NCBI GenBank assembly: GCA_006384855.1
Contig: VCJN01003421.1
Coordinates: forward strand, 1 to 64,000
Length of the DNA stretch: 64,000 bases
Reading direction: 5' to 3'
Source: Tetraselmis striata
Lineage: Eukaryota > Chlorophyta > Chlorodendrophyceae > Chlorodendrales > Chlorodendraceae
Part shown: positions 1-64,000 of the stretch, one piece after another
How the letters are laid out: the number at the start of each line of letters is the position of its first letter
Position numbering within the stretch: the first letter of the stretch is position 1
Made by a program: the position numbers and the translations under genes
Notes under the pieces: generated by a model
Told to the model about the DNA's origin: nothing
Seen by the model: the letters and a program-made list of their open reading frames with translations, nothing else
Databases searched by the model: none

Positions 1-692
1 CATGCGGTGCGCGCGGCTGATGACCTGCTCCTCCAGGGACAGGTCGGCGATGGGCTCCAGCAGCAGCACGTAGCTCACAAACGAGAGGTCCAGGCCCACG
101 GAGCCGGTGTCGTCCATGAGCAGCACGCCCACCTGCGCGGCGCACCGCACCGCATCGCGGCCGCCCGCTCTCAGCCGCCGCGCCCGGCCCTCAGCAACCC
201 CGGGCAGGCACCCCCACGAACGAAGGTCCTGCCGAGTCGCACTCCAGGGGTGAAAGTGCCGCCGCGCAGCCTGATATGTCAACGGATCGTTCCGGGCTGC
301 GCCCAGTGTGATGGCATAGGGCCTTCAAGGAGCAAACGCCGCGCGCACACCCAACATCTAGCTTGCCGGCAGCGGCATACATGGCTATTCCGGGGCCGCG
401 TTGTGTCTGTTGGGGCACATGCGGCCGACGCAGTCCGCTCCTCTCCTGGCCGACGCTTTTGTGTCACGCGATCGATGAGAAAGCGGTGCGAATTCGCGCC
501 GGATGTCGCGCCACTAACGCCTCGCACAGTGTCAACGGCGGCACGCGTACCGGTGACCGTTTGACTCACCGCTCGCACCAGTACGAGTGCAACGCGTGCC
601 ATCATCTTTTGAGGACGACATTTCGGACAATCACAGCTAGTGCTTAGTACAGAGAGGGACGGGGAAGAGGGAGAAGGGGGGGGGGGGGGGGG

Positions 693-730
<38 letters not shown>

Positions 731-1704
731 CAGAGCAGGGGGAGCGGTGGGTGATTGGAGGGCATCACTAGGCCCCGGTTGGGTACTTAGATTGGGCCCA
801 AAGAGCTTTGTAGTACATCAGCAGGACTCGATAAAGAAGGAGGCGAAGGAGGTTGGGAGGGAGGGGGGGGGGGGGGGGGGGCACCTGGGGGTCCTTCTGG
901 AAGCGGTTCACCGCGGCGTTGCGCTGCTCCTGCGACGTGCCCGTCTTCAGCACGCAAAATGGCACGCCGTGGCCGGCGAGGTGGCGCGAGGCCAGCCTGA
1001 TGTGCATCCAGAACTGCGAAAACACGATCGCCTTCCTCCGCGCCGGCGGGGCGCCACCTGCCATGGCGAGAGGCGTTGGAGGGAGCCGGCCAGAGTTGGG
1101 CGGTGGAATAAGATTAAACTAGGTCAATTCAACTCCATTAAGGTTGGATCAGACCGTCAGATTGGATGGGACTCAATTGGATCCAATTAGACTAGATGGC
1201 ATTGGATAGCATTGCGTTGCATTGGATTGGATTGTGCAGCATGGAGGCACGGACAGAGGTGACAGAGGCTGCTGAGCGGACAGGGCGTGCGATATATACA
1301 TGTGCATATTGATCACGATACGGCAGTACTCGGATAGGCAGAGACTGCAAGAGGAAAAAGTAAGCACAGTAGGATGTACATGACAAGCAATGCAGGGTGA
1401 TATGCGCACTCTCGCCTCAGCACACACGCCGCCACCGGCATTGATGTGGCGGGGGGGGGGACAGCAGCGCACCGCGGAAGGCGTCCGTGGCGGAGGGCGG
1501 CGGCGGGCCGCCGTCAGGGCCGATGACGCCCATCTCCTGCAGCCGACGCAGCATGTGCACGCACTTGGTGCTCTGGGTCACCTGCCAGTTGGCGCTCCAT
1601 TTGCCGCCTGAGATGCCCACCGCGCCTAGAGGGAACACCACCGGGCCACATCCCACCAGTCAGTTGCCACGCACGATAACCTCCCCCCCCCCCCCCCCCC
1701 CCCC

Positions 1705-1760
<56 letters not shown>

Positions 1761-3095
1761 CAGGGGCGCCGGTCCAAAAACAGGGGGCAGCGGGGCGGGT
1801 TGCGTCTTACCGCGCTGCGCGTACGCCGGCTGCCACTCGATCACCTCACAGGGAACCTTGTTGCGGTTAGCAGCAAGGAGGAACGGCCAAAAGGGGGGGG
1901 GGGTGGGGTTGGGTGGGGGGAAGAGAGAGGGGGCATGCAAAGACCGCGTCAGCCACTCGACAATCCTTTTAAAAAAGGCCAGGGGACATTGGATGTGCGG
2001 GGGGGGGGGGGGGGGGTGCATGGGGGTTCTCACCGGCCACTTGGGGTTGGAGTTGTTCTCCAGCCTATGGATACACGCGCAGCAGACACCACACGGCCCC
2101 AGCGGCCAGCTCAGCTTGATGCACTCACACAGGCCGAGGCAGCGGGAGGTGCGCGCAGGTGCGACAACCGTTACTGTGTCATTTGTGCCGAGCCAGACAC
2201 CGCCTTGGCTGTATTTCAGGGTGTGACGCAGGCAAGGGAAGAGAGTGGGGGGGGGGGGGGGGGGGGGATTGTGCCTGGCGGGGTCGTCCACCGCCTGCAT
2301 TTTGTACGGCTGGGCGCAGCGCTCGATGGGGCAGCGGTCCGGCGTGCGCTGCAGGCAGTCCACGCACAGCGCGTGCCCGCAGGGCACCACGATGGGCATG
2401 CGCATGGGCGCGCCGCAGATGTCGCAGTCGCCGCCGTGCCGGCAGCGCTCCTCCAGGCCTGCCAGCGGGTGCTGCGGGCGGCGGCATGAGGGACCGCACC
2501 GCCACAGGTCAGCGCCAGCCTGCCCGTGGGTGGCATCAAAGCGGCGGCCGCCGGGAGCCCCCCCCCCCCCCCCCCCTTTCTCCCCACTCACGTCCTCAGG
2601 GAGCCAGGGCGGCTGCTCCCCCTCCGCCCACGCCTTGGGGCTCGGAAGCTCGAGGCGCGCCGCGAGCAGCTCCATCGTCTCCTGCGGGGAAGCCACGCAG
2701 TGGCGCCGTCAATGAAACGGCTGCGCGGAGGCTGCAACCACCGCAGCAGGGAGACCCGAGCGCGGCAGGGCAGCCACGCTTGCATCCAGTGGCAATAGTC
2801 ACCGGCCATCCTCCCAGACACAGCGCCGCGTATGCCATTGAACCATCGATGCCGCAACGTTCAAGGTCGAAATGGTTGATCTTAAGGGCGTCAACATGGC
2901 AGACGCAGCACAGACGTCTTGACAAACAGGATACAGCCAAAACACCATTTGAAGTCAGAGCTTGGACTGGACCAACTTGTCCACACAGTTGTTCTGATCG
3001 ATCCTGGTGATTGAGGCATCGGCATCTGGCCATCCAGGACCGTTGCAAGGTGTGTCATAAGTTTCCAGTGTGTCGTCTGCCGGCCTTCTCCTCCC

Positions 3096-3128
<33 letters not shown>

Positions 3129-6100
3129 CGCCCCCCAAACGCCATGCGCTACCTGCAGGTCCTCCTCCGACGCCGTGAGGTTGCAGTTGCCCGCCACGCA
3201 GCACGACAGGCGCACATTGCCCACCATCTCGCGCAGCCACTTGCTCTGCCGCGGGTGCAGCAGGCTCTCGCGGTGGCTGTCGTCGTTCCAGTCTGCAGGG
3301 CGCCGCCACCAACCAGGGTCCAATCGTGAGTGCGCGTCATGGCAAGCGGGCAGTGCATCGTCACTGCCTCCGTGCATCCCAATGAGCGACCTCCTAATCT
3401 TGGCGTCGCACGCCGCCGCCCTTGTCCCCGTGCCTCTTTGTTTTCCGGCTGCTGCCCCATCGGAAGCCGCCTCGCTACAGAGAGGTCATCCCCGCCCCCC
3501 GATCCACGCACACCGCACGCAGGGCGCGCGCGTGGTGTCGCTATCTGCGTACCCCTGACCGGCCAAGCCCATGCCCCCGATATTCAAGTGCCCACATCCT
3601 CAAAACATGTAAGACTGCCACACACTGCACAAACGCATGCTCCCCACATCAGCACTCCCAGTACCCCGAGTCAACCCCCCTCCGGGTCCCAGGGCAGGGG
3701 ACCTGTCACCACATCCAGAGATAGACCGACGGACGGACAGAGTGTCTGTTACGCGGCGTTCACTGTTGTGTATCAGCACGCCGGGGATCTTGACATGTGC
3801 ACCGCGTGTGCTTGCCGGGAGCGTTGGCTATGTGTGCTCGCAACCGATAGTTTCGTGCGCCTCTCGCAAGATGGGTGGCATGGCGCGCGCCCCGTGCTCC
3901 TCTATCGCAGGGTGGCGTCGCACCCTTTGGATGGGTGGGCGCCGCGTTGATACCGCATTTTCGTGTAATCTAGCTCACTCTATTAGGATGTAAGTTCGGC
4001 GATTGGAGATAGGATAGAATAGAATTAGAATAGACAGTGTGCTGATAGTTTGGATCTTAGTGGAAGAAAACTGACAGGTACATCTGAGTCCTGCAAATCG
4101 ATTTCCGACAGCACTAAGTTCATTGTTTGAGTTTGTATTGCCCATTTATTCCAGACAAGTTTACATATATTGTTTCAGATTTGAAAGCGATACAATAATG
4201 CGGACCGATGCACAACAATAAGATGACGGTAATTGTACTACACTCGGAACGCGATTATTACTCATATGACAGGAGGAGTACTCCTGGTATTCGTTAGTAC
4301 AGGTAGTATCAGGTGGTGTCCTATCGTATCGTTAGTATCAGGTTGCACACTCTTTTATCCATTGATTGATTGTTTGATTACCTAGCGCGTCTGGTAGGGA
4401 TATATTGCAGCAGTATTGCAGCCATCAAGGATGACACAATCCTTACTGCTGAGTCCACACAGTCTATTGCGATGGAACTTCTGCAAAAATGAGAAGAGAG
4501 TAGAATGATACCAGAATAGGAAAAGAATAGTAAACAACACGCTAGAAGAGTGGCAAAACACGGCCAGGCACCGCAAGATGATTTTTTGCCACCTGCATGC
4601 TAGTTCTCTTAATTGTGGACCTAAAAGTATGTATATATCGCGGGCTCTGTATTTCAGCTTCATCATCATCACCGCCAAACGGAGCTGTCGCCGGTCACGT
4701 GATATAAAAACGTCTTGTGGCACCATCAACGTCCGTTCGCGCGGAGACGTGTATGCAGCCACACCCGTAGTGTCCTTGCACAGTGCTCCCAAATCGATCC
4801 ATAGCGGTCTTTGGATGATATCGTACGTTCCGATACTACTGCGTCAGCAATCAACATGTCGATTACCGGTATATGTACTACCGGGTCCGGTATGTACCCG
4901 TACAAACCCTAGAACCCGTACGAGTACGGGTATGCACGGGTGCCATAATACCAGTGTATTAATAGGGTATTACCAGGGTATTACCCCTGGTATTACGCAA
5001 CTGGGCGACTACATGGTATGGTATGGTCACTGGTATGGTCGCTGAATACATTGAATGAAACATACATCACATTTTGTATTATATTTAGTAATATCTAGAG
5101 CTACATAAAATGCGGGCCGCCTACTAGCAGGAATTACTGTGAATTGGCAAACGCCACAGCGGCGCTCACCCGCGAGCAGCAGGTTGCGGCGGATGACCTC
5201 CACCAGCTGGTTGTAGCTCCGCGCGTGCTCCGGCGCAAACTTGAGCGTCGTCGCGCGGCGCCAGCAGGGCGGGATGCTGCGCAGGTCGGCCTTGCTGGCG
5301 CGGATCATGATGCGCTGCAGTACGGTCAGCAGCCGTGCGCGGCCCGATTCCTCCAGCGCGTGCACCGGCTGCTGGATGGCCTTGTCCCACGCCGCCTTGT
5401 CCACCCCATATGGCACCTGTGGCACACAAAGCAGCAGGGTGGGAGCTCAGGCCGAGGGGTAACTAACGCGCTGGTGGTGGTAGTTTGGCAGCGGGGGGGG
5501 GGGGGGGGGGGGGGGGGGCATTATCCCCTAGGCGGCACGGTACTTATGCTTTGGGCAGCAGAATCAGCCAAGTGCTCCCTGAGCCCCCCCCCCCCCCCCC
5601 CCCCCCCCCCACCCCCATTCCTTACGCGCCATCAGGGCGGGGCGGGGCGGGCCTGATGCAGAAAGGACAGCAGCGGCTGCAAGTGCGCCACGTTGACGGC
5701 GGCTGCTTTGCTGCATGGCCAGGGGCAGGGGCAGAGACAGGGCGTGTGTACGTCAGCGGACACGCGCGCTGCTCGCGGAGGCATTGGGGGGAACCCTATG
5801 GTCGAAGATGATACTACGCAGCCATATGGCAACGTTGCTTATGGTGGTGCAGCGTTGGGGACTATAAATACTTTGTGGAGTAACAGGCGTCACTGAGCAG
5901 TGGCACAGGGACATGCCATTCATATCAGACACGACACTCGGATTATAGCGTAGACCCCCACACCCCACAGCCCCCGTCTACCGCAGACAACCTCCACTAG
6001 TCCTTCTGCGGATGATTGACGACATGGCACGCACTACGCGGGTCCGCGCGCCCACCTGGGCGCCGGCGTGCCCGTCATGACCCAGCGACTGCCGGCCTTG

Positions 6101-9100
6101 AGCGCCGTGGCCATGGCCAGCTTGCTGGTGAGGCCGAGCGACTGGCCCAGGGTATGGCCCTCGTCGAGGATGATGCGCTGCCAGTGGATGCGCATCAGCA
6201 GGGTGGTGGGCCCCCGCACGCCACGCCCGTGCAGCCGCTGCACGCTCGTTGTGTTTTGCCACTCCTTTGACAGCTTGTCAAAGGTGGTGAGCACGAGGTC
6301 GTGGTGCCAGGCCAGGCTCTCTGCAATCAACAGCAGCGGCAGCGGGCCATCAGAGCCGTGCATTTCGAAGGTAAGAGGGGGGTGGGGGCACTTGGGATGC
6401 AAGGGAGAATGATTTGTAAGGGAAGGAAGAACAGGAAGTCAGGGGGGCGGAGGGTAAGGGAGCAGGGCGGTGAGGAACTGAGCTGCGGGCGCTCCATGAC
6501 CAGGCGGCATTCAGGTTTCAGATCAGAGATGCGTCCACCAGGCGCACCTGCGTCCGCATGCTCCGATAATTCGCAGATGCGGAGCCTTCCTGCCTGGATA
6601 TGGGCGTCCACCTGATGTAGAAACGGGGCCAATAAAGGGGTGACAGCATTAGACAGCAGATTAGGGTGTTTGTCTGGGGGAGGTGTCAGAGAAGGGGGGG
6701 GGGGGGGGGGGGGGGGAGGGGGGCTGCGGACCTGCTGCCGCCAGTGCTGCACCAGTGTGGACGGGACGACGACCAGAGTGGCGGTAGAGAGGTATACCTT
6801 CTCCACGCAGACCTTCTTCAGCGCTGCCTTGAGGGCCTCCGTGTCCAGCTGCCCGACCGCAGCGGGTCCCAGCGTCCAGACGTGCGCCTGCCAGTCGCCT
6901 GATGCCCGCTTCCGCTTGCAATGCCCCGGCGAGGCGCCCTCGCCGCTGCTTCGCCGAGACGGAGGGTGGTGGCTGGCTGGCAAAACGCTAGGGTTACGAC
7001 GCACGAGGCCAAGCCGCTCGAAGATGCCCTGATAAGGGGTGGCTCTGTACTTGGTGGGGACCTTCAGGCCCTCCGTTCCCTGCCGGACATCGGGCAGGGT
7101 TGGTAAAGCAGCAGATACGAGCCAGCCAGCCCTTCCAGCCAGACTGAGGACTAATGATGTTTTCAAACCTGCTCTCCGAGTTACCAATAAGGTAGTGCGC
7201 GCCTCTTGGATAGTCAGGTGTCACCGATATTGTGTGAAGTAGTCGGCATTCACACGCAACAAACACACACACAAACACACAATAATATATTACAATCGCA
7301 TATATAATTATTTGATGACTACAATCATATATAATCATCATAAGTTATAATTATGTGTCGATAGCTAAGAGTGGGGATTGAGATTACGGTGCGCTGTAAG
7401 GCCGGGAGGGCGCACGTTGAGGAGCGCTCGGGAGCCGGAGGGGCTGATGCCTGCTAGCCACCACAACGCGGATTCCTGTGGATCCTGTGCACGCAGCAGC
7501 TCCTGATGCCCCTCCAGCAGGTCACAGAAGAAGGCTTCATTGGCTTGCTGGATCGCCGCAAAGGCGGCGTCGGACAATCTGCTGGAGCCGCGGCGAGTGC
7601 TGGGTATCCAGCCGGGCAAGCACTGCGAGGGCGGAGGCACGAGGCACGAGGCGAGAGAGGCCGCCGACGTAGACGCACTGGCAGTGGGAGGCGCCGTCGG
7701 GGGCTGGGGGCTGCCAAGGGTGGGCGGCGGCGAAGGGCCCGGCCCGCTGGTCGGCACCAACATTTTTTTGGCAAAACGTGCCTCATAAAAGCGTATTTTT
7801 GATCTCGATGCTGGCGAGGAAGAAGAAGGCGAGGCGGCACTGGGGGTGGTGGGTGTGGGCATGGAGATGGGGCCTGGACTTGGGCCAGGCACGCCCGTTC
7901 TTGCAGGCGACTGCGGACGCTCGTTGCATGTCAGGGAAACCACGGGCGTCTTTGGCTTGGGGGTGGCGAGACCAGAAGCTGACAGGGGCTGACCACCAGC
8001 GGGCGGCGCGAGTTGCGGCGAGCGAGATGGCGACGCCAGCTCGTCCGCAGGACAACTGCCCCCCAGCCCCAGGCTCTGCCGGCTGAGGCGACGCTCGGAG
8101 ACGCGGCGGCCCTGCTTGTGGCTGGCGGCGGGTGAGGCGCACGCGTACTCGCTATCCGGAATAATATACCAGGACTGCAACCGACCTGCCGTGTTATTCA
8201 GAAAAGTCGCCATAAAGGGCAGTCAGCACGAGCCATGTAATCAGTCATGCATTGTATGTATGGGATTGGGTTTGTGTGTGTGTGTGTAGAGAAGGGTGCG
8301 CGGGATGGGGGTGGGCGGTATGCGCGTCCGTGTCGTGATGGGTTGCGAGGTTCCCATGGTCGACACACACATACACCCACACCCACACTCACATGCAGCC
8401 GATTGAAACACACGTGATTGCATCTTCCCCTAACTCACCAGTCTATTACAATACAAGTCAGGCAATTCGAATAGAAATTAAACAATAAGGAAAGAAGGTA
8501 AGTGCCAATATGTTGATGATTTGCCTTTATTCTTGCTGAAAGAAAACTGACAGATACATCTGCCCACAAAAGTCTTGCTCCCCTTGTCAAGCATCAGTTG
8601 TAGATTGGCCCATTATCAGCCCTCGCCTTGTTTCCGGCCGCGCTCTTCCGTGTGCCATACGTGAACGTGACATCATGCGTAAGGGCAGCCCTATGTGGCG
8701 TTTGTTGTGCTCTCGTTGTACAAGCCATATGTGTACGTGTAATTGTTCAGGGTTGGTAATGAATTTGATAACCCAATGTTACGAGGGCACGATTGTTTAT
8801 AAAGCACGTATATGCGTTCTATGTGCACGCCAAGACTTAGCTCTACCATCGTAGAGCACATTCACAAAGGCGCGCTCTCCCCACCGCCGGCATGCAAGCA
8901 AGTGAGCAGTTCCCGCAAAAACGGCCAATGCTGCGATAAAGGCTTGCTCAAAAGCCAGCCCACCTACAGCTGCTGTCCGCATTCAATGCGCCCTTGGTAG
9001 AGCCGGGCTTCAGCCCGTACTGCGCAGGGGTGCAGCCCCTGAGTCAGCGGGTGGTTCCATATAGTCACCTGCTAGGGCATCGCCCAGATGTCCAGGGTAT

Positions 9101-12100
9101 GTGGTAGGGCTGGCCATCAATACGTTCCCATATTCTGCTATGGGGCTGCGCATAGCGGGCCCCTACGCGGGAAAAACCGCCCGCGCGGGGCGAGAACATC
9201 GCCCTTTTCTCGGGATGCGGGTCGCGCGGTAAGCCACTGTATTAGGGTTTGCAGGAGAGCCTAAAAAACTGCATCGGGCCCCCTCTAGCGGTTATATTTC
9301 CACCGAGGGCCCCGCCCGGCAGGATTCAAACCAGCGCAGAGCGGAATCACGAGCGTAACAGGCAGCCCCCCCCCCCCCCCCCCCTGCGCCACCTATCACA
9401 TCTCAAGCCGTTGATGAATAGCTAGCGACTATTCTAACAAGTTTATACTTAGCGACCATATCATAAAAAAGCGCCACTCCAGTCGCTACCACGCGGCGGT
9501 CGGCGCCGCGGGTGCTGACGTGACGATACGGACGGATACGTACAGCGCAAGATTTACGAGGGGAACTGTACATCTTAGTCGTATCAAAATAATCAATTCC
9601 GGATAGAGCTATATACATTTTTATTGTGTACGCATATTTTCAAATTAGAGAATGCTGCAGGAATGCGTGCCGATGTACAGCGATATATACGGTTTTTAAT
9701 TTTTAACCGGGAAATACACGATAATATAACGAATGATTATCCCAGGTCGTCGTTTCCTATTGCCTTTTCGGGTGGTTTCCTGATCGGCTTGTGCAGCTCG
9801 CTGATGTAACTATATCATCCCAGGTCGTATCGCCTGTCTGGTACCGACGCGTGTATCTTGCGCGTACATCATTGCCTGCCGCGTATGTCGGTGTATCCAG
9901 CATTGTTTTCAGCGTATAGTGCAGGGGTGGTACAGGGCCAGTACCAGTACCCTACCAGTATCAGTAGTATCGGTTTATGCGGGCCGCTTTTAGGCGGCTT
10001 GCTGTGTTGATTTTCTAATTCTGGGGAACTGCCCTTTTTGTAATTCACACCAGTAGACCAGTATCAGTAGTATCGGTTTATTTCAAGCGCCCTACTGATA
10101 CTGGTACCCAGTACTACGAGTACCCGGTACTACCAGCAAATGAAAATCCAAAGCTAAAAGCAGGCGCGGACAAGGAGATCAACAGAAGCCGAAATAATAA
10201 TAGCGGCCCGCAAGAAATACCGTAGGTATAAATAATCCTGGGACTCGTAATGTGGTTTTTTGCATCAGTGCTTTAACCTATGCGCACTACAAACAGAACT
10301 AAAAGCAACTATGGAAGGTTGCCAGCAAGAGAGAGACATAAGCCTGAAACCAAGGTCGAGCAGGAGGCCAGGGAGCCAAGAACCAAGGAACTCGTAATGT
10401 GGTAGTGTAGGGTATTGCAGAATCTACTTTGAAAACATAGCTAGAGGGGTGGCAAGACACGGCTACTGGGGAGGCCCCGCAAATTATATCATATAAATAC
10501 TGTAATACTCTGGCCACATTTTTCAGTTAGGTGCTGCAGTTGATTGGGTACAATGATACTCATCCCAGCACCCCAGAATATATGAATCATTGTTTTAGTC
10601 TTTGTGACCTACGCGCTAGTTTGATACATATAATAATTATCCTACATTTATGATACATACAATCATACAATCTTGCCCTTTGACCGAAACCGCCTGCACT
10701 GCCGAGGATACTCGCGCCAAGAGGTCAGGGCCCTCTCGCGTACGCGCTCGATCAAATACATTTTAGCGCTCCTCTAGCCCGTATGTAAATACCGAATATA
10801 AAACACAGAAAAATGTATGTACACCCACGCATTTACATACCGTATATACCGTATTTTATATCTGTAGTTCTATAGGGCATTTAAGACGCTGCAGGAAGGT
10901 TTACTTGCTACATTCCTGTCCCTTTCAAGTAGTATACTTATTAGCTCAGCCAGACGCCACACGGAGATGTTATTTGGAAGAATAGCAGGGCGAATGAAGG
11001 GGTGGGGGGGGGGGGGGAGGCGGACCTGAGAGTGGGTCTTGAGCGGACTGCACTTTGACACCCTCTGGCGGCTCTGGGAGCCTCCCCGGGCTCGATAGGA
11101 TAAGCGACAGCGCAGTGATGGTCTTCCCGAGGCCCTGCAGCCCCCGGCACCAGCAGCGCCTTCAGCAACGCCTGCAGCGAGGCAGCTTCCCCCGCGTCCA
11201 CGCTGCAAGGATGTGGCAACACTGGGGCAGACAGTTCTGCCCACACGCTCACCGGCTCGTCGCAGAAGAGGCCGCCACGGATGTCGTGCACAGGTGGCGG
11301 CGGGTCCGCCTGCGCCTTGCCGGTGGCCTGCAACAGAGATCACCCCGTGGCAGTTCATGACCGGGATGTGCAGGGGCATGCGGTCCATACTATCAGAGTG
11401 GCGCTTAGAGTCAGCAGGCACATGCCGGTGCAGGGGCTGAGAGTAGGCGAGCTGCTCACCTGACAGCCATACCACGGCATGCCGTTCGATGTGGTGAAGT
11501 GCTTCAGCGACGGGTGCTCCAACTCCACGGGCTGCTGCTCTCTTGCACGCATCCACCGCACGGCCGCCCTCTACTCACATTGATAGCCCCCAAACGACTG
11601 CCTTCAGAGAGAGGCGCGGTCCAGATGGACATGTCTAAATGCCCTGGCTAGATTGGCGGAGCTGATCGGGGATGGTGTTAGGGGGGGGGGGGGGGGGGGG
11701 GGCGGCAGGCACCTGGTGAGGGTAGAGGTCCAGCAGCACGCCTGGCACGGTGTCTTGCGTAAGGCTGTGCAGGCCGCGGCAGGTGGCTCCCAGTGCACAC
11801 ATGTCCCGCATGTTGGTCAGCTTGGCCGCCACGTGGCGCACAGCCTCCGCTGGCAGGCCGGCAAAGCCAGCGCGCATACTGCAGACAAGTGGCGGGGACA
11901 GGCAGAAGGCCCGCGGAAGAGCAAGGGAAGGAGTGAAGGGTCGGTCTAGCATGTGAGATATGTTCAGGCGGCCACTGAACGCACCTCATATGTGCGCATG
12001 CATACAGCCGCCCCTGTCTTCACATGTTCGTGTATTTATAAAGGAAAAGAGATATGTGCACGCCCGATGACGGCATGCAGCAGAGCTTGCATTGCGAGAA

Positions 12101-12606
12101 GCAGATGGCCCAGGCGGGGGAGGGGGGAGCGGTGATTGTGCACCTGGGGGCTAGCGGCTGGATGGGCTCTGCAGATTCCACCGCATGCTTCATGTTAAGC
12201 TCCTGGAAGATCCCCGACAGGCTGGAGGGGTGCAAAATAGGGGGGCGTGTTAACGCAAGAGGGCAAGGGTGCTGCGCTGCAATGAAAGTGGACGCTCCAC
12301 CCTGAAATGGGAATGGCAATGGCAATGGCATGATGCCCGCCTGCCGGTATGCTAAAGTTTCGACGGCTAGATGCAGCAAGCCCACGTAGTTGCGCCCGGC
12401 CCGCACCTGAAGCGCTCCTCTGGAGATCCCTGCTGAGGCTGGGAGGCTCCGTGCTCGGATGCGCACAGGCAGCTGCGCCCCGCCTCGGGGCTGGTGAGCG
12501 AGCGGAACAGCAGCGCCGCTGCGGTGCTGGGCTGCCACCCATACATCCACACACTGCAGCAGCGCAGCCGCCAGGCACTGAGTAGCCAAACAGATATTGC
12601 TTCATG
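1..12606 (-). CDS. F-box / SNF2 helicase / RING-finger protein (3' end cut by window edge)
   Basis: A SNF2-type chromatin ATPase that also carries an F-box and a RING finger, so probably a nuclear protein linking remodelling to ubiquitylation. I traced 20 exons on the minus strand: 12606-12407, 12221-12144, 11878-11713, 11570-11460, 11327-11253, 11134-11026, 8185-7416, 7079-6732, 6611-6548, 6320-6056, 5710-5653, 5416-5170, 3292-3153, 2681-2592, 2471-2275, 2064-2034, 1856-1811, 1625-1473, 1057-885 and 132-1. All phases agree (3453 nt, 1151 codons). Order seen: F-box (11878-11713), LYPHQ, CDEP/GLGKT Walker A (split by an intron), Pro/Ser-rich linker (8185-7416), TLVVVPSTLVQHW, DEGH box with TGTPAP (6320-6056), C3HC4-like RING (2471-2275), IVFSQFW helicase-C (1057-885), GLDLSF and EEQVISRAHRM (132-1). 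This order matches, from memory, Arabidopsis At3g54460. The protein runs off the left edge. N-terminal exons upstream of 12606 are listed separately. Confidence 0.93.
670..726. repeat. Poly-G tract followed by (GA)n microsatellite
   Basis: A pure G run of about 20 nt is followed by roughly 16 GA units. It lies in the intron between the 885-1057 and 1-132 exons of the minus-strand SNF2 gene. The rest of that intron (133-884) holds no recognisable coding sequence. Confidence 0.9.
1681..1759. repeat. Poly-C tract plus (CA)n microsatellite
   Basis: A C run of about 22 nt abuts about 25 CA units inside the intron between SNF2 exons 1856-1811 and 1625-1473. Read on the coding strand it is a TG repeat followed by poly-G just before the acceptor. 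It creates spurious Val-Cys or Thr-His repeat ORFs in several frames. Confidence 0.95.
3293..5169 (-). other. Large intron of the F-box/SNF2 gene
   Basis: This 1.9-kb intron joins exon 5416-5170 (donor GTGAGC) to exon 3292-3153 (acceptor GCAG). Its part from about 3950 to 5100 is AT-richer than the exons and carries short GTACGGGTAC-like and GGTATTACC-like repeats (4870-5040). No domain or long conserved ORF was recognised in it. A GCGGGCCGC motif near 5111 resembles the TIR end of the elements at 9979 and 19952. Confidence 0.7.
8186..11025 (-). other. 2.8-kb intron of the F-box/SNF2 gene, repeat-rich
   Basis: The intron joins exon 11134-11026 to exon 8185-7416; codon phase is kept (a single G completed by GT). 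It is AT-rich, with a GGGCTTCAGCCC palindrome near 9004, a C-run at 9367-9384, a tRNA-like B box on the minus strand near 9320-9340, repeated CCAGTATCAGTAGTATCGG blocks at about 9955 and 10058, and a probable TIR element (9979-10211). Nothing coding was recognised in it. Confidence 0.65.
9979..10211. mobile_element. Diverged TIR element (MITE-like)
   Basis: The left end reads GCGGGCCGCTTTTAGGCGG. The right end, around 10184-10211, is a degraded inverted copy (CAGAAGCCG ... AGCGGCCCGC). The ends match those of the clearer element at 19952-20114. It sits inside an intron. No coding capacity is seen, and no target duplication could be identified. Confidence 0.4.
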
Positions 12607-12719
12607 CTGCAGTTGAGAGAGCGGGGCGCCTCGAGGCAAACACACCCGTGCAGCGCAAACGCGCTGAGGGAGAGGGAGGGATGGAGAGGGGGGCACCGTG
12701 TTGGGAAGAACATTTCAAG

Positions 12720-13470
12720 GCGCAGGTGTGCCCTGGCTGGCAGAACCTCCTCCACGCAAAACGCCACATGGATGCGCTCCTTGATGATCTGGACGTGGGG
12801 CTCAAAGGTCAGGTGGCGGGCGCCAGGCCCCCCCCCCCCCCCCCCCCACCTCCCCCCATGATTGCTCTCCATCCAGGCCACTGCACGGTTTTCAACGCAG
12901 GGGGGCGAAGGCAGGGCGCACCAGCCGCCTCAGCGCGTCCAGCAGGCCAGCAGGATGAGCGTCGGCCTCCAATAGCCGCAGCACCTGCCTGCGCCCGGGC
13001 ACCCCACGTTCATGCCAGTGTCTCGCTGACCCCCCCCCCCCCCCCCCCCCTCATGAGTATGCACCGCTCTTGCCGCTCTCGACGCCGAACCGGCGGCAGA
13101 AGCGATACGTTCCGTGGTGGATGGCCAGAGGGTTGTCGTGGGGTTTCGAGTCAAATTTCCCAAGGCCTGAGACCTTAAACCAGGTTTTCTTCAGGGTCAC
13201 TCACCCAGTCTCAAGGCACAGGCTGTCGTATCCGGGAATGCCTGTGTCAGCGGCACGGCCCGATGACTGTTGCTGCTGAATGGAGGCGGCGGCTGCGGCG
13301 GCGGCGGCAGCAGTGGGCCCCGTCAGCACGCCACGCTGGCCTGGCAAGAGCAGGTGTCCCGAGCCCGAGGGCGGCGCGGACTCCGCTAGCGGAGCGCAGA
13401 GCATTGCGTCGCCGGCGTGGACGAAGCCGGCCGGGCAGGGCGCTGCGGGCCATCGGGCGGGCCCCAGCAT
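12720..13470 (-). CDS. Candidate N-terminal exons of the F-box/SNF2 gene
   Basis: Two stretches upstream of exon 12606 probably belong to the same gene, but their joins are unresolved. One, around 12820-12750, reads FEPHVQIIKERIHVAFCVEE and could splice in phase with the exon that starts at 12606 through a weak GTTCTG donor. The other starts at an ATG at 13470 and reads to a good GTGAGT donor at 13204 (266 nt, including an Ala run and a short Gln run). The sequence between 13204 and about 12830 gives no frame I can defend. It contains a C-run at 13030-13050 and another at 12830-12847. Confidence 0.4.
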
Positions 13471-13499
13471 GTCGGCGCGCGACTAGCTGTCTTCACTGC

Positions 13500-14850
13500 T
13501 TCGTGGGTTGAGCTACCAAGATATTAAGCGACCGTCGATTTGTGTTTACGGTTGCGGACGAGTGGGGGTTTGGGGTCGGGCGAATGTGGGCGCAACAAGC
13601 TGGAGCGGGTGGGTTGCAGCGGCCGCGTCGACGCGATCGCGTCGGCGATTATCATCATCGCGTCAGCGCGCCGCGACGCGAGACACGACGAAAACGAGGC
13701 GCGACGACGAGACGTTTTTGACTACCCGGGTACAGGTATTATATGGTCGCTATTTCGTATATAGTCGCTATATAAGGATTAGGCTACTTCGGAGCTGTGG
13801 TGAAAAGTGGCGGCGAGATAATGTTTTTGGAAGGGGCGGCACGGCCGCGCCCGCCGCGCGCTCTCCGCTTTATTGCAGGCGGCGTAGTTAATACGATTTT
13901 TTTTACAAATTACGGAAACGCCTCCCGACAGCTTCCGCGACAGCTGAACCTAAACGGCTCAAGCGCGGTGATGGTGAGTGGAAGTGCTCGGAGCATCTTA
14001 CAGCGGGAGCAGCGAGCCGGGCTATCTTCCAACTCGCTTCGCTTACTCATGGCCGCGAGGGTCGCATAGGCTTATCAAGTCCGCACCGCGAGCGGAGGTT
14101 CCTTTTCCCGGTAGTGAGTCGTCATGCCGCGCACATGCGTTACATCAGTAGGCAACAGCGATAGAAAACGTCTCGCTACCTGTAGTGTGGGTCTCCCGAC
14201 TCGTGCGCCCGAAGTCGTTTTGCCCTGGCTTTGTAGCTGGGACATTTTCGGGTCGTAGCGAGGCGCACGATAAGGAATTTATTGGAGTTGGGGGGTCCCC
14301 GTTGCTTGGGGGGTTTTAACCTCAACACCCGAAGTCATGTCGCAGTACATGCCTTCGTGGGCTCCCGCAGTGGAGCACCCTCTCGGCAAAAACCGTAGTA
14401 GTCAACTCTTGAGGTTATGTGGGTTGGACGCGCTCGGCACCATGGCCGCTGCTTGTCACGGTTGTCAATGGCGACAACTACGTACGCCTACCGCAACAAA
14501 TCAGCGCCGACGGAGGAGGACGTCCGTGTCGTCAGGGCGGCCACTCGTTGTCCCGCAAGACACTACAACCCGGTCCGCGTGTACTCGAAGCAGGGCGTCG
14601 TGCGTGGCAAGCCATCAACGGTCGTTACACGCTTTGGTTTTCCGTACCTACCCGCATTATTGGTCCATTCCGAGGATGGCACCGCTCACGCGCCGGTGTT
14701 TTGATAAGTAAGGCTCGTTGCCCTCGCCCAAATCGTGATACAACAACGTTTGTTGCAGTGGGAGGCGTTTGTGCGGCTCGTTCCGGCGCGTCTCTGAAGG
14801 CCTCTTACTACACCGTAGTCGTCACAAGGACCACGACAACCTGCGGCTGC
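13500..14850. other. Intergenic, no recognisable gene
   Basis: GC-rich at first (CG-rich 13600-13720), then mixed. Several ORFs of 60-160 codons overlap in different frames with no recognisable motif. The reading beginning at 14471, which includes the residues TYAYRNKSAPTEEDVRVVRA, looks the most protein-like but ends at 14703 and has no family I know. Confidence 0.5.
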
Positions 14851-15330
14851 CCGCCGGGGGCAGCTCTACCAACTGGCGTGCCGGGCGTCCCATTGTGGTG
14901 GGCATAACTGCCCCTGTCCGACTCCGGGTTTGAAACCTCGGCGACCGTCACTGGTGCAACAGCGGCGGCCGCCTCGTCGTCACCCTCGTCCCGGCACCAT
15001 TGGCATCGTTACGGGCCGGCGTAGGCTACAATAATGGGCTTCTACGCCGACCAACCCGCTCCCGACGTCATGACATCTCATCTCTAACAACACTATGAGC
15101 TGCCCGCCGGGGGACGGCTCCGCCACCTAACGCAACTTGAGCACTTCGTGGCGTCATCATAGGCCTGGGACTTGTGAGGTGGCCGGGAGCCGTCGCTGGT
15201 GCAGCAGCGGCGGCCGCCTCACCGCACTCCGCAAAGCAAGACTAGCGGCGACAGCTTACCGAGTCAGCGGGTCTTATGTGACGTCGCCGACAACTGGCCC
15301 CGGCACACGTAAGAGCTAGTACGGCACGAC
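14848..15330. repeat. Imperfect tandem duplication, period about 246 bp
   Basis: A segment starting at GCTGCCCGCCGGGGG (about 14855) recurs at about 15099. A second block, TGGTGCAACAGCGGCGGCC near 14953, recurs as TGGTGCAGCAGCGGCGGCC near 15198. The same order and spacing indicate two diverged copies of one unit. Both copies are interrupted by stops in all frames. Confidence 0.6.
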
Positions 15331-15755
15331 AATGGGTCCAACGTGCCCTCGGCTCATAGCGTTGTGCGTTTCACGCGCCGCCCTTCACGCGAGGCGGCGA
15401 GACGACCGCCACTAGTGATGGCAACGGCCTTACATCGTTGTCATAATCGCGGGAGGTTTCGTGTCCACCCCTCGTAATGTGCATCGCCAGTATGTATATG
15501 TGCAAAGTTATCATCGCATCGCGAACTACATCATCGTACCAATACTTCACCGGGTTGTACGCGACGCGCTCGCGCGCCCGTGCGCGCGGCTGTACTCGTC
15601 CTACTTGTGACTGTGCCGCTGCTGTGCTGGGAACTCGTCGCCAACTTGGCCGCTCCTACTGGCTTGCAATTCCGGCTCGTGCCGCACGCCGCCACAGCGC
15701 GCGGCAAATGGCGCGCCATCGGGAGACGGCGCCTTAATTCCGCGGCACGTCCGAC

Positions 15756-16449
15756 CTATGTCTCGCCGGCGTTCGCGCCGTCATCATCTCCCGTCCGCGT
15801 ATGTTTTGCACATGCGCTTCGAAACGGATCGAGATTCCTAACCTCCATGCGCGAGACCCACCTACAACTGAAGACATATTCCTCCCTACCTCTTTGGTCT
15901 GCACGAGAGTGCGCAAGGAGCGGGGGGATCTGAACAACGCCGTCTTCTAGTCGCGCCTTGGCTTGGGACAGTTCTTCTTCTTTCAACTTGACAGCATGCA
16001 CTCCGCGAAGGCTTTGCTGCCTCACTAGGCTCGCATATACAAGACTGTGAATCCCGACATGCTCCTCAAGTATCACCTCACTTGTTTGAAGTACGACAGC
16101 TACCGCCCGGACGACATCTAGTACTACACAAATACCATCCCCCATGTTTCATCCACACTTGCACTCTGATATGGATCACGGTCATGAAAGTATGCTGCCT
16201 CGTTGTTGTCCTCCCGATTACCGATTCGCCGTATTTGTCCAATAGCCATGGACCGATGAAATATGATTTGCGATGATGTAGGAAATTCAACGCTGTGGCA
16301 AACCGATTCCGTGCATCAGAATCGAGATGGACAGTAACATCGTCAAGAAGAACCAAAACACGGACGTGGCGGCGCTCTGCAATTGGCTTATGTCTATTGG
16401 CGTATGCGACGTCATTCATTTGGTCTCCCTGTCTGCCGGGCACACTCAT
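15756..16449 (-). other. Unrecognised overlapping minus-strand ORFs
   Basis: Two ORFs in different frames (16449-16078 and 16145-15756) together give a fairly protein-like reading, for example NFLHHRKSYFIGPWLLDKYG followed after a frame change by LKEEELSQAKARLED. The overlap and frame change suggest a decayed gene, perhaps of a mobile element. I do not recognise the family. The plus strand of the same DNA is also open in part, so the strand is uncertain. Confidence 0.25.
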
Positions 16450-18100
16450 AAACGCGTCGACTAGATCTTCAGCCGCATCAGTCTTGCGATGTCTCGCGGC
16501 TCCGCCTACACAATCGAGGCCTTCCTTGACTTGGTTGCGAAGGCATTCTCGCCCACTCCGGAGATTCCAGAGCTCTCATTCTCCCTTGACTTCTCTCAGT
16601 GGTTCAGGCCTCATTTCCAAGCCCACATCCATTATTACTTCAGTAAGCCGCACAAACTCAAGTTCTCGCGTGATGACGCCGTCGAGTGTGGCGGCGCCTC
16701 GTCGCGCACGGGCATGTGTTCCAACACACCGCTTTCCGAGCCCGTGCAAATCTTGCAGAGCCCTCCAACTGGGACGCCCGATATTCGTTCGTGCGGACCG
16801 GCCATGTAGTACGCTCTATGCGAGAAGCAGCCCTATGCGCTGAAGGTTCATAGGTACTTGGACGACTTCAAGAAGGTCGGTTCGTTCATCACGGACCTGG
16901 CGGTCCAGTGGCACTTCTCCCCAATCAAGCACGAATTTGCTCGACGACTTGGATGAGATGCAAACTGCTCCTTCATCGGCAGCTTTTCTCGTGGTTTGGC
17001 CGCAGTGGAAAGCGAAGCTGACATCTTCTTGCGCGAGCACGGACATACCGCGCCCGTTGAGGCACGCCAAACGATGGCTACCAACGCCAACCTCAATAAT
17101 GTCGAAGCCGCACGCGTTGCTGATGAAATTAGCCAAGGTTTGAGCTCAAATGCTTCGATATGACAGCCCTTCCGAGGAATTCACGCCGGCGACAGGGAGA
17201 GGCTTCATGACAACACACCGCCAAGCTATGCTAAGGGCACGAACCTCGTTGTCATCGACGTCTCGGAGGTGAGTCCCATGGTTTTTCATTCTTGTCTTAG
17301 CAGAAACAATAATCGGTATGTGGTGTCTTGCTCGGGAATGATGACATTGCTTGCGGTCTTGGACCTCATTAGGTGCATGAGGAAGACAAGTGCCATGAAA
17401 GTCTTGGTGATTGGGAGTCGAGATTCGTCATTGGGATTAAATAAAGTCGCGCGAGACTACCAAAGACACGTTGATCGTGGCCGTATGTGAGCCATGCCGA
17501 TGCAAAAATCAAACCCCTCATGCCCCTACGTACTATGGCTCTACGCGCAGACAAAAGGAGGGAATAATAAACCGGTTGACACAAGATGGGAGAAATGCCT
17601 GACACTTCCTTGGATGCTTGTTAAAGCCGTCCCTCTGTCGTACGCGAAGGCCATCCACGATGCGTCGGGAAGTCGCGAGGTGTTCAACGCGGACGGCACC
17701 ATCGTCAGGAAGCAGTGGTTCGGTAAAAGCGTCAAATTCGTGAAGACATACACACAAACTGGGCGGCAAGTCGGCAAGCCATGAATAAAATGCGTCCACG
17801 TCATGTCAACCACCCTAGCGCAACGCAAACCCGGCGTCGTCGTCAAGTTTAACGCTGCCACGAAGAATAAGGACTTGCTTGAGTTGGGGATGCTCAGCGA
17901 GTAAACTGATAGCAACATATTCTTGCGGCCAGGCGATGGATTTAATCATCACAATTGTTGACCTCCCTCCAGTTTGTCCAACTTTGGACAAAATGCTCCA
18001 AATAAACCATCAAAACCATCATTGGACATGCGTCGCGGCTGGTGTACACGCTGTTGAATGCCGCCCTACATCCAATAAGTTCTACAAACCCAAGCTGAAA
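16295..18100 (+). other. Unrecognised broken plus-strand ORFs
   Basis: A chain of plus-strand ORFs runs through this stretch. One is 16489-16809 (starts MSRGSAYTIEAFLDLVAKAF). After an in-frame stop it continues with a reading containing HRYLDDFKKVGSFITDLAVQ. Another is 17494-17784 (96 codons, contains VNKP-like VDTRWEKCLTLPW), followed by VVVKFNAATKNKDLLELG near 17840. In-frame stops and frame changes suggest a pseudogene or an old element. I recognise no domain. Confidence 0.3.
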
Positions 18101-19302
18101 TACCCTTGAGTCTTCAGTACTGTTAGTAGCCCCGGGAACTAGGGTATAACCAAACCCTAAGGTGCAAAATGAAATGCGCGGGGCGAAATAGGTTCATTTA
18201 TCGTTAAAGGAAGATATGGGGACCGTCAAGCCCCTTGGTGCTTTTAAGCACACGACGAAGCAACATGCGGGAGGAGCGCTTCCCGGGATGGCTGCGTCGG
18301 GTACTCGCGGGGTACCGGGGTGGTGCCGTACAAGCGTACAACAACTTCTGCCGGACGATGAAATTGCCGAGGTGCTGCTAGTTTATGGAACTCCTCAGGC
18401 GGTACTGACACACCACATGGACCTATTAGCACCGTACTGGTGCCGTACCGCGCATGCTAAATAGGGAAGAGGAACCCCCAACTAGTAGTAGTAGTGAACA
18501 ATAATTGGCATCTATCACAGCAGCAGCGGTAGCGGCAGCAATACCCATAGAAAAGAAGAACATGTTTCAGAGTTGGCGAATAAGTTCCGTTTTTGGTACG
18601 GTCTTAAACATACACTTATCGCGGAATCTTCACAGACAAGAAGCAACATGTGCGCGACACATGCGCCAAAGTCATTTCTTCGTTTTCCTGTTGATGCGCC
18701 GATGCCGCCTCGGCGCCGTCCAGGGTTGCCCGCGCAGACGGCTGCAAGGTGCGGCGCTTTGACGGCTGCCGGCCGCACGCTGTGAGTAGCATGGCGCCGG
18801 ATCTTCCGTTGGGGGATTTGTACGTTTCGATCCGTTAGTTCGGGTACGTGACGGTTCATTTACTGACGGGCCACTTATATAATCAAAAAATGGGAGGGGC
18901 GGGATTACAAACCCTAATAATGCCGTCCCCGAATAACGCGATCCTGTCCCGGAGGCCCCAAAAAACGCCCATTCCGACTCTCGTAAATAATCCTTGGGTA
19001 CCATTTATATCCGGTACACCGAATACGAGGACGCAAAACCCCCTACTATAAAAACAGTTCGCGAACTGTGGTATTTCCACAATTTGCAACGAAAGCCCCA
19101 TTTTAATTAATGATTAAACTGCAAGTGCGTGTTAATTCTCGCACTGCTGGTATCAGCGCATTCCCAGCAGCATTATCCTATTCAAATTCCCCTACCTCTT
19201 GGGTTGAGCGGAGGAAAAGGAGAGCCGCGTCCGAAATCACCTGGAATACGAGAGAATCGATACCGGTTACAATACGGTTTTATCACGGATTTTTAGGCGT
19301 CC

Positions 19303-19345
19303 GTCCTCCGTCCTCCGTCCTCCGTCCTCCGTCCTCCGTCCTCGT
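19303..19345. repeat. Heptamer minisatellite (CCGTCCT)n
   Basis: About six head-to-tail copies of the heptamer CCGTCCT. It lies in gene-poor DNA between the unrecognised ORFs and the U-box/LRR gene. Confidence 0.9.
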
Positions 19346-19569
19346 GTGCTGCGTCTTCGTGAATGAACCGTCATACGTTCGATCTGTGCTCGTTTGATTT
19401 CTAGGCACTGGTCCGTGTACGGCAAGATTCTGAATGGATGCGCGTGTATTCTAGCCCAGGCACGTCATATATTCGTCTAAAACGCCAAAATAACGCGGTA
19501 CCGCAGCGCGTTTTTACTGCTGAATCAGCAAGCGAGACTCGCCCTCTCTATTTATACAGCGACTAGCGA

Positions 19570-19840
19570 CCATATACACGGTGGTCCGAGTATATAATTA
19601 CATGAGCTAGCAGCAGAATATATTTGCTGTAAAATGATGCTGTAAAAAGGGGTCGCCGCGGTGCGGGGGCAGTCCGCCGACCCGGGGCCCGGCGTCCGTC
19701 CACGGACGGGCGACGGTCGAACGACGGCGTCCGGCGTCCGGTGCCGGTACAGGCGGCGGGCGTGGCGATTCGCGCCGTGCCCGCCCCGTAGACCTGACGA
19801 CCGGCCCGACCTGCGCGGCCTCGTGCGGGATGCTGTATTG
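19570..19840 (-). repeat. Copy of the GC-rich repeat found at 46.0-46.8 kb
   Basis: The reverse complement of about 19660-19830 resembles 46030-46250 and 46540-46730: GCGGGCATGGCG, CGGACGCCGGACGCCGTC, GGGCCCCGGGTCGGCGG in the same order. Just upstream, ATAATTACATGAGCTAG (about 19592) resembles the start of the copia 3' LTR. The region is therefore a mosaic of repeat fragments. Confidence 0.6.
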
Positions 19841-19951
19841 CTTGTACTGTATTGCTGATCTTGCAGTGCTGTTTTTTTTTTTTTTTTTGGGTAATACAAC
19901 TTTTAGCGGTGGGTTGGGTACCGGCCTTTTTGTAATGCACACCAGTAGTCA

Positions 19952-20114
19952 GCGGCCCGCTTTTACGCGGCTTGCAGATTTAATCTGTTTTACAAAATAA
20001 TACGTCTCTTTTGAAAAATAAATTACTGACAAATCTAACGCTAAAAGCATTATTACCCGGAAACAACAGTATTATTACAAGATCAACACTGCAAGCCGGC
20101 TAAAAGCGGCCCGC
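19952..20114. mobile_element. 163-bp TIR element (MITE-like)
   Basis: The ends are 26-nt inverted repeats with 23 of 26 matches: left 19952-19977 starting GCGGCCCGCTTTTA, right 20089-20114 ending TAAAAGCGGCCCGC. The interior is AT-rich and non-coding. No convincing target-site duplication is visible. A related, more diverged element is at 9979-10211, so this is a small dispersed family. Confidence 0.65.
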
Positions 20115-20999
20115 ATCCCGCATCCCGCACCACGCTCAACCCAAGAGGTAGGGGCACCTCCACAGATCCCCGGCGCGAAGCGCCGCTTAGTACAGATAGC
20201 ATCAGATAATTTATTGGCCTATCCCTCTGATATCACCAGCATTAAGAACTGTTTTTCATTCAATTGCTATATTATCATACTGTGCTGGAATAAACACATC
20301 TCAAACGGAATGCGATAACCCGTAGTGGGCCCGTAAGCAAAACTATCCTTACACAATGCGCAGCGCAGACGGTTCGGCGGCAGAGCAGGAAGAACTCACC
20401 AGTATTTTAGTGCAGTTATGCTGCTCGTACCCCTAAGGGAACAACCCTCCCCAATCACTCTGTGGGTCTGAGATCGGGTGATGTGTCCCGGGACGGCGAC
20501 ATTTCCCGACATCGAGCGCTGAATAAGCAGCCCCCACAAAGGCAGCACAACACTTCGTGCAACCAACACAAGATCCTGACAGTAACCTTGCAAGATGCGG
20601 AATCTGGGTTGTTGATGGCAGCTCCGGACTTGATTTGGCGAACACTATGTGTGCACATGTAGGAATTTCCTCAACACTCTTAGTAGCCACAATGTGGGGT
20701 TTCCATATTTCACCCCACGCACCAATATATGCAGATTACTAGGATCAACCACCCTTGGGATACGTAGGTTCCAGACATGTTTACAGGCGGAGTTGCCGTT
20801 GGACTTGGAGTTACAGGATACTGATGCCTGTTCGGCGGTGTCTCATTACATTCATACTTCAGTGGCTAGGTAGGGAGAGGGTATTGCTTCATTTCGTTCT
20901 TGGGGTGTCCCGTCTGCGGGGCACGTTATAAAATGGGACTTTCAGTGTCTCATGGGATTAGGAGGGGCTTGATTCGGCTTGAGGCTGAAGGAAGGCTCT
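20115..20999. other. Intergenic, 3' flank of the U-box/LRR gene
   Basis: About 0.9 kb with no supported gene. Short ORFs exist on both strands around 20400-20870 but show no motif or splice logic. It should include the 3' UTR of the minus-strand gene that ends at 21000. Confidence 0.5.
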
Positions 21000-23295
21000 C
21001 TACAACGTCAGCTCCAGCATGCCGCCTGAGCGGAATAGGCCATGCAGCCGCTTCCGGCAATTGTTCAGGTCGCTCTTTGCCCCCTTGAGGGCTCCTTTCA
21101 GGCGCTGCTTGAGTAGGAAGTTCTCGGCGATGTTCAGGATGGGGATGGAGTCTGCACAACCGACAGCACATCGTAAGAGGCAGCACTCGCGGAAGCTGCG
21201 CTCAGTTGGTACCTTGAGCGGGCTGATTGGGGCTCCGTATCCTCAAACCATCAAGTGCCATGCTGGTGTCAACCACGTCAAGAAGGGAAGGGAAAGTGGT
21301 ATTTAGAAGCGAAAGGGGGGGGGGGGGGGGGGGGGCTCACTGCCAAGCTCCAGGCGAGACAGTGCGGTGTTGAAGGTCCACTTCTTGGTGGAAACATTCC
21401 AGCGCGGAGCGAGGGAAGCAGCGATCTCTGCGAGCGCCTTATCGGATGCTCCGCTCACTGTCATTGCGCGAGGCGGGGGGGGGGGGGGGGGGGGGGCACA
21501 GGGACCATAATCAGAGGGATGGAGGCAAAAACGTAACTTCAATGGGGTGTGAGCCCAGTGTGTATCACTTGAAACTCAATGCGGAGCCTCATGCCTTGGA
21601 CACTGGGGTAAAGGGACCCACCGTCAACTGAGAGGCTAGCCAGGTGGGGATTGTACACCCAGCTGCCCGCAGCATCCTGGCGCGGAGCCAGAAGCGCGCC
21701 GCACAGGGCCTCCAGGGCTTCGGAGCCAATGTCGGAGTTTCCGTACAGGTTGAGAGACTGCACAGGGGGCCATGCCCAAGAGCCGTCGCCATCAAGCTGC
21801 GGGCTGAGCGCCTCGGCGAGAGCGGACACGCCTGGGCCACCAATGCTGCAGCAGCTCACATCCAGGGAAGTCAGACCCGAGCAGTAGAGCCAGCGTCCAG
21901 TGGCAGGATCAGGTCTCAGAGCCATCACGGCAGCAAGCGCTTCCAGTCCGGCATCGCCGATGCGGTTACGCCGCAGGTTGAGGTCCTTGAGGGATGCGTT
22001 GAAGGCACGGCGGCCATCAGCCGCCACATGCGGCTGCAGGCTACGCGCCAGTGCCTGCGCACCAGCTGGCCCGATGTTGTTCCACTGGAGGCTGAGTGAT
22101 TTCAGCACACCATTGTATGCCCAGCTGCCGTCAGGGTTGGGTCTCGGACGGAGCAGTTGCGCAACATGTTGCGTGCCCTGGTCGCCAAATTCGCGTGAGC
22201 TGTAGCCTGCGCAGCATGAAAAACACTTGGTTATCACAGGCCAGTTGGGCTGTAAATTGTGAAACAGGCACAGAGGGCATAGCATGTGGTAACTAACTCA
22301 CCGGCGACGTAACAATCGATGTCATGCTTTGCCTTGGGGAAGGCCCAGGCTCCAGTGGCCATCAGGACAGGCGCCAGCTGCTCGGTTACACGCTCGCCAA
22401 GCAGCGCGCCGCAGCCGGACACCGCCCCGGTGATCTCCAGTTGGTGGCCGCTCAGTTCTGCCGAGTTGGGCAGCGACCAGTACGTTTCCTCGTGGAAGCG
22501 GAAAACCTGGCAGGCATCCAGGCCTGCAGGCAGCCAGTCACGTCGGCACGCCTGCGTGGCGTCCGCGCACGGTGGCGCATCGGCCTGCCAGGATCCGGGG
22601 GCGCCCGGTGTCCTGCCGATAAAAGCAGCACAGAGGAGCGTCAGCTCACCGGAGCTAAAGAGGATGATATACCAGGGTGGACTGGGGTCGTAGCACGCTT
22701 TCAAAGCCGGGCAGCTTAAGTACGTAGCAGTACGTACCCCTGCCTCCAGCTCTGGATCGCTTGGAACAGCTCGACGTTTGATGTTGCCGTCTTGTTCACA
22801 AGCGAGACGTTGGTCATGGGGCAAGTGTTTTTGCCCCTGGCAAACCACTCTTGAATGGATGCCAGGTCATAGGTATACCCCGTCTGCGCGCGGAGCAGCA
22901 ACGACAACCGTTAGCACTAGAAAAGGTGTTACGGGACGGTACGGAACCCATAGTAGTCCCAGGTACGAATAGAGGTACCCTGTAAGGATTAGTTTAAGAA
23001 CACTGGGGATACAGTACAGTGGTAGCGCGCGCCGAGGGTCGGGGTGCGCACGTGACAGCGGAGGGGCCACCGCGCACACGCCGAACGCAGGCGGGCTCAC
23101 CTCCACCAGCGTCACAGGCCGCTCCATGACAGCCATGGTGATAGGGTCCAGGAATTCAGTGGGCGCGGCGCTGTCCATGTCTTCGTCCTCGAGCGTAGAG
23201 CCGTCACCGCCGTGGAGCCGCGCGACGGAAGCCACCGAGCATAGCGAGTCCGACGACGAGTCCACCGTCAGCGCGGCAGGGGTTTCGTCCTTCAT
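21000..23295 (-). CDS. U-box / leucine-rich-repeat protein
   Basis: Probably an E3 ubiquitin ligase whose LRR region binds substrate. Six exons on the minus strand join in phase: 23295-23101, 22883-22738, 22612-22302, 22206-21622, 21457-21341 and 21151-21000 (1506 nt, 501 aa plus stop). The first ATG is followed by an acidic, Ser-rich leader. The U-box spans about residues 48-112: FLDPIT, PVTLVE, TGYTYD, WFARGKNTCPMT and a final Trp. A linker of about 110 residues follows. Then come ribonuclease-inhibitor-type LRRs (LKSLSLQWNNIGPAGAQALA, LKDLNLRRNRIGDAGLEALA and more) and a basic C-terminal helix. Introns 4 and 5 contain long C-runs (sense strand); one starts directly after GTGAGC. A U-box joined to this LRR class is unusual, but phase and motifs leave little doubt. 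Substrate is unknown. Confidence 0.92.
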
Positions 23296-24237
23296 GACAA
23301 CGGCTCCCGGATGTTATTCAAAACAGGCGGACAGGAACGGAAGTCGCTGAGATAAGTTGGGGTGGAGCCTGAGGGGGTGCTCTGCACGCTTTGGACACAG
23401 CTGAACGAAATGCTGGCAGATGTAGTTGTAGTTTTATACAACATCATTACATGCAGTTGTAGTGGTCTGCCTTACTATTTCCCGTTCGAGGAAAGCACTG
23501 ATGCCACGGCACGGAAGACAGCCATACACGCAGTAACGCACAGTAGATGCTGAAGTGAAGCACAGCAGATGAGCTGGCATTAAAATTCAGTCATCCTGCA
23601 CTTTGCAAGGATCAGATACCCGTAGTCGCTACTCGTGGCGCAGATCATAAGGATTACGGGAGCAGCAGCGCGCGACGGTACGACTACTAGTAACTCGTCA
23701 TAGTGGCGGTGGGCATATACAGTAAACGACTACTAGTAACTCGTAGCAGTACCGATACCCGTACAGCGACGGCTCGGGAAAATAACACATCATGAAATAA
23801 TAACCCGCATGCTGCAGCTCTATTGCATGCTGCTTTGTCCTGATGCAACTCGCCTACCCGGGTACCCGTAGAAATACTAGAAATACAGCACGTTCGATAT
23901 AAATCTATGGAGGATCGTCATTATTCTCTCATCAGTCATCAGCGTTATTCTGTATTCGGTCATCCTCCTGGGCCCGGGAAACCCTACACCTGTCATATCC
24001 TGATGATTAGGAATTGGTAAGAAAAAATTCCAATACGCTACTGCGCCATCTTGTCTACATATACTTTCTATTCTGTCGAATTCGGTCGATATGTCGACAG
24101 GCATATACAGGCAGTCGATGACGATCTCTACCACAAAGGATAATCCTCAGCTCAATCTGCCATATTAATCCTTATTTCAGATAGGCTTCTGCCCTCGTCA
24201 TTGTTTCCTACTGGTGGCCTGACAAAGCTTGGTGCCA
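23296..24237. other. Intergenic, upstream of the U-box/LRR gene
   Basis: About 0.9 kb with no supported gene. It contains the presumed promoter of the minus-strand U-box/LRR gene, but no clear core element could be chosen. The repeated phrase GACTACTAGTAACTCGT occurs at about 23680 and 23727. Confidence 0.5.
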
Positions 24238-25083
24238 TGTTGAGTAGTAATATATTATGTTGTTACATGACCTAGCTCCAACATGCGACCGGGAAACCAC
24301 CCAAAAAGGCAAAAAAAAAAACGTCCACAACAACAATTGCCCGGTGGAAGCAGCATCATAAGAGGGTGCGGAATGAGCACGGACAGACGCATCAGACTTG
24401 GCCGTCTGCACTCCGGGAGAGAGAATGCCGCCCAAGCAAGGTACCATGCACACAAGCTGAGACTCGTTGCTACAACCCCCGCCGCGTTCGTGACAAGTGA
24501 TGACGGAACTCAGCGGGCTAGAAGGCAACAATGTTTCGAAGAGCCTGGACGGACTGACCACGAAGGAAGCATGAAGTCGGGGCGGAAGGACCGCGCCAGA
24601 GAAGTTGCGCACAACAAGTAACACCGCGAAGATGTAGACCACCGTTAAAGCGGATTTCCCAAGGCGGCCACTGCCCTCAACCACAAAAGGGTAGTACCGG
24701 TGAACACCCTGCACCTACCGGGGCGGTAGACGCCCGGTCCGCCGCCAGCTTGTTACTGTGCTTCGCCTCGGTCGCCGCGATCCCCGGGGTGCACCAACGG
24801 GGGTCGTTGTCCCAAGTGGGGGTCGTGAAGGACACGCACGCGAAATCGATCATGTAATCGCACGCCTGGCCCGGGCGGGCCCCCCCACCCCGCCAGCGTC
24901 AAATATGACGGCCGCGAGCGGTCCGCCGATGGGCGCTACCCACTCGTCTCAAGATCAAGTCGCCGACTCCCGAGCGGTCCCGGTCGAGCACCGCTCCCGT
25001 TTCAATCGCCACGGAAGCCTAAAGAATTTTTAAAGCGGTATGCATGCGGTGCTTGTAGTTCGTGTGCATGTAGTGTTTGTATC
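24238..25083. other. Fragment of an LTR start plus unresolved 0.8 kb
   Basis: At 24238 the sequence TGTTGAGTAGTAATA matches the first bases of the copia 3' LTR at 36042; about 44 bp are alignable at roughly 80%, then similarity stops. The following 800 bp, up to where the 5' LTR homology begins at 25084, match nothing else in the window. A minus-strand ORF (24714-24208, 168 codons) covers part of it without a recognisable motif. It may be an insertion that split the 5' LTR or the remnant of a second copia copy. Confidence 0.4.
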
Positions 25084-25578
25084 AGTAATAGATTACACTT
25101 GTTTGTTACTGATCTATTGATCTGGCTGTACGACCATCAGCTGCAGTGCTCGACAAAATGCACTTCCCACTGAGAGCTGGATGTGTTGCGCCGATATTTG
25201 GCACTAGTACTTAGGTATAGTACATATATGGCATAATATGTTAAGGAGCTGAGAGCTCCCCCAGCAGCCCAGTTCCTAGAGAGCCATCAACATGCATGTG
25301 GCGAACATGCCTTCTCTAGAATGACCTCAGATGGTCATGCAACTCTGGCCATACTTTAGAGACACGAGCCGCCAGAATAATGGCGGCTCAACAAGCTTTA
25401 TGTACTAGAATACAGTAGTGCCAAGGCGCACCAGCTAGCATCCCCAGCTGAGCCCATCGCCAACATGTGTAGCTGCTGATAGTACTAAGGGCTTAGAGCC
25501 CTACCTGAGAACTGTAACAAGTTCTTAGCCCCCCTTAGCTGCTGCTTGTCTCCAAGGCAACCTGCACAAACTCCAAAA
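25084..25578 (+). repeat. 5' LTR of the copia element (5' part missing or displaced)
   Basis: Begins AGTAATAGATTACACTTG and stays close to the 3' LTR (by eye about 95%, with point changes and two small gaps) until CTCCAAAA. The first roughly 58 bp present in the 3' copy (36042-36099) are absent immediately upstream; a related but divergent copy of them lies at 24238. No standard tRNA-Met primer site (TGGTATCAGAG) follows. Confidence 0.85.
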
Positions 25579-26020
25579 GGTTATTGGCTTACTCCATGCT
25601 GTCGGAGTTGCCTTGCTGACACTCCTATGTGGGCGCGTAGCTCTGTTCGCATGGGTACTGCCGTGGTTGCCCCCACCTGGTCTCATGTGGGCTGCCTTTT
25701 CGGTTGCCCCTCTCGGTTTTCCGAGCGCAGGTGGCGCTCTCGATTCCAACACAACCGGTGTGTTGAGGAGGAGTGTGTCGATCACACTCCTAGACATGCT
25801 TTTGTGCAGCTGCATGTACCCCTTTGGGTGTGACTGCGATTTTCGAGCCCTCGCTGACATCACTGTTTTCGCGCCATGGTGTTTCTAGCTGGTTGTGTCG
25901 GAGCAAGGTGCCCAAGTCTTGCAGAGAGGCGAGTGCAGTGGCCCCAGGCCTCACCTTGTGGGCATATACTGGTAAGAACCCCTTAGTCTGCGTGACTCGC
26001 TAACCTTCGCCACCTTCATC

Positions 26021-27069
26021 ATGGCGGACGCTAACCCGCCATCACGTGTAACCAATGGCATCATCACTGATGGTGCTGCGCATGGAGCAGAGCACTCTGT
26101 GTCTGCTGAGACAGCCGCGGTTGTCACTGCTGCGGAGGCCCAGGCTGCCGCGCAACATCACCAGGCTCTTGCTGCCGCTGCCGCCGTAGCCGGGCTACAA
26201 GCCCCGCCTAGTGATGTTGCAACCGCACTTGCTGCTGCTGAGGCTCATGTGGCAACTACTGCAGCTCGTGATGCAGCTGCTGCCCAAGCTGCAGCAGGTA
26301 GATGACCGCCATCTGCGCCGTAACGCTGAACTCAGGCCCAAGCAGTTCACGTACCTCCAAGTCTCCGACTGTCACGATATCGCAGCCTTATTCCGCATGT
26401 TCCTCGTGCAATGCAAGCAATGCATCAAGAATGTGCAAGGATATCGCACCATGTTTGAGCCCAGTGATGCTGATGACACCTGCAGCAAGTATCACCACCA
26501 CCAGGTGTCCCAGCTACTCTTAGTGTCACCGCTTGACAAGCATCCCATCGCAGTCAATGCGATTCTGACAGCCCGTGAGGATGTTGGGCCCAATGGTCGG
26601 CAAGCTTACCACTGTTTGGAAGCTCTGCGCCTCGAGTTCATCCCGAGTCATGAACGTGACGCTCTCGAGTGGCGCGTCGTGACATGGATGAAAAGAAACG
26701 CTCAACCGAGTCGGTGCGTGACTACGCTCGCCGCCTGGAGCAGTGTCGCATTGCGCTATTGAATGCAGATGGTCACATCACAGATCGTGAAATGTTGACC
26801 CTCTTCAAACATGGCATGAATCCCGAGATTGAGATGTACCGCGTTGCACTGCGCATGGACACTTCACTCACCACTTTTGCTGGCTACAAAGCAGCGCTCT
26901 TCCAATCACTCCCAAGTCTCAGCACGGATCCGACAGGAGCCTTCACCGCGATGTTTGCTCGGACATCCGCACCCCCAGTGGCAGCCGTTTCATCACCGCC
27001 GACCGCTCCATCGCGTGACATTGCCGCCCTAATAGCGAAGCTGGAGCATATATGCAAACTCAGCTCCAA
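26021..27069 (+). pseudogene. copia gag, first part
   Basis: An ATG at 26021 opens an Ala/Gln/His-rich N-terminus (94 codons). After a frame change the reading continues at about 26300-26680 (RPKQFTYLQVSDCHDIAALF) and again at 26669-27073 (RDYARRLEQCRIALLNADGH ... LTTFAGYKAAL). This is the usual layout of a capsid-like retrotransposon Gag with helix-rich middle, but I assign it by position as well as by look. The frame ends at 27073 where the nested insertion starts. Confidence 0.7.
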
Positions 27070-29054
27070 TTGAAATTGAAATTGAATATAACGTCTAGTC
27101 TGCTGCATCCACTCGCTCAAACTGAGTTGTTCTTAGGATCTGCTATCTCTAACCACAGTGGGGAACACGAAGTGTTATCACAGTTCAAGCTATCGGCAAT
27201 CCTCTTATGTTTCCTAGCCCCTCCTCGGTCCAGTGGGCTATAGCTAAGACAACAGCGCCCCCCTGCTATCCCTACCTAAGTCAGACCCATCCCATCCCAT
27301 CCGTCAGGCACGATAAGGCATCCACAGGCGTCCCGCCTGCTGCTACTGAGGTGTGATGGGAGGGGAGGGGAGCTGACCGGAATAGCTGCATGGTGCTTAG
27401 TATTTATGTACCGCTGAGCCGGCTAGCTTGCGGGGGTGGGGGCTACAATGCCCTCCATTTCTAATATTTTTTGGCACAATATACTGCGTTTAATGGCATG
27501 ATGACTTCGTCTCGTGCATGTACCAAGCCCGCGGGTCGGGCGATACACTGTTTGTAATACTTGCGGGGAACAGTGCTGGTAAATTCGAAAAATGCATTCC
27601 GGGCGTACCGGCTAAAAACATCCGTAGTTCTTGGGTTGAGGTGCTAATAGTCGCGGGCGTGCGTCTGGCTTGGGTTTGGGTGCCTTGCCTGCGGAGCATC
27701 CGCATACGGCCTACATGCGGTTGCAAGGGGGTCGTCCGGCGCGGGGGGCGGCGGGGGCGATGAGCCTTTGCCGCGAGTTGGGCCAGGCGGGTCGCCTGGG
27801 CTGGTGTGCTGGTTGTGGAGGTATGCTCGAGGGGTTGGTGGCCTCCGAGGCCTCTCTTGTCGCGGTGGGGGATTGGGCTGCGGCCGGTGGAGCCGGCTCG
27901 GGGTGCGGGGCTGGATCGACGCTTGTCGCCGGCTGATCTTCCGGTGGCGGGTCTTCGCCGTCCATATATCTCCGTGTCTTGAGGGGCTGCCGCGGCCGGG
28001 GGGTGGGCCTCTTGTAGCCGGCTAGTTGGTGGTGGTGGGAGCTCCCCGGGGAGCTGGCCATGGTGCATCGCCGACTGATCGGCTGTAGTCGGCGCCGGTT
28101 GGTCAATAGTCGCCGGCCTCTCCCGCCTACGCGGGTGCATGGTTGTGGCTGCGACGAGTTTCGCGTCGGATCCCGTGTTAGTGGCGAGTCCAGCTCCGCT
28201 CACCCCTGTCGGAGAGGCGGCAGCCGGCATAGGGGCGCGTCGGGTCACCGCCCGGACGTCGTGAGTTGATGTGTGTGCCCCGAGCTTGGGGCCGAGGGTG
28301 CGGATCGGGTTCAGAAGGATACGGCGCATGTCGACCCCCGTCGCATGGTTGCGGGTCGCCATATCGTTGAATAGTAGGGCGACTTGTGTGGCACAGTCGG
28401 TACCAGGGGGAAGATCGATTGGGGGCTGGCGGAACTGGCGGCGCAAAACGCGGCGGAGACGGCGGATAGCAGGTGGGAGTCGGATGCCTGTGAACTCCTT
28501 TGCGGCAATGGTAGTTGGGATTTTGGGGGTTGGGCTCTGCCGCTGCGCGGCGTATCGATAGGGCCGCCGACCGCGGAGCCCTGTTGCTCCTCGGGTATGT
28601 TGGTGTCCATGTTGGCTGTTGTGGTAGTCTCTTGTGGAGCCTGCTCTTCACGCCGCTGTGGGTGCTGGCCGGCAGTTGGCCTGGGGCGGGCAACAGGTGG
28701 AAGTCGGCTTTTAGCGTTTTTTTTTTAGTGATGGTTGTTCGGGTCTTGGGGAGTTGGGTCTTGCCGCGGCGCAGCTTATCGAGAGCGGCGCCGACCGCGG
28801 CCTTCTGCTGCTCCTCGGGTCTGTTGATGTCCATGGTGGCTGTAGTGATTATCTCCTGTGGAGCCTGCTCTTCACACCTCTGTGGGCGCTGGCCAGCAGT
28901 TGGCCTGGTGGTGGGTCGTCCGGTCGTCGGGCGGTCCACCGTTTCACAAGAGTACACTATCATCACCAGTAGAGCCGCGCCGGCTTGCCCGGATTTAGTA
29001 CATACGCAGTACTTCGCCCGGTGTTAAGGGTTGGCAGGAAAGTGAGAAGTACTT
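27070..29054 (-). mobile_element. Nested insertion in copia gag with 8-bp target duplication
   Basis: The octamer AGCTCCAA flanks this 1985-bp segment (27062-27069 and 29055-29062). Removing the segment and one octamer rejoins the gag reading. The left end carries TTGAAATTGAAATTGAA, which on the minus strand is a short tandem 3' tail as in many non-LTR retroelements. The minus strand is open for long stretches (28966-28178 and 28446-27490, Pro/Thr/Ala/Arg-rich). No reverse transcriptase motif or clear terminal inverted repeat was found, so it is probably a non-autonomous or truncated element. Confidence 0.65.
28500..28925 (-). repeat. Tandem duplication inside the nested insertion
   Basis: Two adjacent minus-strand units of about 230 bp encode related peptides in two frames: EEQAPQEIITTATMDINRPE and, in the second unit, EEQAPQETTTTANMDTNIPE, each followed by EEQQ, AVG and a KTQLPKT/RAQPPKS segment. 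The shared protein reading suggests the duplicated unit was once coding. Confidence 0.7.
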
Positions 29055-31130
29055 AGCTCCAAGCTTAGTCACGGGCAAGCAGCAGATTCCGGGGCCGCCA
29101 CGCCGGTCCTAGTGCCTCTCGCACCTCTCGTCCGTTCACTAGCAAGTGTTGGAACGGTGGGCGTGAAGGGCACCTACCGTATCGCGTGCTTCAGAATGTC
29201 GTGGCAAGACCCATGTTGCGGCGGACGCTGGTCCAGTAGCTACCGCAGCTACTCACGACTTTGGCGCACTGTCATTCAGGTTCCTTGCAGATGACACGAG
29301 TCTCCCGTTTGCTGAAACCCCTCATGCCGCTGAAACCCCACTGCCCCCAATACCACCACAAGCATGGTCGGTTGACAGCTCCGGTGTCAGATTGGTGCCC
29401 AGCTCTCTAGTGTCCCTGCCGCGGATGAAGCCCGTTTGGCACCCTTACCTTTGTCGCCGAGAGCAGACCGCTCATGATCTCCCCACCAGCCCGCTCTCCA
29501 ACACCCGGGCCTGGTATCGGCGCGCTGTCATTCAGCTTCCTTGCAGATGACGCGAGTCTCCCGCTTCCTGAGACCCCTCATGCCGCTGAAACCCCCCTGC
29601 CCCCAATACCACCCCAAGCATGGTCGGTTGACAGCTCCTGTGTCAGAATGGTGCGCAGCTCCCCAATGTCCCTGCCACAGAGCCCGTTTGGCACTCTCGT
29701 TTGGCAGCCTTTGTCGACGAGAGCAAACCGCTCATGATGTCCCCACCAGCCCACACATGAGTCAATCCATGCGTGCTCAAGCCCTCCCGTGGCACGTCGA
29801 TTGTCAGCGCGTGCCAAGGGCAAAGGTCCGGCGCCCATCCCCGATGCGCGCAGCCCCAGCGCGCATGGAGGGAATGCATGCATGTGGCAGTGGGTGCCAA
29901 CCAAGACTCGTCACGGCGTCAGCGCGACAAGCGCGGTAATAACCAAAAATAAAATAAAATAACCACTCCGCTGGCGGCGATCACAGTCAACATGTACCAA
30001 ACATTGGCGGGAGGGCGTGGACTTTGTGGCCCTGACGAAGAACCTCTCCTTGCGCGGGAGCGTGAGACACTCGCGCGAGCACATGCCCTCGCAGTGGAAG
30101 AATGGGCCACACAAGCCGCAATGGAGGAAGTGGCTGCAGCACATGTCATGAAAATCAAGGAGTTGATTTCGGAGCCATCGATCCTCAGCCCCTCGGAACG
30201 CCGTGACGAGGAGCTCAAGTGGCTATATCAGTACGTGTACGAATGTCACCTCAAGAATGTGCTAGCTGCATAGCCGCATCTAATAGCCCTCCCACAGAGT
30301 GGCCGCCGTACCAAGCGCCAGATGTGTCAGGCTTTCAGCCGCATGCGGGGCAGACGCCAGCCCCCTCCCAAAATGGCTGCTCACCCGGTTAAGACCCGAA
30401 TGGCTCGCCAGTCTCACACAGAGCGGATGGAGAGCTCAGCTGCAGTTGCGGCTATGGAAGCGTTTCAGAGCACATATCATGACTACGACTACAATGGCTC
30501 TCACTTGCTCGCGAGACAGCCGAGGGGCGGTTCAGTGCGCTCAGCATCCGCCGTGAACATCCCGCGCCCGGCACGGCGTCCACTGTCGACGCACCAAAGA
30601 CGGTTGCGCAACACTCCAAGTCTAGGCAACCTGATGCATGTCAGCAATGCCTACACTAACAAGACATACAGTGATGGAGACATGCCTGACCTCGGATCCA
30701 ACTCTGACACACCAGACGACCTTGATAAGGATGAGGATGAGCGCTCTGCCCACACCGAGCACACCGAGGGAGACATGCCGTCTCGCTCCCGACTCCAACG
30801 ATGACATCAGTGATCCGGACTACGTACGATGTTGACTCTCCCGGAGATGCTTACCTGAGGCGTGCGCTGACAGCGCTCGCGGAATTGCAGCACGCTGAAG
30901 CTCGTCACCATGACAACGGGCTGATTGACCGCGATGCCAAGCGACAATGGCGACGCCGCACAAAGCGTCAACGCCGCCGAGCTCGCCGCCGCGCACATCA
31001 TTGGTTCACCCGCACTGACGCTGCAGACCAACTGGCAGCATGGGCTGCATGCCAACAACAAGAGCGTGACTGACACCCAGGACAGCATTGCCCCTCTCAT
31101 GGAGATTCAACACATGAAACCTGATAGCAC
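29055..31130 (+). pseudogene. copia gag C-terminal part and spacer before the methyltransferase
   Basis: Soon after the insertion, about 29147-29190 encodes a degraded zinc knuckle (KCWNGGREGHLPYRV): the first Cys and the His are present, the second and last Cys are lost. Downstream ORFs at 29992-30273 (an acidic helix-rich stretch with EEWATQAAMEEVAAAH) and 30322-30804 (basic, then acidic) are unrecognised but lie in line with the element. The layout suggests a long Gag-methyltransferase precursor, now broken by stops. Confidence 0.55.
29257..29760 (+). repeat. Tandem duplication in the gag region, about 263-bp period
   Basis: The block from GGCGCACTGTCATTCAG (29261) to about 29495 recurs from GGCGCGCTGTCATTCAG (29520) to about 29755 with roughly 90% identity. 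Both copies encode LADD(T/A)SLP followed by ETPHAAETPLPPIPPQAWSV, showing the repeat arose in a coding frame. Confidence 0.8.
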
Positions 31131-32085
31131 AGCTTTCAGCAAGTCACGGCCTATTCACTATGTTGGCCTATGCAGCGGAGCAACTTTCGCCATCCTTGGT
31201 GAGCTGTGCTCATTAGGGCATCGTTTCAGTATGGTGACGCTGGTAGAGAACGACCGTGCAATCGCAGCCGCAGCTCAATCGGAGCTACATACTCTGCAAC
31301 GCAAATGGTCTCACAGCTTGCCACGTACGGCCGTGGACAATGCTTTTGATCGACTCCCATCACAAGATGTCAACCAACTCCCGGCTAAGGACTTCTAGTC
31401 CCTGCCACCTGTCGACATGTTGGTCAGCTCCCCACCGTGTCAACCGTTCTCTGTTGCGGGGCTCAGACTAGGACTCCGAGACGACCGAGCACAAGCATTC
31501 TATGCGACGACCAGACTCATTTATGAGATCCAACGCCAACAGCCGCGTTGTCCAACTATGTCGTGGAAAATGTCACTGGCGCAGCTCGGTCACCACAGAT
31601 CTGCGCAGCCCTTGGGCAGCCCATGCTCGCACGAGCGCACGAATTTAGCTCCACCGCACGCCGTGACACTCCATTCTGGACCAACATTTACAGCCTTGAC
31701 GCCCTGCGACGATACTATCAGCGATTTGTGAGAACACCAGTGACAGTGGATGACATGCTTACCCGCCGTGGCAGCTTCTCGCATGCATGGGCGGCTCCCC
31801 CGCACCTGAAAGACAACGTCCTTCCGAAACTCCTGCGCTGTCTCGCAAGGGAACCTGGGCATACATAATGCACGGCCCAGCCCCGGGCCGCGGCATGCTG
31901 CTCCTCGATGGAGTCTGGACGGAACCTGACTGCGACGTCCGCTGCGAAAGCACGGGCTTCGATCAGTCCACGCTCAACCTCCATGGCATATCTGAGGACC
32001 TACGACGTCGTGCACTTGGAGCGTGTATTGATGCCAATCTTGCTCCCCGGTTGGCTTTCGCTATCTCCGTGATATCGTGGAACTC
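31120..32085 (+). pseudogene. Cytosine-5 DNA methyltransferase domain carried by the copia element
   Basis: It would transfer methyl groups to cytosine-5 in DNA. Motif order is canonical. The AdoMet site is at about 31150 (HYVGLCSGATFAILGELCSL, then VENDRAIA). The catalytic loop is at about 31425 (MLVSSPPCQPFSVAG, with the Cys of PCQ). Motif VI is at about 31552 (NYVVENVTGAA). An FWTNI segment near 31678 stands where RRxR(F/W) motifs lie. A C-terminal motif X-like segment is near 32000 (DLRRRALGACIDANLAP). It lies inside the LTRs, after gag and just before the protease, on the element's strand. One in-frame stop (31396-31398) and two frame changes (about 31540 and 31860) break it. The motif I and FW spacing look nearer DNMT3/DRM-like enzymes than DNMT1, an impression only. 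Confidence 0.85.
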
Positions 32086-32103
32086 AAGGATGAAACAGCA
32101 TCC

Positions 32104-32480
32104 ACACCTTTCCTGACCAGTGGGTGTTCGACACCGATGCCACGCCCCATTATATGGCCGCTTGCTTCGCAGACTACGCCAGCGCCGGTGATCACCAAAC
32201 TATAACCCAACGATTATGGATCACTGGGCTTGACGCGTGCGCAATGGGTGTGGGCAACCACCTTACCATGCAGACTGAGGATGGGCGCTCTGTGTCTTCC
32301 ATGGTCCGCAACTGCCTACACCTATGGTCCCCGACCTTGCATCGAAATCAAATGGACGCGTACTTCGGCTGTTCTGTGCGCGAGCCGCTCAGATACCCAA
32401 CACATATTCAAACTGATGATGACAGCTCAGCGCAATGCCATGCAGCTATCCGATGCCGTATCTGTTCCCTTTGAGGTCAA
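32104..32480 (+). pseudogene. copia aspartic protease region
   Basis: The reading WVFDTDATPHYMA matches the copia protease start (W-x-x-D-S/T-G-A-T-x-H), with the active-site Gly replaced by Asp. About 110 codons follow before a frame change, with TGLDACAMGVGNHLTM in the flap region. The replaced Gly would probably inactivate it. Confidence 0.7.
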
Positions 32481-32564
32481 TGGTCAGCTCTTTGTGCTGA
32501 GCACATCAATCACTACCACTCGGCCATCGCTGTCCGCCGACACATCGATCTAGCTCCACATGCA

Positions 32565-33480
32565 TGCTGGCAATGCGCTCGCGCCGAAGGAAGATTTCAA
32601 GATGCTGTGGCACGCTCGGTCATCTCTATGAGCGTGCAATGGATGCCGCTCAGGCAGACCACGACGTCCCCCGCTATGGTCACCTCCAGCACATCAGCTT
32701 CCCGTTCTGTGAGGCGTGTGCACTGGTCAAGTCGACCACTGCACCGATGCCACGCCGATGCCACGACAAACACACTGTCCCGTTCTCACTGGTAGGTTGG
32801 GACTTCTGGGAAACAAGAACTTCATCTTTGCAAGGCAATACCTACTAATGTGGCGCCTTCGACTACGCTTCGTCCATGGCATGCCTGTACTTTGTGCGCT
32901 ATCGCTCTGCGGCATTTTCCTCTCTGCGCGCCTTCAACACAATGGTCGTCAACCTCGGATTCACTGTGCAAGCCATGCGACTTGACAATGACACCACGTT
33001 CCGGAGCGCAGCATACACTGCCGCCTGCGACGAGTTGCAAGTGCGTCGCACATATGCAGCCCCGTGCAATTAGTTTCAGAATGGCCTCTCTGAGCACTCG
33101 TGGCGCGCGCACTCTCCGTACCTAGGCGCGCTGCATGCTTACCCATGCCACTCTCGCGGACTCGTACTGGGAGTTTGGTATGATGGTCTCAGTCCATATC
33201 CACAACCGCACCATGCGACGAGGCGTCGCGGATACCCCACTGCGGAAAATCACCGGCGCCGTGCCCGACCTGTCCTACCTGCGAGTGTTCGGATGCCCAA
33301 CCTCTGTCCACACCCCCGGAGAGAATCGGCGCGAACTCGCTCACTCAGCCCCGCAATGGCATTTTCGTTGGCTACTCGCCCGACTCCCCAGCATGGCTAG
33401 TCTACATGGTTGACATGCGCACCGTCATCGCCAGCCGGTCCGTCGCTTTCGATGAGACGCCCCATGGTCCCGCCATGGCG
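32565..33480 (+). pseudogene. copia GAG-pre-integrase and integrase
   Basis: The HHCC zinc-binding region is visible as LWHA, a frame change, then LGHLYERAM and FCEACALVKS. The DDE core follows in another frame (WDFWETRTSSLQGNTY, YFVRYRSAAF, MRLDNDTTF). After one stop, FQNGLSEHSWR holds the Glu region. The C-terminal part reads SYWEFGMMVSVHIHNRTMRR ... LRVFGCP ... FVGY, typical of copia integrase. At least four frame changes separate these pieces. Confidence 0.8.
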
Positions 33481-34240
33481 ACTGATGTGCCAGATGAGTG
33501 GCATGCTGCCGTTCAAGAGGGGTCGAGACCACCATCAGCCTCAAGAGGGGCGTCCACCTCAGGAGGGGTTTCCACCTCAGGAGGGGCATCTACCTCAGGA
33601 GGGGCATCCGCCCCTGGAAATTCCCGACCCCCCGCTGCCCCACATGCGCAGTACCGCAGCCCATCGACCCACTACCTCTTGCCTGGGGCCCTACCCGGAG
33701 CTGCAACCGTATCCACAGCGACGGCGACGGCGGCAGCGACGACAGCAACCACGGTGATACTCGTGACAACACCCGGTGCCCGGTTCCTCAGAGCCTACAG
33801 CGCATCGCGAAGCAACACCTCCGCCTCCGAGCAGAAAAATCACTCCCCCTCCTCCTATGCCACGAGCTCAGCCCCCTATTATCACCCCACTGCCCCTGAC
33901 ACCAGCCATTCGTGCGCCGATTGTCCCCAATCAGCCACTACGATCCGGCACTCTTCCTGCGACCGCACCGTCTTCATCAACCGCGCCAATACATGTTGCA
34001 GCAGCACGCACCCGACATGACACCCGAGGATGAGTGCGCAACAGACACCGCAGAATGTACAATCGAGATGATGGTTCGTGGCAGACTCGGTCTAGGACCT
34101 ATTTTGCGGCGCAGTGATGACCGGCGGGTGCCCCGCACATGACGAGCTGTCATTACTGTGCTTCAGCCGCAACATTGACCCAGCCGACTGGGCACTCGCG
34201 GCAGGCGAGGCGCTTGGTGACCCTATCACATTCGAGGAGG
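33480..34240 (+). other. Low-complexity spacer between integrase and RT of the copia element
   Basis: Pro/Ser/Thr-rich coding-like DNA with a short minisatellite around 33540-33610 (repeats of TCAGGAGGGG). This is the usual variable linker between integrase and RT in copia polyproteins. No domain is visible. Confidence 0.6.
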
Positions 34241-36047
34241 CGAGCAATGGCCCCAAGGCACCACAATGGATGGAGTCCATGAGACAGGAGTACACTACGT
34301 CATTGGTCCGACGTGGTACGTAGAAGTTGGTACCCAAGCCTGGAGGTGGTCGCAGAGTCGTTAAATCCAAGTGGGTGTACAAAACCGAACACAATCTCCT
34401 TTAATGGGACTGTGTCAAAGGAGAAAGCCAGGCTCTGCACCAAAGGGTTCACCCAAGTGCAAGGCCTCGACTTCACGGAAACCTTCGCACCGAGGGTGAA
34501 GTTTACCACCCTCCGCGTCATCTTCTCCATTATTGCTCACTTTGACATGCACATGGAACAAACCGATGTCGACCGCGCCTTCCTCTACACTAGTCGAGAT
34601 GAGAAAATCTACATGGAGCAACCAAAGGGCTTGTCGTTGAATATTTGCGGGTGGCTCGCCTTGGCAGCAATGTATGGTAAGGTCGAGATATGTTAGAAAC
34701 GTTCAGTCAGCATGAAATGCTGCATCAGCTGTGAATACCGCATAGTTTCATAGGGCATCCAATCATCTCCGGTTTCCGGTGAAATTCTGGAATCTGACTT
34801 TGAACAGTAATGTTTTGCCCTTTGCATATAGTCTGGGATATAGTAGTGCCAACTTACAGACACAGATCGCCCTAATGGGGGCCCCCTCGTCTATCACCTC
34901 CTCAAAGCGGTCTATGGATTGAAGCAAGCGCCACACAATTGGCGCCGTGTTCTTCGGGACTTCATGATCACTATGAACTGCAGACAGTTACGAACATATC
35001 ATGGTGCTTATGTCTACCGCAGCAACGATTCGGCAATCCTGGCAATTATCGCCATCTATATTGACAAAATCCTGATCGTCAACAACTCTGTGGCCTGGAT
35101 TGCATCATTCAAGGAGTCCATGGAAGCCCGATTTGACATCAAGGACCTCGGCAGCCGCTCATGGCTATTGGGAGTCAAGGTTGAGCGAGACCGAGCAGCA
35201 GCCACGCACGATCACCATTCATGAGTCAAAGTACATCCATGACGTGCTCGCTCGATTTGGAATGGAGCAGTGTTGTGCAACCAAGTTTCCCGGTAGGTGT
35301 GGCCAACGACCCCCGCGAGTCCGAACAGTGCACCGAGACCGAGGTCAGCACCTACTGCAGTCTTGTGGGAGCTCTGCTCTGCGCCGCATTCGCCACTCGG
35401 CCAAGTATCGCTGAATCAGTCGACCGACTGTGCCGATTCATGTCTAACCCAATCAAGGCACACATGGAGGACGCACGATGCCGTCCGAGGTACATCAAGG
35501 GGGCACACAGCCGTGTTATCACCTTTGGTGGCGAAGGCAAGCTGACACTACATGGATACAGTGACGCCAAGTTCCCGACGACCTACCCCAGTCAATTCAA
35601 GCCTACTACCGGCTACGTTTTCTTCCTTTGCGGAGGAGCAATCAGTTTTCTGTCGAAAGTACAGGCACTGGTGGCCCTGTCCACAGCAGAGGCAGAGTAC
35701 ATCGCTCTCTGCATGACAGTGCAAGAGGCAGTGTTCCTGCGCCACATGTTAGAAGAACTGGGCTTCCGGCAGACAGCACCCACTCCCGTCGGTGAGAACA
35801 ACCAGGAGTGCACAGTCATCGCCACCACGGATGTGACGTCAACGCGCACCAAGCATCTAGACATCCGACTTCATTTCGTGCGGGAAGCCATCAAGCAGGT
35901 GCCGTGCGCATCCACTATGTGCCAACTCATGAGATGCTTGCAGATATGTTTACCAAAGCACTGCCACGACTTCAATTTGAGGCACTCAGGGCTGAGGTCA
36001 TGAATGACATGCAAGCTGCAGCAATAACCAGTGAGGAGGGGTGTTGA
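34240..36047 (+). pseudogene. copia reverse transcriptase and RNase H
   Basis: RT begins with WMESMRQEY and KSKWVYKT, then KGFTQVQGLDFTETFAPRVK, DVDRAFLYTSRDEKIYMEQP. It resumes after a short insertion with GGPLVYHLLKAVYGLKQAP. The catalytic YVDD is changed to YIDK (about 35058). RNase H (35221-36003) shows YSDAKF, SFLSKVQALVALSTAEAEYI and TSTRTKHLDIR. The extreme C-terminus (LADMFTKALPRLQFEAL) is in another frame, ending at 36047 just inside the 3' LTR. Confidence 0.88.
34632..34857 (+). other. About 226-bp insertion in the RT gene
   Basis: The RT reading stops after MEQPKGL and resumes at TDRPNGGPLVYH about 226 bp later. These two pieces are adjacent in other copia RTs. The inserted DNA is AT-rich, with no TIR or clear target duplication. 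GTAAGGTC-like and terminal AG sequences exist, so a spliced intron cannot be excluded. Confidence 0.5.
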
Positions 36048-36611
36048 GTAGTAATAGATTATATAATTACACGAGCTAGCTGCAGAAGGCGATATCAAAA
36101 GTAATAGATTACACTTGTTTGTTACTGATCTATTGATTTGGCTGTACGACCATCAGCTGCAGTGTTCGGCAAAATGCACTTCCCACTGAGAGCTGGATGT
36201 GTTGCGCCGATATTTGGCACTAGTACTTAGGTATAGTACATATATGGCATAATATATTAAGGAGCTGAGAGCTCCCCCAGGAGCCCAGTTCCTAGAGAGC
36301 CATCAACATGCATGTGGCGAACATGCCTTCTCTAGAATGACCTCAGATGGTCATGCATGCAACTCTGGCCACTACTTCAGCCAGTACTTTAGAGACACGA
36401 GCCGCGACAATAATGGCGGCTCAACAAGCTTTATATACTAGAATACAGCAGTGCCAAGGTGCACCAGCTAGCATCCCCAGCTGAGCCCATAGCCAACATG
36501 TGTAGCTGCTGATAGTACTAAGGGCTCAGAGCCCAACCTGAGAACTATAACAAATTCTAAGCCACCCTCAGCTGCTGCTTGTCTCCAAGGCAACCTGCAC
36601 AAAATCCAAAA
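36042..36611 (+). repeat. 3' LTR of the copia element
   Basis: Starts TGTTGAGTAGTAATAG directly after a purine tract, the expected LTR boundary, and ends at AATCCAAAA, where similarity to the 5' LTR ends. Positions 36100-36611 match 25084-25578; it has a duplicated CATG and an 18-bp block (CTACTTCAGCC region) lacking in the 5' copy. Confidence 0.85.
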
Positions 36612-37027
36612 TACCAGCTCCTCTCGGAGACCCGCGCTCTTGGAATTAGCCAAGCCACGATCTCTTCATTGCTGGCCGTACTGGCGACCGCCTTTTTGTT
36701 GGCGCACCCCCCGTTGTCGTCGCCTACTTTATACAAGTTACTTTATACCCTTATTTATTGCTTGCCCCTTCCTGCCGCTACTTTTAGTACCGGTATCACT
36801 GTATCAGTACCTGGTACAGTACTGCACTTCGCCTTCACACGACTGCTTTTCCCGCCCGTCAGCACCCATTGTTACCGAACCCATCATTAATAATAATAAT
36901 AATAATCATCATTAATAATATTTCGCTCGCCGTCAACTCCGTGTGTATCGTCATCAGCGGACGAATCCCCCGTCTTTCTAAAACGCTACTCCTCCCCCCA
37001 GCTCGCGTTCCTGCCAATCGCCCCCCT

Positions 37028-38562
37028 ATGATGCTCTCCGCTACCCACACGTGCATGCTTCCAGCCCCCGCCGGGTCATTCCCCCGCTCAAAAAGCAGGT
37101 GAGGGAAGCGGGAAAAGGGACAGAGGCGGGAGAGCCCGGGTTGGCCCAAAAGGAAGGGGGGGGGGGGGGGGGGCGGGGGGGGGGGGCGTTGAGGGTAATC
37201 CGAGGGGGGGATCAACGGGGAGCCAAATCAGTGAGTAATTTATGTGGGGCAGACATCACCCCGGGGGCTGTGGCAGCCGGAGTGGCTCACGCTCGAGCGC
37301 TGCACCCGCTGCCAACAGGCGTGGCGCCCGCACCACCTCGGCGTCGGGCGCGATGCGGCAGCTGCCATCCTCTTTGTCCACGCCGCGAGTGGGAAGGTAA
37401 GCAGCCCCCGGCCGCCGTGTGGTGGACGTCCAACCCGTGTACTTGTAGGCATGCCAGCGCATTGCCTGTAGGGCAGCCGGACGTTCTCCCCTCCCCCGTC
37501 ACGACTCCACAAGATCCTGACAGTCGCGTGTATTCAGCAGTGCCCGCCGTGCCCTGGGCGGCCTGCCGCCGCGCCGCCTGTCTCTGGCAGTCCGCGCAAT
37601 CAAGCAGACCTCGGTACGCGGCACATGCTCAGCGGCAATTACCGTTGTCAGCCCACTGACGCCCGACACGCGGCGTTGCACCAAAAACCACTAAAAGTAC
37701 ACACCCCCACCCCCCTCATCTCGCGCGCCCGTCCCTCCTACCGCCAGGTGGCGGACGCTGCAGAGAAGAGGGAGGTGGGGTGGGTCTACCTGGACGTAAG
37801 GTGACGCCGGCGCGGGCAATGGGCATAGCAGGGGAGGGTGGATGGTATGGCATTCGTCTAGCGATTCGAAGCTCCTGCCATGACAATTCTCGTGCCGGCA
37901 GGACCGTGGAGGAGTTTGAGGAGGCGCGTGTGCCGGGATCCATCAACGTGCCTGTCTTCAACCGCGGCCCAGGAGGTAGGAAACCAATACCCATACTCCC
38001 CAGAAAACACACTGGCACCGCGGTAATTGCGTCTGTGCATGTTGACGTCTCCTGCGTGGGCAGGGATGGTGCCAAACCCGGAATTTGCAGCGGTGGCAAT
38101 GGAGGCGCTCGCCAAGGACACACCGCAAGTGCTGGTGGTGAGTGGGCGCTCGATGCAGTGGCTCTCAAGTGGGGGCCCAGGCAGGGCAGGGAGGGCAGGT
38201 GGCAAAACTACCTCTGAGTCCCTCATTCGCTGCCGCTCGCAGGGCTGCAAGTCAGGCCAGCGCAGCCAAACGGCCATCCAGATTCTGGAGGCGGCGGTGA
38301 GCCCTCGCTGCCCTGCCTGGCAGATACGAAAAACACAATGGCGCCCACATTGAGACCCGATGTGCCCCCCGTGCGGGGATGCATTCCCTGCCTGCTGCGA
38401 TAACACCGGGAGGGGGCCTGAGGCACCGCATAGAGTAACGGCCTCTGAAGCCATGGTCTGCCTGCCGCCTGGGTGCCCTTGCAGGGGTGTGAGCTGGAGA
38501 TGGAGAACGTGGACGGCGGCATCATGGCGTGGGCGCAGTCGCAGCTTCCGCTGGAGCAGTGA
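37028..38562 (+). CDS. Rhodanese-domain protein, probably plastid
   Basis: A single-domain rhodanese (sulfurtransferase fold); substrate unknown. Exons certain in phase are 37524-37613, 37748-37800, 37902-37975, 38064-38137, 38243-38296 and 38485-38562 (141 codons with stop). They read VYLDVRTVEEFEEARVPGSI, NVPVF, PNPEFAAVAMEALAKD, the active-site loop GCKSGQRSQTA with the persulfide-bearing Cys, and VDGGIMAWAQSQLPLEQ at the end. Upstream, exon 37253-37396 has good splice sites. An ATG at 37028 leads to a GTGAGG donor (37028-37098), but the phase of these two exons does not join cleanly to the third. The Arg/Ser/Ala-rich leader (RVFSSARRALGGLPPRRLSL) fits a plastid transit peptide. The N-terminus is the doubtful part. 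Confidence 0.85.
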
Positions 38563-39206
38563 GGCACACGGCGTGGCGCGGCGTCGCATCCCTTGCCAGA
38601 TCATTCGCGGACTTCTCTCAGCCCCGTGTGGAATAAGCCAACGCCGGGTCAGACTCCGTGCGAAGTGATCCAGGGTTGCTGCCGACCCAAGTTAACCCGT
38701 ATCTGACCCCAGCGTGATTGTAACTTATGACATGCGCATCTCCTGCCTCGGCCCAATCATGTCATGGTGAGAGAGGAAAGGAGGGCGAGCTTCCCAGCTC
38801 CAGGAGCCCCGGCCCTGTGACGCTGTCGGTGCTGCCAAACGTATTCGCCCAGTCCGCTCATGCCACACTTACATACCTATCCAATCGGGCGCATCGACGC
38901 GAGCTGGCCATTTCCTGCTCACAAGAAGGGCCGCCGGCATCAGGTGAAGGATTTGACACCCCGCTCTCGCCCTCTCTCGGCGGCTAAGGGAACAGGGATA
39001 GAGAAGGCTGCCTTGGGGTCATGACAGCGTATCAGTAATCTGGTGACATTGCTCTTCCTCCTGGGTCTCGCCATCGCTAACTTGGCCGGTTTTAAATGCG
39101 GCCAGTGTCCAAACTCCGAAACTTGATTGTTGCCGCTGGCGGTGTCATGTGCATGTGCCCAGCCTTTCAATATTGGCGCAGAGCATGGCTCTGCAGCTTG
39201 GCAGGA
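38563..39206. other. Convergent intergenic region between rhodanese and CDC123
   Basis: About 640 bp between two genes that converge. It should hold both 3' UTRs. No gene, repeat or clear polyadenylation motif stands out. Confidence 0.5.
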
Positions 39207-41402
39207 TTACTCGCCCTGCTGCTGCGCCGCCTCCGCCGCTTGCATGCTCTTGATGAGGGCGTCCACCGCGCTGCCCTCCGAGGTGTCTGCGAAGTCGAAA
39301 GGCACGCCATACGCCGCGCGCCCACCGGGGCGGATGGCCACCGGCTCCGTGATGAAGCGCACGTCCACCTCGCCCTCTGTCCATGAAGATGCTGCCCCCT
39401 CTCCGTCGACCTGTGCCGCCTCGCCATCACCGGCGTCATCCACGCCTGCCAAGGGCGGTCATACCCAAATGAGTTTTAACAATGCGTTCAGAATCATTCT
39501 TTTCGGATGAAACAATACTTTACTTAATGTTCAACAGGGCAAAGGGGCAGGGGTGCATAGGGGCACTCCGTAAGGAGGCATGTGGAGGCAACCTCACCGC
39601 TCATGAGCGCGCGCATGTCAAAAGGCAGTTCCTCCCACGTGAAAAGCAGCGGCTGTGTGGTACCGCCCACCGGGTTAAAGTCCATGATGTACACGCGCAT
39701 CTTCTTGCTCAAGTACACATCCATCACGTCTTCAGAATGTGGGGGGGGGGGGGGGGGGGGGGGGAGGCGGATAGTGGCGTGGGGAGCGCGTGGCTGTTTC
39801 AGTCGGATGCACACGGCAACAGCGCACTGTGTCGCCGTGCCATGCGACCCATGCAATGTGTCATCATTTGATGGTACTCTGTGAATCCCACTGCGACCTA
39901 CAGAAGGCCGGCGGGAATGTTTGGGGCGCGAGGGGAAGGGGGGGGGGGGGGGGGGGGGGGGTCCGCACAGTTATCCAGGCCAAAGACCCCCTGCACATGC
40001 TGCTCGTGGAAGGTCAGGATGGCATCCGCGATGTCGTCTTCCCGCTCCTGCAGCTCCGGGAAGTAGGCTGTCACATCACGCTGCGAAATGCCTGCAGGGA
40101 GTGCAGCCCTGGATACCTCAGGGATGAAACACCTGCCATCTGTCATGCTGGCAGCTCTGCTGCGCTCTGCTATGCTGGGACCAGCCCGTCACGGCATGTG
40201 GGTCACACCCTGGGCAACTTGAGTCTGCATAGGTCGATTTTCGTCGATGGCATGGCTGCCAGGTGCAGGGTGCATGACCTTGAAACGACCCCGGCCCGCT
40301 TCAATCAAGCTGGTGACAGTTGGATGCTACTAGAAGGGTTAACAAGAAGGGGGCACCCACCGACCACCCGCCCTGCAGCCACAAAGCAGCGGAACTCCAT
40401 CCAGGGCTGCAGGTCAAAGAACTCCCGCAGCACCAGCACCGGCGGCGGCGGGCTGCCTGGCAGCCCCTGCCAGGCGGCGGAGAGGTCATGTGCCGCGCGA
40501 TCCGAGCTCTTCAGCAACAGCAGCACCTCACCCGGTGAGCTGCAGGCCAGCGTCTGGCACTGGCTCACCCATGTCGCGTCCTGCGTTGGGGACAAGCACG
40601 CGGGGCAACACAAGGGTAGGTGCGGGGACTACAAGAAGGGAGGGGGAGAGGGGAGCCGATGCAGGCAGCAGGGGGGTAGGGGGGGGGGGGGGGTAGGGGG
40701 GGGCAGCCCAACCTTTGGGCAGCTCCAATTGAGCTTGGGCACCACCCTCCCCCCCAGTTCCTCAATGGCACTGCGCATAGCCGCCTCCAGCTCGGGGAAA
40801 CACACCACCTGAGCATCCCACATGCACGGACCTCAGCATCCGATCAACATGCGCAACCGCCTCCTCCCCACATCCCCGGTCCACTGCAGTTGCTGGTTCG
40901 CCCCTGCCATCGGCCCACCTGCTTGACCGCACCCCCCTCCTCGCCATCGCCACCGCCATCACTGTCCCCATCCTCCTGATCCTCCTCTGGCCAGCGCTGG
41001 TAGTCGTCCTCGTCTGCGTAGGGGTCGATCTGCCCGCGCGTTGGGTACTGCAAGGTGGGGGAGTTGGTGTGAGTAGTGGTTCCGGCGTGACAGGGAGAAG
41101 GCACGCGCCATCGGGTGGTGCGCCCAGAAGGTGTGTTATACCTTTCAGTAGTTCATACAATGCGTGCAGGCGATGGCGGTGTGAGCGCCGGATGGAACGA
41201 GAGGGGGAGGGGGGGGGGGGGGGGGGGGGGATAGGCCCTAGGGGCGCACCACCGTGTTAGCGTCTGGCAGGAAAACACCGTCCGCGAGGAGGTATTCCAC
41301 CGCAGCAGGGTTGAGAGGCAGTATCTGGGAGGCGAAGGTGTGCTCTCTGAAGAGCGGGTACCATTCCGGGAAGGAGCAGGCCTCCAAGTGGGCCGCGTTC
41401 AT
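39207..41402 (-). CDS. CDC123: CDC123 family protein (eIF2 assembly chaperone)
   Basis: CDC123 is an ATP-grasp-like factor that helps assemble the eIF2 complex, acting in the cytosol at translation initiation. Seven minus-strand exons join in phase: 41402-41253, 41047-40919, 40808-40713, 40580-40361, 40091-39969, 39729-39598 and 39376-39207 (1020 nt, 339 aa plus stop; known members are about 330-340 aa). Signature segments in order: CSFPEWYPLFREHTF, acidic DPYADEDDYQRWPEED, PKLNWSCPK, VLLLLKSSDRAAHDL, MEFRCFVAAGRVVGISQRDV, DNYVMDVYLSKKMRVYIMDF then NPVGGTTQPLLFTWEEL, and a C-terminal VPFDFADTSEGSA. The first donor could lie 3 nt further in. Introns 1, 3 and 5 carry C-runs close to the donor on the coding strand. 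Genes on both sides are unrelated. Confidence 0.95.
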
Positions 41403-41800
41403 GCCTGTCGCTCCTTTCTACTACCCGCACTTGCCTCGCAATCTTGCCAGCCCCTGCGCAGTCCCCTAGGTAGACAACCCCCCTCGCCTCGTCCCCAAGA
41501 TAGCCACAACTCGCTCAGAAACACCAACCAGCAAAATCAGCACTTCCAGCCGGGCCGACGCCGCGCACAGTCCCGCCCCCCTCTCGCGGCCCGAGTCTGT
41601 GCTCCGTCTGTGGCGCCCTTCTGAGCGAGCAGCGCGTGGCAGATAAGCAGGCAGAATGCAGAGGAAATGACGCCGCAAACCGGGGAACTCTGCCATAGGT
41701 AGTTGGTTGAGCGAGACGAGGTGGGGTGGACGAGGTGGCACACGTCGCCGACGACGGGTTTCCTATTCGGCTGTCGGCGACGGCCGATGACGGGCGGGAG
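41403..41800. other. Upstream region of CDC123
   Basis: About 400 bp between the CDC123 start codon and the end of the tyrosine-recombinase element. It presumably contains the CDC123 promoter. No core motif can be chosen with confidence, and no gene is seen. Confidence 0.4.
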
Positions 41801-41923
41801 ATTTCAAAGTTGAGTCTGGTTTTGCCAAAAAGATCGCACAGGCTGCTTTACACAGTCAAGAGCCGAAATTGGCAGGAAGGTAAAGTGAAAAGCGTGGAGG
41901 GAAAACGGAGTCAGGGGGGCGCT

Positions 41924-42109
41924 GCGTGTAACGCAGCGAAAATTGGAAGATGGCAGGCTCAGCTGTTACGGCTGCTTTTATGTCTACAAGTGCTGCACCC
42001 AAAAAAGGGCGCAACGACAGGTGCCTAGTTCCCGTACCACTAAGCAGCACTTGTAGCCGAAAAGCGGTTAGGGAAAGGGAGGAAACCCCATGAACTAGTT
42101 TAGATCATT
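41924..42109 (-). repeat. Split direct repeat copy A2
   Basis: About 186 bp matching 44842-45026. Each copy contains an inverted repeat (TACAAGTGCTGC ... GCAGCACTTGTA in this copy) that could fold into a hairpin around about 50 bp. Confidence 0.9.
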
Positions 42110-42134
42110 TCAAAGTTGAGTATGGTTTTGCCAG
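42108..42134 (-). repeat. Split direct repeat copy B1
   Basis: 27 bp, ATTTCAAAGTTGAGT then ATGGTTTTGCCA, matching 41801-41827 at 26 of 27 positions. It abuts the A2 repeat with a two-base overlap. Confidence 0.8.
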
Positions 42135-42186
42135 TGATGAGCGAACGGAGAGAGCGGTGGATTGACGGAGAAGGGGTAGCGCCAGG

Positions 42187-43788
42187 TCATGAAGGGGGCA
42201 CCGGGAAGGCCACCGCGGCGGAGTCTTGTTGGACTTGGAAGTGGCGGAGGGGCGCGATGTGACGTCCGATGCAGAAGAACCATGCGCCAGGCGAAGGAAG
42301 AACGTTGGGGTCGATGTAGTCCAGAACGACGTCGGAGTTAGTGGCCCAGCCGCCTTGGTAGCGAATGTGGGACAGTGGAGCTCCGATGGCGTTTGCGGCA
42401 GACGATGCTCCCTTGCGAAGGCTGTGTGAGCTCCAGGAAGTGCCGGCGAGTGGGGCAGCACCGACAAGACGGACGGCTGTGGACAGCCAGTCCGACATTG
42501 TAGCGGCGGTCCAAGATTTGGACTGCTCGCTTGGGGTGACTGCCCAAAAGCTAGTCTCGCCAAAAGCAACAGAAATCAGGGGGACAGACTGTACGTGGTC
42601 GATGAAGTGGTGCAGGAGACGTGCAACGCAAGGGTGTTCGGACACCGGAGGGAGCAGCACGCGCAGGTCGTCGGGTTCTCGTCGACCCGCGCGGCATTTC
42701 TCGCGGTACACCTGCAGGGTTATTTTGCAATCGTCGACATGCACATCCCGCACTCGGCAGGACACGCCAGTATGTCCCCTGGCAAATAAATGAAGTTGAC
42801 AACCGAGGCCACGAGCCAGGGCTCGGAGGTTGTACTGGTACGCTGGAGTGGGAGCAGACACAATCAACTCTGCCCGCTCGACGAAGCTGTAAGCGACATC
42901 AGCAGGCAAGGAGACTCGCAAAGGGGCAGCCTCCAGCCGACGCTGCCGTAGCATTAGCCCACGACGAGCTGCGGTTAGGTGCACGCTGTCCTTAGCGATC
43001 GGGTCGAGGTTGTGCAGCTCGAAGAACGTGTTGATTGCGGGCAGGTAGGGCTGCAACGACTTAGCCCCACTATGCCCTCGCTCACCAACCCAAGCAACGT
43101 ACCGGACGACAGTAGCGGTGGTCGCTTCCAGCGGGCTGATGTTCTCAGAGTCGTGGCAGAACTCCGCGAGCTGAGAGAGTCTGCCGGTGTAGCTCTTGAG
43201 GTCCATAGCGGTGAGGGAGCTGGAGAGTAGATCGAGAGTCCGTTGTCCCAACTCGTCTGAGCCGAATGCGTCCTGCAGCCGAGACCGGAGCGAAGCGGCC
43301 CAGGAGGCTACAGCTTCGGGCTCGTCAATTATGTAAGTGCGGCGCTTGGCGGACAGAGTAACAGAGGGACGGTAACTATTAGCAAAGTACTCGGGAACAA
43401 CGGTTAGGTTTCCGGCGGTTGGCCGGTAGCTTCGGGATGGGTTTGCCACAACATCAGTACATGTTTGCGGGGCTATGTTCAGGTAGGATGGCCGCCCCGC
43501 GCGCCCTAAATCGCGCTCATAGCGCCTGGCACGCGCGTAACGTACACGCGCGAAGCTTGTTCGTTGTGAACCAATTGTAACACGCAATGTAACAACCGAC
43601 GGACGCAACGGTGATATCGAGATGGTATGGAAAGCGGTTTGTTGAGCCGCGCGCCATGTGCAGGTGTGCGGATGGTTGAGCCGCACTCGGCTGTAGCTGT
43701 AAGAAGCGCCGCACCGAGGAAGATCTAAATGAAGTCTGTAAGGTGGGGGGGGGGGGGGGGGGGTCAGGTCCTGGCATATGGCGTTCAT
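42187..43788 (-). CDS. Tyrosine recombinase of the YR element
   Basis: A site-specific DNA recombinase that would integrate the element through a phosphotyrosine intermediate. The ORF is 533 codons without interruption. The convincing part starts near 43350. An N-terminal SAM-like core-binding region (SYTGRLSQLAEFC, VRYVAWVGERGHSGAKSLQ) is followed by the catalytic domain: Arg-bearing LHLFARGHTGVS, the HxxR box in SSHSLRKGASSAANAIG, IRYQGGWATNSDVVLDYID with the Trp of the GGW segment and the presumed nucleophilic Tyr. The N-terminal 100 or so codons pass through a C-run at 43745-43763 and may be intronic or untranslated, so the true start is uncertain. There are no frame breaks, unlike the copia element, so this gene may be young or active. 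Confidence 0.85.
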   Translation of the reverse strand: MNAICQDLTPPPPPPPYRLHLDLPRCGASYSYSRVRLNHPHTCTWRAAQQTAFHTISISPLRPSVVTLRVTIGSQRTSFARVRYARARRYERDLGRAGRPSYLNIAPQTCTDVVANPSRSYRPTAGNLTVVPEYFANSYRPSVTLSAKRRTYIIDEPEAVASWAASLRSRLQDAFGSDELGQRTLDLLSSSLTAMDLKSYTGRLSQLAEFCHDSENISPLEATTATVVRYVAWVGERGHSGAKSLQPYLPAINTFFELHNLDPIAKDSVHLTAARRGLMLRQRRLEAAPLRVSLPADVAYSFVERAELIVSAPTPAYQYNLRALARGLGCQLHLFARGHTGVSCRVRDVHVDDCKITLQVYREKCRAGRREPDDLRVLLPPVSEHPCVARLLHHFIDHVQSVPLISVAFGETSFWAVTPSEQSKSWTAATMSDWLSTAVRLVGAAPLAGTSWSSHSLRKGASSAANAIGAPLSHIRYQGGWATNSDVVLDYIDPNVLPSPGAWFFCIGRHIAPLRHFQVQQDSAAVAFPVPPS

Positions 43789-43882
43789 CCCGTTGTTGAG
43801 CCGCTAGCGTTCGCCTTGCGGCGGTCACCGAAAGGTGGCCTCGCAAAGCTCTAGCAGCTCCGACGAAAGGCGACCCACACCG

Positions 43883-44724
43883 TCACTCGTGCTCACCTTC
43901 GCGGCCACGCCCGCGCCCGCCACCACGCCCACGCCCACGCCCACGCCACGCAGCCGCGGCCGCTACCCGAGCAGTAGCGGTTGCCTTGGCGCTGCTGGCA
44001 ACCGTCGCCTCGAAGACGCGACGCTCGTAGTCCCTCATGAGGTCCCCAAAAATCGCGGAACCTAGATGCTCAGAAGCAGGCTGAAAAGGCTGGGCTCGCA
44101 GCATGTCCATATTAACACCTTGATCAATGTGCACACGCTTGATCTCATTAAGCCTCCGCAAGAAGGCCTAACGAAAGCGAAGCGCCTTGTCGATGGCTTC
44201 GGCGTGATTCCGAACACGTGCGAGGTATGTAGGGGGTAACGTCTTGATTTGCAGCATGGACGTAGGGTAGCAGCTCTTCGAGAGCTACGAAAAGTGCGGC
44301 CTTGTAGTGGGCGCCGAAACACGACATCCATATATAGATACTCCTCCTGGGCCGGCAGACGCCGGTAATCCTGCTTGAGCGAGGTACTCGTTCGTTAGGT
44401 CGGTGCTCAGGGAGAAGAGTCCAAGCACTCGGCTGACCGGTATTCGAACGGCCTCGTAACTAGACTCTAGGCCAGTCTCATGCCGCCCCGGGCTAGCTCT
44501 AGCAAGTCGGGGCGCACTGCGGCTCCCCCGCTGCATGTCGGCTGTCTCGCGATGCGTTGCCCGGACCCGGAGCCATGTGCTCCTTCTGCATCAACAACAC
44601 GGTCACGAGCCGTCAATTGGGCCAACGCTATTGCAAGCTCGCGCAGCAATGTAGACTGGGCATTCACGTCTGCGTGTAGCGATTCGAGCGTCGGCAAAAC
44701 GATGGCTTCTTCTCCATCTGACAT
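43883..44724 (-). pseudogene. Gag-like ORF1 of the YR element (frame-broken)
   Basis: An ATG at 44724 opens MSDGEEAIVLPTLESLHADV with a helix (LRELAIALAQL). After a frame change near 44475 the reading goes on with SYEAVRIPVSRVLGLFSLST. The last part (44161-43883) reads LNEIKRVHIDQGVNMDMLRA and ends in an Arg/Gly tail. A nucleic-acid-binding RG tail at this position fits a Gag-like product, but no domain is recognisable. At least two frame changes are needed; introns are an alternative. Confidence 0.45.
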
Positions 44725-44841
44725 GATAACGCACGGACGTAGGGATGAGAATTTTCACACACGGGTGGTAAGCCGGGTGTGGTCTTGAACAACATGGGGT
44801 GCTTTGCTCGCAACAGGTTACGAGACAGTTTTAACATCGCC

Positions 44842-45026
44842 GCGTGTAACGCAACGGCAACTGGAAGATGGTAGTCTCAGCTGTTACGGCTGCTTTTATG
44901 TCTACTAGTGTTGCACCCAAAAAGGTCGCAACGACAGGTGCCTAGTTCCCGTACCACTAAGCAGCACTTGTAGCCGAAAAGCGGTAGTTAGGGAAGGAGG
45001 AAAACCCATAAATTAGTTTAGATCAT
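44842..45026 (-). repeat. Split direct repeat copy A1
   Basis: About 185 bp with the same start (GCGTGTAACGCA) and the same end (TAGTTTAGATCAT) as the A2 copy at 41924-42109, including the TACCACTAAGCAGCACTTG half of the hairpin. Confidence 0.9.
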
Positions 45027-45282
45027 GACGGGGAGAGATCCGTATCCCGTTATCTCCCCGTGAGGGGTTTGGATGAGATCCGGACTATACCATGTACCGA
45101 CGGGGGCGCATGAGCCTCTTCGAGCTTAGCAAGACCGAATAGCACTCATATATCGCGCCTCATATAGCACTCAATTTTGTTTGGCCATATGCCACGTGCA
45201 CTTGTTAATACGGGTACTGCAGTACATGTAGTACACTTGCTGATTTGCTATCCTTACATCCTTTTTTTGTTTTCTGCTTTTT

Positions 45283-45432
45283 TCGCCCCCGGGACAGGAC
45301 TGGCACCAGTGCAACCCTTGCAGCGTCGCTACGTCGGCCGTCCATGCAGCGATCCAGTTACGGAAAGCCCTGGGCAGGCGACGCTCCGTTATAGTTATCA
45401 AGCAAATTGCCGAAGCATTCTGCAAGACTAAT
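45283..45432 (+). repeat. Dispersed 150-bp repeat, copy 1
   Basis: Shares CGCCCCCGGGACAGGACTGG, GTTACGGAAAGCCCTGGG and ATCAAGCAAATTGCC in the same order with 62815-62970. GC-rich, with no ORF in common. Probably part of a non-autonomous repeat family. Confidence 0.75.
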
Positions 45433-45482
45433 TAGAGGCCAGTGATGGAACCATCCTGCCATTCTATCATATTTTAAATCAC

Positions 45483-46800
45483 GAGGTGAGTCAGTGAGCC
45501 TTTGTGTGTGTCTGCCTGTCGCCCACTTTCGGAAAAAATTTCGCATAGATTGTTAGGTAGATCCAAAATATATCCGTTGTAGATTCCGCCATAATTCCGC
45601 GCAGGCCAAAATAACCGTCGCGCTTTCCATGCGCGGACTACCTGTACATGTACCGTACATGTTCCGGTATACGGGTACCGGTCGGCCTGTTACCCGGCCG
45701 CCCGGCCGCCGCCGGTCGGGGCGGCCTGTCGTCGCCGTTCGTCATGTCAAACCGTTCGCCGTTCGATACATGGCGCGAAGCGCCGAGCCCGCCGCGTGGA
45801 CCGGACCCGGACGCCGGTAGCCGTCGGTCGTCCGTCGAGGTGAGTCTGTGGGTCTTTCTGTCTATCTGTCGCCGACTTTCGGGACGGTTTCGCATAGATT
45901 ACATGGTATTAATTTAATCGACAATGTATCCGTTATAAATTCCGTCATAATTCCGCGCAGGCCAAAATAGCCGCCGCCGCGCTTATTACAGTACCTACGG
46001 CTGACTACTATGCATGTACCGGTACGAGTACCGGCCGCCCGGCCGCCGCCGGTCAGGCCGGTCATCGCCGTTCGTCAGGTCTACGGGGCGGGCATGGCGC
46101 GAGCCCGCCGCTTCAACCGGACCCGGACGTCGGACGCCGTCTTTCGTCCATAGATGGACGCCAGACGATCGTCGCCCGTCCGCCTCGCCGCTCATCCGTC
46201 GACGGACGCATGGCCCTGGGTCGTCGGGTCGGCGGACGGGGGGCCGTAAAATGTAGCGGCTACTACGAATGATCCTTGCGGCTCTTTGGATTCCACACTC
46301 AAGCAACGGGTCTTCTTGTTACGAGGTGAGTATGTGAGTCTGTCTGTCTGTCTACTGTGAATCTGTCTGTCTGTCGCCGACTTTCGGAACGGTTTCGCAC
46401 AGATTATTAGATAGATTGAAAATGTATCCGTTATGGATTCCGTCATAATTCCGCGCAGGCCAAAATAGCTGACTACCTGTACCGGTACGGATACCAGCCG
46501 CCCGGCCGTCGTCGTCGGTCGCGGGCCGTTCGTCGCGCGCCGCTGGTCAGGTCTACGGAGCGGGCATGGCGCGAAGCTCCGAGCCCGCCGCGTGGACCGG
46601 ACCCGGACGCCGGACGCCGTCGTCCGTCCGTCGCTAGACGCCGGACGACCGTCGCCCATCCGCCTCGCCGCCCGTCCGTCGATGGACGCCGGGCCCCGGG
46701 TCGGCGGGTCGGCGGACGCGGGGCTGTCCAATAATGTAGCGACTACTACGAATGATCCTTGCGGCTCTCTGGACTCCACACTCGTGCAACGGGTCTACTT
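45483..46800. repeat. Three-unit tandem repeat, 355 and 485 bp apart
   Basis: The core GTGAGTC ... CTGTCGCC(C/G)ACTTTCGG ... TTTCGCA(T/C)AGATT ... ATTCCGCGCAGGCCAAAATA occurs at 45483-45620, 45837-45983 and 46321-46472. Each core is followed by a CG-rich block (GGACCGGACCCGGACG type), and the last two by ATGATCCTTGCGGCTCT. On the minus strand the peptide EPQGSFVV recurs in units 2 and 3. A related inverted copy is at 19660-19830. Confidence 0.8.
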
Positions 46801-46869
46801 GTACATGCTATTATTACGCACATATGTGCTAGACAGCTGCATGTGCTGGGCATATCCGCAGTAGGCAAT

Positions 46870-49800
46870 AATGCTGGGTTCATAGTCATCGTCGGGTTTT
46901 TCTCTGTGCTGCGTCCATAATAACCACCGTGTGCACGCCGCTCGTTCTTAGTTTAGCCGTCGCAGTAAGGGGCGTCTTGACGGCAAACTCCTAAGTAGTA
47001 CTTGCATGCACCCAAGGCCGCCTATGTATGATCAGCATCATCCAGAGCGTAGTATTACGTTATCTGCATGCAAGCACATAACGCATGCACCGCCATTGAT
47101 TCATACCTTTCTTCTTGTCCATGCCCTCTTTATTACTATGTAGCCGACAGTAGGAGCAGCCGTGCCACGATGTAACGCCACCACGCTTCACAATCTTGAA
47201 GCGTCCATGCATGTCATCAAAGAAGGCGCCAATGTATATCTGTGATCCATCATCCCACATTGTGCATGCCAGTGTTATATGCCAGCATCAGCCAATCGCC
47301 GGGCGGGCCAACATGCCCACTTCGGGTTGACAGTGGGTGCACACTACCTAATGTTGCAAGTCACGGCGCGCGCTCCGGACTTCTTGCCATCGCTGTCAGT
47401 CACGTCATACACATCATGAACAATCATTGCGCCCTCCGCGCTCTACTGCGTTCTGGCAATTGCCTTGAGCGTCTCCTTCTCATATATATCAATAGTAGTG
47501 CATAGGCCCCTAGGATGATAATGATCAACACCTTCATGTTCTTGCGCTTCTCCGCCCGATTTGATGATGGCATGTCGACATATCTGCAATAGTAGGCCAC
47601 ACCGCACATCATGTCAAAACCACCCAACTACAATTATGCTCATATGTCTCGCAGCATATAACATTATTGGGTTACGAACCTGATGCCAAATATCCAGAAA
47701 GAATATGCTTTGCTGTAGTGCAGCTCCATCGCATCCCCACATAAATCACACACCCCGTTGTCGTTGTGAGAAAACTGCCCGCCGTTGGTGGCAACATCCG
47801 TGGCCTTGCATGCCTCAGAGTTCCAAAACACATTGATGGATTGTTCGACCCGGGGCGAACGTTATAACTTTACTTTTAGGTCAAAATGACGGGGCGAAAT
47901 CGGGGCTGTAGGGATTTATTAATACTGCACCCCTCCACATAAGTCCGGGTTTCGCATTTTCGATCGCAAAGCCCATGCATGGGCGAGGATAACGCCGGCT
48001 GCATATGCATACATGCTAACAACAATGGGAATAGTTCGGGCAAACGCCTATTGTGCGCTTTATACCCACCCGCGCGACAACACGACTAGTTGTGGGCGCC
48101 CTTTATAAAACACGAAATCATGGCATGATGCGTTGGCGCTAGAAAATTGTGGGTTGCGCCAACCGTCCAAACCTATGGAAATAGCGGCACTCGTCGCACC
48201 AAAGTCGGTGAATACGGCCCTTGGCATAAGTTGCACACACCGTGCGTGTAGGCCACTGAAATGATGTCGCTATAGGCACGACGTGACACCCCAATGACAA
48301 GTTGGCCACTGTGGGGAGCAGTTTTGGGGTGAAAATGCTGTTGTTTCTGTGGCGAACGCACGTAGGAGAGGTGCTCGATGGCCCCCTTGGCGTAGGGCAA
48401 TGCTCTACTATGTGGGGGGCGCGTGGTGGAATGCCAGTTGCACCGTTTCGTGGGCGGGGTGGCGCGGTAGGGGCGTGGACTGTAATTAATATGAAATTCC
48501 TTGGAAAATGCTGTGGAAAATGGCATTTTGGCTGGTTGATGTGTGTATCGCTAGGAGGCGGCACATGCCAAGTGTTGGTGGTCCGTGGTCATCCACACAC
48601 ATAACGCTCTCGCGCAACCGAGCATGGGGCTTAGACACGCACTTGGCGTAAAACCACGCGCCCGACATGGGTGGGCACATGAGGTAGTGAGGACAACTTG
48701 GATGATCAGCTTTGGGGTTTTTCCAGGGCCCCCAAAAATCGTTTTTTTGATTTTGGAAGATTGCTTTCGACGCAGATTTGAACGAGCAATTGCGTGGTAT
48801 TTCTAAAAAGTTTTCTGAGCAAACCCTGAGAAGTTACAGCGTTTTAAAGCCAAGGGGGTGTTGCTGAGCGTGGCCAACACTGATGCCATGCATGTCAGTA
48901 TCGCAACGCGACATGTACTAGCCGCCGCCCACACGGCTGCACCCCAACCAAATGCACCCGAGCCCCTCGCCAATGTGTTTCCTCACGCGTTCATGGCCAT
49001 CCCGCCGTTTGATTGTCTATTCACGCGTCGGCGTGTGCGCGATACCGACCATGGTTTTGGTGCAGTTGCAGACGACGTGCCCATCCACGTACCAAGTGCA
49101 GCGTGACACCCTAGTCAAAGTAAGGTCTTTAAGCTTCGGTTTGAGCCACTCGTCATACAAGTCTTATAAAACCCTCTGAGATTCCAGGGTTTCATCTCAT
49201 ATACCCTACGTTCAGGTACCCTAGACTTCTAAAGTCTTGAGACTGCCGAAAAGGGATCCCAAACTTATATGGAGGGGTGTATGATATTATTGGATAGATG
49301 TTATTACTGTGTTATTAATGTGTTATTACTGTGCAGATGGCCAAGTCCGATGCGCGGGCTCGTGCCCATTCTGCATCTTCTCCTGCTACAGCTTCCACCT
49401 CGCAGTTGCTGCAGTAGAGGACCTTTCCGATTGTCCTTTTCTGGTGATTTTCTGATATCGCCTTCCGCGCAGCTGGCTCATGTTAGATGTTATAAATTAA
49501 TAGGGAAAATTCCCCTTATTTAAATATCTGGAAAATTATGAAGTGATGCGGGGCGGCAACATATTTCTGACTTTTATGTGTTAGCAGCTCGCTAATGCAA
49601 ATCTTTGCCTATCATCATTTAATCTTTTTGGTCACAGGGGGAGCGTCAAGAGTAAGCCGCGGACTACGATTGCCGCCGGCGTTGGATGGGTCGGCGGCGG
49701 CGCGACGATCGGCAGCCGCCGCCGCCGTCGGAAGTCACGACAGGCGACAACGCGCCGCCACCGCCGCCACGAATCTGTCGAGAGGCCGCCAACGCAGAGC

Positions 49801-49981
49801 TAACCGGGTCGCCCAGCAGCTTACCTGCCGGCGCTATACCACTGGACAGCGCGGAGCGTTCCACGGGCAGACTAACCCCCCCCTCGCCGCCAGCTCACCG
49901 CTGCCGCGACCGTCGCACGCTCCCCGCAGCGAACCTCGGCTCAAGGTGGGAACTTGCAGCACGAGTTAGGCGCTGAGAACG
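46870..49981. other. Intergenic, mostly unrecognised
   Basis: On the minus strand, 47850-47500 and 47260-47060 give short Cys-rich readings (GVCDLCGDAMELHYSKAYSF, then TSWHGCSYCRLHSNKEGM) that could be exons of one gene or transposase remnants; neither is recognised. Minus-strand ORFs at 48564-48139 end with CDECRYFHRFG. From 49640 to 49981 the DNA is GC-rich with CCGCCG runs and is the likely 5' UTR or promoter of the helicase gene. Confidence 0.4.
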
Positions 49982-52099
49982 ATGGCCGCCAGCAAGTCGG
50001 CAACCAAGGAGAAGAAGGGCAGGAAGGGGAAGGCGGAGATGGAGGAGGTTGCAGAGGCGGCGGTGAAGCCCGCGAAGAAAGAGAAGAAAAGCAAAGAGGG
50101 CAAGGAGGAGAAGCCCGCAAAGAAGCGCAAGGATGTAGCCGAGGAGGAGGAGGAGGAGGAGGTGGTGAGGAAGCCAGTCAAAAAGCGCAAGACCGCAGTT
50201 GAAGGTGAGGCGGAGGAGAAACCTGCGAAGAAGAGTAAGGCGAAGAAGGGCAAGGCGGCCGGCGACTCGGATGAGGGGGGCGCGGAGGCGGCGGTGAAGG
50301 GAGTGGCGGCGGCGGCAGCGATGGAGGAGGAGGACCCCATGTCCGTTGACAACTTCGAGCTGGCGGAGCCGATCAAGTCGCTGCTGCGCTCCAAGGGCAT
50401 CGCTGCGCTGTTCCCCATCCAGGCGCAGACGCTAGGCATCGCGGCAGCCGGGCAGGACGTCGTCGGCCGCGCGCGCACCGGCTGCGGCAAGACGCTGGCC
50501 TTCGTGCTGCCCATCGTGCAACGGCTGATGGCAGCCAACGGCGGCGCCCGCCGGCCCTACGGCCGCAAGCCGGCCGTCATCGTGCTCACACCCACGCGCG
50601 AGCTGTGCAACCAGGTGCACGCCGACTTTGAGTACATCGGCAAGGCGGGCGACCTGCAGACGCTGTCCGTGTACGGCGGCACGCCGTACGCGCCGCAGGA
50701 GAACAAGCTCCGCTCGGGGGTGGACGTGGTGGTCGGCACGCCCGGCCGCGTGAAGGACCACATCGAGCGCAAGTCGCTGGACTTGTCCCAGATTCTGTGC
50801 GTCCCCCTGCCCTCCGATCCCCTCACTCCCCCCAGCGCATGCAGCATGTAGTGCCATCCTACCCCTCACTCCCTCATTACGCCCTCTCAGTGTCCTGGCA
50901 CCGGGACTGGCGTGCAGGCCTTGCTGGGCTGAGCGGGCCTCCCTGTGCTTGCAGCTTCCGCGTGCTGGATGAGTGCGACGAGATGCTCAACATGGGGTTT
51001 GTAGAGGACGTGGAGAAGATCCTGCTGGCAGGGCAGGTGACCAGCCCCTCCCCCCCCCCTCTCACACACACACAAAACAATCTGTTCTCTATCCACTCTG
51101 ACCCAACCCCTCCCTGCCCATGCGCCTCCTCTGCCCTCTGCTGCAATGCGCGCAGGAGGCGCGCGGCGACCTGATCCAGACGCTCCTCTTCTCCGCCACC
51201 CTGCCCAAGTGGGTTAAGGAGATCACCTCCCGCTACCTGGTATGCTGCCCAGCGACCAGCCGTGCAGATGGCACCGGAGGGCAGTGCTGCGCACAGGGGA
51301 GGGGGGTGTTTCTATCGAGCTAGGGCTGCGCATGGTCGGGATTGTCACGAATGGCGGTAGAGCAGATGGGCGGATGTGTGCCCTTCGCAAGGGCTGTTCT
51401 CTTGGTCTTCATAGCGCTGCGGCGCCTTGCGACTTTAGGGACATAGGTAGGGTCGTGGCTTGGCCTTGGCATCAAACACCCATCACAGGTTTAGGACCTG
51501 ATCGTTAGATTGCACATTGCCAGGGTTGGAGCTGCTCATGCGTGCTCGGTATGAACCAGAGATCCCCGCCCGGCAACAGCCGTCCCCAATGAGAAAGCCA
51601 AACCTAGTACGCAGTCCATCCAACCTGAATCACTATCCCGCCGCGCCGCCCTTCACCAGAAACCGGATCACAAGGTGGTGGACCTCGTGGGATCCGACGT
51701 CATGAAGGCGGCCACCACCGTGAAGCACCTCATGCTGCCGTGCCACTGGACGCAGCGCACTCAGGTGCAGGGACCAGTTCCCCCCCCCCCCCCCCCCCCC
51801 ACCCCCCGGCTCCGGGCGGCTCTCATGGTTGCTGTAGCGGCGCGCGTTGCCGGGTGTGTGATCTGAGCGCCGGAGTGGGGACCGGCCGTGTCAGCAGCGG
51901 AAGGGCGCTACTCTGCCTCCTGGTCCGCCTTCGCATCCTGCCACAAATTGAACCCCCTCCCCCCCCCCCCCCCCCCCCAAAATGCAGATTGTGTGCGACA
52001 TCGTGAAGGCGTACGGCTCGGGCGGGCGCACCATTATCTTTGTGGACACCAAGAACGACGCTGGAGAGCTCAGCCAGCAGGTCCCCCCCCCCCCCTCCC

Positions 52100-52195
<96 letters not shown>

Positions 52196-54638
52196 CACGC
52201 ACGCACACACCCAGTGAAGCAGCGCGTGGCTCGATGTGTGTATCAATACTGTAGTCCACAAAGTAATTCGGAAACAGGCTCAGGATAATCAGGGGAGGAG
52301 GTGGGGTTTGAGGGTTGATGTTAGGGTGTGGCATACCAGTTTGCAATTTGAGGTGTGCTTGAAATAGATGCCGACTGTGCCCACACCAGATGTCTCGTGG
52401 CAGCTCAGCCCCCGGAATCCCGGTGTAATGCATCACAGGCGGATGGGGCGGCATGGCAGGGGGATGGCTTGGTGCTTTCTCTGTTGTCGCCGCGCCCCTT
52501 GCTGACCGGCAGGCGGGTGGCCGCAGATCGGCGAGACCACCGGGGCGCGCGCGCTGCACGGCGACATCCCGCAGAGCCAGCGCGAAGTCACGCTGTCCGG
52601 CTTCCGCGGCGGCAAGTTCCCTGTGCTGGTCGCCACGGACGTTGCGGCCCGCGGGCTGGACATCAGCGGCGTGGAGCTGGTTGTGCAGACGGAGCCCCCA
52701 AAGGTGGGCCAGCCCAAATTCTGAAGTCCTAATCCATTCCACCCTCCGGATGGCTGTATTTCTGAAGATATCCGTGTGTACAAGTATATACAGGGCGCTG
52801 CAAATACACTCTCTCACAAATATCCAGCAGCAATATACATACCGTAGGGTTTTGTGACTACACTTTTCCACCAATATTCCGATCCTTTTGTGTTGTGTGC
52901 CGGATACAGTAGACACTGGCAATTTTGTACACCGGCCCACAAATTATGCACCCCATCCCCAAGAGACCTGCCTTTGCGGCATTGGGTTTTTGGATATGCT
53001 CCCGCTTTGTTCCTTCGTTAATATGTTTGACGCTGCAATCACCCATTTAAGCGTTCCCCATCATCCCGGTAGGCAACCGAATGATCGTTTTGGCCACACC
53101 ACTCCGCTTCCCACTAGCACATGGATAGCCAGCACAACCGCCCGCCCCTAGATGATGGATGTTCCTTGGGACCTGCGCGTCTCCACGGTGGGAACCCACC
53201 GACCGGTGCCTGGCTCACAGGACCCCGAGACATACATTCACCGCAGTGGGCGCACCGGACGCGCCGGCGCCACTGGCGTCTCCATCACGCTTGTCGGGCG
53301 CAAGAAGGAGGTGAGCGCATTGCCATCCGCGCAAGTCAGCGCCCCAGTGCACTGCACAACCCCGCACGTACCCTCCTTTTGTGACGGCGGAGTGGGTTAA
53401 GTGGTTTCGGATTTCTGCGGTTAAGAACTAACCCCTAAACGGACATGGCAGCCGCGTTGGTTTGCGGTGTCCCTTTCAACGGCTGAATTGGCTGCCTACG
53501 CGCAGGGCCTGATTCCCGTGATCGAGCGCGTGGCGGGCATGAAGTTTGAGCGCATAGGTGCGCCGCAGCCTCAGGACATGGCCAAGATTGCGGCGGAGCG
53601 CACCGTGGAGGTCATCCGGGGCGTGGATGACAGCGTGGTGCCCTACTTCACGGAAGCGGCGCAGCGTTTGCTGGACGGAGCCCCGGGGGAGGAGGGTGGC
53701 GCGGAGCCACTGGAGCCCGTTGTAGCGCTGGCCAAGGCGCTGGCCAAGATCTGCGGACACACGGAGTTGAAGCGCCGCTCTCTGATATCTGCGAACGAGG
53801 AGTACGTCACACTGCAAGTCGCGTTCCCTACCAAGGTGCGGGGTTGCACCTACATGGGCCCCATTGAGTTTGGTAGCCCAAGTGGTGGAGGGGGGGGGGG
53901 GGTGTCCTTGTTGCAAGGGGTTGGTGTGTCTCGTGCCAATGGAAAGGGATAAGCACCTCGGGTGGAAACCAAAGATTCAGAGGGGAGGGGCATGTCGAAA
54001 GGAGGGATGGGGAACCGAGATGGGAGAGGGGTGTCGCTCCTCTTGCCCACCCCAGTTTGGCATGATGCGATCCAGCATTGGCATCAGATGGCACATGGGG
54101 CGATCATCTCGAGGAATCTCTGCGCCATCTGATGCCACTGCTGGATCGCATGGCGCCTTGGCGGGTTGGGCAGGTGGAACGCCCCGGCTATGTGTTTGGC
54201 TACCTCCGGCGGCGTGTGGACGAGGCGCTCGTGGAGCAGGTGAAGCACATGAACATCACGGCGGACGAGGCGGGTGCTGTGTTTGACGTACCGGGCACGC
54301 TGGTGAAGAAGTTCGTGGAGGCATGCGGGAAGGTTGACGCCGGCATGCGCGGGCCGGGGGCCACGTGTAGCGTGCCGGACGAGCTCCCTGCGTTGAAGCC
54401 ACGCGAGGAGCGGTCCAACGGCGGCGGCTGGGGCGGCCGCGGCGGGGGAGGCGGCTTTGGGGAGGGGCGATTCTCCGTGGGCTCAGGTGGCGGCCGCGGC
54501 GGTGGAGGCCGCGGAGGGCGTGGGTTTGGGGGCAGGGCCTCCTATGGCGGCGGCCGTGGTGGCTATGACAGCGGGCGGGGTGGCGGCCGGGGCCGTGCGG
54601 GTGGCAGGGTTGGCGGCCGCGGGCGTGGGCGGTACTGA
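49982..54638 (+). CDS. DEAD-box RNA helicase with GUCT domain, RH7/DDX21 type
   Basis: An ATP-dependent RNA helicase, probably nucleolar and acting in ribosome biogenesis. Nine exons join in phase: 49982-50796, 50955-51036, 51156-51239, 51660-51764, 51988-52080, 52527-52703, 53221-53310, 53506-53835 and 54174-54638 (2241 nt, 746 aa plus stop). Residues 1-115 are Lys/Glu-rich, as in plant RH7. Then come FPIQAQTL (Q motif), [25 protein letters not shown] at 277-280 in place of DEAD, SAT at 312-314, [10 protein letters not shown], and [10 protein letters not shown] at about 459-468. The GUCT domain lies near residues 500-640 ([50 protein letters not shown]). The C-terminus is an RGG/GGRG tail. 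Introns 4 and 5 start GT followed by C-runs; intron 5 also holds a long CA repeat. Confidence 0.95.
52082..52208. repeat. Poly-C and (CA)n microsatellite in helicase intron 5
   Basis: Directly after the donor GT a C-run of about 13 is followed by CCCTT and about 45 CA units, with CATGCACGCACGCACAC at its end. It generates spurious His/Thr or Val/Cys ORFs on both strands. Confidence 0.97.
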
Positions 54639-55188
54639 CAAGCGTGACAAGCGGCCATTGCGCCTCTGTAGTTATCACCTCAACCGCCCTCAGGCCGGTA
54701 GTTGATGCCGACCAAATTAACTGTAGTGCAAATTCATACACAAGCCCTGCCGATTTCCCAATGCATGATGCAGCATACACCACGTCACATCCAAGGCGCA
54801 TCCCAAGAAGCCATCACATGATTCCGGGACCCCACTCAGCGTTCAAAACCGGGCATACGGTAGCACCGGGTAATACTAAAGCACTCCCTACCGACCATAA
54901 GCGGTGCGCCTCTGACGTCACATATTTAAATCATGGGCATCGGTGGTGAAAGCGGCGGAAGGAGGGGGGTCCGGTAGGAACGTGCGTGTGTGTGTGTGGG
55001 GGGGGGGGGGGGGCTATAGGTATCTCGACCAATCCAAAGGCCGGAGGTGGTGGGTGGAGTCATGTCATCGATATGAGTAAGTGATTCCGGGCACGGGGCA
55101 ATGAACATATTCGTCCGGGCGAGGCGATGAAAACACAAATGACGCGGAGACTATGAATTATGTGTGTGAGTGCGTGTGTGCGCGTGTT

Positions 55189-55227
<39 letters not shown>

Positions 55228-57100
55228 TAGTGCGCTCAGAGGGTGTGCGCATGGTGTGTGCGCATGTATTGGAATCCAACTGAAGTTGACCGCCATGGCA
55301 TGCTACTCGCATAGTCATCATCAATAAATCATTTGCCCCACCCTGTACCTCCGCTCACAGAAAGTCCGCTAAGCTGTCTCGCAAAATCTAAAATTGAAAA
55401 TTATTCTTTAGTGCTAGCAGCGAAGGATAGTTGGGTCAACAAGGGTTGAAACCATGCAATGTATCTGGCATGTTTCGATAGAACCAAATTCATGATGTTA
55501 TATCTTTTTTACACATGCGTGCCATAAAGGGCCACTGCATGCCACCCCTTAAAGTATTATATGATGGAAGAAGATGCACACGATAAACAAATATGTTTAT
55601 CATTATTGTCTGTGCCTAAAGTGTTATACATCGCGGCGAGATGCTGGCCGTGAACACGTGAGGAAACATGGAAGCACGAGTTGACTATGGTGATGTTGGG
55701 CCGTCGCATAACGGACAACAGGCAACACCCCATACTTTCTAACTACAGTACGGATATTATTCGGCTATCGTGCGGATATTCGGATATTCGTGTATCATTT
55801 AAATATGGCCGCGCCCATATGCCTGGGATTATGCGCGCATCAATACATTTGTGTAAACGAAACACTTATGCGTCTCAGATTAACCCTACCATTTTCATGT
55901 TTTCGCGCTTTTTCGTATGATCTGAAGTCTAAAATATTCTACGATGAATTTTGATCCGGGGCGATCCAGGCCAGCTGTCTTGCGGCCCGACTACATGAAC
56001 ACACATTGGGTCGGCTGTGTCGTCCACGGCGTGCAGGAATGCTGACCGGGTCCATCATCTAAAGCGCCTTCAAAACTTTTGTCTGAAGGTCACGTTTCCT
56101 CTTTAATGACATGCATTCACGCGGTGCTGCCATAACTTGAATGCGCGAAACCCATACTTATGTGGAGAAGTGTATCCTGCCTCGCGGGCGGTGTGCGCGT
56201 AGAAGACGGCGCCGGCTGCTCAGCACAAGTCCGACTGGTTTGCTGATATCGGGCGCGGCGCACCGGCAAACATGCGCATACTAATAAATACCAGTAGCAG
56301 TCATCAACAGCCATTGTGATTTGGCCTTGCTCAACAGCCTGTATCCGATATTTTCACTATTGCTACGGGGTAGGATATTATCATCATCATGATTATAGCC
56401 ATCATAATCCGGGTATGTACTTCACTGCCGAGCTGTGTGTATAAGATATCATTGTGCAGCTGGAACTTGGCATCATGATTACGTAGCACGGCAGCACACC
56501 TAAGAACGCCAGAGTATACGCGTATGCTCTAAGTGAGCGCTCGGCTTTAGCCCTAAGTGCATCGTCGCATTGCAAGTGCGGTATCACAGCACCAGCGGCA
56601 TCATCATATACTTAGGGTGAAGCCTAAACACATAGCTCGCTGTGTGCTTCTACGAGATACGTCACAGTCAATTGGCTAGGCTGTCAGCTTGTCACGAGCG
56701 TCAGCTGCTGCGCAGGCATGTCAGTCCCCAAAAAGGCGTCATGTGATCTGTGTTGGATTGTGCCAGCAATAGCTGCACCGGTCAGAGCAACGTACTTCGC
56801 CCTCAGCGCCTCCATCATCCGCAATGTCGACACAGGGATCACTGTATGAGCGCACTTGCCTCACCACACCTACCAAGCCTGCACAGAGGTGCCATAATGA
56901 AGGCCGCCAAGATGTTGGGCCAGAAGCTGTGCTTGGGAATTGCGCAGTGCCTCAGCATGCACAGTGTGTGCATGATCGGTCATCTTCAAAGCCAAGCCAA
57001 GGGCACAGCGGTCGAGGCATGTGATGGCGCCCAATAAAGGGCTTTGTAGGTAGGAGCTGCAGCGTAGGCTTGCCCATCACCCAACACCCTCACATAGCAG
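54639..57100. other. Intergenic, no recognised gene
   Basis: Follows the helicase stop codon. It contains a GT microsatellite with a G-run (about 54985-55012) and a second GT repeat (55164-55225). The rest is AT-rich, with only short ORFs and no motif. A 79-codon ORF at 55681-55920 has no recognisable feature. Confidence 0.5.
55164..55225. repeat. (GT)n microsatellite
   Basis: About 20 uninterrupted GT units preceded by imperfect GTGT/GCGT units. Intergenic. Confidence 0.95.
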
Positions 57101-58540
57101 CATGTCACGAACAGCAAGTCACGATACGTTGTCTCGATCCAAGTGGCGACGGGTATCCATTCCGGATGGTTACAGCGGGTGGGAGCTGGGATGCAGGCAA
57201 GGCCGGAGCTGCTAGGAGCCTGCGCCCATGGAGGAGTCCCCGCTCATAACATAGCCGGCGTGGCCCAGCGCAAACAGAGTGGTTCCAATGAGGACACGGT
57301 CGCGCACATGTGTCGCCACCTTGCTCCTCACCATGGAGATGCGCACTGCACACGGCCGCAGAATGTGGCACAGTCACTGCCGGGGGACACGCGCAACAGG
57401 TATTGTAACATGGCGTACACAGCTATGTTTTGACTACTAAATTGCTCGTCAGGCATGGGGACACGTACCGGTACCATTTACGTTAGTATGCTTGTGGGAT
57501 TTCCACCACCTTTTCCTAAGTGCTTGGTTGGAATTGCGGGTGTGAGTTTCCTCGAACCTATCAGGCGGGGTTGTATGGATCTTTAAATACATATTAGGGC
57601 AGTCTTTGAATACCTATCATCTGTAGCTGAGTGTGTCACACATATTCGCTAGGGCACGCCGATGCCATATACCACGTGGCGGTGACTCTGTACTCACGGT
57701 GCGACCTATCCAAACATCTAGATGCTCAACCCGGGCTGGTGTCGTTTAGCAACAAGGCTCATTTCACGATCTATGCGGGCGGCACGGACAGGTGGGTGGT
57801 AGGTTCCCGGGCGGGGTCGCACGCAAGGGCAGCAGCGGCGCGTAGACTAGCGGCAGCATGAGATGCCACTTCGGGCCGCTCCTCCTGCGCGGCGCCGAGA
57901 CCGCCACGCGTGCTCGTCAGCCTACGGCGCCACGGGAAATGAGTTACGTATCACCATGCATAGAGCACCACCGATACTGGCAGGCTCGCACTGCGCGGGG
58001 TTTGCAGCCGGGGGCGTCTTAGGCTCCATATCAAAGTCGACCGCCATGGCGGCGCGCCACTGCTGACCCGTGAACGCGCGCCTGAGCTACGCTGCCTCGG
58101 GCTTACTGTACATACAGCCACCCCCGTGCGCTGCTCCAGAGGGCACTGGCGCCTGGCTAATCCCGGCAACGAAGCGCAAGCGGCTGGGCATGGACAGGTC
58201 GCTTACTTACTACAGGTCACCACTTGCGTAGGCCGCCAGACCGGCCGGAATTCGAGCTTCGCTGTCTGCCATCGTCACGCCGCCATCACGCTGACGGGCC
58301 GTAATCTTTTTGGTTACTACAGGAAGAGCGTCAAGAGAATGCACGGAAAGTACTGGGGAAGGAAAAAGCCTACATTTAAGCAGAACACAATAATTACCAA
58401 CTTCAATGCGGTGGACACACCCGCGTGTCCGCGGGACGCAGAATGTAGCGACCGCGAATTAAGGATTAATCCTTAGTCGCTACATGCAGAAGGGGATATC
58501 AGAATATTTCAATACAGTGACTATACCGATATAATAAACA
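57101..58540. other. Intergenic, unrecognised ORFs
   Basis: A plus-strand ORF at 58126-58476 (116 codons, contains CHRHAAITLTGRNLFGYYRK) and smaller ones around 57631-58066 are open but resemble no family I know. The phrase TACATGCAGAAGGGGATATC (58480) resembles GCAGAAGGCGATATC within the copia 3' LTR, hinting at an LTR scrap. Confidence 0.35.
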
Positions 58541-58544
58541 TTGC

Positions 58545-58680
58545 GTCCCCCCCCCCCCGTTCACTATATCGGTATGTTCACTATATCGGTGTTCATTATA
58601 AGCAGGCCCACCCGACCGCTATAGTAAACGGTTTACTAAATCGGTACTATTGTTTATTGTAACGGTGACCCCGTTCACTG
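58545..58680. repeat. ACTATATCGGTA array, left block
   Basis: After a C-run, TTCACTATATCGGTATG is repeated and then decays (TTCATTATA, TTTACTAAATCGGTA, TTCACTGTAGCAG). A matching block with the same C-run and the same unit lies at 59100-59300. Confidence 0.8.
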
Positions 58681-58911
58681 TAGCAGTCTGTGCCCATGCA
58701 AGGCAACATGTGACTCTGGATTAAGGCAACGCTTGTTCAACTCGCCAGGATCGAGCTCCGTGTGGGCAGCCTCGTACTCCGCCTGGCAGAGATGGTGCAG
58801 GAAGTTGCTGCACCCTTGCGCGCCACAGCGCTCTAGGCTGGGTTGAGGCCCTCCAGGCCTTATCCTGCAGTTGTCTAGATAGGAACAGCGCTGCTCGGTG
58901 GGCGTCGCCAT
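58675..58911 (-). CDS. Small Cys/His-rich ORF between ACTATATCGGTA arrays
   Basis: A 78-codon ORF with a Cys/His pattern suggesting zinc binding: CSYLDNC, ERCGAQGC, LHHLCQAEYE, then KRCLN and SHVALHGH. The HHLCQ phrase recalls zinc-binding modules of transposon-encoded proteins in algae and oomycetes (from memory, not verified). It lies exactly between two repeat blocks, so it is probably the cargo of a small mobile element rather than a host gene. Confidence 0.45.
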   Translation of the reverse strand: MATPTEQRCSYLDNCRIRPGGPQPSLERCGAQGCSNFLHHLCQAEYEAAHTELDPGELNKRCLNPESHVALHGHRLLQ

Positions 58912-59094
58912 GGCGCGATGGCGACAGACGCGGTGGGGCAGTTGAGTGGCGGTGGGCGCAATGTGCCGCAGTGTGCCGCCGCCGCCGCCGCCGAGTGGCT
59001 GTAGAGGCCTCTGCGCCCGTACTGGAACGGTACCGGCTATCGGAACACGCCAACGGCCGGGTTCGGCGTCGGCAACACTGCCGTTATGTAGAGA

Positions 59095-59300
59095 AGTTTA
59101 CTATATCGGTATAGTTTGGGGCATTGTGTCCCCCCCCCCCCGTTCACTATAGCGGTAAGTTTATTATATTGGTAAGTTTATTATAGGGGTATACATAGGG
59201 ATTTTTCCCGGTGTTAAGAATCCGTCCCCCCCCCCCCCCGTTCACTATATCGGTATGTTCACTATATCGGTATTCATTATATCGGTATAGTCACTGTATC
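59095..59300. repeat. ACTATATCGGTA array, right block
   Basis: GTTCACTATAGCGGTAAG, TTTATTATATTGGTAAG, then after a second C-run TTCACTATATCGGTATG twice and ATTCATTATATCGGTA. The unit length is about 16 bp, with variations at a few positions. It mirrors the block at 58545-58680. Confidence 0.8.
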
Positions 59301-59627
59301 ATGCATTCGAGTCTGGTTATGCCAAAAAGGGTGAGGAGGCAGGTTTACACAGAAAGCGCTATTTTATGGCTACCTGTACCCGTAGGAATAAATTTTTACA
59401 TATAAAGGGCTTTCACAAAAGCCGTAGGAACCCGTAGGAAGGTTTAGCGAAAAGGGGTATACGTAGCGACCATCGCGTGCTGCGCTCCAAGCCGCGACGG
59501 GCCTGGCGGTCCGAGATGTGATGCCTATCAATTGTTTGCGGGTCGTTGCCACCTCCCCGCAAAGTAGCAGCGCCAGCCACGCAGGCTGTAAGAAGAACTA
59601 GTCTCTACGCCATCGAAACGCCTCATT

Positions 59628-61317
59628 ATGATTGTCGCCAGGAGTGGATGTGCTGCTGGAGGGCGTGCCAGGCCGCTGGTAAGGCGGGTGACACCGGCCG
59701 GGCTACGTCTGCAGCATGCGTTCCGGGCCACGAGGGGGGCGAGAAGGCAGCCGCCCGCCGCTGGCGTCACGGATACGGACGACAAACCAGCCCACCAGGC
59801 CGGGGGGGCGCCGCGCCTCACCAAACAGCGACCCAAGGTGACGCCAGGAAACTTTGGTGCACTGGGGCTTCGTAACTTCAGGGACGAGTGGGAGGCTCTG
59901 TGGCCCGACGTGCGCAGCGCGCTCGGCCTCGGCGGCCCCAACACGGACGAGCGCCACCGCGCCCCCGCATGCTACGGCTTCACTCTGTCGAACGACGCGA
60001 TTCTCGAGCTGGACAAGCGCTATCCTGGGCCGACCAGTGCCGACACGCCCCGCTTCATTGGAATTCTGTATGACGTGCTGCTCTTCTTCGTCGACCGCCT
60101 GTACGTTGACCGGGCGGTGGAGCGGTTCTGGTGAGTCACGACACCCCTCGGCCCGCTGCCAGTGGGCGGACGAATAAGAGCGCTCGCCCCAGCCTGCGGC
60201 CGTGTCCAAATCGCCCCGCTTTTGGAACATACGCCGTAGTGCCTCTAGGCGCCGGGTGGACTTTCAGTTGCTGATGCCTGAGCACTGAATGCAGGGTCGT
60301 TGTGCTGCCCGTGACAGGTTCCTCGAGACGGTCGCCCGGATGCCCTACTTCAGCTACGTGACCTGTCTTCACCTGTACGAGACCCTGGGCTGGTGGCGGA
60401 CAGGTAACTCCACGCATGATCCCGTCCGCACGTGCTGCGTCCACACATATCCAGCAATGCCTACCAGGCCTAACGCCCCATTGCCCCTCGCGCCCCTTGT
60501 TGCAGCCGAGTTGCGAAAGATTCACTTTGCGGAGGAGTGGAACGAGCTGCATCACCTGCTCATCATGGAGGCGCTGGGCGGTGACTGCAGGTGCGCTACC
60601 GCGTGCGTAGCTGCCGGTCGCGTGGCAGCTCCGCGGGTATGCGGCATGGGTAGGGCACCGAACGCTGAGCTGCGAGCTTGTCATGGATCAGGTGGCGGGA
60701 CCGCTTCCTGGCGTTTCATGCAGCGATCTTCTACTACTGGACGCTGGTCCTGTGCTTCTTGGTGTCGCCGAAGTACAGCTACAAATTCAGCGAGATGCTA
60801 GAATCGCATGCGGTGAGTACCTACGCGCAGTTCCTGATCGAGAACGAAGCCAAGCTGAAGCGCCTCCCGCCGCCTGCCGTAGCGGTGCGCTACTACACGT
60901 CGGGCGACCTGTACATGTTCGACACAGACAGCCAGCTTGTGCGCGCCAACACAGGTTCGCCGCCTCTGCAATCGTGGGCTGCTATCATATGTAACATGAT
61001 GCAGCGCCGATACCTGCAGACTGCTTGGAGACTTTTGCTGACACGGGTGTCTGCCGCATGTAGATGAGCCAGTCCGGCGCCCGCCCGTAGACAATCTCTA
61101 CGATGTATTCCTGAATATCCTGGAGGATGAGTGGGAGCACGTGAAGACGATGGTGATGTGCCAGGACTACGAGACGCTCGAGACATATGGCGTGAAGGAT
61201 ATTCTGAACCTGGACGAAAGCATGGATCAGGAGGATGCGCGCTCCAAGTGGAAGCTGTGGGCAGAGGGGCTGACGGAGCAGGAGGAGCTGCTGCGGGAGT
61301 TTAACAGCCGACGGTGA
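59628..61317 (+). CDS. PTOX: Plastid terminal oxidase
   Basis: A plastoquinol:oxygen oxidase of the alternative-oxidase family on thylakoid membranes, used in chlororespiration and carotenoid synthesis. Five exons join in phase: 59628-60130, 60318-60403, 60506-60590, 60692-60954 and 61064-61317 (1191 nt, 396 aa plus stop). The first about 70 residues are Arg/Ala-rich, a likely plastid transit peptide. All six di-iron ligands are visible: E189 (LYETLGWWR), E210 and H213 ([17 protein letters not shown]), E262 ([12 protein letters not shown]), E335 and H338 ([10 protein letters not shown]). The PTOX-specific exon between E262 and E335 is present ([13 protein letters not shown]), which separates it from mitochondrial AOX. 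A C-run follows the stop at 61350-61377. The start at 59628 is the first ATG in frame; no upstream gene is linked. Confidence 0.96.
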
Positions 61318-61377
61318 CTGCGGCTGCTTCTGTATGGTCATGCAGCATCCCCCCCCCCCCCCCCCCCCCCCCCCCCC

Positions 61378-62811
61378 TTCCAAATGTGATTGGCAATGTG
61401 AACATGCAACTGTAAACAGGACTGCAGCTCCGAGCATTTGGAGAGCTTGCTTGGCATTGCCGTCGGCTGAAATGAACTCTTGCAACATTTCTTGCCGTTT
61501 TGCCAGATAGTTGGGGGGGAATGGGCCCGCTGTTGGGAACAGTCGGTTAGTCAGTCCATCAGTCAGTGATACTAACGCCATGAGATTTAATGTCTGATGG
61601 AATCACGGACGATAGGCCGCATAGGAAAAGGCGGATCCCGTGGACACTGAGGCATGAGGACAATCATCCCGATTTTTAATTTTCCTGTAGGTATACCTAC
61701 TTATACAACAATTTGCAATTTACCAGTCTTGAATCCTCGCGATATCAAGTCTGCGCTGTCTAGGCGAGTTGCTCGGATAGCTTTGTGCTTGTATTTAAAG
61801 AACCACTACCCACCGCAAGGGGGTGCTCCGAAAATATGCAGGGTTGCAGTGTTGGCGGCGATGCTTCGAAGCTTTGATGAACAATGGAAGAATTCCTACG
61901 CCATGCAACAGTCGTCAGTCTGCAGCCAATATTACATGCGTCCTATCAAGAGATCATCAGGGACAATGGGCCATGTAAATCTAACAAGGATCAGCGGGGA
62001 AATGGAGTGGAATTCATGTACTAAGCGTTGGGTCCGCTCGGTTTTCCTCTGAAGTCAGTTGTAACACGCCGTCACGTATTGCCATCGCGTATTACCATCG
62101 CGCAGCGCTGAGATCACTGCCGGATGGTTAAGACATCCAAGATTCTCCCCCCCCCCCCCCCCCCCCCCCCCCCCCTTTGCGCCCTCGTGGGAGTTCATTT
62201 TTCAAAGAAATACGGGAGCGTTGTTATGTAAAACAAATCCAGCGGCTGTGAAGCCCCTGCGAGTAAGGGCGAGGGCCAGTATCACCAGAGTCAAAACTCG
62301 GGCCCCGCTTTGCCCTCGTGCGTCGACAGTACTGTTGAGCAATGCAGAAAAGTGAGCTTCTCGCACGCTCACATCGCTCGAAAGAGCTCCTCGTACCCTG
62401 TCAGCCCCCCTCTTACTGCCCTCTAAAGGCGGAACTGAGTACTTCAAATCTAGCGACTACCATATTTGCTACTACTGATGCGCTAGCCGCGCCCCGGGCC
62501 GGCGCCGCTTCCAGCTGCGTCTACTCGCCAGTCCGTGCTGCGGTACTCGTAGCTTTCTTTTCCGGACCGCGGAGGTAGCCGCGGGCCGTGGGTATGCGCC
62601 ATCCCGCGCCACTGCCCGCCCCGCCCCCACGCCATCTCCTTCCGTGTTTGTTCGCCACCGCCCCGTACGGGGACCAGTAGCCACGTGTAAGGATTACTTG
62701 TAGCAGTTGTAGTAATGATCAATCTGGTTTGTGGTTTTTCCCCAAAATTAACTGACCTAACTGCTGCTGCTCCTCGTGGTGTGTGGTGTTGTGTGTGGTC
62801 GTGGTGTGTTT
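61378..62811. other. Intergenic downstream of PTOX
   Basis: Contains a plus-strand ORF of 132 codons (61654-62052) with no recognisable motif and a C-run of about 30 (62146-62175). The rest shows nothing supported. Confidence 0.5.
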
Positions 62812-62814
62812 CTT

Positions 62815-62970
62815 TCGCCCCCGGGACAGGACTGGCACAAGTGAAACCTGTGCAGCGTCCCTATGACGGCCGTTTAGGCGGCATTAATCGAGTTACGGAA
62901 AGCCCTGGGTAGGCGACGCTCCGTCACAGTCATCAAGCAAATTGCCAAAGCATTCTGCAAGACGAATTGA
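62815..62970 (+). repeat. Dispersed 150-bp repeat, copy 2
   Basis: Matches 45283-45432 in order and orientation (CGCCCCCGGGACAGGACTGG ... AAAGCCCTGGGTAGGCGACG ... CATTCTGCAAGACGAATT). The identity is about 80% by eye, with short gaps. Confidence 0.75.
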
Positions 62971-63072
62971 CACCGTGACGAGATTTCCAACACTGATGGA
63001 TCACCGTCTAAAACACTCCCCGTTTGTATGAGTTCCATGGTCGGTCCGACCATCAGACCCGGGAACTTATGC

Positions 63073-63145
63073 TGACTAGGGCGCTCAGTGGCAGAGCGAG
63101 TGACTACGAGTATGTAAGTCGGCGGCTCGAGACCGGCCGGGCCGT
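63073..63145 (+). other. tRNA-like sequence with A and B boxes
   Basis: An A-box-like GCGCTCAGTGGCAGAGC (63081-63097) is followed 26 bp later by a B-box-like GGCTCGAGACC (63124-63134). An acceptor stem is not convincing. Probably a tRNA-derived SINE head or tRNA pseudogene. Confidence 0.35.
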
Positions 63146-63356
63146 GAGAGCTTAGTCGTCACTGCATATTCGTACCGGTACTGTCTCATCTCGTAACAAA
63201 GACGCAGTGATTCGGTACCGGGGTACGTCGCGAATTGAATGAGGACCTGAAAAATGGGCCAACGCGCGGATAGGCGGGCTGGTCCCAGTTCGCCTAGGCC
63301 GTCTGTCCGGATTACGAGTACCTGTACCCGTAATACCGGCAAAACCTTTAACAGGG

Positions 63357-63430
63357 TACATCCCTTGTCCGCTCGGTAGAGCGGTCGTCTCGTGTGCGAG
63401 AGGTACCGGGTTCGATTCCTGGCCGATGTA
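63357..63430 (+). other. tRNA-like sequence (74 nt), degenerate
   Basis: The length is that of a tRNA. Ends pair (TACATC with GATGTA), the T-arm is good (CCGGG TTCGATT CCTGG), and the D-arm has CGGTAGAGC. Acceptor positions 6-7 mispair, the D-stem has one mismatch, and the anticodon arm gives only four pairs with a six-base loop. It is therefore more likely a pseudogene or SINE head than a working tRNA. Confidence 0.4.
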
Positions 63431-63794
63431 TTTCGGCAATATCGGCCCGGCGTGTCCCGGGTTTACTCGGTTGATGCATTAGCCCTTCGGGGTTCGAATG
63501 AGGCAATGGTCTATGGGCTATGCCAGACCTACGACTGCAGTTGGCGCACGAGGTCAAGTGCTGGGGCGGCTTCGGCCGATGTCCCGGGGCGAACTTTTAC
63601 TGCCATGAAAATACCCGGTACTGACCACGACGGGCCGCCCTACCCGTTTGGGCGTCGGCCCATTCGAGTAATGCTTAGTCGTAGTTATTTTCTCACGGCA
63701 CTGGCTTTGACATATGCGCACCAAAACTGACCTAACTGCTTGATTGCGAATATGTTTTAAGGCACTGAGTAGTTCCCCTGAGTACTACGATTCC

Positions 63795-64000
63795 ATGTTC
63801 CGTGTTGCCGCTTGCCGCCCATTTGGCCTTCCGGCGGCTCCTGTCCTCTCCCTTGGCGAGCCATGCTCTTGTGCTTCTTGCTCCTTCTCGGTACAAGGTA
63901 TGCTTGCCCGGTTTGAGGATGCTGGCATGGAGTTCACTCCTTCTACTTGGGCGGTTGCATACGCTGATCACGTGGCACGTTGCTCTGGGGGCGACTCCAA
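63795..64000 (+). CDS. Open reading frame running off the right edge
   Basis: From ATG 63795 the frame is open to the window end (68 codons; MFRVAACRPFGLPAAPVLSL at the start, MLARFEDAGMEFTPS later). The frame is also open a little upstream. No family is recognised. Neighbouring repeats make a mobile-element ORF plausible. The minus strand is open here too, so the call is weak. Confidence 0.25.
   Translation, partial: MFRVAACRPFGLPAAPVLSLGEPCSCASCSFSVQGMLARFEDAGMEFTPSTWAVAYADHVARCSGGDS

Follow-up and report, generated by a model that had tools for sequence, protein, structure and literature searches.

A Ty1/copia retrotransposon of Tetraselmis striata carrying a C5-methyltransferase domain between Gag and protease

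The window, that is the whole stretch of 64,000 nucleotides that was analysed, contains a decayed, LTR-bounded Ty1/copia retrotransposon in which a C5-methyltransferase (MTase) separates Gag from the protease. Except where indicated otherwise, the features described here lie on the + strand. An earlier note on this DNA had proposed an LTR-bounded element, and its two LTRs could be located. The 5′ LTR (25074..25578) starts with TGTT and ends with AAAA, limits that were set from two other copies, each lying between 5-bp duplications. The 3′ LTR (36090..36611, start approximate) was placed from a direct repeat, in which 25084-25578 matches 36100-36611, and from copy comparison. The pair is 93.8% identical over 517 aligned bases, and no target duplication was found around the LTRs of this decayed copy.

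The gag region is split in two. Its decayed first part (25976..27069) was recognised from ORFs and from its DNA, 88–89% identical to the gag of copy C2193; ORF 26660-27073 matched Retrotrans_gag at E 0.089, below the cut-off. It is interrupted by a nested dispersed repeat of 1,981 bp (27070..29050, no strand assigned) with the common flank AGCTCCAA, which lies outside the element proper, is missing from C2193 and has 44 matches in the genome, itself included. The earlier note had named, as a sign of later insertion, a target duplication belonging to the MTase segment itself; the nested insert with shared flanks is this unrelated repeat. The second part of gag (29051..29512) is the zinc-knuckle region, with an 80% alignment to L023:7436-7864. 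The degraded knuckle reported previously is present as the remnant ECRGKTH (29194-29214), whose intact counterpart in C2193 is CWTCGRPGHRESEC. This part overlaps a 163-nt direct repeat, as 29263-29425 recurs 256 bp further at 29519-29681. The linker between Gag and MTase (29519..31142; 87% alignment to L023) carries, within ORF 30741-31073 and immediately before the MTase, the arginine-rich stretch RRRTKRQRRRARRR; similar stretches are present in copies of families A, B and C.

The decayed MTase domain (31143..32060) extends from motif I to motif X, as judged by Pfam DNA_methylase and by alignment to the intact MTase L024:219-1130. All motifs named previously were found in order: VGLCSGATFAIL (31162-31197), VEND (31243-31254), PPCQPFS (31432-31452), VVENVTG (31560-31580) and RRALG (32006-32020), followed by the protease motif FDTDATPHY (32127-32153). 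The suggested HMM check gave a match of the 110-aa ORF containing PPCQ to Pfam DNA_methylase at E 1.7e-9, above the curated cut-off. The ORFs with motif I and with motifs VI-X had no Pfam match individually and were assigned through alignment to intact copies. The MTase is broken by a stop codon (TAG, in frame, near 31397) and by shifts of frame at about 31550 and 31840, and the window copy is therefore dead.

Downstream of the MTase, the order protease, integrase, reverse transcriptase (RT), RNase H was as had been claimed. The aspartic protease (32127..32326) has FDTDATPHY where C2193 has DTGATSH, the region being based on a Pol_BBD match in L024 (1.5e-6). The decayed GAG-pre-integrase, integrase core and SH3-like domain (32327..33540) were identified by tblastn against copy A, with gag_pre-integrs, rve and SH3_retrovirus in L024. 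The RT (34102..35236; RVT_2, 4.8e-15) is broken by a 221-bp insertion at 34645-34865. The RT end and RNase H (35299..36044) are 86–89% identical to copy A and include ALSTAEAEY (35674-35700).

Copies of the element were surveyed across the host genome (224 Mb). This genome also gave matches to chlorophyll a/b-binding proteins (63) and to the RuBisCO small subunit (one, its contig being 68 kb or longer), consistent with a green-algal origin. No pherophorin match was obtained, in a search that carries no weight since its control gave no match either. One natural copy encodes Gag-MTase-PR-INT-RT-RH in a single open frame of 2,483 codons, in agreement with the precursor arrangement that had been suggested for Gag and MTase. 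This copy and a second one have LTRs 98.45% identical and 5-bp target duplications, ATGTA and GGCAG, as read by eye. The 5′ LTR is followed by GGTTATGGCTTACTCC, which may resemble a copia primer site (half-tRNA-iMet, initiator tRNA anticodon arm). Among 125 MTase matches in the genome, 21 belong to open frames that are 2,000 codons or longer.

The MTase is located immediately before the protease, 22–32 aa from the protease Asp, in five copia families, A, B, C, E and F; anatomy was read including Gag in B and C, and from the MTase onward in E and F. Family A shows the copia order PR-INT-RT-RH (Pol_BBD, gag_pre-integrs, rve, SH3_retrovirus and RVT_2, the last at 7.2e-61). The same order was observed in B and C and likewise, with RVT_2, in D. 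Family F has gag_pre-integrs, rve (just under cut-off), SH3 and RVT_2; family E is similar without an rve match and with gag_pre-integrs under cut-off, and both share the protease motif DSGAS. The Gag knuckle of family A matched zf-CCHC at E 4.4e-4 (20.6 bits, narrowly missing the cut-off of 20.8), the CCHC pattern is present in the Gag of B and C, and the CWQCGGPHFKRDC of family D falls short of this pattern by one residue. LTRs, short target duplications, PR-INT-RT-RH with RVT_2 and the Gag CCHC knuckle place the element in Ty1/copia. With an uninterrupted natural copy and four further families, the identity of the element and the capture of an MTase by copia, as the earlier note had proposed, are close to certain.

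Among the RT loci listed, an MTase was found upstream on the same strand, at 1.9–2.3 kb, in 4/5 for A (the family of the window element), 14/15 for B and 32/38 for C; copies lacking the domain, which the earlier note had named as a refuting case, are thus not the rule in the element's own family. Eight of these 58 A-C loci have no upstream MTase row among the matches listed. In contrast, none of 91 family D loci has an upstream MTase, versus 50/58 for A-C (among the matches listed). Family D is numerous, providing 91 of the 150 best RT matches listed, and the MTase therefore appears dispensable for multiplication. A similar conclusion was drawn for the DNMT of Symbiodinium elements by the authors of the 2018 paper (PMC5890265).

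The domain was classed as a putative C5-cytosine DNA methyltransferase from its PF00145 match, the catalytic Cys, the ENV motif and the motif VIII/X residues. PF00145 was matched by all five family representatives with E values no higher than 0.1 (7.7e-12 for the strongest), the motif order I-IV-VI-VIII-X is unrearranged, and C98, ENV141-143, R173 and G289 are invariant (one representative per family, n=5). Profile matches included M.HaeIII (5.2e-9), tRNA (C38) methyltransferase as second best (2.1e-7) and DNMT3A (9.5e-7, over positions about 72-183). MTase dN/dS was 0.24–0.43 for eight A copies and the window copy, each compared with C2193, and median pN/pS in eight copies was 0.36 in frame versus 1.03 and 1.53 out of frame. 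RT-RH dN/dS was 0.13–0.43, a tighter constraint than that of the MTase in most copies. The survey, dN/dS and pN/pS agree in showing a domain shared at the same place in several copies under purifying selection, which had been anticipated for a genuine component of the element. Motif IV reads PPCA in family C and PCCE in family E, where PPCQ is usual, and about 40 F-related matches cover residues 1-205 only. Both observations would fit a domain that, in some families such as C and E, has become a DNA-binding or structural module and given up its methyltransferase role. We consider this unlikely, since all five representatives retain the Cys, the ENV, the Arg of motif VIII and the residues of motif X.

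Hosts silence transposons by cytosine methylation, and the maintenance of an MTase through the divergence of five families therefore raises the question of what the parasite gains. CpG content may offer an indication. All 14 full-length LTRs of family A that were measured have a CpG o/e of 0.13–0.35 (five partial ones, 0–0.39; both LTRs of the window copy, 0.34), while none of 438 background windows was at or below 0.35. Unlike these LTRs, the family A ORF has a CpG o/e of 0.80–0.83. Values for the ORFs of MTase families (0.80–0.99) resemble that of D (0.80), so that deamination following cDNA methylation has left no clear trace in the body. In the flank following the ORF, CpG o/e was 0.38 for B, 0.21 for C and 1.33 for D, each from one short locus with LTR limits not fixed. 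Across nine decayed copies of family A, including that of the window, C-to-T changes were more frequent at CG (368 of 7,827 positions) and, to the same degree, at CHG (393 of 8,440) than at CHH (454 of 17,752); CHG transversions were raised too, so that these contexts are confounded.

We propose that the enzyme may act on the element's own cDNA, a function to which, judged from sequence features, we give somewhat less than even odds. Gag-MTase-Pol would be made as a single polyprotein, so that the virus-like particle would contain the enzyme together with the reverse transcriptase. Inside the particle the enzyme would methylate cytosines of the newly made cDNA, whether at CpG or in a different context, either ahead of integration or during it. 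A copy methylated on arrival could pass as host DNA, could be shielded from deaminases or nucleases, or could be muted, sparing the host. The LTR promoter might still be transcribed because almost no CpG is left there to methylate. In PMC5890265, SymbioDIRS-Dnmt3 enzymes are described as performing de novo CpG methylation in yeast. Taken together, an old copia group with a captured MTase acting on its own cDNA is our main reading, with a probability of roughly one half. A bolder form, which we regard as speculative and rather doubtful, is that of a copia clade with its own epigenetics: cDNA would be marked in the particle, LTR CpG would have been stripped by selection so that a mark applied by the element or by the host would leave all that the element needs unsilenced, and enzyme and promoter would form a co-evolved pair, the LTR of D having become CpG-rich again since the pressure was gone after enzyme loss.

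The MTase might instead work in trans as a counter-defence, targeting host chromatin or silencing, for example by scrambling or titrating host methylation, and not the element's cDNA. The arginine-rich, NLS-like stretch before the MTase in A, B and C would suit such a role, as would the apparently spliced host C5-MTase genes (C726, C1756 and C11, known from the match listing and outside the donor comparison below), because of which methylation is probably a live system of this host. However, in-frame fusion with Gag and Pol favours action inside the particle, and no separate MTase ORF was seen among the intact frames read, making this reading improbable. We attach a similarly low likelihood to an RNA substrate, where the domain would methylate the genomic RNA or the tRNA primer of the element in the fashion of DNMT2. 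A site beside Gag would put the MTase on packaged RNA, and among the profile matches a tRNA (C38) methyltransferase ranks second. Nevertheless, DNMT3A/B/C matches continue through motif VIII (about 72-183), whereas the best DNMT2 stretches end after motif VI, and the CpG-poor LTR points toward DNA.

Returning to the proposed history of the element, the MTase was probably captured once, long ago, kept under purifying selection and then lost in family D. In an unrooted PR-INT-RT tree, made without outgroup, MTase-less D sits between A-C and E-F, and the E and F branches are long and meet. Rooting was attempted with copia elements from outside, of which an IMG/VR scan with the RT alignment found none; another copia RT of this genome, considered as outgroup, turned out to be a relative of D. 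The position of D and the long E/F branches are what two or more independent captures at one place could produce. Such a scenario is nevertheless quite improbable: the MTases of A-C and E-F align end to end at 30–36% identity and have a common protease-side junction, and the MTase and PR-INT-RT trees agree. Moreover, the family A query matches F at 139 bits and reaches 172 bits with E, versus 24.7 bits between a 260-aa part of this query and its best solved-structure (PDB) relative, the latter obtained with a different program from the family search. Candidate donors also gave only pieces, 27–45% identical over about 50–130 residues and lying for the most part near motifs IV-VI, with no close donor in prokaryotes (GTDB genomes, 16 loci from 291 stretches) or viruses (IMG/VR, 14 loci from 448 stretches), in scans seeded by exact motif patterns, which relatives can escape. 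As for a host donor, three non-copia MTase stretches were compared by eye and none was like the copia enzyme; two of them (L076 and L078) represent one multi-copy MTase type, with DNA 98.5% identical over 548 bases, and the third (L077) is bacterial in appearance. Later insertion of the MTase into a single copy was ruled out by its occurrence at the same place in five families. A chance, functionless passenger in one copy, to which the broken state of the window copy could point, can be practically dismissed in view of five families, over a hundred MTase matches (some loci counting twice), long uninterrupted frames and purifying selection, the copy survey already contradicting it.

An MTase embedded in the coding region, many copies and purifying selection are the trait of DNMT-bearing retrotransposons of the kind described by de Mendoza. 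The earlier note had mentioned C5-MTase retrotransposons from dinoflagellates and a charophyte; these exist, and their classes, according to PMC5890265, are LINE and DIRS in the former and Gypsy in the latter. As described there, KnitGypsy-Dnmt3 of Klebsormidium nitens resembles the present element as a green-lineage algal LTR element with a C5-MTase captured in its coding region, several copies and purifying selection; it differs in its Gypsy class, in an MTase located in the Pol polyprotein ORF and in repeats arranged DIRS-like, whereas the present element is of Copia class (INT before RT, RVT_2) with the MTase between Gag and protease. SymbioDIRS-Dnmt3 and SymbioLINE-Dnmt of Symbiodinium similarly combine a captured C5-MTase with many copies and purifying selection, but belong to DIRS (tyrosine recombinase) and LINE classes; the Symbiodinium Copia elements mentioned in the same text are without a DNMT domain. 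Retroelements with Dam-like or Dcm-like methyltransferases, as described in PMC6338049 and PMC5890265, also bear a DNA methyltransferase, but fall in Gypsy and DIRS clades, and the Dam-like enzymes act specifically on adenine and have an unrelated structure; green algae are listed among hosts of methyltransferase-bearing retroelements in the review (PMC6338049). Within the scope of our literature search (subscription papers and preprints lying outside it) and in the accessible parts of the sources, no Copia element with a C5-MTase was described except in one sentence of PMC12344493 (2025), which places some DNMT3 members in 'LTR Copia and DIRS' elements. If real, these would be of the same kind; that sentence cites the 2018 paper, which speaks of Gypsy, and no Copia structure is described alongside it.

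Because of its Copia domain order and RVT_2, the present element represents a new carrier class, distinct from SymbioLINE, SymbioDIRS and KnitGypsy, and Copia thus joins LINE, DIRS and Gypsy among the retroelement classes described with a captured C5-methyltransferase. One genome holds MTase-bearing and MTase-less families of the same superfamily, with CpG-poor versus CpG-rich LTRs (for D, from one short flank). Since both types of family occur side by side, self-methylation or counter-defence is directly testable here.

The motifs that the earlier note had listed for a copia element with a C5-cytosine methyltransferase (MTase) were all found in the window, in the order given and on the + strand. 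When searched with Pfam, the open frame containing PPCQPFS matched DNA_methylase at 38 bits (E 1.7e-9), above the curated cut-off of 22 bits, so that the MTase match is not due to chance. The remaining MTase pieces of this copy, too decayed or short, gave no Pfam match and were identified via alignment with intact copies. At the two ends of the copy (25074 to 36611) lie LTRs, 25074-25578 and roughly 36090-36611, which are 93.8% identical. It is a dead element, since its MTase is interrupted by a stop and by two or more changes of frame, its gag is interrupted by a 1,981-bp dispersed repeat and its RT contains a 221-bp insertion. The dispersed repeat (27070-29050) has 44 matches in the genome and its flanks share AGCTCCAA.

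We searched the host assembly (G000; 224 Mb, 2,903 contigs, the window being on contig C2757). Its 63 chlorophyll a/b-binding matches, together with a single match to the RuBisCO small subunit on a contig at least 68 kb long, mark the host as photosynthetic and eukaryotic, and it probably belongs to the green line. The MTase stretch used as DNA query gave 32 matches. The copy on contig C2193 has a single open frame of 2,483 codons, from past the 5′ LTR to the 3′ LTR. Read in pieces, this frame encodes Gag, including a CCHC knuckle, then a linker that contains an arginine-rich stretch, followed by the C5-MTase, a protease with the motif DTGATSH, gag-pre-integrase, integrase, an SH3-like domain, RVT_2 and an RNase H motif. 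A second copy, on C2518, is open as far as the integrase side, with a frame change ahead of RT. The LTR pairs of both copies are 98.45% identical and 5-bp duplications (ATGTA and GGCAG) flank them. Judged by these near-identical pairs and duplications, the MTase moves together with the copia element that contains it.

Several copia families were present among the matches listed by an RT search of the genome. Besides family A, that of the window copy and the two copies just described, four carry the MTase: B (stretch L041; RT 71%, MTase 52% identical to A; frames of about 2,299 codons), C (L042; 59% and 45%; 2,147 codons), E (L044; 37% and 33%; longest frames 2,152-2,164 codons) and F (L045; 34% and 33%; longest frames 2,085-2,162 codons). 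Family D (L043; RT 49% identical to A; frame of 1,561 codons) is without MTase. In families B and C the MTase sits between the Gag knuckle and the protease, the place proposed in the earlier note and also seen in the C2193 copy; in E and F, whose frames were read from the MTase on, it immediately precedes the protease. MTase motif X and the protease Asp are separated by 22-32 aa. Pfam matches in B, C, E and F comprised integrase-side domains and RVT_2, rve being absent in E.

MTase rows were then counted upstream of RT on the same strand, within 0.5-4.5 kb (observed distance 1.9-2.3 kb), for 149 of the 150 RT rows listed, the one excluded being a partial A row. Among the matches listed, such a row was present at 4 of 5 A, 14 of 15 B and 32 of 38 C loci, and at 0 of 91 D loci as judged by the A-query MTase list and one D frame read. 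MTase searches gave at least 125 rows with the A query, 21 of them in frames of at least 2,000 codons, and at least 129 with the F query, some loci counting as two rows. D copies occur several per contig, mostly in both orientations (C1776, C805, C440, C1230, C411, C1435, C1303), an arrangement like that of nested and perhaps centromeric arrays. An F-related subfamily (about 40 rows among the matches listed, 59-72% identity; for example C1912:281442, C124:5488, C835:95918 and C427:324971) has an MTase match limited to about residues 1-205 (motifs I-VIII), with ten of the listed rows in frames of 1,203-1,237 codons. Its C-terminal MTase half seems to be lost, moved or highly diverged.

C2193 was compared with each of eight decayed family-A copies and with the window copy, giving MTase dN/dS values of 0.24-0.43, close to those of PR-INT (0.25-0.47) and Gag (0.28-0.71, one copy having no Gag match); RT-RH values (0.13-0.43) were below those of the MTase in most copies. 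C2518 was left out, being too close to C2193. In a separate count of 8 copies, median MTase pN/pS was 0.36 when the sequence was read in its coding frame, compared with 1.03 and 1.53 for the two alternative frames. One representative of each of the five families was compared, and all have the same catalytic Cys, ENV, Arg of motif VIII and motif X residues, although motif IV varies, with PPCA in family C and PCCE in family E.

The MTase tree is congruent with the unrooted PR-INT-RT tree, ((E,F),(D,(C,(A,B)))), which was built from these six families alone and in which E and F are long branches that come together; support is 100/99 for the split of E-F from A-C and only 72/74 for A+B. Any root elsewhere than on the D branch implies that D lost the MTase, and a single MTase capture in an old copia clade, with later loss in D, is probable. 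From sequence comparison, the copia MTases seem to form a single group of their own, since the A MTase as query scored 139 bits against F and up to 172 bits against E, the best solved relative of a 260-aa part of it (different program) was M.HaeIII at 24.7 bits, and scans of GTDB and IMG/VR gave local matches only. Alignment of DNMT3A/B/C to the copia MTase extends through motif VIII; M.HaeIII and a tRNA C38 methyltransferase score higher.

Family-A LTRs are poor in CpG, with observed/expected (o/e) ratios of 0.13-0.35 for full-length (n=14) and 0-0.39 for partial LTRs (n=5), those of the C2193 and C2518 copies being among the lowest (0.13-0.16). The A ORF has 0.80-0.83, and 0 of 438 overlapping 500-base background windows reached 0.35 or less. 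Among 13 aligned A LTRs, five CpG positions are common to 11-13 and 19 of the other 24 are confined to a single LTR; this pattern indicates that CpG poverty was inherited and did not arise by decay. Post-ORF flanks, from one locus each and with LTR limits not fixed, gave 0.38 for B (221 nt; background frequency of such low values 0.017), 0.21 for C (141 nt; 0.005) and 1.33 for D (201 nt; 0.112 for values at least as high). So far this hints, without amounting to a rule, that LTRs are CpG-poor in families with MTase and CpG-rich without.

The in-frame Gag-MTase-Pol arrangement would place the enzyme in the particle, and the element's own cDNA would be its most likely substrate. De Mendoza et al. 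made the same proposal for SymbioDIRS, the enzyme of which was shown to methylate CpG in yeast (PMC5890265). With a CpG-poor LTR, the promoter would still function if element or host methylated CpG. Against cDNA methylation, the ORF CpG content of MTase families is not below that of D, the deamination spectrum is confounded and D multiplies without MTase.

The published cases of C5-MTase capture are in LINE, DIRS and Gypsy elements; according to the 2018 paper, Symbiodinium Copia elements are without DNMT (PMC5890265). Gypsy and DIRS elements that encode Dam or Dcm have green algae among their hosts (PMC6338049), and DNMT3 was not found in green algae of one transcriptome set (PMC9998398). In contrast to these published captures, the present carriers are Copia elements with the MTase on the Gag side of the protease; this carrier class and this position are new here, and to them are added an old clade with a probable internal loss and a linked LTR composition. 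Novelty is most at risk from one sentence of PMC12344493 that names 'LTR Copia' elements with reference to the 2018 paper, where the text speaks of Gypsy; that sentence could be either an error or a finding that has not been described.

A separate C5-MTase, with MEQSA in place of ENV at motif VI, forms 325-codon open frames at six places with similar scores (G000:C1993:505-1440, C776, C1647, C2337, C355 and C1455; stretches L076 and L078). It was rejected as a copia enzyme, showing no resemblance by eye, and is possibly another mobile element or a viral insertion. An ORF for a C5-MTase that looks bacterial or phage-like lies on a 135-kb contig (G000:C2009:28948-30681, L077), and the assembly may contain bacterial contamination. 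A second dispersed repeat (window 63020-63597) is 92% identical to the flank of the C2193 copy (L023:2648-3213). Direct-repeat families of 69-86 nt, with spacings of 300-500 bp and 2.9 kb, were observed at 45539-46802 and 41920-44985 of the window.
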